A stretch of 35,474 bases of DNA from Bacillota bacterium (GTDB lineage: Bacteria; Bacillota; Clostridia; SK-Y3). The DNA is taken from the NCBI GenBank assembly GCA_022360955.1, contig JAKSBV010000489.1, forward strand, positions 1 to 35,474, given 5' to 3'. The notes below the pieces were generated by a model, which saw only the letters and a program-made list of their open reading frames with translations, did no database searches and was not told where the DNA came from. This document shows, piece by piece, positions 1 through 35,474 of the stretch (within the stretch, counting starts at the first letter, position 1; every line of letters begins with the position of its first letter). The translations under genes were made by a program, and so were the position numbers.

Positions 1-44
1 CATAATATACATCAATTAAATTTTATTCACTCATATAGAACAAA

Positions 45-73
45 TTGACTTGCGATAGAGACTAAAATATTAT
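45..73 (+). promoter_or_regulatory. Putative sigma-A promoter of the first regulator gene
   Basis: TTGACT (45-50) and TATTAT (68-73) are separated by 17 bases, each one base from the consensus. It would drive the regulator gene through a long leader that contains the first family A hairpin repeat. Promoter activity is inferred only from the boxes and their spacing. Confidence 0.5.
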
Positions 74-121
74 ATATTATTATATATACGCAACATAAAA
101 AGGAGTTTAAATATCGTTTTA

Positions 122-227
122 CTAAAGATAACCAACTTTAAACCTAAAAATACTATTTACACAAACAATGATGGTTCTGCATTTTTTGTGTAAATATAAA
201 TTCAATTTTAAAGTTGGATATCTATAT
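122..227 (+). repeat. Family A palindromic repeat, copy 1
   Basis: The left arm AAAGATAACCAACTTTAAA pairs with a right arm TTTTAAAGTTGGATATCTAT. A nested inner stem TTTACACAAA / TTTGTGTAAA encloses a loop containing GATGGTTCTGC. The whole unit can fold into one hairpin of about 100 nt. It lies between the putative promoter and the start of the regulator gene. Related copies occur at 5.9, 11.9, 12.2, 14.4, 16.9, 17.6, 18.1 and 20.0 kb. Confidence 0.85.
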
Positions 228-239
228 GGATATTGCACT

Positions 240-292
240 TAAAGATCAAATTTATATTTGAACAAAAACCAGAGCATCTCATTGTTTTAGGG
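240..292. repeat. Partial family A core, opposite orientation
   Basis: A 23-base stretch at 246-268 is identical to 12248-12270 inside another family A copy. It is followed by an apical segment resembling the inverted core of copy 1 (CAGAGCATCTC, whose complement contains GATGCTCTG). No clear outer arms remain, so it looks like a decayed or nested copy directly after copy 1. Confidence 0.5.
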
Positions 293-350
293 ACTGTCCA
301 ATCCATTATATAGATTACGGTGCGCTGTGTTTAACGAAAGAAGGGCTGAT

Positions 351-2627
351 GTGAAGCACTATAATTTGTTTGTAACATGGCTTCTTTCATACATCATTAT
401 TCTGCTTATTACTTTACTGCTCAGCATATTTGCCTATTCAAAAGCATTGCATATGATTGAAAGTGAAATTACGAAGGCGCACGAAGTGTCGCTTAGGCAA
501 TTGCAGAAGTCGGTTGACCAAGTACTTGAAAATATAGAAAACATGTCCATAGAGATTATATACAATGATCGCAATAGGCAGGTTATCAATTTGGGAAATC
601 AATATGATGCTTTTGCGAGATATGTGATGTATAATCTTGTTAAAGATTTTAAGATGATTAAAGTCGCTAACGGGAGCGTAGATGACTTCTTTGTTTACTA
701 TAAAAATACGGATATTATCATATCGCATAAGGGGAAGTTTACCTCAAAAGCGTATTATGATTTTTACCATGCAAACGAGAATGTTTCTTATGACACTTGG
801 CTCAAGACAATTAAGCGCAGACATGTGAAAGAATATATAAAAATGTATGGCACAAAGTATGGCGGCAAGATCAAAAACAGTACGGCCTTTTTGCAAAGCA
901 TCCCTCTTGCCGAAAAAAATTTTTCATCTGCCACGGTTGTCATGCTTCTGGATAATGCAGATATTAACGATGTATTGGCTAAGCAAAAGTGGACGCCGGA
1001 AGGCATGCTGTTGATTGCAGACGGACATAACAACATGATTGCATCTACCGATGATCTGGGAATATCGGAAATAGAGTTGGGTGATTTGGATCGGGGAATC
1101 TATAAGAAGATAGGAGATGAAATGGTCAAGATTACCTATGTTAACTCCGAAGTGAATGATTGGAAGTACATAGCGGTACTTCCTAAAAGAATTTTTCTGG
1201 AAAAGGTGAAATATACAAAAAGAATAATAAGTGTTTATATGTTTTTTTGTTTGTTTATAGGCGGCATGATATCCTATTATTTTGCAAAAAGGAATTATAA
1301 TCCTATCCAGAAAATAACCACAATGCTTGAAATGGCTCAAGATAAGAGCCAAAAGAAGAGGTCGGGAGGATATGATTACATTCAAAATGCCATATCCCGT
1401 TTAATTCAAGAGCAAAAAGAAATAGATAAAAGGCTGGAAGGACAAAAAAAGATATTGAGAAACAGCTTTTTAAAGAAATTGATGAAAGGCAAAGTGGACG
1501 ATGACGGGTCAATAGTAGAGGTATGTAAATCCTATGGGTTGTCTTTTGATACGGATCAGTTTGCGGTAATGGTTTTTTATATAGAGGACCTGGATATGGA
1601 TCAATTTGAAAAATATATTGATAATGAGACACGGATCTTTTCTTTAATTGAGTATATTATCGCAAATATTATAGAAGATCTGATCGGGCCGGACAATTCG
1701 GGATATATGTGCGAAATAGACGATATGCTGGTGTGTGTGATTAATTTTTCGCAAAGATTCGATACAACCGGTTATAAAGACGAATTGCTTAGGATAGGGC
1801 GTGAAGCGAGCATTCTGATAGCAAAGCATTATGATGTTTGTTTAAAGGTTTCCGTCAGTGAATTGCATAAGGGATTTGAAGGGATTGTAGATGCATACCA
1901 GCAGGCGTTTGATACAATGGAATATATGATTTTTTTAGGGAAGGGGCAGCTTATTCATTATTCCGACATTAAGAAAAGTGATGAAAGAAAAAGTTATACA
2001 TTAGATATACAGCAGCAAAAAAAGTTTATCAACAGTATGAAAGCAAATGATTTTGAAAGTGCAAAGCATATATTAAATGGCCTTATCGAAACAAATTTTG
2101 GCGGAGATACGTATGAGGCACAATTGATAAAATGCAGAATGTACGCATTACTCAATTTAATGGTACAAGTTCTGGAAGAAAAGGATATTGAACAGGATAA
2201 AATCAAACAATTGACCCAATCCGACAATATCCATGACATGTGTATTCATATGAATAAAACGCTTGATGATCTCCATGAAGGCCGCAACCGGAAGCAAAAG
2301 CATGAGAGCACATTGCTTGTGGACAATATCAAAGCGTACATCAATGAAAATTATTATCATCCCGATTTAAGCGCAGGTATGATTGCACAGCATTTTGATA
2401 TGAGTAATGTCCATTTGTCAAGGATGTTTAAAATGCAGGCAAAAAAGGGAGTTCTTGAGTATATTCACGAAGTAAGGCTTACAAAGGCGAAAGAATTGTT
2501 AGAAAAGGGAGATTTGAGTATTAAAGACATTGCAAAGCAGACAGGATATTACAGCAGTATTGCCTTTATACGGGTTTTTAAAAAATATGAGGGTATTACG
2601 CCGGGTAATTTTAAAAAGATGGTATAA
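351..2627 (+). CDS. Membrane-anchored AraC/YesN-type transcriptional regulator
   Basis: A one-component sensor-regulator of about 758 residues. A transmembrane helix lies near residues 8-32, followed by an extracellular Cache-like sensor region of about 250 residues. A second helix (VYMFFCLFIGGMISYYFAK) leads into a short HAMP-like linker, then a cytoplasmic region typical of YesN proteins, then an AraC-type double helix-turn-helix in the last 100 residues (IKAYINENYYHPDLS...IAKQTGYYSSIAFIRVFKK). GTG at 351 is preferred because AAAGAAGGG sits 5 bases upstream; the longer GTG at 327 has no ribosome-binding site. The next gene, an LplA-type binding protein, starts 72 bases downstream with no terminator between. 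In related loci such regulators control sugar-uptake genes beside them, so control of the following ABC genes is inferred. The ligand is unknown. Confidence 0.88.
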   Translation: MKHYNLFVTWLLSYIIILLITLLLSIFAYSKALHMIESEITKAHEVSLRQLQKSVDQVLENIENMSIEIIYNDRNRQVINLGNQYDAFARYVMYNLVKDFKMIKVANGSVDDFFVYYKNTDIIISHKGKFTSKAYYDFYHANENVSYDTWLKTIKRRHVKEYIKMYGTKYGGKIKNSTAFLQSIPLAEKNFSSATVVMLLDNADINDVLAKQKWTPEGMLLIADGHNNMIASTDDLGISEIELGDLDRGIYKKIGDEMVKITYVNSEVNDWKYIAVLPKRIFLEKVKYTKRIISVYMFFCLFIGGMISYYFAKRNYNPIQKITTMLEMAQDKSQKKRSGGYDYIQNAISRLIQEQKEIDKRLEGQKKILRNSFLKKLMKGKVDDDGSIVEVCKSYGLSFDTDQFAVMVFYIEDLDMDQFEKYIDNETRIFSLIEYIIANIIEDLIGPDNSGYMCEIDDMLVCVINFSQRFDTTGYKDELLRIGREASILIAKHYDVCLKVSVSELHKGFEGIVDAYQQAFDTMEYMIFLGKGQLIHYSDIKKSDERKSYTLDIQQQKKFINSMKANDFESAKHILNGLIETNFGGDTYEAQLIKCRMYALLNLMVQVLEEKDIEQDKIKQLTQSDNIHDMCIHMNKTLDDLHEGRNRKQKHESTLLVDNIKAYINENYYHPDLSAGMIAQHFDMSNVHLSRMFKMQAKKGVLEYIHEVRLTKAKELLEKGDLSIKDIAKQTGYYSSIAFIRVFKKYEGITPGNFKKMV

Positions 2628-2698
2628 TGTATCATCCTTGATGGTTCAAAAGAATGGATAGACTTAAAATGCGATGTTTTTAGTAGGGGCTGAATGTT

Positions 2699-4246
2699 AT
2701 GTTAAAGAAAAAAGTTATAGTATTATTGTTATTCCTCGTCTTAATGGTGCAGGCAGGATGCCAGGATCAGACTGGGGAGATTGAAAGCGCCGGCAGCACA
2801 AATCCAAAGATGAGATTCACTTATTGGGTACCTTTAGAAGAACCCGAAGAGCTTGTTATTTCAAGTTTGGAGGAAAATGAAGTATATAAAGAGCTGGTTA
2901 GGAGAACAGGTATTGAATTTGATTTTATATCCGTAAAAAGGGAACACGCGGAGGAAGCTTTTAACTTGATGCTTGCTTCCGGTGATTTGCCCGATATTAT
3001 CCAAAACCCGCCCCATTATTACGGGGGAAGTGAGAAGGCGGTACGGGACGGTATCTATTTAAAATTAAATGATTTGATTGACAGACATGCACCAAACTTT
3101 AAGAGACTGCTGGACAACAATCCGCAGATAAAAAAAGAAGTACAAAACGATTTAGGTACCATATGGGGGTTTCCCCTTGTACATTTAGAAGAGGAACCTT
3201 CATGGTATGGTCCGATTATCCGGGAAGACTGGCTTGAAGAATTGGGGCTTGGAGTGCCTGAGACGATTGAAGAGTGGTATGATGTTTTAAAAGCTTTTAA
3301 AGAGGAAAAAGGAGCGGAGGTACCCCTGCTTTTTCGGGATAACTATTCTACGGATAATGCATGGTCCATTTTGTCTGCCTATGGTGTAACAAAGTCCTTT
3401 GTGAAGGTGGACGATATTGTTCTCTATGGTCCTATACAGCCCGCATATAAGGCATTTTTGAAAGAAATGAATCAATGGTATGAAGAGGGACTCATTGACT
3501 CGGATTTTGCTATGAGGAATTATGTGAGTTTTAGTGAAATGGCCGTATCCGGTAAAGCCGGTGCTTGGTTTGGCAGATACGGAGAAGATTTGGACGATTT
3601 TTTAATACGGGGGCAGAGACTAAACCCCCAATATCGTTTGACGGCTGCGCCCTACCCTTCATTGAAAAAGGGGGACAGACCTGAGTATAGGCAAAAAAAC
3701 TGGTTGGTCCAGGGATATTGGGGCGTTATCACGTCTTCGTGCCAGTACCCTGTGGAGATTGTCAAATGGTTCGATTATCATTACAGCGACGAAGCCTTTG
3801 TATTGTTTAACTATGGTGTTGAAGGCGTGAGTTATGATTTGGTCGAAGGCAAGCCGGTCTATAAAGATTTTATATCGAATAATGAAGACGGGTACGGCTA
3901 TTACGTGCTTAGGGAAAAATATAAATGGAGATGTCCGTATATTAGAGATTTTAGGGCGGTTCCTCTTCAAAGGGAAGAGGTACGGAAAGCGCAGGAAATA
4001 TGGACAAATTCTGCCGGGGACGCGTTGGTCATACCACCTGTTTCCTTATTGCCCACCGAAAGTGTAGAATATGAAAAAATTATGGATGGGGTACAATATT
4101 ATGTGGAGGAAATGACCGTCAGATTTATAATGGGTATTGAGAATATAGAGAACTTTGATGATTATGTAAAGCGAGTAAAGGCCCTTGGGATTGATAGGGC
4201 GGTTGCGATACGGCAGGCCGCTCTCAACAGGTATAACAGCAGGTGA
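2699..4246 (+). CDS. LplA-type extracellular solute-binding lipoprotein
   Basis: A 515-residue secreted lipoprotein. A lysine-rich N-terminus and hydrophobic stretch end at a lipobox-like VQAGC with Cys21 as the lipidation site; the -3 residue is Gln rather than the usual Leu. The mature part has the family 1 binding-protein layout, including LMLASGDLPDII and an IREDWLEELG segment typical of LplA/YtcQ proteins in Firmicutes. It probably delivers a carbohydrate to a CUT1 permease. It follows the regulator closely and is separated from the ABC operon by a terminator and a new promoter. It may therefore be a sensor partner of the regulator, or a second binding protein for the same permease pair. 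Class assignment is firm; the substrate is not determined. Confidence 0.87.
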   Translation: MLKKKVIVLLLFLVLMVQAGCQDQTGEIESAGSTNPKMRFTYWVPLEEPEELVISSLEENEVYKELVRRTGIEFDFISVKREHAEEAFNLMLASGDLPDIIQNPPHYYGGSEKAVRDGIYLKLNDLIDRHAPNFKRLLDNNPQIKKEVQNDLGTIWGFPLVHLEEEPSWYGPIIREDWLEELGLGVPETIEEWYDVLKAFKEEKGAEVPLLFRDNYSTDNAWSILSAYGVTKSFVKVDDIVLYGPIQPAYKAFLKEMNQWYEEGLIDSDFAMRNYVSFSEMAVSGKAGAWFGRYGEDLDDFLIRGQRLNPQYRLTAAPYPSLKKGDRPEYRQKNWLVQGYWGVITSSCQYPVEIVKWFDYHYSDEAFVLFNYGVEGVSYDLVEGKPVYKDFISNNEDGYGYYVLREKYKWRCPYIRDFRAVPLQREEVRKAQEIWTNSAGDALVIPPVSLLPTESVEYEKIMDGVQYYVEEMTVRFIMGIENIENFDDYVKRVKALGIDRAVAIRQAALNRYNSR

Positions 4247-4323
4247 TCTAACCTTTGCAGGCGGCAGGTTAAAAAAGGTTAATGCTGAAAAAACGGATAA
4301 TAAAAATAGCTGCGGACGCTTAT

Positions 4324-4360
4324 AAAAGTCTTTAAAATCATTGGTTTTAAGGGCTTTTTG
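4324..4360 (+). terminator. Intrinsic terminator after the first binding protein
   Basis: AAGTCTTTAAAA (4326-4337) pairs with TTTTAAGGGCTT (4345-4356), allowing two G-U pairs. A run of T (4355-4359) follows. It separates the regulator and LplA-type gene from the downstream transporter operon. Confidence 0.75.
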
Positions 4361-4381
4361 TCTTAGGATGAAAGAACCGTT

Positions 4382-4402
4382 TATACCATTTAAAACGGTA
4401 TA
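4382..4402. promoter_or_regulatory. 21-bp palindrome abutting the operon promoter (candidate operator)
   Basis: TATACC and GGTATA bracket a TTTAAAA core, giving a 21-base palindrome with one mismatched pair around a central A. It ends directly at the -35 box of the next promoter (4403). A position just upstream of -35 suits an activator site. The binding factor is unknown; the AraC-type regulator at 351 is one candidate. Confidence 0.5.
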
Positions 4403-4432
4403 TTTACAAATAGTTTTAAAGAAGGTTATAGT
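4403..4432 (+). promoter_or_regulatory. Putative promoter of the sugar ABC operon
   Basis: TTTACA (4403-4408) and TATAGT (4427-4432) are separated by 18 bases; each box differs from the consensus at one position. It lies after the terminator and about 140 bases upstream of the second binding-protein gene. Confidence 0.55.
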
Positions 4433-4570
4433 AGAAACAGCATCAATATTTTTAGGATGATGCGGTTGAAAGTTGGAGAAAGGGGGACGGGGAAGCTGAA
4501 CATTATGTAAATTTATATGTTTGGATTTATGTTAGAAGCATATTGTACAAAAGTTGAAGGAGGAATGAAT

Positions 4571-5881
4571 ATGAGAAAGATGGTTATTGGTTTGTTGATC
4601 TGTATACTAGCCGTTTCTTTGTTAGCAGGATGCGGCGGTCAGAAAGGCGATGTTTCACAAAATCCGCAGCAGGGGGAAAAGCAGGATAGTCAGAAAGTAA
4701 AAGAAATGCAGGTTTGGCTGCCGCCTTTTGGGACGGAAGATATGATGGATCAAGAAGTGTGGGAAGACATCTTTAAAAAATTCGAACAGGAAAACAATGT
4801 AAAAATTACACTTCAAATTGTGCCTTGGAATAATTATGAAGATAAATATCTAACCGGCATCAGTGCGGGACAGGGACCGGATGTAGGGTATATGTATGCC
4901 GAAATGTTTCCGAGTTTTATTGATATGGGAACGGTGCAGCCATTGGATGAGTATCTGACGCAGGAAGATCGGGAGAATTATTACTATTTGGATAAGGGGA
5001 TCATTTTCGGCAAACAATATGGCTTGCCGATTGTTGTAGGAAACCCGAGGATTCTTTGCTATAATCAGGATATTTTGGACGAAATCGGTGCCGAGCCGCC
5101 GGCGACCTGGGAAGATTTTAAAAATATCGCGATAAAAGCGACAAAGGATACCGACGGAGACGGGGAAATCGACCGTTACGGATATGTTGCCGCTTGGGGA
5201 AGCAAAGCTTACGGCGCAATGAATGAAATGTTTTATCCTTGGTTATGGCAGGCCGGCGGAGAGTTATTCAATGAAGAGGGAACAAAGGCGGCATTTAATA
5301 GCGAAGCAGGGTTAAAGGCCCTCACATTTTTACAAGATTTATTATTAACCCATAAGGTAATGCCCGAATCCGTTATCGCTCAAGATGAGAGTGAAATATT
5401 GACCAATTATTTCGCTCAAGGAAAAGCGGCTTTTGTCATCGTTGATACAAGAAAAACGGCCAACATATTTGACAAGCAATATCCGGATTTGAACTGGGGT
5501 TATGTGACTTCATTGAAAGACGTACAAAAGGGTACCTTTGTAGCGGCGGATCAGTTGGTCATGCTGTCTGACGCACCGGATTACGAGCTGACGATGTCAT
5601 TGATGCGGTATATGACCAGTGCCGAATCCATGGAAAAATTCCATAAGATGAGTCCTTGGCCGCCTATCGCAAGAGATGAGCAATATAATGGCAATCCAAA
5701 GTTTACAACATTGTATGAAAATGACTATGATGCATTGAAGAATTTAAAACCGGTTAAAAACGGATATAAGATTTATGATTATCTATATAAACAGCTTCAA
5801 GTGGTCATGATGGGAGAAACGACTCCGGAAAAAGCACTTCAAGAAGCAGAAAAATATGCAAACGATTTGTTGAATCAATAG
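4571..5881 (+). CDS. Sugar ABC transporter substrate-binding lipoprotein (family 1)
   Basis: A 436-residue lipoprotein. Its signal peptide ends in SLLAGC with Cys21 as the lipidation site, followed by a low-complexity Q/K-rich linker. The body resembles MalE/UgpB-type family 1 proteins: ISAGQGPDVGYMYAEMFPSF, an EF-hand-like DTDGDGEIDRYGY loop common in this family, and FAQGKAAF. ATG 4571 is chosen because AAGGAGG (4557-4563) is 7 bases away; ATG 4565 is too close and ATG 4517 has no ribosome-binding site. It is the first gene of an operon with two permeases and a glycoside hydrolase, so it probably captures an oligosaccharide at the outer membrane face. A strong hairpin and a family A repeat separate it from the permeases, which may allow it to be made in excess. 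Confidence 0.92.
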   Translation: MRKMVIGLLICILAVSLLAGCGGQKGDVSQNPQQGEKQDSQKVKEMQVWLPPFGTEDMMDQEVWEDIFKKFEQENNVKITLQIVPWNNYEDKYLTGISAGQGPDVGYMYAEMFPSFIDMGTVQPLDEYLTQEDRENYYYLDKGIIFGKQYGLPIVVGNPRILCYNQDILDEIGAEPPATWEDFKNIAIKATKDTDGDGEIDRYGYVAAWGSKAYGAMNEMFYPWLWQAGGELFNEEGTKAAFNSEAGLKALTFLQDLLLTHKVMPESVIAQDESEILTNYFAQGKAAFVIVDTRKTANIFDKQYPDLNWGYVTSLKDVQKGTFVAADQLVMLSDAPDYELTMSLMRYMTSAESMEKFHKMSPWPPIARDEQYNGNPKFTTLYENDYDALKNLKPVKNGYKIYDYLYKQLQVVMMGETTPEKALQEAEKYANDLLNQ

Positions 5882-5887
5882 AGACTA

Positions 5888-5930
5888 ATGGATGAAAAGA
5901 AATATGTTTTTCATATTTCTTTTCATCCAT
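5888..5930 (+). promoter_or_regulatory. Perfect 19-bp hairpin between binding protein and permease genes
   Basis: Arms 5888-5906 and 5912-5930 are exact reverse complements (ATGGATGAAAAGAAATATG on the left) around a TTTTT loop. The hairpin starts 6 bases after the stop codon. No T-run follows, so it is not a standard terminator. By analogy with stem-loops after other binding-protein genes, it may protect or pause the upstream message; this is inferred. Confidence 0.75.
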
Positions 5931-5935
5931 GGCAT

Positions 5936-6043
5936 TAAAGATAACCAGCTTTAAACCTAAACATACTGTTTACTCGAAACAACGATGATTCTGCGTTTTT
6001 TGTGTAAATATAAATTTGATTTTAAAGTTGGGTATCTATATAA
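5936..6043 (+). repeat. Family A palindromic repeat, copy 2 (inside the operon)
   Basis: Arms AAAGATAACCAGCTTTAAA and TTTTAAAGTTGGGTATCTAT enclose a core close to copy 1 in the same orientation, with GATGATTCTGC in the loop region. It lies between the 19-bp hairpin and the permease ribosome-binding site, so it is transcribed within the operon. Confidence 0.85.
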
Positions 6044-6065
6044 TGGTCACGGAGGAAAAATAAAA

Positions 6066-6941
6066 ATGTCAAAAAAGACTGACTACAGCGGATATGTATA
6101 TATATTTCCTATTTTAATACTGATCTCGATATTTTATATCATACCTATTTTTATGTCGTTTTTTTACAGCTTTCAAAAATTTAACGTTATTCAGCCCCCG
6201 GAATTTCTGGGACTGTTCAATTATAAAAGGCTTGGCAGTGACCCTGTATTTTTGGCCTCTTTGAAAAACACATTGGTCTATACGGCGATAGTGGTTCCGG
6301 TGCAGACGGTTTTGTCTATGTTGTTGGCCGTATTGATTACAAGCAGAAAGAGGAACATATGGACCAATTTTGTGAGGAATTCACTATTTGTTCCTGTGAT
6401 TACTTCCATGATTTTGGTCGGCATTATTTGGAGAGTTGTGTTAAATCCGAATATGGGTCTGTTAAATCATGCGCTTTCAAGTATAGGGATCACAAAGATC
6501 AATTGGCTGGGTTCAAATGCCACAGCTATGATAAGCGTATGCATGGCCGCAGTGTGGAAAAATGTGGGGTATTTTATGGTGCTGTATATCGCTGCAATCA
6601 TGGATATACCGAAAAGTTACTATGAAGCGGCGATGGTGGACGGTGCCAGTGCGACGCAAAAGTTTTTCAATATCACCCTGCCCATGTTAAAGCCTGCGAC
6701 CTATTTTGTCGTTGTTCTGGGCACCATCTGGTCTTTTCAGGTATTTGATTTGGTTTACACTTTAACCGGAGGTGGTCCGGGGGTTGCAACAGTTACTCTC
6801 GTCATGTCCATTTATAATAGTGCTTTCAGAGAATATAACATGGGGTATGCTGCGGCAATTTCCTATGTATTGTTTGCAATTAGCGTTATTATATCCGTTA
6901 TCCAAACAAAATGCTTGAAGGATAATGAAAGCATTTATTAG
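6066..6941 (+). CDS. Carbohydrate ABC transporter permease (CUT1, MalF/UgpA type)
   Basis: A 291-residue inner-membrane permease with six predicted transmembrane helices. The cytoplasmic EAA loop that contacts the ATPase is clear: YYEAAMVDGASATQKFFNIT followed by LPMLKP. The start at 6066 has GGAGG (6051-6055) ten bases upstream; an upstream in-frame start at 5985 would lie inside the family A repeat and is rejected. It forms a heterodimeric channel with the next gene product. No ATP-binding gene is present, as is typical for Firmicute CUT1 operons served by a shared MsmX-like ATPase encoded elsewhere. Confidence 0.92.
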   Translation: MSKKTDYSGYVYIFPILILISIFYIIPIFMSFFYSFQKFNVIQPPEFLGLFNYKRLGSDPVFLASLKNTLVYTAIVVPVQTVLSMLLAVLITSRKRNIWTNFVRNSLFVPVITSMILVGIIWRVVLNPNMGLLNHALSSIGITKINWLGSNATAMISVCMAAVWKNVGYFMVLYIAAIMDIPKSYYEAAMVDGASATQKFFNITLPMLKPATYFVVVLGTIWSFQVFDLVYTLTGGGPGVATVTLVMSIYNSAFREYNMGYAAAISYVLFAISVIISVIQTKCLKDNESIY

Positions 6942-6952
6942 GAGATGAGAGC

Positions 6953-7765
6953 ATGAAGAAAAAAATTATATCTATTGTGATAAACTGTTTTTTCGTACTT
7001 TTGGTTGCAGGAACCCTGGTGCCTTTTATTTATATGGTATTGACATCATTCAAACAAAGTTATGTGACCATCGACTATTCAATGGATATTACGAAATTCA
7101 ATTTAAAGAACTATATTACGATATTTAGAAACTATCATTTTGTTCTATATTTTTCTAACAGTGTTATTGTAGTGTTTTTTGCGTGTATTCTGAATGGCTT
7201 GTTTAGCAGTATGGCAGGATTCGGATTTGCCAAAAAGAGATTTGCCGGCAGAGATCAAATATTTTTTATCTTTTTAATGACGCTGATGGTACCGGCGCAG
7301 GTAACCATGATTCCTGTTTTTGTGATCATGAAAAAATTGCAGTGGATTAATACCTATCAGGCCTTGTTCTTACCCATTATCAATGCATTTGGGGTATTTT
7401 TAATGAGGCAGTTTATGCTCAATATACCGGATGAGCTGCTGGAAGCGGCAAAAATAGACGGTTCATCGGAATTTAGGACCTTTACCCATATTGTTTTGCC
7501 GATGACAAAGCCTGCACTGCTTTCACTGACCATATTTACCTTTATTACTTGCTGGAATGATTTTTTATGGCCCCTGGTTATTATCACGGAGGGCAACATG
7601 AATACATTGACCCTTGCACTGTCAAAGCTGCATGGGAACTATTCTACCAATTATGGGCTTGTCATGGCCGGGGCGACGTTGTCATTTTTGCCGCCCTTTA
7701 TCTTATACATGGTTTTACAGAAAAAATTTGTTCAAGGTGTTACATTAAGCGGAATGAAAGGGTGA
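6953..7765 (+). CDS. Carbohydrate ABC transporter permease (CUT1, MalG/UgpE type)
   Basis: A 270-residue permease and partner of the preceding gene, starting 11 bases after it. It has the N-terminal helix, periplasmic-type loop and six-helix layout of MalG-like proteins. The EAA loop reads LLEAAKIDGSSEFRTFTHIV followed by LPMTKP. The C-terminus VQGVTLSGMKG is the standard ending of this permease class. An AGGAG-like site lies just upstream of the ATG. The following glycoside-hydrolase gene begins 4 bases after the stop, which supports a single transcript and possible translational coupling. Confidence 0.93.
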   Translation: MKKKIISIVINCFFVLLVAGTLVPFIYMVLTSFKQSYVTIDYSMDITKFNLKNYITIFRNYHFVLYFSNSVIVVFFACILNGLFSSMAGFGFAKKRFAGRDQIFFIFLMTLMVPAQVTMIPVFVIMKKLQWINTYQALFLPIINAFGVFLMRQFMLNIPDELLEAAKIDGSSEFRTFTHIVLPMTKPALLSLTIFTFITCWNDFLWPLVIITEGNMNTLTLALSKLHGNYSTNYGLVMAGATLSFLPPFILYMVLQKKFVQGVTLSGMKG

Positions 7766-7769
7766 TACG

Positions 7770-9518
7770 ATGAAATGTGTTTTAACGAACGAGGCCTATA
7801 AGTATGTCCATGGTATCAGGAAGAAATGGGTATTCCCCGAGGAGCAGGAACAGGCAATCAAATTAACGTGTGCCAAAAACGATTGGGCATCGGTTCAGCT
7901 ATTATTGTATTCCGAAAGTGAAATGCTGGTTGCGGTCAACGACGAACCGCTTTTCTATGAAAGAGGCCCTATTGAAATTGTAAGGGTAGCGGTGGATGTT
8001 CCGGGATTGGACAAAGGAGATGTAAAGGTCCGGCTGGTAGGAATGGTAGAAGATGATGACCGGCAGTTAAAGTCCGATATTCTTTTAGCCCAATCCTACG
8101 CCTATGTTGAGCCCAGGAAGACACAACCTGTATGGATTGAGATTGCCATTGATAAAGATGTACAACCGGGTATCTATAGACCGGAAATAACGGTATTCGG
8201 CCATCACATGTTTGAAGATGAAAAAGTGGTGTGTAAAAAATCCTTTGAGATGAACGTCAGGGACGTAGTATTAAAAGATGCCAAAGATTACGGATTCTAT
8301 CTGGATTTGTGGCAGCATAACTGCAATATAGCCAGAAAATATGATGTGCTGCTCTGGAGCGAAAAACATTTTGAGATCATGGAAAAGTATATCAAAGCGT
8401 TGGCGGATCTGGGGCAAAAGGCTATTTCCGTAGTTGTTTCCGAGATTCCTTGGTCCGGTCAGAATTGTTGTTATAATAGACTCAAGCCGTCCAATCTTTT
8501 TGAATACAGCATGGTCAAGGTAATAAAAGATGAGCAGGGCAATTGGCACTATGATTTTTCGGCGCTGAACAGATATATTGAACTCTGCATGGCATATGGC
8601 ATTGATACGGAAATAGAGGTTTTCGGTCTTTTAAATATCTGGCTGATGGAAGATGCAGGATATGGTAAAGTGATCCAAGGCTTTGACGACGGCATCAGGG
8701 TTCGGTATTTTGATGAAAAGGAACGTATCTATAGATATATTGATGACATACAGGACCTGCAAAGTTATATAAGCGGGTTAGAGCAGAATTTTATCGACAA
8801 GGGATGGATTGAAAAGGTTAGAATCCTGGCAGACGAGCCGGAGGATGTGGAGGCGTTTAAGGCAAGACTGAACCGTCTTCGTCAGATGGCACCGCACTTT
8901 AAAATAAAGTTGGCCATCGATCATATTGAATTTATGGAAGAGCAGATACCGGGTGTCACGGATTTTGTACCCATATTCCACTGTTTGTGTCAAAAGTATG
9001 ATAAGGCCGAGGTGCTGAAGAAAACCATTGAAGGCAAGTTTATCTATTATGTGTGTTGTATTCCCGAAATACCCAACACATTTATTAGTTCACCCCTGAT
9101 TGAGGGACGGATCATCCCTTGGTTTGCCTATTATTTCGGCTTGGACGGTTTTCTGAGGTGGAATTTTACCGTATGGCCCGACGATCCGCTTGCATCCATT
9201 GTTTATCAATACCCCCATTGGAGAGCGGGAGATACCAACTTTGTTTATCCCGGAAAGGACGGCACGCCCCTTTTGACCTTAAGGTACATGAATTTAAAGA
9301 GAGGCATCAGGGACTTTGAGATTTTTCAATCCTTTATACAAAACGAGGGAAATGAAGGCGAACTAAAGGAATGGTTAAAGGAAGTGTTCTATTGGAAGGA
9401 ACCGTCGGAGTTGACCCCTACGGCCCGTAAAAAGCCGGAAGAGTTGTATTCTTTAAAATATAACGATTATGAAAAAATAGTAGAAAAGATTTTATTGAGC
9501 CTGGAAGAAAACAAATAA
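7770..9518 (+). CDS. GH123/DUF4091-type glycoside hydrolase, apparently cytoplasmic
   Basis: A 582-residue protein. The N-terminal third is beta-rich. The C-terminal half carries the DUF4091/GH123 catalytic-domain pattern, ending with WNFTVWPDDP, WRAGDTNFVYPG and LRYMNLKRGIRDFE. GH123 enzymes are beta-N-acetylgalactosaminidases that use a neighbouring Asp-Glu pair with substrate assistance; Asp355-Glu356 in RILADEPED is the matching candidate. No signal peptide or membrane helix is visible, so it would act on sugars after import by the adjacent transporter. It starts 4 bases after the permease stop. Hydrolase class is likely; substrate (for example a GalNAc-containing oligosaccharide) is inferred and uncertain, because many DUF4091 proteins are uncharacterised. 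Confidence 0.78.
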   Translation: MKCVLTNEAYKYVHGIRKKWVFPEEQEQAIKLTCAKNDWASVQLLLYSESEMLVAVNDEPLFYERGPIEIVRVAVDVPGLDKGDVKVRLVGMVEDDDRQLKSDILLAQSYAYVEPRKTQPVWIEIAIDKDVQPGIYRPEITVFGHHMFEDEKVVCKKSFEMNVRDVVLKDAKDYGFYLDLWQHNCNIARKYDVLLWSEKHFEIMEKYIKALADLGQKAISVVVSEIPWSGQNCCYNRLKPSNLFEYSMVKVIKDEQGNWHYDFSALNRYIELCMAYGIDTEIEVFGLLNIWLMEDAGYGKVIQGFDDGIRVRYFDEKERIYRYIDDIQDLQSYISGLEQNFIDKGWIEKVRILADEPEDVEAFKARLNRLRQMAPHFKIKLAIDHIEFMEEQIPGVTDFVPIFHCLCQKYDKAEVLKKTIEGKFIYYVCCIPEIPNTFISSPLIEGRIIPWFAYYFGLDGFLRWNFTVWPDDPLASIVYQYPHWRAGDTNFVYPGKDGTPLLTLRYMNLKRGIRDFEIFQSFIQNEGNEGELKEWLKEVFYWKEPSELTPTARKKPEELYSLKYNDYEKIVEKILLSLEENK

Positions 9519-9533
9519 TTCCGTATGTCCCAT

Positions 9534-9611
9534 AGGGTTCGTGATGATCTAAGCAAAACCGGTATATATGATACCGGTTTGCCGCACAGGTTATCACGGA
9601 CTCTTTTTCTT
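9534..9611 (+). terminator. Branched hairpin terminator of the sugar operon
   Basis: The outer stem AGGGTTCGTGAT (9534-9545) pairs with ATCACGGACTCT (9593-9604), with G-U pairs. An inner hairpin AAACCGGTAT / ATACCGGTTT (9556-9580) sits inside it. TTTTTCTT follows the outer stem. Confidence 0.6.
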
Positions 9612-9779
9612 ATGTGCGCCCGGTGAAGCTGAACCATATGTACCGGTACAGGTAGCAGCATAACTTCAATAATTAGTATAAATTTAAAAATACAGTTAAA
9701 GTATTGGAAAAAAATGACGATATCATAGGTACATGGTTGATATATTAATCAATTGGAATATAAAGAAAGGAGTTCTTGT

Positions 9780-10112
9780 ATGAGAATTGCCGGAACACCT
9801 CATTTTTCTCTTCCTGCAATAAACAATCGCTTGGATTTAAGCAATATTAAGCGTGCTGAAGTAGAAGCAAGGGATATACCCAAACCACATCAAAACAATC
9901 GTTATACCTATGTAGGTGGGTTTGAAACGTACGCTAATAAATCAATGAGTGAAAACATAGAAAACTTACGCTCAATACTTAGCAATATTGAAGCAAAGGA
10001 ACCTGAATGGAAGTGTTATACAATGGCACTGCCTACAGGTGAAACATTTCAATTAAAGTATGATAATGCCATAAATTTGCGCGTGACGAATATAATTGAT
10101 ATCCAAATATAA
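9780..10112 (+). CDS. Small hypothetical protein (110 residues)
   Basis: I do not recognise this family. ATG 9780 has AAAGGAG (9766-9772) seven bases upstream. A terminator follows directly, so this is probably a real single-gene unit. The protein is soluble, with no signal or membrane segment. An N-terminal basic/proline region (MRIAGTPHFSLPAINNRLDL) is followed by a helical stretch (SENIENLRSILSNIEA) and a beta-like C-terminus with GETFQLKYDNAINLRVTNI. It has one cysteine. It is flanked by the sugar operon and a FAD oxidoreductase, but nothing in the context fixes a role. Confidence 0.65.
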   Translation: MRIAGTPHFSLPAINNRLDLSNIKRAEVEARDIPKPHQNNRYTYVGGFETYANKSMSENIENLRSILSNIEAKEPEWKCYTMALPTGETFQLKYDNAINLRVTNIIDIQI

Positions 10113-10128
10113 TAAAGCTATATAAAAC

Positions 10129-10162
10129 AGGGAGTATATCGAAATAGATATACCCCTTTTTT
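10129..10162 (+). terminator. Intrinsic terminator after the 110-aa gene
   Basis: AGGGAGTATATC (10129-10140) pairs with GATATACCCCT (10147-10157) with one bulged base. Eight T residues (10155-10162) follow. Confidence 0.78.
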
Positions 10163-10271
10163 GCTTTGTGTCAGCGCATTTGCTTCGTCTGACTTTTGTA
10201 AGACTGAGAAGCCGTCCACATGCATAAACCATAGATTTTTAGGATATTGTATCATATGTAATCGATATAAC

Positions 10272-10302
10272 CGGCCGGAAGTCTGCAATCGGAAGTCGGA
10301 TA
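10272..10302. repeat. Family C repeat fragment
   Basis: A degenerate direct repeat of GGAAGTCnG units (GGAAGTCTGCAATCGGAAGTC). It matches the GGAAGTCGGA motif in the larger copies near 29.0, 29.4 and 33.2 kb. Confidence 0.5.
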
Positions 10303-10386
10303 TAAAGATATAATTGAATTCGAATTTTTCATCATAGGAGGCAGTTGAATGCCTTTACGTTTTTTATGACAAAGGAGACGGATGCA

Positions 10387-11661
10387 ATGAGAGTTGTAGT
10401 GATCGGCGGAGGATGGGCCGGCTGTGCGGCAGCGGTCGGCGCACGTAAAGCCGGTGCGGATGTAATGCTTATTGAGCGAACGGATATGCTTTTAGGGACA
10501 GGCCTTGTAGGCGGTATCATGAGAAATAACGGCAGATACACGGCAGCGGAAGAGATGATTGCGATGGGCGGAGGGGATTTATTTGAAATCTGCGATCATA
10601 ATGCAAGGCATAAGAATATAGAATTTGCCGGACATAAGCATGCCAGCCTTTATGATATTGCAAGCACCCACGGACAGGTTCTAACATATTTAAAAGGGCT
10701 GGATATAAAGATATTTTTTGAGACGAGAATAGATAAAATTAAAATGCAGAGCAGGACCATTGCTGCGGTTCAGGGTCAGCAGGAACAAAAATTTGAGGGA
10801 GACGTATTCATTGATGCTTCAGGCACGGCCGGGCCGGTGAAGAATTGTGTGCAATACGGAAACGGTTGTGCAATGTGTATCATAAGGTGTCCGAGCTTTG
10901 GCGGCAGGGTAAGCATAACGAAGCTTGCCGGGGTGGATGAATACATTGGGAAAAAACCGGATGGTTCCTATGGTGCGATGAGTGGTTCGTGCAAGCTTCA
11001 TAAAGAATCCCTTTCTAAAAAGATGCAGGAGCTGCTTCATACCACAGGTGTAGTTGTGATACCCATTCCCAAAAAGCTGATGAAGGCCGACTTGGAAGGC
11101 AAAGCATGCCAGCAGTATGCATTAAAGGCATTTCAAGAGAATATTATTCTTTTAGATACCGGACATGCAAAGCTTATGGTGCCCTATTACGACATCGAAT
11201 TGCTCAGACAGATACCGGGATTTGAAAATGTGAGGTATGAAGATCCCTATGCAGGGGGAAAAGGCAATTCTATCAGGTACATAGGTATGGCGCCAAGGGA
11301 CAACTATATGAAGGTAGAAGGCGTAGACAACCTTTTCTGCTGCGGGGAGAAAGCAGGGCTTTTGGTAGGACATACGGAAGCCATCGCAACGGGGACGCTT
11401 GCGGGATATAATAGTGTCCGGTTTGCGTTGAAGAAACATTTGTTTGAAATGCCCACAACGCTTGCAGTGGGGGATGCGATTGCCTATGTAAAGGAAAACA
11501 TGACAACCAAGGAGGGGATGACTCAAAAATATACTTTTTCAGGATCGGTTTATTTTGAAAGAATGAAAAAACTTGGTTTCTATATTACAGGGATTGATGA
11601 AATATCCGAGAGAGTGGAGCATAGCGGTGCAAGCAATATATTTGTTAAAAAAATCACGTAG
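10387..11661 (+). CDS. FAD-dependent oxidoreductase
   Basis: A 424-residue flavoprotein. The N-terminal Rossmann motif VVVIGGGWAGCAAA with IER 30 residues later binds the ADP part of FAD. The C-terminal FCCGEKAGLLVGHTEAIATG motif closes the flavin site, as in GidA/TrmFO-like and PF12831-type flavoproteins. A cysteine cluster C154, C161, C164, C168 (CAMCIIRC) in mid-protein could bind metal or an Fe-S cluster or act in redox chemistry. ATG 10387 has AAAGGAG (10371-10377) nine bases away and is preferred over TTG 10345. A six-codon reading frame (10349-10369, MPLRFL) with its own AGGAGG ends by ATGA overlap with an in-frame ATG at 10366, so a leader peptide is possible. The substrate is unknown. 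Confidence 0.8.
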   Translation: MRVVVIGGGWAGCAAAVGARKAGADVMLIERTDMLLGTGLVGGIMRNNGRYTAAEEMIAMGGGDLFEICDHNARHKNIEFAGHKHASLYDIASTHGQVLTYLKGLDIKIFFETRIDKIKMQSRTIAAVQGQQEQKFEGDVFIDASGTAGPVKNCVQYGNGCAMCIIRCPSFGGRVSITKLAGVDEYIGKKPDGSYGAMSGSCKLHKESLSKKMQELLHTTGVVVIPIPKKLMKADLEGKACQQYALKAFQENIILLDTGHAKLMVPYYDIELLRQIPGFENVRYEDPYAGGKGNSIRYIGMAPRDNYMKVEGVDNLFCCGEKAGLLVGHTEAIATGTLAGYNSVRFALKKHLFEMPTTLAVGDAIAYVKENMTTKEGMTQKYTFSGSVYFERMKKLGFYITGIDEISERVEHSGASNIFVKKIT

Positions 11662-11850
11662 GAAAATGTTTCTTATCTGTCTTACGTTAAGTTGAATGAT
11701 AGGACGCCCGACAAGGAATATTGCGAGAGTGACAATGGATGAGGGCTGATTGTTAAAAGCTTGACAGTCACGTAAGCAAACATGAAATTAAGAGTATATT
11801 TAATTTAAGTGAAGAATGTTATGGAAACAATGATCATATTATGTTATACT

Positions 11851-11887
11851 ATAGATAGCCAACTTTAAACCTAAAAATACCATTTGC
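11851..11887. repeat. Truncated family A repeat (left arm only)
   Basis: ATAGATAGCCAACTTTAAAC followed by CTAAAAATACCATTT matches the left half of copy 1. The sequence then diverges and no right arm follows. Confidence 0.65.
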
Positions 11888-12224
11888 AAAAGACATTTTA
11901 AAAAATACATTTACTGAAAAAGGGGTGTGAGAGGCTGGGATTTTGTACCCAGTATTATCAAAGCAATTGAACATTTAAATGTGACTCCTTATTGTACGTG
12001 ACATGCTATATGATATTTATGAAGAAGATACACTAATACGATGAAGGGACGCTGTAATATCAACACTTCCGCTAAAAGATTATTTTCATCGGCTTAAAAT
12101 GGATTTATATGTTTCCCGCTCAGTCCTTCACATTTTCAATTCAAAAGTGGGAAATCATATACATTATAAACCCATTGAACGCACAAATTACATCGTTTGG
12201 CATGTAGTCCTTGTGTGCGTTTAA

Positions 12225-12331
12225 TATATAGATACCGAACGCTAAAATCAAATTTATATTTGAACAAAAAATGTAAAACCATCGTTGTGTATTCAAATGT
12301 ATTTTAAGGTTGCGGTTCGTTATCTGTATGA
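12225..12331. repeat. Family A palindromic repeat, copy upstream of hppA
   Basis: The left arm ATAGATACCGAACGCTAAAA and right arm TTTTAAGGTTGCGGTTCG plus TTATCTGTAT pair imperfectly. The core contains ACCATCG, the inverted orientation of the copy 1 core. The arms carry the CCGAAC / GTTCG variant also seen in the perfect palindrome at 20.0 kb. It lies in the probable leader of hppA. Confidence 0.75.
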
Positions 12332-12384
12332 GGCAATCTCCATGATTTAGTAAATATTTTTAAGAGGGTAAAGGAGAGAGGAAG

Positions 12385-14349
12385 ATGGAAATAACAAACT
12401 ACTTGTACGCTGCACCGTTATCGGCTTTACTTGCATTGATATTTGCGGTTGTTTTAATCGGAAAGATTAACAAAACCGATGCAGGTTCCGAAAGGATGCA
12501 GCAGCTGGCCGGGTATATTCACGAAGGTGCATTGGCATTTCTAAAAAGAGAGTATCGTGTACAAAGCATAATTGCAGTACTTTTATTTTTACTTCTTACA
12601 TGGAAAATTTCTTTTTATACTGCATTGTGTTTTCTGGCAGGAGCCGTATGTTCGGTGCTGGCCGGATATATAGGGATGCGGATAGCGACCAAAGCCAACG
12701 TGCGCACCGCCAATGCGGCTCAAAAGGGGATAAAACCTGCTTTGGCAGTTGCCTTTTCCGGGGGCACCGTAATGGGGATGTCGGTAGTGGGATTAGGACT
12801 GCTGGGGCTGAGTGCCTTATGGATTATTTTTCGTGATGCGTCTATTGTGACGGGTTTTGGTTTAGGTGCAAGTTTTGTGGCGCTCTTTGCCCGAGTAGGC
12901 GGGGGAATTTATACCAAAGCTGCCGATGTGGGCGCAGACCTGGTTGGGAAGGTAGAAGCGGGCATTCCGGAGGATGATCCGCGTAATCCTGCCGTTATTG
13001 CGGACAATGTAGGCGATAATGTGGGAGATGTGGCAGGGATGGGTGCGGACCTGTTTGAATCTTATGTAGGCGCCATTATTTCCGCGATTACGCTGGGAAT
13101 GGTGGCTGTCGGTACGAATGGGCCTTTATTTGTTCTGCTCTTGGTAGCCGCCGGTGTCATTGCTTCCATTGTGGGAAGTTTATTTGTAGGTAAAGGTAAA
13201 AGTGAGAATCCTCATAAGTCACTTCAAATCGGCACATATGTAAGCGGCGGTCTGTTTGTGATAGCGTCTTTTGCCATCAGCTTACCGGTGCTGGGAGATT
13301 GGAGTGCGGCATGGTGTGTAATTATTGGTTTGATCATAGGGATTGCCATAGGTCAGTTAACGGAATACTATACTTCTGCTGATTACGGTCCCGTAAAGGA
13401 AATAGCGAGACAATCGGAGACAGGGTCTGCTACCAATATTATTTACGGATTGGCAGTTGGGAAAAAAAGTACGGCTTATCCGGTTCTCCTGACGTGTGCG
13501 GGCATCTATATATCCTTCGAGTTAATGGGGTTGTATGGTATTGCCTTGGCGGCCGTAGGCATGCTGTCGATTACAGGGATGACGGTTGCGGTAGATGCTT
13601 ATGGTCCTATTGCCGATAACGCAGGCGGTATCGCACAAATGGCGGGTTTGGATCAAAAAGTGCGTCAGATTACCGACAAGCTGGATTCCGTAGGCAATAC
13701 AACCGCAGCCATCGGAAAAGGGTTTGCCATCGGTTCGGCGGCTTTAACCGCCCTGGCTTTATTTGCCTCCTATTCGCAAGCCGTAGGACTCGACAGCATA
13801 AATTTGTTAGATGCAAAAACCATTATCGGGCTTCTGATCGGAGGAATGCTTCCTTTCTTGTTTTCGGCAATGGTGATGGAATCGGTCGGGCAGGCGGCTT
13901 CATCTATGATACAGGAAGTGAGAAGACAGTTTAGAGAGATAAAAGGTATTATGGAAGGAGAAGCAACGCCGGACTATGCCCTTTGTGTCGATATTAGTAC
14001 AAGAGCTGCTTTAAGAAAGATGGTCATGCCCGGTTTGATTGCGGTATTATCTCCACTGGCCGTAGGGATGGTACTGGGAAAAGAAGCATTGGGCGGCCTG
14101 CTGGCAGGGGCTTTGGTAACCGGTGTGATGCTGGCCATTCAGATGGCCAATGCCGGAGGAGCCTGGGATAATGCTAAAAAATATATTGAAGAAGGCAATT
14201 ACGGCGGCAAAGGCAGCAGTTCGCATCAAGCAGCCGTAACCGGAGATACGGTGGGGGACCCCTATAAGGATACGGCGGGGCCCTCTATTAATATACTGCT
14301 GAAACTTATTACAATTGTGGCCTTGGTATTTGCACCGTTATTTATTTAA
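12385..14349 (+). CDS. hppA: Membrane-bound ion-pumping pyrophosphatase, K+-dependent type
   Basis: A 654-residue polytopic membrane protein (about 16 helices) that couples hydrolysis of pyrophosphate to export of H+ or Na+. The pyrophosphate site is clear: DVGADLVGKVE, then DDPRNPAVIADNVGDNVGDV and MGADLFESY. The C-terminal set includes AGGAWDNAKK and GDTVGDPYKDTAGPSINIL. The motif GNTTAA (residues 437-442) has Ala where K+-independent enzymes carry Lys, which in this family marks K+ dependence. Firmicute K+-dependent members are often Na+ pumps, but the transported ion cannot be fixed here. ATG 12385 is preceded by AAAGGAGAG. It is a single gene with family A repeats on both sides. Confidence 0.96.
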   Translation: MEITNYLYAAPLSALLALIFAVVLIGKINKTDAGSERMQQLAGYIHEGALAFLKREYRVQSIIAVLLFLLLTWKISFYTALCFLAGAVCSVLAGYIGMRIATKANVRTANAAQKGIKPALAVAFSGGTVMGMSVVGLGLLGLSALWIIFRDASIVTGFGLGASFVALFARVGGGIYTKAADVGADLVGKVEAGIPEDDPRNPAVIADNVGDNVGDVAGMGADLFESYVGAIISAITLGMVAVGTNGPLFVLLLVAAGVIASIVGSLFVGKGKSENPHKSLQIGTYVSGGLFVIASFAISLPVLGDWSAAWCVIIGLIIGIAIGQLTEYYTSADYGPVKEIARQSETGSATNIIYGLAVGKKSTAYPVLLTCAGIYISFELMGLYGIALAAVGMLSITGMTVAVDAYGPIADNAGGIAQMAGLDQKVRQITDKLDSVGNTTAAIGKGFAIGSAALTALALFASYSQAVGLDSINLLDAKTIIGLLIGGMLPFLFSAMVMESVGQAASSMIQEVRRQFREIKGIMEGEATPDYALCVDISTRAALRKMVMPGLIAVLSPLAVGMVLGKEALGGLLAGALVTGVMLAIQMANAGGAWDNAKKYIEEGNYGGKGSSSHQAAVTGDTVGDPYKDTAGPSINILLKLITIVALVFAPLFI

Positions 14350-14390
14350 CGGATATACTGACGTTAAAGGTTGAAGAAAATTATTTCAAC

Positions 14391-14446
14391 AAAGATAACG
14401 AATGTTACACCTTAAACTATATTCTATTTTAAAGTTTGGTATCCGG
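14391..14446. repeat. Short family A repeat after hppA
   Basis: AAAGATAACGAATGTTACACC and TTTTAAAGTTTGGTATCC are degenerate family A arms with almost no core, giving a 55-base element. It may contribute a stem after hppA but has no T-run. Confidence 0.6.
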
Positions 14447-14452
14447 TGACGG

Positions 14453-14536
14453 ATATTCCAAGGCTGAAAAATAGTTGGAGGTTGAGGGCTGGGGGTTGAG
14501 AATGAATTACTTGTCGCTGACAACACCTTGTTGCTG
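14453..14536 (+). repeat. Family B repeat, copy 1
   Basis: The block TATTCCAAGGCTGAAAAATA, then GGTTGAGGGCTGGGGGTTGA and ending in CAACACCTTGTTGC, is shared with 27311-27392 and, inverted, 29036-29130. It has no open frame of interest. About 180 bases remain between it and the next gene, including a CTCGGCCCTCCGATTTCCGG stretch resembling family C. Confidence 0.7.
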
Positions 14537-14712
14537 TTTGCTTTCTTTATACTGTTTGTCACATTCCAACCTCGGCCCTCCGATTTCCGGCTTATAAGGT
14601 TATTTCTATAATGTTTTTCAACTGAATGAAATGCACCCTTAATGGAAGAAGTGAAAAGGGTTACTGTCTAAATTTTATGACAATTTTAAACTCAAAAGGC
14701 AAAGGGGAACTC

Positions 14713-15375
14713 ATGATGCAAAAGAAAGTAGCAGTCATTCATACATTTCTGAATTCTGTAGAAAACTTCAAAAAATTATTCAAAGAGAAATTACCGGAAG
14801 TCGAGATGATCAATATCTTAGACGATAGCCTGCTGCAGGAAGTTTTGGCCAATAAAGGGTTAACGTCCGGTGTTATAAGAAGAATCTGTACATATGCGAT
14901 AGAAGCGGAAGCTTTGGGGGCGGATTGCATTTTAAATACATGTTCCGCGGTTGGAGAGGCCGCTGATATTGCACAAAAATTAATCAGTATTCCATACGTG
15001 AAAATTGATGGGCCTATGGCAGAAGAAGCTGTAGGGATGGGGACGAATATTGCAGTGATTGCAACAGCATTCTCCGCCATTGAGCCTTCGTCAAGGCTGG
15101 TGGAAAATACAGCCAAGCGGATGAACAAAGGGGTCAAAGTGAATAGATGGTTTGCAGAAGGTGCGTACGAAGCCTTACTCATAGAAAATAATAGGGAAAA
15201 GCATAATCAAATTGTGATAGATACCATTAAGGGCGCTGCAAAAGAAAACGATGTCATTGTACTTGCCCAGGGCAGTATGCATCACCTGTTGCCGCTATTG
15301 CCCGATATGGATAGGCCCGTACTTGCCAGTTTAGAGACAGGGGTGGAACAGCTGCGAGATATATTGGGCATATAA
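14713..15375 (+). CDS. Asp/Glu/hydantoin racemase family protein
   Basis: A 220-residue cytoplasmic protein of the aspartate/glutamate racemase fold. The first catalytic-type cysteine is seen in ILNTCSAVGEAAD. The second half has VIVLAQGSMHHLLPLL at the place where two-cysteine racemases carry their second Cys, so this is a Cys/Ser-type member. IDGPMAEEAVGMG matches substrate-loop patterns of the family. ATG 14713 has AAAGGGGA (14700-14707) close upstream; the longer frame from 14626 lacks a ribosome-binding site. It lies 33 bases before a LarA-family gene and is probably cotranscribed. The two may act on related 2-hydroxy or 2-amino acids; the actual substrate is unknown. Confidence 0.8.
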   Translation: MMQKKVAVIHTFLNSVENFKKLFKEKLPEVEMINILDDSLLQEVLANKGLTSGVIRRICTYAIEAEALGADCILNTCSAVGEAADIAQKLISIPYVKIDGPMAEEAVGMGTNIAVIATAFSAIEPSSRLVENTAKRMNKGVKVNRWFAEGAYEALLIENNREKHNQIVIDTIKGAAKENDVIVLAQGSMHHLLPLLPDMDRPVLASLETGVEQLRDILGI

Positions 15376-15408
15376 AAATTAAATTTTTGTATACAAGGGG
15401 GTCAAATC

Positions 15409-16671
15409 ATGGAATTATCTTTAGGATTTGGAAAACAGAATGTAAAAATTGACATAGAAGAGTCAAATCTTCTGGGTGTCCTGAGACCTAATCCGATACA
15501 GGCTGAAAAAACAGGGGTCGAAGAGGTAAGGAGGGCGTTGCGAGAGCCCATAGCTTCTCCAAGGCTTAGGGATATTGTCGGCAAAGGAGAGAAAATCGTT
15601 ATTATCACCAGTGATGTCACAAGGCCGATGCCCAGCAAAGAGGTACTTCCCTTACTGCTGGAAGAACTTTTAGAAGCGAATGTAAGAGAAGAAGATATAA
15701 AAATTGTATTTGCTCTTGGAAATCATAGGAAACAAAGTGAAGAAGAGAAGCGATATCTAGTCGGTGAAGAGATATATGAGAAGTTTGATTGTATAGATTC
15801 AGCGGTGGAAGATTGTGTTAATATAGGCACAACATCTAGCGGTACGCCGGTGGAGGTTTTTAGGTTGGTGGCGGAAGCCGATAGGAGAATATGCTTAGGA
15901 AACATAGAATATCACTACTTTGCAGGGTATAGCGGCGGGGCAAAGGCGATCGTGCCCGGTGTTTGCACCCGGGAAGTGATACAGGCCAATCACAGCATGA
16001 TGGTGAAGGACGGAGCAAAAGCCGGAGAATTGGACAATAATCCGGTACGAAAGGATATCGAAGAAGTTGCAGAGATGATGTCAATTGATTTTATCTTAAA
16101 TGTAGTATTGGATGAAAAGAAAAATATCATCAAAGCCGTTGCAGGCCATCATCTTGAAGCCCATAGAGCAGGCTGCGGTTTCTTGGATCGATTGTATAAA
16201 ATTGGTATTCCCGAGCCGGCGGATGTGGTTATCGTATCTCCGGGAGGATATCCCAAAGACATTAATTTATATCAAGCGCAAAAAGCGCTAGACAATGCAA
16301 AACATGCGGTAAAAGACGGCGGTATTATTATATTGACGGCATCATGTAAAGAAGGACTGGGAGAACGCATCTTTGAAAGGTGGATGACCGAATCAAAGTC
16401 CTCCGGTGAAATGATTGATAAAATACAGAAGCATTTTGAACTTGGCGGACATAAGGCAGCAGCGATTGGGATGGTATTACAAAGGGCCAGGGTTTTCTTG
16501 GTGTCGGATCTGGACGATGACTTTGTGAGAGATATCTTTTTGGAGCCGTACGCCAACATTGACCATGCACTGAAAAGCGCCTTTGCGTTATTAGGAAAAA
16601 ATATAAAGATTCTTGTAATGCCTTATGGCGGATCAACTTTGCCGATGGTGCAGAAGGCTGAAATGATATAG
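15409..16671 (+). CDS. larA: LarA-family nickel-pincer-dependent 2-hydroxyacid racemase/epimerase
   Basis: A 420-residue homologue of lactate racemase LarA. The catalytic set is intact and evenly spaced relative to the Lactobacillus enzyme: His106 (FALGNHRK), His169 (EYHYFAGYSGGAK), Lys179, which would carry the nickel-pincer cofactor, and His195 (IQANH), a nickel ligand. The N-terminal SDVTRPMPS motif is also conserved. LarA relatives racemise lactate, malate and other 2-hydroxyacids, so the specificity is open. The cofactor-making genes larB, larC and larE are not in this window and would have to lie elsewhere. AAGGGGG precedes the ATG. It is cotranscribed with the upstream racemase-family gene and ends at a clear terminator. 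Confidence 0.88.
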   Translation: MELSLGFGKQNVKIDIEESNLLGVLRPNPIQAEKTGVEEVRRALREPIASPRLRDIVGKGEKIVIITSDVTRPMPSKEVLPLLLEELLEANVREEDIKIVFALGNHRKQSEEEKRYLVGEEIYEKFDCIDSAVEDCVNIGTTSSGTPVEVFRLVAEADRRICLGNIEYHYFAGYSGGAKAIVPGVCTREVIQANHSMMVKDGAKAGELDNNPVRKDIEEVAEMMSIDFILNVVLDEKKNIIKAVAGHHLEAHRAGCGFLDRLYKIGIPEPADVVIVSPGGYPKDINLYQAQKALDNAKHAVKDGGIIILTASCKEGLGERIFERWMTESKSSGEMIDKIQKHFELGGHKAAAIGMVLQRARVFLVSDLDDDFVRDIFLEPYANIDHALKSAFALLGKNIKILVMPYGGSTLPMVQKAEMI

Positions 16672-16687
16672 GGGAAAGAGGATTTTA

Positions 16688-16731
16688 AAGGTCTGTAGTA
16701 ATATGTATATTATTACGGACCTTCCTTTATT
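16688..16731 (+). terminator. Intrinsic terminator after larA
   Basis: AAGGTCTGTAGTAAT (16688-16702) pairs with ATTATTACGGACCTT (16709-16723) with two G-U pairs. CCTTTATTT follows. Confidence 0.75.
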
Positions 16732-16817
16732 TAACATATATTCCTTTTTGCGTTTGATATAACGCAATGGGTTAACGTAAAGAAATAACAGTTTTTTCCT
16801 ATAACGAAAAAAGATTC

Positions 16818-16847
16818 TTGACACTTAATTTGTAGTTACGTTATGAT
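16818..16847 (+). promoter_or_regulatory. Promoter of the MarR-family gene
   Basis: TTGACA (16818-16823, exact consensus) and TATGAT (16842-16847) are separated by 18 bases. The transcript would begin about 140 bases before the marR start and run through a family A repeat. Confidence 0.65.
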
Positions 16848-16865
16848 AAATGGATAAAGTATATT

Positions 16866-16960
16866 AAAGATAACCAACTTTAAAATACTATTTACACAAA
16901 CAACACAGAACCGCTGTTGTTTAGACCAAACGTATTTTAAAGTTGTAGTGCCATATCTTG
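16866..16960. repeat. Family A palindromic repeat in the marR leader
   Basis: The left arm AAAGATAACCAACTTTAAAA and right arm TTTTAAAGTTG plus CATATCTT enclose AAACAACA / TGTTGTTT. The apical CAGAACCGC is the inverse of the copy 1 GGTTCTG core. The element sits between the promoter and the AAGGAGG site. Confidence 0.85.
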
Positions 16961-17001
16961 AGTGTATGAAACAAAAAAGCATTGAAGGAGGCATGTATAC
17001 A

Positions 17002-17427
17002 ATGTTTGAATTGGATGACTGTGTATCATATATTGCAACCAATGCTGTTAAAAAGGTGGCGGACGCTTTTAATAAAAAGCTGATGGCTTTAGGGATTACA
17101 AGGGTTCAGTGGACTGCATTGTTTTATTTGGGTAAATATAAAAGCATCAGCCAATTTGAATTGGCAGAAAAAATGAATATTAAAACCTCTACGATGGCAC
17201 GACTGATTGACAGAATGGAAAGGGAAGGTTATGTAATAAGAGCGAAAGAGCCTGCAGATAGAAGGGTTACCAAACTGGTTCTTACGGACAAAGGGCGTGA
17301 CTTACGGGAAAAGCTGATACCCGAAGGTGAAAGGTTTAGCAAACTTGTTTCGCGGGATATATCGGATGAAGAAATAAGGATATTCATAAGTGTTCTGAAT
17401 AAAATGGTGGAAAACAGCACAAAATAA
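17002..17427 (+). CDS. MarR-family transcriptional regulator with a single N-terminal cysteine
   Basis: A 141-residue winged-helix dimer-type regulator. The DNA-binding part reads ISQFELAEKMNIKTSTMARL followed by IDRMEREGYV; the wing has the MarR signature DRRVTKLVLTDKGRDL. Its only cysteine is Cys7, at the start of the first helix, close to where OhrR-type peroxide sensors carry their reactive Cys. The Tyr partners known from Bacillus OhrR are not obvious, so redox sensing is only a suggestion. ATG 17002 has AAGGAGG (16985-16991) ten bases upstream; ATG 16993 is too close. It lies directly upstream of an AhpD-like gene whose promoter contains inverted repeats, a plausible target. Confidence 0.87.
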   Translation: MFELDDCVSYIATNAVKKVADAFNKKLMALGITRVQWTALFYLGKYKSISQFELAEKMNIKTSTMARLIDRMEREGYVIRAKEPADRRVTKLVLTDKGRDLREKLIPEGERFSKLVSRDISDEEIRIFISVLNKMVENSTK

Positions 17428-17481
17428 ATAGGGCATTTAGCATAGGCTGAGAAGAAAGAGAAGGAACATTTATAGAAAAAG

Positions 17482-17550
17482 AATAGTTTTTTTTTGAGAA
17501 ACTATTGCATTTTCATAAAATAGTTGCTATACTGATAATTGTTATAGCAA
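17482..17550 (+). promoter_or_regulatory. Promoter of the AhpD-like gene with overlapping inverted-repeat operators
   Basis: TTGCAT (17505-17510) and TATACT (17528-17533) are separated by 17 bases. One inverted repeat, AATAGTTT / AAACTATT (17482-17489, 17499-17506), overlaps -35. Another, TTGCTATA / TATAGCAA (17524-17531, 17543-17550), covers -10 and the likely start site. AATAGTT recurs between the two boxes. This arrangement fits repression by a dimeric regulator such as the adjacent MarR protein; binding is inferred. Confidence 0.6.
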
Positions 17551-17558
17551 TTATATAC

Positions 17559-17660
17559 ATATAGATGCCAACTTTAAAATTGGATTAATATTTGAACAAA
17601 CAAGGCAGAAGCCTCGTTATTTGTTTAAATATATTTAGGTGTAAAGTTGGTTATCTTTAG
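17559..17660. repeat. Family A palindromic repeat in the AhpD-like gene leader
   Basis: The left arm ATAGATGCCAACTTTAAAAT and right arm GTAAAGTTGGTTATCTTTAG enclose TTTGAACAAA / TTTGTTTAAA stems and an apical GGCAGAAGCC hairpin (inverted core orientation). It follows the promoter and precedes the ribosome-binding site, the same layout as in the marR leader. Confidence 0.85.
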
Positions 17661-17720
17661 CAACAATACCTATGTAAAACAATGTTACAAAAATAACAAA
17701 CACATAAGGAGGGCATGACG

Positions 17721-18074
17721 ATGGCCAAAAGTCCAAGAGAACTATTAAACGGTTTTATGGGAGGTTTGCAAGATCTAGGAAAAACAAATGAAGCCCATGT
17801 GAATGCATTTATGAATTTATTGGGCAAATCCTATGAGCCGGGAGCAATCGATGTAAAAACAAAAGAACTTATCAGTGTAGCGATCGGTGTTTATAATCGC
17901 TGTGAATATTGTATTGTATTTCACGCTTACAAAGCATTGGAAGCCGGAGCTTCCCGAGAAGAAATAATTGAAGCGGCTATGGTAGCCGTTGCATTTGGCG
18001 GCGGACCTGCTATGGCATACAGTGTAACCCTATTAAAAGATTCTATTGACGAATTTGAAGGTGACTTTAAATAA
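17721..18074 (+). CDS. Carboxymuconolactone decarboxylase / AhpD-like protein
   Basis: A 117-residue helical protein. The AhpD signature CxxC-x3-His is present as RCEYCIVFHAYKALEAG, with an AIGVYN helix before it and SREEIIEAAMVAVAFGGGPA after. In AhpD, the CxxC pair and His relay electrons from a lipoylated protein to peroxiredoxin. Other members of the fold have unrelated roles, so peroxide relay is an inference. ATG 17721 is preferred because AGGAGG (17707-17712) is eight bases away; ATG 17715 is too close. It lies between a MarR gene and a lipoyl-domain dihydrolipoyl dehydrogenase, which supports a redox function. Its own terminator follows. Confidence 0.88.
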   Translation: MAKSPRELLNGFMGGLQDLGKTNEAHVNAFMNLLGKSYEPGAIDVKTKELISVAIGVYNRCEYCIVFHAYKALEAGASREEIIEAAMVAVAFGGGPAMAYSVTLLKDSIDEFEGDFK

Positions 18075-18091
18075 GAACGTTGTTACAATAG

Positions 18092-18116
18092 AAGGCAGCG
18101 AAAAGCTGCCTTTTCT
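18092..18116 (+). terminator. Intrinsic terminator after the AhpD-like gene
   Basis: AAGGCAGC (18092-18099) pairs with GCTGCCTT (18105-18112) around GAAAA, followed by TTTTCTT. It separates the AhpD-like gene from lpd, so lpd may depend on read-through or on an unseen promoter. Confidence 0.85.
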
Positions 18117-18120
18117 TAAT

Positions 18121-18178
18121 ATAGATACCCAACTTTAAAATCGAATTTATATTTGGGTGTAAAGTTGATTATCTTTAG
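18121..18178. repeat. Short family A repeat in the lpd leader
   Basis: ATAGATACCCAACTTTAAAA and GTAAAGTTGATTATCTTTAG enclose only TCGAATTTATATTTGGGT. This is a 58-base version of the element, between the terminator and the lpd ribosome-binding site (GGGGGAG). Confidence 0.8.
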
Positions 18179-18192
18179 CAGGGGGAGAAAAG

Positions 18193-19941
18193 ATGCTTAT
18201 CGATTTGAAGTTAGAACACCTTTCCGGACATGCCCAAGAGGGGAAAGTAGGAAAAATTCACAAAAATCCGGGAGATGTTATCGAAGAGAATGATATACTA
18301 ATGGAAATTGAATCGAACAAAGGCAATGTAGCGGTTAAATCTACTGCTGCCGGCCAAATTCAAAGCATGAAGGTGGAAGAAGGAGCAGACGTAAAGATTG
18401 GAGATGTTCTGGCAACCGTTGAAGGAGAACAGCAGGAGAAAGACGAGCCATCCGAACAAGATTCGATGCATGACCAAAGCGGGACAAAACAAGCAAACAG
18501 CTTCAACTACTTTGCCGGCATGATAAAGTCTCAAAAAAAAGATTTGGAAAGCGATATTACGATTATTGGCGGAGGACCCGGCGGATACGTTGCTGCGATA
18601 CAAGCGGCAAAATTAGGGGCAAAGGTAGTACTGGTTGAAAAGGAAGATGTAGGCGGAACATGCTTGAATTGGGGCTGTATCCCTACCAAAGCGTTGGTAA
18701 GGTCGGCAGAAGTATACAAAAGTTTTCAAGAGGCTCACACATACGGATTGCAGGCCGATCATTTTTCAGTAGATATGAAAAAAGTGATAGAGCGTAAAAA
18801 TAATATAGTGAGGCAGCTTATACAAGGCGTGGAATATTTGCTGGACAAAAATAATGTTACACTCATTAAAGGCTTGGGTGAAATCATTGACAAAAATACG
18901 GTATTTGTAAAGGCAGGAAATGTGGAAGCAACTATTAAAACAGATCACATTATTATCGCGACAGGCTCTAATGCTTGTAAACTTCCCATTCCCGGATTAG
19001 AGTCCGAAAATGTGTTGACCAGTAGAGAAATCCTAGATATGAAAGAGCTGCCTGACCGTATGGTGATTATTGGCGGCGGAGTTATTGGGATGGAATTTGC
19101 CTTTATTTTTTCCGGCTTTGGTGTTAAAGTATCGGTTATTGAGTTTTTGGATTCTGTGCTGGCGACTTTCGATGAAGAGGTTGCTGCAGAAATAAGTCAG
19201 GCAGCTAAAGATGCAGGTATTGAGTTGTTTACCGGTTCTAAAGTAACCGAAATTTTGGAGAGTGAAAACGGTCAGCCCATCGTATCATTTGAAAAAGAGG
19301 GAAAGAAGAAATATATCCCTGCGGATAAAGTGCTTGTAGCTATCGGCAGGGTGCCCTGTCTGGACGGAACGGATTTTGAAAAGCTGGGCATAGCATTAAA
19401 TGATCATGGAAGAGGCATTAACGTTAATGAAAAAATGCAGACCAATATACCTAATATTTATGCGATCGGTGATGTTACAAACAAGCTGCAGCTGGCCCAT
19501 GTAGCGTCTCACCAAGGCATTGTAGCGGTTAAAAATATTATGGGCTTTGATACGGAAATGGATTATGGAGCGATACCAAGTGCGGTATTTACCGATCCGG
19601 AGCTTGCTACCGTAGGGCTTTGTGAAAGAGGTGCAAAGGAGCAGGGCATCGATGTAGAAATAGGAAAATTCCCTTTTGCAGCCAGCGGGAAAGCGTTAGC
19701 ACTGGGTGAACCGCGGGGATTTGTAAAGATTATCAAGGAAAAATCGTCGGGAAAAGTGATAGGCGGAACTATTATTGGGCCCCATGCAACCGATTTAATT
19801 GCGGAAGTTACGCTAGCCGTGCAGAATGGCCTTACGCCGGCACAATTAATTGAAACCATCCATGCGCATCCCACTACCGCGGAAGCTGTGCATGAAGCCG
19901 CTTTATCCCTAGAAGGCGGTGCCATTCATTTTGTGGAATAA
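18193..19941 (+). CDS. lpdA: Dihydrolipoyl dehydrogenase with N-terminal lipoyl domain
   Basis: A 582-residue flavoenzyme that reoxidises dihydrolipoyl groups with NAD+. Residues 1-78 form a biotinyl/lipoyl domain with Lys43 (IESNKGN) as the lipoylation site. A linker of about 35 residues rich in Glu, Gln and Asp follows. The core has FAD motif ITIIGGGPGGYVAA, the redox disulfide Cys157/Cys162 (GGTCLNWGCIPTKAL), NAD motif VIIGGGVIGMEFA, the second FAD motif NIYAIGDVT, and the His559/Glu564 catalytic dyad (HAHPTTAE). Fused lipoyl domains are known in Firmicute Lpd of acetoin, pyruvate or glycine systems. No E1, E2 or glycine-cleavage genes are nearby. The adjacent AhpD-like protein and the lplA gene 2 kb downstream suggest a lipoyl-based redox role. 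Confidence 0.95.
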   Translation: MLIDLKLEHLSGHAQEGKVGKIHKNPGDVIEENDILMEIESNKGNVAVKSTAAGQIQSMKVEEGADVKIGDVLATVEGEQQEKDEPSEQDSMHDQSGTKQANSFNYFAGMIKSQKKDLESDITIIGGGPGGYVAAIQAAKLGAKVVLVEKEDVGGTCLNWGCIPTKALVRSAEVYKSFQEAHTYGLQADHFSVDMKKVIERKNNIVRQLIQGVEYLLDKNNVTLIKGLGEIIDKNTVFVKAGNVEATIKTDHIIIATGSNACKLPIPGLESENVLTSREILDMKELPDRMVIIGGGVIGMEFAFIFSGFGVKVSVIEFLDSVLATFDEEVAAEISQAAKDAGIELFTGSKVTEILESENGQPIVSFEKEGKKKYIPADKVLVAIGRVPCLDGTDFEKLGIALNDHGRGINVNEKMQTNIPNIYAIGDVTNKLQLAHVASHQGIVAVKNIMGFDTEMDYGAIPSAVFTDPELATVGLCERGAKEQGIDVEIGKFPFAASGKALALGEPRGFVKIIKEKSSGKVIGGTIIGPHATDLIAEVTLAVQNGLTPAQLIETIHAHPTTAEAVHEAALSLEGGAIHFVE

Positions 19942-19990
19942 ATACCCGGTGCAGGGTGTATAAATTGAGGTAGAAAAAAATTATTCCGTT

Positions 19991-20048
19991 AAAGATACCG
20001 AACTTTAAACCCAAACCTAGGTTTGGGTTTAAAGTTCGGTGTTTTTAG
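19991..20048 (+). repeat. Perfect 44-bp palindrome, family A variant; likely lpd terminator
   Basis: Positions 19997-20040 are a perfect palindrome with 22-base arms, beginning ACCGAACTTTAAACCCAAAC. GTTTTTAG follows, so it can act as an intrinsic terminator for lpd, and it lies between convergent genes (lpd and sod). Arms CCGAAC / GTTCGG replace the usual CCAAC / GTTGG, with both sides changed together. Confidence 0.85.
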
Positions 20049-20105
20049 TCTAGGGAGGAAACAGCGATAAGGCCTCATGGATTATAAATAATATGTGCTC
20101 AACCC

Positions 20106-20777
20106 TCAGCGAAAATTGACACGTCCGTTGTGCACCAACATGAGGGGCATCTGGCCTCCCATGGCGAAGAGAAGTCTCTTTTCAACTTCATGCCAGTTAA
20201 CCAAATCCCACCAGGCATTGATATATTCTTTTCGTTTATTCTGGTAATCCAGATAATAGGCATGTTCCCACACATCACATACTAGAATAGGTATTCCGCC
20301 CCATTGGGTCAGATTCTGGTGCTTTTCGCATTGGAGAATTTCCAGGCGTCTCCAGGCAGGCTGCCATATAAGGATTCCCCAGCCGGAGGCTTCGACCTTT
20401 TCGGCGGCAGTTTCGAATTGTTCTTTAAAGGCATCATAGGTGCCGAAATAGCCGACGATTTGATTTGTCGTTTGCGGACCGGGCTGTCCACCCGTGCCTA
20501 TCGGTGCCATAATCGTCCAAAAAATAGAGTGCAGAATATGACCGGAACCATTAAAGCTGAGTTGATTTTCCCAGTATTTTATATAGGCGTAATCGTTGTT
20601 TTGGCGTGCTTTCACCAGGTTTATCTCCGCTTTGTTCAGCCCGTCAACATAAGCTTTGTGGTGTTTGTCATGATGAATCCTTAAGGCCCTTTCGCTGATG
20701 ACCGGCTCCAAGGCATTATAGGCATATGGCAATGGGGGCAATCGATGCTGTCCGGGCGGCATTGTCATATATTGCAT
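20106..20777 (-). CDS. Fe/Mn superoxide dismutase
   Basis: A protein of about 223 residues that converts superoxide to peroxide and oxygen. All four metal ligands are in expected contexts: His in LRIHHDKHHKAYV, His in GSGHILHSIFW, and Asp and His in VCDVWEHAYYLDYQNKR. It has the N-terminal hairpin YAYNALEP and an EVEKRL ending region. It is slightly longer than usual at the C-terminus (MGGQMPLMLVHNGRVNFR), resembling the exported SodA-like proteins of some Firmicutes, though no signal peptide is seen. The start is uncertain: TAAGGAG (20790-20796) touches ATG 20789 and is 12 bases from ATG 20777, so the latter is chosen. Metal choice cannot be told. It converges with lpd. Confidence 0.93.
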   Translation of the reverse strand: MQYMTMPPGQHRLPPLPYAYNALEPVISERALRIHHDKHHKAYVDGLNKAEINLVKARQNNDYAYIKYWENQLSFNGSGHILHSIFWTIMAPIGTGGQPGPQTTNQIVGYFGTYDAFKEQFETAAEKVEASGWGILIWQPAWRRLEILQCEKHQNLTQWGGIPILVCDVWEHAYYLDYQNKRKEYINAWWDLVNWHEVEKRLLFAMGGQMPLMLVHNGRVNFR

Positions 20778-20928
20778 CAATCCTATCATCTCCTTATTTT
20801 CAAAATGGTTTACTATAACATTGTATTCGGGGGGGCTCATGTTAGTGTGTATAGTGGAAAGTAAAATTTAGAATCGATGGAAGCTGAAATCGAAAAGCAA
20901 TTGTGTAATTGTGAAGCCTGACCCCGCC

Positions 20929-20957
20929 TTGAAAAAAAGACTGGTATTCGCTATAAT
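20929..20957 (+). promoter_or_regulatory. Promoter of the MBL-fold gene
   Basis: TTGAAA (20929-20934) and TATAAT (20952-20957, exact consensus) are separated by 17 bases. The predicted leader to the TTG start is about 100 bases. It lies in the divergent region shared with sod. Confidence 0.7.
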
Positions 20958-21066
20958 ATAAACTACAAGTAAGGGATAAAATAAAGCAAGAATCTTTAAT
21001 TGCCGTTTTTATAAAGCATATGGCGTTTTCTGTAAAGCTATTAACAATCACTGGGGAGGAACCATT

Positions 21067-21810
21067 TTGGCAATCGTTCGAAGCGAAAAAAGGTCACCGG
21101 TACCAATAAGTTTTAAATTTGAAGAAGATATCGTCTTGACTTCTACGGGTGCTGTAAATGTACATATTCCTTTTATTGTTAATCATGTTGATTTCTTTCC
21201 TTCAAGCTTCAAGTTGGAAGCACATAAGAAGGTTATTTTTATAGACCCGCTCGTCGTGGACCATGAAGAACCTGCAGATTATATTTTAATAACGCATGCT
21301 CATCAAGACCATTTTTCTATAGAGGATATAAGAAAACTCCTTAAAAAGGAAACAATCGTGATGGGTCCAAAGAAAGTTTACAAAAAATTATCTAAAGCAC
21401 TGATGGGCTGCACAATAAAGAACATCACACCCTGGGAAAAAATAAGCTTTGAAGCATTCACCATTGAATCTATAGCAGCTTATAATTTGAAATCAGGTTT
21501 TTTAACACCCCACCCCAAGTCTGCAATGAATGTTGGTTATATAATCGGTATAGGCGGGGTGAGGCTTTATCATACAGGGGATACGGATTATATTCCCGAA
21601 ATGGATCAGCTCAAAGACATGACTGCAGTATTAACTCCGATTGACGGAGGGAATTTGACGATGAGTACTGAAAAAGCTGCAGTGTTTATAAATCATGTAA
21701 AGCCCGAGTTTGTAATTCCGATGCATTATAATATTGGAACCGATCAGATAGCACATTTCAAGGGTTTAATGAATCGTAATACGAAAATGCTTATTATGGA
21801 TGGACAATAA
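21067..21810 (+). CDS. MBL-fold metal-dependent hydrolase (UlaG/UPF0173-like)
   Basis: A 247-residue metallo-beta-lactamase-fold protein. The metal-binding motif is ITHAHQDHFS (His77, His79, Asp81, His82). Later ligands are in LYHTGDTDYIPEM and in VIPMHYN near the C-terminus. The short domain and the HTGDT plus PMHYN pattern match the UlaG/UPF0173 branch, which includes L-ascorbate-6-phosphate lactonase and many uncharacterised hydrolases. The start is TTG 21067 with GGGGAGG (21053-21059) seven bases upstream, and a good promoter lies 110 bases upstream. It is cytoplasmic, with no signal. It is probably a single gene; a link to the redox neighbours is possible but unproven. Confidence 0.87.
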   Translation: MAIVRSEKRSPVPISFKFEEDIVLTSTGAVNVHIPFIVNHVDFFPSSFKLEAHKKVIFIDPLVVDHEEPADYILITHAHQDHFSIEDIRKLLKKETIVMGPKKVYKKLSKALMGCTIKNITPWEKISFEAFTIESIAAYNLKSGFLTPHPKSAMNVGYIIGIGGVRLYHTGDTDYIPEMDQLKDMTAVLTPIDGGNLTMSTEKAAVFINHVKPEFVIPMHYNIGTDQIAHFKGLMNRNTKMLIMDGQ

Positions 21811-21884
21811 GAAAAGATATAGCAAGCATCTGCGGATACATTTACGATTCTATAAAACAAACAAATTTATAGGAGCGTTGTTTT

Positions 21885-21938
21885 ATATTCAAGGTATTGA
21901 TTGTAGAAGATGAAATGCTTATGGCGTGTTACGAATGA
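21885..21938 (+). pseudogene. Relic of a response-regulator N-terminus
   Basis: Reading 21885-21938 gives ATA, then FKVLIVEDEMLMACYE and a TGA stop. FKVLIVEDE is the first beta-strand and acidic pocket of receiver domains of the YesN type. A ribosome-binding-like TAGGAGCG lies about 10 bases upstream, and the start codon position holds ATA instead of ATG. After 17 codons the frame ends and no receiver or output domain follows. This looks like the stub of a deleted two-component regulator gene. Confidence 0.6.
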
Positions 21939-21965
21939 AGCAAGGGGATCTCATATCCTATCTTT

Positions 21966-21994
21966 TTGACAAACTCCTGTGATAGTGTTAATAT
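21966..21994 (+). promoter_or_regulatory. Putative lplA promoter
   Basis: TTGACA (21966-21971, exact) and TAATAT (21989-21994, 4 of 6) are separated by 17 bases. They sit just after the response-regulator relic and about 50 bases upstream of the lplA start. Confidence 0.5.
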
Positions 21995-22043
21995 GAATTT
22001 TAAATACAGTACAAAGTTTTCTCACAGCCAAAAGGAGGTAGGA

Positions 22044-23072
22044 TTGATCTTGTTGAATGAACATCCGGATTTAAAAATCATAAGGTCCGCGTCTTTTGAC
22101 CCGTGGTACAATTTGGCATTGGAAGAATATCTGTTAAAGCAAATAGAGGAAAAACAAGTTATACTCTATCTTTGGCAGAATAGAAAAACCGTTGTCATCG
22201 GTCGCAATCAGAATCCGTGGAAAGAATGCAGGGGCAGTCAGCTGGAAAAAGACGGCGGGAAATTAGCACGGAGGCTATCCGGCGGCGGAGCTGTTTTTCA
22301 TGATCTCGGGAATCTGAATTTTACTTTTTTGGTGGATCGAAAGCTGTATAATCTTGAAAAGCAACTAAGCGTTATTTTGCAAGCGGTTAAAATGCAGGGC
22401 ATTGAGGCAAAATTTTCCGGACGCAACGATCTCGTGGTAAATGAAAAAAAGTTTTCCGGAAATGCATTTTATTTTACCGGTAAGGCTGCTTACCACCATG
22501 GAACCATCTTAATCGATGTGGACATTTCCGATTTGCTTCGCTATTTGCAAGTATCAACAGAAAAGATTGCTTCCAAAGGTATTGCGTCCGTACGTGCCAG
22601 AGTCGTAAACTTGAAAGAATTAAAGCATAACATGACCATAGAAAATATGGTGCACTGCCTTAAGCAGAGTTTTAAGGATATTTATGCGGAAAAAGGGCAG
22701 GACGTTTTAGAAGAAGCATACGGAGAAGATAATGACAATGAGGATATGGCGGCACTCTATAACAAATATGCTTCATGGGAGTGGCGATACGGTGATAGTC
22801 CTTCCTTTGATGTTGTATTTGAGCATCGCTTTGCATGGGGTGGTGTAGAAACAGGTCTGAAATATAAAAACGGGATCATACAGGAGGCAATGATCTATTC
22901 CGATGCAATGAACGAAGCGTTAATTCGAAAGATTTCGTTTGCCCTCCGGGGGATTTCGTTTAAATCAGAGGCTGTTGCGGCAGCAATCAGAAATCATACT
23001 GCCGGGGAAGCGGATCAAAATATTGTTCAGGATATAGAAGCGTGGCTTTGCAACAAAATTGACAATTTATAG
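22044..23072 (+). CDS. lplA: Lipoate-protein ligase
   Basis: A cytoplasmic enzyme of about 342 residues that activates lipoate with ATP and attaches it to lipoyl-domain lysines. Key motifs are the N-terminal FDPWYNLALEEYLL, TVVIGRNQNPWKE, the nucleotide/lipoate loop RRLSGGGAVFHDLGNLNFTF, the catalytic-lysine region GRNDLVVNEKKFSGNAFY and HHGTILIDVD, and a C-terminal accessory domain as in bacterial LplA. TTG 22044 is chosen because AAAGGAGG (22031-22038) is five bases upstream and family members start close to this point; TTG 22050 is an alternative. A longer frame reaching 21966 would overlap the promoter. The lipoyl domain of the nearby Lpd is an obvious client. Confidence 0.93.
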   Translation: MILLNEHPDLKIIRSASFDPWYNLALEEYLLKQIEEKQVILYLWQNRKTVVIGRNQNPWKECRGSQLEKDGGKLARRLSGGGAVFHDLGNLNFTFLVDRKLYNLEKQLSVILQAVKMQGIEAKFSGRNDLVVNEKKFSGNAFYFTGKAAYHHGTILIDVDISDLLRYLQVSTEKIASKGIASVRARVVNLKELKHNMTIENMVHCLKQSFKDIYAEKGQDVLEEAYGEDNDNEDMAALYNKYASWEWRYGDSPSFDVVFEHRFAWGGVETGLKYKNGIIQEAMIYSDAMNEALIRKISFALRGISFKSEAVAAAIRNHTAGEADQNIVQDIEAWLCNKIDNL

Positions 23073-23108
23073 ACGGCAGCAATCGTAAAGCATCTTGGAC
23101 CTATAAGC

Positions 23109-23145
23109 GTAAAAACAGGGATTACAGCCCATAGGCCGTAATCCC
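23109..23145 (-). terminator. Terminator of the ABC exporter operon, overlapping its stop codon
   Basis: GGGATTACGGCC and GGCTGTAATCCC (minus strand, 23145-23134 and 23129-23118) pair over 12 bases with one mismatch around TATG. TGTTTTTAC follows on the minus strand. The stem contains the last codons and stop of the downstream ABC gene. Confidence 0.75.
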
Positions 23146-24960
23146 TAACTTCTTTTCTTCTTCTTTCATAAATTGATTGGTGTAAAGTCTGTAGTAATAG
23201 CCCCGCTGTTTGAGCAGTTCATGATGATTGCCTTCTTCAATGACCTTACCCTGGCGGATGACTAAGATACGATCGGCTGCACGGATGGTTGACAGCCTGT
23301 GGGCGATGATAAAGCTGGTTCGTCCTTCAAGTACTTTATGGATGGCGTGTTGAATGATCTGTTCCGTTTCCGTATCCACGGAAGAAGTAGCTTCATCCAG
23401 GATAAAAATGCGGGGATTTGCCAGAATCGCTCTCGCAAAGGAGATAAGCTGCTTTTCACCGGTGGATAGCTTGCCGCCCCCTTCGCCAACCTCCGTGTCA
23501 TATCCGTTTTCCAATTTCTCAATGAATTCATGGGCATTGACCAGTTTTGCAGCAGCGATCATTTCTTCATCGCCGGCTTCCAATCGACCATATCGTATAT
23601 TCTCTTTAATCGTTCCGCTGAACAGATGGGGTGTTTGCAGCACATAGCCTAAGTTGGCATGCAGCCACAGCAGAGATCTTTTCCTATAGTCGATACCGTC
23701 AATTAAAATTTTTCCTTCGGTGGGTTCGTAGAACCGACAGGCTAGATTAACGATTGTGCTTTTGCCCGAACCGGTTTCCCCCACAAGAGCAATGGTTTCC
23801 CCGCGGGAAACGTTCAAATTGAAGCCCTCCAATACCTTTTCACCGTCTTTATAAGCGAAAGATACGTTTTCAAATGCAATATTTCCCTTCATTTCCGGCC
23901 AGGTTTTTTTCCTAGGATGGAATACATCACCGTATTTTGCGATGATTTGTTGAGAGTCCGTAATCTCGGGTTCTGTTTCTATCATTGTAAAAATCCGTTC
24001 TGCAGAGGCCTGTGCCGATTGAAGTTCCGTGAAAATACGCGCCAAATCCCGTATCGGTTCAAAAAATTGAACGGTATAAGAAGTAAAAGCGACCAGGGTA
24101 CCGTATTTGATCGTACCTGCCAATACCCCTTCACCGCCCAGCCATAACGCCAGACCGGTGCCTATGCTTCCCAATATCAACACGATGGGCATGTATAGGG
24201 AAGAAATTGTTGCAGCCTTAACCGACGAAGATTGCATTTGACCGGTAAGCACTTGAAATTCCTGCAGATTTTTTTCTTCTCTCACCAGCACCTTTGTTGC
24301 CTTCGCGCCGGAGAGTCCTTCATTAAACGCTCCTGTAATGAGGGAATTTGTTTTGCGTACATGCCGGAAAGTGTGCAGTATTTTTTTTTGAAATAAAACG
24401 CTTACAATGGCCAGAAACGGAACAACCGACAAAATGATAATTGCCAGCTTCCAATCCAAGTAGAGGACGATGGTGGTGATGGCAAGCATCATGGTAGCCC
24501 CCCAGACACAGTCCACCAGCCCCCAGGACAGTGTATTCCCAAGCTTTCTGATATCCGAGGTCATTCGGCTCATCAGCCATCCGATAGGGGTTTGGTCGTA
24601 ATATGAAAAGGAAAGCTCCTGTAACCGCTGAAAGCCGTCTTTTCGAATGTCATAGCAAATGCCTGTTTCTATTTTTCCCGCCGTATCAACCATGAGCCTG
24701 ATAATGATTGTCTGCAAGCAGATCATAAGGACATAAAGGGCGACAAACCACGCTATGCCTTCCAGTGATTTCGGCACCACGTAATGATCGATGGCGTACT
24801 TGTTCATTAACGGAAATAATGCATCTATCGTACCGATACCAATCATAAACATACCCAAAGTGATCAGCGATTTCTTATAGGGTTTTGCATAACGCAGCAA
24901 TTTCCGCCACAGCCCTATGTCGAACCGGTTCGTATACGTTTGTTCTTGAAATGTATTCAT
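23122..24960 (-). CDS. Heterodimeric ABC exporter subunit (canonical Walker B, altered signature)
   Basis: A 612-residue half-transporter with an N-terminal six-helix export domain (about residues 30-330) and a C-terminal ATPase domain. Walker A is GETGSGKST with Lys400; Walker B ends ILDEATSS with catalytic Glu523; the H-loop is FIIAHRLST. The signature motif is LSTGEKQ (498-502 region) instead of LSGGQ. The partner gene upstream has a normal signature but Asp in place of the catalytic Glu. Together they would form one working and one degenerate ATP site, the hallmark of heterodimeric multidrug-type exporters such as BmrCD and TM287/288. It starts 18 bases after the partner and has AAGGAGG upstream. 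Export of drugs or peptides is inferred; the substrate is unknown. Confidence 0.92.
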   Translation of the reverse strand: MNTFQEQTYTNRFDIGLWRKLLRYAKPYKKSLITLGMFMIGIGTIDALFPLMNKYAIDHYVVPKSLEGIAWFVALYVLMICLQTIIIRLMVDTAGKIETGICYDIRKDGFQRLQELSFSYYDQTPIGWLMSRMTSDIRKLGNTLSWGLVDCVWGATMMLAITTIVLYLDWKLAIIILSVVPFLAIVSVLFQKKILHTFRHVRKTNSLITGAFNEGLSGAKATKVLVREEKNLQEFQVLTGQMQSSSVKAATISSLYMPIVLILGSIGTGLALWLGGEGVLAGTIKYGTLVAFTSYTVQFFEPIRDLARIFTELQSAQASAERIFTMIETEPEITDSQQIIAKYGDVFHPRKKTWPEMKGNIAFENVSFAYKDGEKVLEGFNLNVSRGETIALVGETGSGKSTIVNLACRFYEPTEGKILIDGIDYRKRSLLWLHANLGYVLQTPHLFSGTIKENIRYGRLEAGDEEMIAAAKLVNAHEFIEKLENGYDTEVGEGGGKLSTGEKQLISFARAILANPRIFILDEATSSVDTETEQIIQHAIHKVLEGRTSFIIAHRLSTIRAADRILVIRQGKVIEEGNHHELLKQRGYYYRLYTNQFMKEEEKKLGITAYGL

Positions 24961-24978
24961 GGTGTGCTGCCTCCTTTT

Positions 24979-26769
24979 TTATGCCAATTCTTTCTCCAAA
25001 CTATTTTGGAGTGCCCAAATACGCTGGTATAGTCCCATTTGGCGGATTAATTCATCATGGGTCCCGGACTGGACGATTTTTCCTTCATCCAGTACAAGAA
25101 TATGATCCGCTTCCGATACGGTTGTGATACGATGTGAAATAATAAAGGTGGTAACGTGTTGGCTTCTTTCCTTTAGTGCTTTTCGTATCGCCAGATCCGT
25201 TTCCAGATCGACCGCACTTAATGAATCGTCGAAAATGAGAATAGGACAATTGTTTATAATGGTGCGGGCAATGGCAATTCTTTGTTTTTGCCCTCCCGAA
25301 AGGGTTACACCTCTTTCACCCACAAGGGTTTCGTAGCCCTTTTCAAAATCAAGGATGGCGTCGTGCATAAAGGCTATGCGTGCAGCTTCAAATATTTCGG
25401 CTTCTTTCGCCTCCAATTTTGACAATCTGATATTTTCCTTAATCGTTTTTGAGAACAAGAAGGGTTCCTGCAGTACGATACCCACATTTTTTCGGAGCCA
25501 CTTCTTATTAAATTTTTTTAATTCAACGCCGTCTATGAGAATGGACCCCTTTTGATAATCATACAACCGGACCAAAAGATGTACGAGGGAAGTCTTACCG
25601 CAGCCTGTGGGTCCTAAAATAGCAATTGTCTGGCCCCGCTTTACCTTAAAAGAAATATTTCTCAAAACGGACTTTCCTGATTCGTAGGCAAAGGATACAT
25701 TTCTAAAGGTGACTTCACCTTTAATCATGGGTTTATATTCGTTTTGCTCTGCCGTTTCGACGGGTTGATTCAAAATTTCTTCTATACGATCCAGCGCCAC
25801 AAAGGTTTTGCCCATATCGGTCAGTATTTGTCCCAGCTGCCTTATAGGCCAGAGGAGCATTCGGGCATAAGAGGTAAATACCACTAGCGTACCTAAACTG
25901 ATTCTGCCCTTTGAGGCCCAGTAGACACCGAGTATGAGGACAACACCCGATTGTGCCATGCAAAGAAAATCGGAAATTGACCAATACCAGGACATTAAAC
26001 GTATCAAGCGATATACGCTGTCCCTATGGGTGCTGTTTTTGATATCGAATTTATCTATTTCATAGCGCTGTCTTCCGAAAGCACGAACCACACGGACCCC
26101 GGTCATGTTTTCCTGCAATACCGTAGACATAATCGCTTCTGCTTCGTCGACCTTACGAAAGGTTTTCTTTACAATAATGAAGAACCAGAAGGCAAAGCCG
26201 AATATGACCGGAACGGCAGCCATACACACAAACGTCATGGACAGATCCAGTGAAATCATGATATTTAATGCGAAAACCAGCATAAAAATCGCGCGTCCTA
26301 TTTCTATAAATTGTGTGGCTAAGAAAACGCGAATGGTGTCCACATCGGAGGTGCAGCGCTGTATGAGATCACCGGTTTTTGCCTTTACATGAGCGTCGTA
26401 GTGCAAGTGCTGCAAGTGATCATAAAGCTGTTCCCGCATATTTTTAGCCGTAGCTTCCGCCGCCATAGCGGACCATCTGCCCTTTAGGTATAAAAACAGT
26501 CCTCTCATCATTGTGAAGATGACAATGAGCAGACCACAGAGCCATAGTTTTTGTGCCAGCATACTTTTACCGCCCAGGCTGTGTATGATGGGCCGGAGCT
26601 GTTCGGGAATATCCAGCGGATGATTGCCGATGATGGAATCAATAGTTACACGAAGAACCAGGGGGGTAATGACGGCAAACATTATGGCCAGGCCTACTGC
26701 GACGATGCCCCCGATATAAATGAGCTTGTTCCCCTTCATAAAATGTAAAAGCAATCGGATTTTTTGCAT
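24979..26769 (-). CDS. Heterodimeric ABC exporter subunit (degenerate Walker B)
   Basis: A 596-residue half-transporter and first gene of the pair. The export domain spans roughly residues 15-310. In the ATPase domain, Walker A is GPTGCGKTS with Lys392, the signature is normal (TLSGGQKQR), the H-loop is FIISHRITT, but Walker B reads LIFDDSLSAVD with Asp514-Asp515, so the catalytic Glu is replaced by Asp. Its Walker A/B would pair with the altered signature of the partner to form the degenerate site. GAGGAGG lies nine bases before the ATG. Upstream on the same strand are a promoter, a leader peptide and two terminator-like hairpins, so expression is probably controlled by attenuation, as known for the bmrCD operon of Bacillus subtilis. 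Confidence 0.92.
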   Translation of the reverse strand: MQKIRLLLHFMKGNKLIYIGGIVAVGLAIMFAVITPLVLRVTIDSIIGNHPLDIPEQLRPIIHSLGGKSMLAQKLWLCGLLIVIFTMMRGLFLYLKGRWSAMAAEATAKNMREQLYDHLQHLHYDAHVKAKTGDLIQRCTSDVDTIRVFLATQFIEIGRAIFMLVFALNIMISLDLSMTFVCMAAVPVIFGFAFWFFIIVKKTFRKVDEAEAIMSTVLQENMTGVRVVRAFGRQRYEIDKFDIKNSTHRDSVYRLIRLMSWYWSISDFLCMAQSGVVLILGVYWASKGRISLGTLVVFTSYARMLLWPIRQLGQILTDMGKTFVALDRIEEILNQPVETAEQNEYKPMIKGEVTFRNVSFAYESGKSVLRNISFKVKRGQTIAILGPTGCGKTSLVHLLVRLYDYQKGSILIDGVELKKFNKKWLRKNVGIVLQEPFLFSKTIKENIRLSKLEAKEAEIFEAARIAFMHDAILDFEKGYETLVGERGVTLSGGQKQRIAIARTIINNCPILIFDDSLSAVDLETDLAIRKALKERSQHVTTFIISHRITTVSEADHILVLDEGKIVQSGTHDELIRQMGLYQRIWALQNSLEKELA

Positions 26770-26833
26770 ACGGATCTACCTCCTCTAATAGGGAATGAAT
26801 ATCTTAACCTGTGCCTCATGGGATTTAAACAGA

Positions 26834-26865
26834 ATAAAAAACATAGGTGGATTGGCCTATGGTTT
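26834..26865 (-). terminator. Leader terminator-like hairpin 2 of the ABC operon
   Basis: On the minus strand AAACCATAGG pairs with CCTATGTTTT (one mismatch) around CCAATCCA, followed by TTTTTTATT. It lies 65 bases before the ABC start codon. Its 5' arm (plus 26855-26865) can instead pair over 11 perfect bases with the 3' arm of hairpin 1. Confidence 0.6.
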
Positions 26866-26930
26866 AACAAAAACATACAATACATGGTTTTACAGCGGGA
26901 AAAAACATATGTAAGATTTGCTTTCCAAAA

Positions 26931-26967
26931 ACAAAAAACCATAGGCAACGATACACTACCTATGATC
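26931..26967 (-). terminator. Leader terminator-like hairpin 1 of the ABC operon
   Basis: On the minus strand CATAGGTAGTG pairs with CGTTGCCTATG around TAT, using several G-U pairs, followed by GTTTTTTGTTTTT. It lies 41 bases after the leader-peptide stop. Its 3' arm GCCTATGGTTT is the perfect complement of the 5' arm of hairpin 2 (AAACCATAGGC), so forming that pairing would break both terminators. Confidence 0.65.
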
Positions 26968-27007
26968 CCATTATTCCGACTTGAATATTTTCAAGGTTAT
27001 ATACCCG

Positions 27008-27091
27008 TCAATTTTTCAAGGCACAGGCCGTGCATGTATACTTACTATGCAGTTGAGTTATATTGTGTAAAAATTTCCCTAAATTAATCAT
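27008..27091 (-). CDS. Putative 27-residue leader peptide of the ABC exporter operon
   Basis: An ATG at 27091-27089 follows AAAGGAGG by about ten bases, a better ribosome-binding site than most genes here have. The frame starts MINLGKFLHN, ends CTACALKN and stops at TGA 27010-27008. A stem TGCAT / ATGCA with an inner GTA / TAC lies inside its codons. It sits between a good promoter and two terminator-like hairpins ahead of the ABC genes, which is how regulatory leader peptides such as BmrB are placed. No known peptide family is recognised. Its role as a ribosome-stalling sensor is inferred from layout only. Confidence 0.6.
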   Translation of the reverse strand: MINLGKFLHNITQLHSKYTCTACALKN

Positions 27092-27135
27092 TTACACGAC
27101 CTCCTTTACGTTAAATTTGATTTGTTACCTGCACT

Positions 27136-27164
27136 ATTATATGCACAAACGATCAAAAAATCAA
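27136..27164 (-). promoter_or_regulatory. Promoter of the leader peptide and ABC exporter operon
   Basis: On the minus strand TTGATT (27164-27159) and TATAAT (27141-27136, exact) are separated by 17 bases. Transcription would begin near 27129, about 38 bases before the leader ATG and 360 bases before the first ABC gene. Confidence 0.7.
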
Positions 27165-27310
27165 ATGTTTTTTTGAATTGTAATATATTTGTAATATTCA
27201 TGCTTTGTTTCAAAACCGTAAAAAGCCTGTAATTAACCGGTGGTGAAACAATTTTTATATATAGATCATAAGCAGTAAAGTTGGCAATATAATCGTACTC
27301 CGGCAACGGG

Positions 27311-27392
27311 TGTTCCAAGGCTAAAAAGTAGTTGAGGGCTGAGAGATGAGGGTTGAGAATGAACCGCTCACCGCTCATAACACCTTGTTGCA
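27311..27392 (+). repeat. Family B repeat, copy 2
   Basis: The block from GTTCCAAGGCTAAAAAGTAG through GTTGAGGGCTGAGAGATGAG to CACCTTGTTGC matches 14453-14536. Just upstream (27258-27290) TATAGATCATAAGCAGTAAA and GTTGGCAATA look like a decayed family A copy. No gene is seen between the ABC promoter and the next coding sequence. Confidence 0.7.
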
Positions 27393-27499
27393 GATCACTT
27401 TGTGCTCCTGTTTGGCTATCTTTAATGTGCCTGCGAAAACACCTATTCACATCCGGCTGCATATATTAAATTATGGTGTGAAATAAGAACGAAAGGTGT

Positions 27500-28789
27500 G
27501 TGGTTTTTTTGATCATTCATGTTGTCAGACCGGGAGAGAGCTTATATACGATTGGACAATTATATGGTGTTCCACCTGCAAAAATAGCTTCAGATAATGA
27601 ACTACCCGACCCAAATCAGCTTGTGGTAGGACAAACATTAGTTATCTTGGAGGGGATGCGTATGCATAGGGTAGCTCCGGGACAATCGCTGTACGATATT
27701 GCCAGGGATTACGGTGTGACGGTAAATGATATCCTGGCAGTCAATCCCCAGATTACAGATCCTGCCCGTATTAGCCCCGGACAAATCATTACTATTCCGC
27801 CCCGCACGAGAAAGCTGGGCACAATAGAAGTAAACGCATATGCGTTTCCCACTATTTCAATGGATGTTTTAAAGAAAACGCTTCCCTATTTAACTTATCT
27901 GAGTATCTTTAGTTACGAGGTAAGGCCTGACGGCAGCTTAAGTACAGTGGATGACGAGCCGTTGATTCAAGCAGCCAGAGAAGCAAATGTGGCACCGTTA
28001 ATGGTAATTACCAATATTGAGGAAGGGGGAAGCTTTGACAGTGACCTGGTCAGCACTATTTTAAATGATGAGCAGGTACAGGAAACGTTGATAAATAATG
28101 TGATCGAGACCTTAGAGGCCAAAAATTATTATGGCTTGGATATTGATTTTGAGTTTATTTATCCGGAAGACAGAGAAAAATATAACGACTTTTTGAGAAA
28201 GGTAGTAGAGAGGCTGGAGCCTTTAGGCTATAAAGTGACCACAGCCGTAGCGCCTAAAACTTCTGCCGATCAGCCGGGTCTGCTTTATGAGGCGCACGAC
28301 TATCCCGTTCACGGCGCATTGGCAGACCACGTTATACCGATGACCTATGAATGGGGATATACTTATGGACCGCCGCTGGCTGTTGCGCCCATCAATCAGG
28401 TAAGACAGGTGTTGGATTATGCGGTAACGGCTATACCCCGGCAAAAGATATTGATGGGTATACCGAATTATGGTTATGATTGGACACTGCCCTATGTCAG
28501 CGGAACGGCAGCAAGGACGGTCACCAATACGGGAGCTGTCGATCTTGCAGGCAGAGTAAGGGCCGCAATACAATATGATAACGCGTCGCAGGCGCCGTAT
28601 TTCAACTATTATGATGCCGAAGGCAAGGAACATGTGGTTTGGTTTGAAGATGCACGAAGTATTGACACAAAATTAAGAACCGCCAACCAGTATGGCCTTG
28701 GCGGCGTAAGCTATTGGACCATTAACAGTTATTTCCCGCAAAATTGGCTGGTCCTGCAGTCACTGTTTGATGTTGAGAAGGTCATTTGA
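27500..28789 (+). CDS. LysM-GH18 spore-cortex/peptidoglycan hydrolase (SleL/YaaH-like)
   Basis: A 429-residue protein with two LysM peptidoglycan-binding repeats (about residues 5-50 and 55-98; IHVVRPGESLYTIGQLYG and MHRVAPGQSLYDIARDYG) and a glycoside-hydrolase family 18 domain (about 105-425). The catalytic motif is YYGLDIDFEFI with Glu218 as the acid. There is no signal peptide, as in SleL/YaaH enzymes that cleave cortical fragments during spore germination. GTG 27500 is close to AAAGG; TTG 27509 would give MIIHVVRPGES, more like family N-termini, and may be the true start. It is a single gene, marking the organism as a likely spore former. Confidence 0.9.
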   Translation: MVFLIIHVVRPGESLYTIGQLYGVPPAKIASDNELPDPNQLVVGQTLVILEGMRMHRVAPGQSLYDIARDYGVTVNDILAVNPQITDPARISPGQIITIPPRTRKLGTIEVNAYAFPTISMDVLKKTLPYLTYLSIFSYEVRPDGSLSTVDDEPLIQAAREANVAPLMVITNIEEGGSFDSDLVSTILNDEQVQETLINNVIETLEAKNYYGLDIDFEFIYPEDREKYNDFLRKVVERLEPLGYKVTTAVAPKTSADQPGLLYEAHDYPVHGALADHVIPMTYEWGYTYGPPLAVAPINQVRQVLDYAVTAIPRQKILMGIPNYGYDWTLPYVSGTAARTVTNTGAVDLAGRVRAAIQYDNASQAPYFNYYDAEGKEHVVWFEDARSIDTKLRTANQYGLGGVSYWTINSYFPQNWLVLQSLFDVEKVI

Positions 28790-28796
28790 GGAGAGA

Positions 28797-28860
28797 GAGA
28801 GCAATTAATAATGAATAATGAAGAATTAAGAATGAAGAATTAAGGATTAAGAGTTAGAAT
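28797..28860. repeat. AT-rich degenerate tandem repeat
   Basis: GAGAGAGAGC is followed by imperfect units around GAATGAAGAATTAA and GGATTAAGAGTTAGAATT. The period is roughly 7-8 bases. The function is unknown; it lies directly after the GH18 gene. Confidence 0.55.
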
Positions 28861-28967
28861 TTTGGGGGGATGATTTGTTACCTTTGTTGGGATAATGCTT
28901 GTCAACTAAAATGGATGCGCCCCTCATTTGTGGGTGTATTTGGTGCAGGTGAAGAAAATTATGGAGA

Positions 28968-29026
28968 TGACCTTATGTGCCAGAGGTCGGAGATCAGAGG
29001 GCGGAAGTCGGAATATAACCAAACAG
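28968..29026. repeat. Family C repeat, copy near 29.0 kb
   Basis: ACCTTATGTGCCAGAGGTCG, then GAGATCAGAGGGCGGAAGTC and GGAATATAACC. The same order of blocks appears at 33199-33250. It directly precedes an inverted family B copy. Confidence 0.65.
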
Positions 29027-29035
29027 GGGCCAAAG

Positions 29036-29130
29036 TAATGAGCGACAAGCGTATCGTAAATGGTGGATGGTCCATTCTCAACCCTCATCTCTCAGCCCTC
29101 AACTACTTTTTAGTCTTGGAATATCAGTTG
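29036..29130 (-). repeat. Family B repeat, copy 3 (inverted)
   Basis: CATTCTCAACCCTCATCTCT, then CAGCCCTCAACTACTTTTTA and GTCTTGGAATA, is the reverse complement of the 27311 copy. It is part of a roughly 950-bp gap (28790-29744) that holds repeats but no supported gene. Confidence 0.7.
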
Positions 29131-29342
29131 TTGGAATAATTTTCTTCACCCATAATTTATACAGCCCTCACTTGTAGTAGAACTGGCATAATGGGTTATA
29201 ATATGGTATATTTAATGCTAAGAGATTGAGTGTTGAAGTTGAAAATGTTGTGTGGGGAATGGATGTATAAATTTGAGCAGAAGAAAATGATTCCAGCAAC
29301 TATATATAATACGATAAATAAATGACATACCCATTCAGGAAA

Positions 29343-29493
29343 GTGACATGGGGACAGACCCCCAGACACACTTAAACCGTGTGGGTCAAACGGGAAGTCG
29401 GAGGTGTGATATCAGAAGTCTGACTAAAAAATTCTTTAGCTATATTTATAAAATTCAGATTTCCGACTTCCGACCTCAGATTTCCGTATGTCA
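29343..29493. repeat. Family C composite element with inverted ends
   Basis: Bounded by GTGACAT (29343-29349) and ATGTCAC (29487-29493). Inside, GGGAAGTCGGAGGTGTGATA on the left opposes TTTCCGACTTCCGACCTCAG on the right. A GGGGACAGACCCCC palindrome-like start is included. The unit of about 150 bases can fold as a large imperfect hairpin and has no coding capacity. Confidence 0.6.
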
Positions 29494-29550
29494 CATTCCT
29501 TCTTCGTGCTTTAATGTGAATTTTTTATCGAGATTTATATAATATGCCAA

Positions 29551-29577
29551 AGGTAAAATAGTTGAGGGCTGAGAATA
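29551..29577 (+). repeat. Family B fragment
   Basis: AAATAGTTGAGGGCTGAGAA with a preceding GCCAAAGG is a short remnant of the family B block. Confidence 0.5.
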
Positions 29578-29744
29578 CTGTGTTAACATGTTTTAAGGCT
29601 TTCCGGAAGGCCGCTGCCATCATATTCTTCTGCTTAACGGGATAAAAATATTGACGAGATGATAAACGTTTGAAATGAGAGACACGGTTTTTCCTCCTCA
29701 CCCCCTACGCCCCACCCCCCACTACATACCAAAGGAGTTGTATT

Positions 29745-31100
29745 GTGAAATTACCGATTGAGTTTTTAGATAAAATGAAGAATCTTTTAGGGAATGAAGA
29801 GTATGAATCGTTCTTAAAATCCTATGATGCACCCAGGCATTATGGACTTCGAGCGAATGGGCTTAAAATCAATCCGGAAGTATTCGAGACGATTTCCCCT
29901 TTTGCTCTTGAGCCCGTACCCTGGACAAGCGATGGTTTTTACTATGCCGAAGGGGACAATCCGGGAAGACACCCCCACTACCATGCAGGACTTTATTATA
30001 TACAGGAACCCAGTGCCATGCTGCCCGGCGCAGTAGTCGATGCTAGGCCCGGTGAGCGTATTCTTGACTTGTGTGCCGCGCCGGGAGGCAAGACGGTGCA
30101 AATGGCCGCGGGGATGCAAGGAGAAGGCTTATTGATCGCCAATGATATTAGTGCCAATAGGGTTAAAGCGCTGGTGAAAAATATAGAATTGTGCGGTGTC
30201 AGAAATGCTGTTGTCACCAATGAGTCACCTGAAAAACTTGCTTGTAATTTTGAAGGATATTTTGATAAAATATTGGTAGATGCCCCTTGCTCAGGGGAAG
30301 GCATGTTTCGTAAAGACCGTGCCGCCGCACAGAGTTGGGAAAAATATAAATGCGAAAAATGCTGCGGCATGCAATGGGATATATTACAGCATGCCGATAG
30401 GATGCTTAAGCCGGGAGGCGGTCTGGTATATTCCACATGTACTTTTTCGCCGGAAGAAGATGAAAGGATGATTTCACGCTTTTTAGATATATTTCAAACT
30501 TATGAGCTGGTTGAGATACCTAAAACGGAGGGTATGACGAGCGGAAGACCCGACTGGTCCGACGGCAATCAAGACCTTGCTAAAACGGTACGATTATGGC
30601 CTCATAAGCTGAAAGGAGAAGGACATTTTGTTGCACGGCTGCGAAAGAAGGGGAGCAATGCACCTGTCTCCGTCGGTTTTGAGAAAGAGGAAGATGCTCC
30701 GAAGGCCTTTCGTGATTTTATAAGAGAAAATTTAAATATAGAGATAAAAGGAATTTTTATGGTCAAGGGTGACAATCTATATTGTCTGCCGGAACAAATT
30801 CCCGATTTGAGCGGTCTTAAAATTGCAAAGTTCGGGTGGTACCTGGGACGTTTGAAAAGGGAGAGGTTTGAACCGTCCCATTCTCTGATTCTTTCTTTGC
30901 AGCAGAAGGCCATCAAAAATGTCATCGATTTTTCCGCCGGGTCAAAGGAAATATTGAAATACCTGAAAGGCGAGACCCTTATCATTCCCGGAACCAAGGG
31001 ATTTGTCGCCGTATGTGTAGACGGATATACCATCGGATGGGCCAAACAGACAGGACAGATGTTAAAAAACTTATATCCTAAAGGCTGGCGGAAAGCGTGA
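29745..31100 (+). CDS. rsmF: 16S rRNA m5C methyltransferase, RsmB/RsmF (NOL1/NOP2/Sun) family
   Basis: A 451-residue SAM-dependent methyltransferase that forms 5-methylcytosine in ribosomal RNA. The SAM-binding loop is ILDLCAAPGGKT, with ANDIS and NESPEKL following. The motif IV cysteine is Cys182 (VDAPCSGEGMFRK) and the motif VI nucleophile is Cys232 (YSTCTFSPEEDERM). The C-terminal third resembles the RsmF-type extension with a PUA-like fold (GHFVARL and IPGTKGFVAVCVDGYTIGWAKQ regions). GTG 29745 has AAAGGAG seven bases upstream. It is a single gene after a repeat-rich gap. Family is firm; the exact rRNA site is not known. Confidence 0.9.
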   Translation: MKLPIEFLDKMKNLLGNEEYESFLKSYDAPRHYGLRANGLKINPEVFETISPFALEPVPWTSDGFYYAEGDNPGRHPHYHAGLYYIQEPSAMLPGAVVDARPGERILDLCAAPGGKTVQMAAGMQGEGLLIANDISANRVKALVKNIELCGVRNAVVTNESPEKLACNFEGYFDKILVDAPCSGEGMFRKDRAAAQSWEKYKCEKCCGMQWDILQHADRMLKPGGGLVYSTCTFSPEEDERMISRFLDIFQTYELVEIPKTEGMTSGRPDWSDGNQDLAKTVRLWPHKLKGEGHFVARLRKKGSNAPVSVGFEKEEDAPKAFRDFIRENLNIEIKGIFMVKGDNLYCLPEQIPDLSGLKIAKFGWYLGRLKRERFEPSHSLILSLQQKAIKNVIDFSAGSKEILKYLKGETLIIPGTKGFVAVCVDGYTIGWAKQTGQMLKNLYPKGWRKA

Positions 31101-31430
31101 TATGAAGTTCTTTATTGAAGATACGGTAAATGTGGCATTGTACATAGCGTATTAAAGCCTATTGTAATGAGAAGTTTCTATAAATCCATATTTGTCACAT
31201 GTTTTAAAAAAAGTCGCAATGGAAACTGACTCAGATTTTGAGTCTGACATTATAGGGACAAATAAAGTCGGAATAACAAGTTGTCGCATAGATCGTAAAT
31301 AACTTGTTCCTGGGGGCATATTGTTTTCAGAAATGATTTAAGCTGAAAGAAATTTGCTTGCTGTTCCTATAGAATTTTGTTTGAAAAAGAGGTACAATTA
31401 GGTTAACAAAGGAGAGGATGTGAATTCAAA
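31101..31430. other. 330-bp gap without a gene
   Basis: A small inverted repeat GACTCA / TGAGTC lies near 31228-31246. A TACAAT box at 31393-31398 could be a -10 element but lacks a good -35. Nothing else is supported. Confidence 0.4.
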
Positions 31431-31679
31431 ATGAAATGGGAAGAGGTTAGAAAAATATACCCTGATAAATTTGTTAAGTTACAAGTTTTACATGACCACA
31501 TTGAAAATGAAGTTCGATATATTGATGATGTAGCCGTAATATGTTCATTTGAAAGTGATAGAGAAGCAACCAGGGAATTGGTAAGGGCGAAGAACAATAT
31601 CATTGTATACCATACCGGTAGAGAAAAAATTGAAATACCTATTCGCAGAATATTTGGGTTTAGAGGTGTACGACAATGA
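31431..31679 (+). CDS. Hypothetical protein (82 residues), coupled to a retropepsin-like gene
   Basis: I do not recognise a named family. The protein starts MKWEEVRKIYPDKFVKLQVL, with an alternating strand-helix pattern and a basic C-terminus (IEIPIRRIFGFRGVRQ). AAAGGAGAGG lies upstream. Its TGA stop overlaps the ATG of the next gene (ATGA at 31676-31679), which indicates translational coupling with the aspartic-protease-like protein. The pair probably works together, possibly as a protease and its partner or substrate; this is inference from overlap alone. Confidence 0.75.
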   Translation: MKWEEVRKIYPDKFVKLQVLHDHIENEVRYIDDVAVICSFESDREATRELVRAKNNIIVYHTGREKIEIPIRRIFGFRGVRQ

Positions 31680-32064
31680 AGCTGGAGTTTAGAGGAGGAC
31701 TTTTGTTTACGACACTAACATTGTCTTATTTGGGTCAAAAAAGTCAATCGATAATGTTGTTATAGATACGGGTGCGGCAGAGTCAATAATATCTCCAGAT
31801 GTTGTTGAGGATATTGGAATTGAAGCCAAAATAAGCGATTCAATAAATTCATTTTACGGTGTTGGAGGAGATCTGCATAATTTTTTTTCAAAGCAAATTG
31901 ATTCGGTAATCATTGGTGACTCTGAAATTCAGTGTATTAAAATGGATTTCGGAGTAATAGATCCAAGTGGTGAGGTGAATGGATTACTTGGGCTGGATTT
32001 GATGATAAGACTTGGGCTAGTGATCAACTTAAAGGATTTAACAATTCAATTTGAAAGTGAATAG
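31676..32064 (+). pseudogene. Retropepsin-like aspartic protease, interrupted by a -1 frameshift
   Basis: Frame 1 from ATG 31676 reads MKLEFRGGLLFTTLTLSYLG then hits a stop at TAG (31763-31765). The -1 frame continues as SIDNVVIDTGAAESIISPDV and on to FYGVGGDLHN and VNGLLGLDLMIRLG, ending at TAG 32064. DTGAAES is the aspartic-protease active-site motif of retropepsin-like proteins. Adding one A to the A6 run at 31737-31742 restores a single 129-residue protein. The simplest reading is a homopolymer deletion or a sequencing error. The run followed by G resembles a slippery site, but the codon phase is not that of the classic A AAA AAG signal. It is coupled to the preceding 82-residue gene. Confidence 0.75.
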
Positions 32065-32169
32065 TATGTGATATTCATTTTCTTTTTATTATAAAAGGAA
32101 TTTGATTAGGCAGTGTTTTTGCCAAGAGTACGGAAAAATTGGCTTATTACCTATGAAAGAGGTGGAGAG

Positions 32170-32811
32170 ATGGCTGAGCATCCTTTAGTTGAACAAATAG
32201 CCGATAAAAATGTGGATATCGATGCATTTGTTAAGGCCGTGTGGGAGGATGTAACTATTAGAGAGGAAGTTGTGAGGCAGCTGTTGACTAACAGCAACAT
32301 CATGGTGTATTACCATTGTTATTATATCATTTCGAAGGCAAGTGAGGAAAAGCCCGAGTTGTTTTACCAATATTGGGGTGATTTTGTTTTCCTTTTGGAC
32401 CATAAGAATTCCTATCATAGAGATATAGGGCTGACAATAATAGCCAACCTGACGAAAGTAGATGAAAGCAACGCGTTTGCTGACGTATTCCCGAAATATA
32501 TGGAGCGTTTCAATGACGATAAGTTTATGACGGCCCAATGTTTTGTACGTAACCTAAAGAAAATTTTGAGGAACAAGCAGGAATACACAACACAAATTGT
32601 CCATGAATTATTAGACATAGACAACATTTGTACATATCCGGCAAGACAAAAAGCATTATTAAAAAGCGATATTATAGAGGTGTTGGACGAAGTATATGAG
32701 CGTACGGCGCATCAGGAGATGATTGCAGCATTTGTTAGAGCGCAAGCAGACAGCATAAGTCCTAAAACCCAAAAAAAAGTAAAGGCTTTTCTAAAAAAGT
32801 ACACTCTATAA
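32170..32811 (+). CDS. Hypothetical alpha-helical (HEAT-like) protein
   Basis: A 213-residue soluble protein with no signal or membrane segment. It consists of a series of amphipathic helices of 15-20 residues (VDIDAFVKAVWEDVTIREE, DIGLTIIANLTKVDE, IAAFVRAQADSISPKTQKK), suggesting a HEAT/ARM-type solenoid. It ends in a lysine-rich tail. ATG 32170 has AGAGG (32158-32162) seven bases upstream; an upstream GTG at 32113 lacks a site. Similar helical-repeat proteins of unknown role occur in Clostridia; I cannot assign a function. It lies about 100 bases after the broken protease gene. Confidence 0.75.
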   Translation: MAEHPLVEQIADKNVDIDAFVKAVWEDVTIREEVVRQLLTNSNIMVYYHCYYIISKASEEKPELFYQYWGDFVFLLDHKNSYHRDIGLTIIANLTKVDESNAFADVFPKYMERFNDDKFMTAQCFVRNLKKILRNKQEYTTQIVHELLDIDNICTYPARQKALLKSDIIEVLDEVYERTAHQEMIAAFVRAQADSISPKTQKKVKAFLKKYTL

Positions 32812-33583
32812 AGCGAGGATTTGTTCTCTCAGTTAGTGTATAATTTATGAAGGCAGAAAAAATGGAAAAGCAAGAAAAAGGGAAAAAATATGGAAAGAGA
32901 AAACTCTTCCCAAATCCATCAAAATCATCTAAAATATTAATTGACTAAAAAAACAGTTTAGGTGGTTGACGGAAATGTAAATTTTTTATTGTGTTATATA
33001 TAAGTGAAGATGATTTTGATTTATAAAAAATATTGCCGTCAATCACTTGACAGAAACGCTTGTCGATAATTGCTTTTGTTTTTGGCCCTTTTGTGATATC
33101 ATAGTAGTGTAAGATCTCCGTTTATTTTTTATTTTAGGGTTTAGGGACTTCTATAGATAAATAAATACTAGAACTAGTGATATAATGGTATGGAAGTAAC
33201 CTTATGAACCGGAGGTCGGAGGTTAGAGGGCAGAATATAACCCAACAGGAGAGAATTTAATACAATTCTTATCCGACTTCCGATTTCGGACTTCTGACTT
33301 CCGGTACGGTGTGTCCCCTTACCTTAACCCAACCAATACAAGCGCTTAGATTCGGAATATCTGTTGCTGGCGTACGATTATATTTCTAACTTTAATATTT
33401 ATTATCTATATCATAAAAGTGATGATTCTTGCATTTTTTATTGCCCGAAACTATTGATTTTTCAAGGTTCACAGCACATTTTTAATGGGCGAAAATTGAG
33501 TTGGCAAAATAATATTTAAGACCGTAGAAGGAGATTGAACAATTATCTTTTGTCACTATTGTCACAGATAGGAGAAATTATGT
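32812..33583. other. 770-bp gap with repeats
   Basis: AT-rich, with no supported gene. It contains two TTGAC boxes (32963 and 33048 regions) without matching -10 elements, and the large family C element (33199-33315). The gene downstream starts at 33584. Confidence 0.45.
33199..33315. repeat. Family C composite element, copy near 33.2 kb
   Basis: ACCTTATGAACCGGAGGTCG, then GAGGTTAGAGGGCAGAATAT on the left opposes TCCGACTTCCGATTTCGGAC and TTCTGACTTCCGG on the right, ending GGTGTGTCCCC. Left and right parts are imperfect inverted copies around a GAATTTAATACAATTC centre (33252-33267), itself a palindrome-like stretch. Confidence 0.65.
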
Positions 33584-35474
33584 ATGCTAAAGATCAAAAA
33601 TGTTCCGATTCTTTACAGATATTTTCTATCATTTCTTTTAGTTGCCATGATACCAACTTTAATAATGAGTTTTTTGCTTTATACTACGAATGTTTCCGAT
33701 TTAAAGCAGAAAACAAATGAGACTAGGATAGCTTCTCTTGTACAGCTAAAATCCAAAATGGATTATATTATTAAGGATTTTTCAAGTGTTGCTTTAAACA
33801 TTAGCTCTAAATATAATATTAATGAATTATTTAATAAAAATGTTACTGACGTTAATGAGAGAACTGCTCTTATAGGGCATTATGAAGAAACGCTGGTACA
33901 GAATCCTGGCATATTATTATATCGACGTGGAGAAAATATTGTACATATGGCGGATGGACCTATATTATACAGCATCTTTGAAAACCGTATAAGTAATGAT
34001 TATGATATGACAATGGTTAGATTTTATAATCGTTTAAATAAATCTACGAATTTTCAGCTTTTCAGTAATAAATATCTTGTTCCCTACAAAACGGAAGGGC
34101 TATCTCTTTGTTTTTTGTATCCGTTACCATATAATGAAATCATGCCAACAGCTTCAATGGTTTTTGTTTTAAACAATTCACAGACTGCTAAAATCTTTGA
34201 AGATTATATGGGAAGCTTAACCGGAGATTTTTTTATTTATGATACATATCTCAGCCTTGCATATCATCAAGGATTTAGTTCTGATTTAAAGATGCACAAT
34301 ATTGAAGAAATAAATAATAAACTGACAAAACTAAAAGGTACGGGAATAAATAATATATCTGTAGACGGTAAAAAGTATGTTGCCATAAGGACCATTTCAG
34401 AAGATAGTGGGCTTACGTATTGTGTGCTTATGACATACAATCGTTTTTATCACCAAATTACTAAAGCAAAGCTATTTTTATATAGTTTTGTTGTTGCTTT
34501 GATGTTAATGGGTATTATACTGGCAATATTACTTGCTACATATAATTATCGTCCTGTTAATTATATTTTGAGTTTGATGACAGATGGTTCTTCAATAGAT
34601 AAAAAACAAAATGAATTTGAAATAATTGGTAACACCTATAAAAAACTATTGGGCAGTAATAAAGTATTATTACATCAAATTGAGAAACAGCGTCCTATCA
34701 TAAAGGAGCAATGCTTACAACGACTGATACAGGATGGAGGCAAAACAGAAGATCTTCATTACTATTTACAGTGTGCAAGTATACAGTTTGACTACTCATT
34801 ATATTTTGTAATGGTTATATCCTTATCTGGTTTTAATTCCGATATAAATGAAATATGTAGAATTGTGGAAGAAATGCCGTTTGAATATACTATAGCATAT
34901 GGGATTGAGTTAACAAATGAAAAAAATATGGTTGGTGTTATTATTAACACGGAAGATAATCAGCCGGATGTTATGAGTTACTCAAACAAAATAATGGATA
35001 TGATAACCTCTACCTTTGAAACACAGCTTGTTATTGGTGTAGGAACACCATATAGAGATATTGCAAAATGCAATACTTCTTTTCTTGAGGCTAAAACAGC
35101 ACTACAATTCAGAGATATTAACAATACTCAAAAGATATATACGTATGATACAACTATTATAGAGAATGAAGAGAATCATCAATATCCTTCGAAAGAACAG
35201 GCCCTTTTTATTCAAAGTATTCGTCATGGTAACAATGATGTTGCTTTAACTGCATTGGATGATTTTATAGAGAGTATAAGAGTTCAAGCGCTTTCTTTTA
35301 TGATCATGCGATATATTATTTTTGAGACGATTCATCAGATGGTCAGGTTAGCGCAACAACAGAATGTTAAGCTTGATGTAAATAAGACCCTGAAAGAGTC
35401 AGCAGTTGTTAATTCAATTGAAGACTTTAAGCGTAAAATGATTGAATTATCTATTTTTATATGCGAGGGTATAA
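33584..35474 (+). CDS. Membrane-anchored YesN/AraC-type regulator, 3' end outside the window
   Basis: An open frame of 630 codons with no stop before the right edge. It starts at ATG 33584 with GGAG nine bases upstream (MLKIKNVPILYRYFLSFLLV). A transmembrane helix lies at about 11-33, then an extracellular Cache-like sensor region, then a second helix (SFVVALMLMGIILAILLATY) followed by a linker. The cytoplasmic part has IGVGTPYRDIAKCNTSFLEA, a segment typical of YesN-type proteins before the helix-turn-helix. The DNA-binding domain itself should lie just beyond the window. The gene is visibly more AT-rich than its neighbours. It parallels the regulator at 351 and probably controls a transport locus downstream. 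Confidence 0.85.
   Translation, partial: MLKIKNVPILYRYFLSFLLVAMIPTLIMSFLLYTTNVSDLKQKTNETRIASLVQLKSKMDYIIKDFSSVALNISSKYNINELFNKNVTDVNERTALIGHYEETLVQNPGILLYRRGENIVHMADGPILYSIFENRISNDYDMTMVRFYNRLNKSTNFQLFSNKYLVPYKTEGLSLCFLYPLPYNEIMPTASMVFVLNNSQTAKIFEDYMGSLTGDFFIYDTYLSLAYHQGFSSDLKMHNIEEINNKLTKLKGTGINNISVDGKKYVAIRTISEDSGLTYCVLMTYNRFYHQITKAKLFLYSFVVALMLMGIILAILLATYNYRPVNYILSLMTDGSSIDKKQNEFEIIGNTYKKLLGSNKVLLHQIEKQRPIIKEQCLQRLIQDGGKTEDLHYYLQCASIQFDYSLYFVMVISLSGFNSDINEICRIVEEMPFEYTIAYGIELTNEKNMVGVIINTEDNQPDVMSYSNKIMDMITSTFETQLVIGVGTPYRDIAKCNTSFLEAKTALQFRDINNTQKIYTYDTTIIENEENHQYPSKEQALFIQSIRHGNNDVALTALDDFIESIRVQALSFMIMRYIIFETIHQMVRLAQQQNVKLDVNKTLKESAVVNSIEDFKRKMIELSIFICEGI

Follow-up and report, generated by a model that had tools for sequence, protein, structure and literature searches.

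How transcription of a pair of ABC exporter genes might be controlled by the RNA in front of them is the question raised by this locus. The window, meaning the whole 35,474-nucleotide stretch of Bacillota DNA that was analysed, carries on its minus strand a promoter, a leader Shine-Dalgarno (SD) sequence, a 27-codon frame encoding MINLGKFLHNITQLHSKYTCTACALKN, two terminators (T1 and T2) and the two exporter genes, in this order (Table 1). Promoter, SD, small frame, both terminators and a perfect 11-base complementarity between the 3' arm of T1 (segment D) and the 5' arm of T2 (segment C') had been described in an earlier reading of the sequence alone, and all were recovered where that reading had placed them. 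It had overlooked the core of the element, an antiterminator formed by segments B and C and an anti-antiterminator formed by segments A and B, which uses the leader SD. T1 begins about 40 nt past the leader stop, and T1 and T2 are the only terminator-like sites in 801 bases, compared with an expectation of 0.5 from shuffled sequences. Solved sequence relatives of the exporter halves include TmrAB-like 6raf chains, TM_0288, YheI and YheH; for the second half, the nearest solved single-chain relatives include chain A of 6raf (annotated as a multidrug ABC transporter), TM_0288 and YheH. YheI/YheH (BmrC/BmrD) are thus among the relatives, yet other matches score better. Next to the element, a LysM/SafA-like gene (27500-28789) is flanked by a 77-nt inverted repeat (27296-27372 and 29062-29138, 86% complementary), and a second inverted-repeat pair of 26 nt lies at 28988-29013 and 29461-29486; these repeats are possibly remnants of a dispersed repeat.

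Table 1. Positions of the leader features and exporter genes in the window, in the order of transcription
Feature	Position	Strand	Remarks
-35 hexamer TTGATT	27159..27164	-	best promoter-like site of the region
-10 hexamer TATAAT	27136..27141	-	17-nt spacer from the -35 hexamer
Leader SD AAAGGAGG	27100..27107	-	strong SD, same place in relatives
Segment A AGGTCGTG	27095..27102	-	SD and following bases; 5' arm of anti-antiterminator A:B
Leader ORF	27008..27091	-	ATG at 27091; 27 codons and stop (27010-27008)
Segment B CACGGCCTGTG	27022..27032	-	last third of leader ORF; partner A or C
Terminator T1 (C:D)	26935..26969	-	hairpin and T-run; covaries
Segment C CATAGGTAGTG	26954..26964	-	5' arm of T1; SD-region mimic; pairs with B in 10/11 bases
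Segment D GCCTATGGTTT	26936..26946	-	3' arm of T1; partner C or C'
Segment C' AAACCATAGGC	26855..26865	-	5' arm of T2; covaries with D
Terminator T2 (C':D')	26842..26861	-	T-run; weak in the window; covaries in relatives
First exporter half	24979..26769	-	596 aa; Pfam ABC_membrane and ABC_tran; orthologues 50-64% identity
Second exporter half	23122..24960	-	612 aa; Pfam ABC_membrane and ABC_tran

Conserved leader codons and covarying arms had both been named as things to look for in related genomes. Used as a protein query against 118 related genomes, the leader peptide found no clear relative (best E 0.07), and conservation was therefore sought via the exporter instead. Upstream regions of exporter orthologues (50-64% identity) from the same class were compared and revealed a recurrent layout consisting of AAAGGAGGTCGTG, a start codon, 20-45 codons, one or two terminators and the exporter. 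Some exporter orthologues are without the element (e.g. L014-L016, L025, L026), and one (L019) is preceded by tandem CCATAGGG / CCATAGGT terminators with no recognisable leader frame. A motif search that was independent of the exporter provided a second retrieval route and yielded further copies ahead of Schlafen-AlbA_2 ATPase operons, a GNAT-like gene and a pair of GyrI-like and LD-carboxypeptidase genes. Copies in other classes of the phylum lie ahead of MFS transporters and of a further exporter of this type (L140, L142, L147). Matches to the SD motif before long genes (e.g. L131, L144) were set aside as chance. In the genome of the window itself, the motif count gave one copy. A scan of genome contigs returned distant exporters only. 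The resulting comparison set comprised the window element and 53 others. Of 51 elements, 39 have a promoter-like site at most 75 nt from the leader SD, against 4.7 in shuffled sequences. Neither the window nor 18 loci gave a gathering-level match in Rfam, and a relaxed search produced chance-level matches only. Conservation concerns the arrangement and the pairings and not the sequence of the leader peptide. Two variants were observed among the relatives. At the Schlafen-AlbA_2 loci L056, L057, L058 and L062 (also L091-L093 and L096), the attenuator stands before a small ORF and a Schlafen-AlbA_2 / RecG-C-terminal-like protein, and the T1/T2 arms GTCACGGG/GTCATGGG replace CCATAGG. Members of the class L076-L082 have a single terminator, a leader with PP or RPP close to its end and a segment B that overlaps the GGAGG complement.

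The pairing network links A with B, B with C, C with D, D with C' and C' with D'. Covariation was assessed by comparing the duplex energy of each element's own partners with that obtained after partners had been exchanged between elements; the segments were fixed beforehand from ORF and hairpin boundaries in order to avoid picking the best match, with several hairpin or terminator boundaries and six leader starts set by hand. Own partners were better than exchanged ones for A:B (n=54), B:C (n=53), C:D (n=53), D:C' (n=38) and C':D' (n=38), each with 0/20000 permutations. The same five helices stood out in a reduced set of 41 elements with less than 80% similarity, and own partners were also better than composition-shuffled ones. 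The clean controls A:D and A:C had no own-partner advantage in the exchange test. The control B:D gave a small excess (15/20000 in all elements, 1000/20000 in the reduced set), which indicates the size of the composition effect. Segment A is invariant in motif-found copies by selection, and the informative A/B variants come from the exporter-found copies; co-variant pairs are AGGTCGTG/CACGACCT, AGGCCATG/TATGGCCT, AGGTTGCG/CGCAACCT, GGCTGCGA/TCGCAGCC and GGGCATAC/GTATGCCT. In the window, C imitates the SD region (AGGTCGTG versus AGGTAGTG), and the calculated duplex energies are -17.1 kcal/mol for A:B and -18.3 kcal/mol for B:C. Judged by sequence comparison, the element is a conserved leader-peptide transcription attenuator with a mutually exclusive antiterminator (B:C) and anti-antiterminator (A:B). 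Conservation of exclusive RNA pairings and a leader frame before the exporter had been made the point on which the sequence-only reading would stand or fall, and it is present in the related loci. A pairing of the window's B with AGGCACAGG before the exporter SD (26816-26808, -21.4 kcal/mol) was also considered and dropped because it lacks conservation; in relatives, own partners gave -15.8 and other partners -15.7.

The covariation of D:C' bears on two simpler explanations. According to the first, which is the version of the sequence-only reading, D:C' alone is the antiterminator and removes both terminators. The perfect 11-base match, its covariation and its presence in full-length equilibrium folds of the window all speak for such a role. 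However, C' is made about 70 nt past the T-run of T1 and is still absent when T1 termination is decided, so D:C' cannot prevent it, whereas B:C is able to act at T1 and covaries as strongly. This explanation is very unlikely. The second explanation sees plain tandem terminators with a shared stem, providing back-up termination or stemming from a duplicated hairpin, in which D:C' has no separate function. CCATAGG/CCTATGG is indeed often common to T1 and T2, and C:D' is likewise better within elements than exchanged. As this excess is expected from stem sharing, the D:C' result taken alone is no proof of function. A single terminator is kept in some relatives (L076-L082, L146), and most relatives favour the T2 stem at equilibrium. 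Yet both A:B and B:C are left unexplained by plain tandem terminators, and C' of the window fits D far better than D' (-17.3 kcal/mol for D:C' versus -7.9 kcal/mol for the T2 stem). This explanation is considered unlikely. D:C' is best read as a second step that would disarm T2 only after B:C has let the polymerase pass T1.

If B is the segment over which A and C compete, the leader frame that contains it has to be accounted for. In 52 of 53 elements, no stop codon interrupts the frame of the leader start codon through B, compared with 5 and 6 elements for the +1 and +2 frames, and a median of 13 nt separates the end of B from the stop; for these reasons the reading-frame pattern suggests that the leader is very probably translated. 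The B core was recognisable in 35 leaders, and all three frames are used to read it (by 23, 7 and 5 leaders), which points to a constraint on the RNA and not on an arrest peptide. A switch in which the ribosome stalls at an [A/L/T]-R-P motif near the leader end would fit the 23/35 leaders that share one frame and spell R-P at this place. Against it, the other 12, including the window (T-C-T-A-C), use another frame, and, with three frames in use, no peptide is conserved where stalling would occur. A ribosome halted at B would moreover cover this segment and favour termination. Such an arrest-peptide switch is highly improbable. Starvation for an amino acid, as in attenuators of the trp or his leader type, shares the overall logic and the presence of a leader peptide. 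The leaders, however, contain no run or common rare amino acid; Ile, which is common in AT-rich frames, is the only residue that occurs in all of them, and the downstream genes are non-biosynthetic. Attenuation by starvation is the least credible of the explanations considered, and this half of the earlier suggestion of antibiotic- or starvation-induced read-through is disfavoured. The antibiotic half is favoured by the kinds of downstream genes and by early Arg/Lys residues and leaders with a [KR]-X-R motif. Arg is found 31 times at leader residues 2-6, compared with 15 expected, and 16 of 44 leaders have [KR]-X-R among their first 12 residues, compared with 3.3 expected. Arg/Lys-X-Arg/Lys is described in PMC8298421 as the principal motif for stalling by ketolides, and MRLR forms the end of the mef(E) leader (PMC4335068). 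The [KR]-X-R enrichment serves as a lead only, since the test was devised after the peptides had been inspected and the window leader (MINLGKF...) is without the motif. We infer that the inducer is an antibiotic or another slowing of early elongation. A general slowing is the safer reading than ketolide-type stalling at a motif; stalling early in the leader is what the model described below requires.

The switching logic was computed in folding models. The whole-leader fold of the window has no unusual stability (z = -1.13), and in equilibrium folds T1 is usually predicted to beat B:C even with A covered, so that the switch must be kinetic, i.e. depend on folding during transcription. Attenuators usually depend on co-transcriptional folding. 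Because equilibrium folding of the whole leader is not decisive, transcript-length-limited folding was adopted. With the RNA extended to the T1 loop only, a start-bound ribosome was predicted to give B:C in 51 of 53 elements and a stop-bound ribosome in 3 of 53, the latter result following partly from the assumed ribosome footprint. Without a ribosome, A:B is predicted to compete with B:C; B:C is the predicted outcome for the window, where the ribosome-free OFF state would therefore be weak. When C was held by B, D:C' was predicted to form in 38/38 elements by the time C' had emerged. Once D' is present, the T2 stem is calculated to beat D:C' at equilibrium in 29/38 relatives, while the window keeps D:C'; coupling in most relatives would thus have to be kinetic.

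Taken as a whole, the element is probably a transcription attenuator that is gated by the ribosome and has two coupled terminators. During normal translation, the ribosome would reach the leader stop and mask B while T1 emerges, C:D would form and transcription would end. Without a ribosome, the leader SD would tend to hold B in A:B, likewise favouring T1. A ribosome held near the leader start would cover A and leave B free to capture the emerging C, thereby blocking T1; the freed D could then capture C', so that T2 is disarmed and the exporter genes are transcribed. The OFF state would consist of A:B, C:D and C':D', and the ON state of B:C followed by D:C'. If polymerase leaked past an intact T1, D would stay in T1 and T2 could still terminate as a fail-safe. 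The most likely trigger is disturbed protein synthesis, e.g. by antibiotics, upon which the exporter would be made. Beyond the window, it is tentatively proposed that the elements may form an undescribed attenuator family, common to several kinds of stress and resistance genes in at least two classes of one phylum. T2 would be disarmed only if T1 is lost by genuine antitermination, because only then could the released D capture C'. If true, this would be a widespread RNA switch family outside the model Bacilli that responds to antibiotics or translation stress. The motif AAAGGAGGTCGTG together with its complement in a small frame provides a recognition mark that could help to find further genes under such control. 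Genes downstream of the elements include exporters, MFS transporters and other possible resistance genes, and candidates for co-regulation include uncharacterised Schlafen-AlbA_2 operons. Coupling two terminators would be a simple route to a tight RNA switch, in which leaky read-through is filtered out.

Several known leader attenuators can be compared with this element, in which an SD-led short ORF lies between promoter and terminator, an intrinsic terminator precedes the structural gene and an antiterminator/anti-antiterminator pair is conserved, as judged by the covariation of A:B and B:C. In B. subtilis, antibiotics induce read-through into the genes of a heterodimeric multidrug ABC exporter only if the bmrB leader ORF is translated; both the alternative stems and the one terminator reported there are located within the bmrB coding region, nt 60-162 (PMC4191407). 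The comparison with bmrCD drawn by the sequence-only reading is apt in kind, two ABC exporter genes being downstream here as well. It does not extend to a terminator inside the leader coding region; in the window, the leader SD itself supplies an arm of the anti-antiterminator, and the two coupled terminators come after the ORF. B. subtilis vmlR (PMC9226507) and clostridial cplR (PMC10201436) have a uORF, an anti-antiterminator, an antiterminator and an intrinsic terminator, and stalling on their tripeptide uORFs (MIN and MR[I/M]) frees the antiterminator. In vmlR, the uORF SD is single-stranded before the anti-antiterminator stem and a further structure sequesters the SD of the main gene (PMC9226507). 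The same parts are present here and the stalling principle would be the same, whereas the leader has 27 codons. For erm(K) of Bacillus licheniformis, a leader-peptide transcription attenuator is reported in which two Rho-independent terminators lie side by side (as cited in PMC4335068); two terminators are common to both, but the gene controlled by the erm(K) leader encodes a methylase. Transcription attenuation of the antibiotic efflux genes mef(E)/mel involves the leader peptide MTASMRLR and one terminator (PMC4335068), and differs further in that the anti-attenuator arm lies after the leader ORF and not inside it. In the literature found, with most subscription papers outside the search, this motif family, an anti-antiterminator built from an SD and tandem terminators linked through their arms were undescribed. 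The class of mechanism is known from bmrB, vmlR and erm(K), while the wiring and the family appear to be new.
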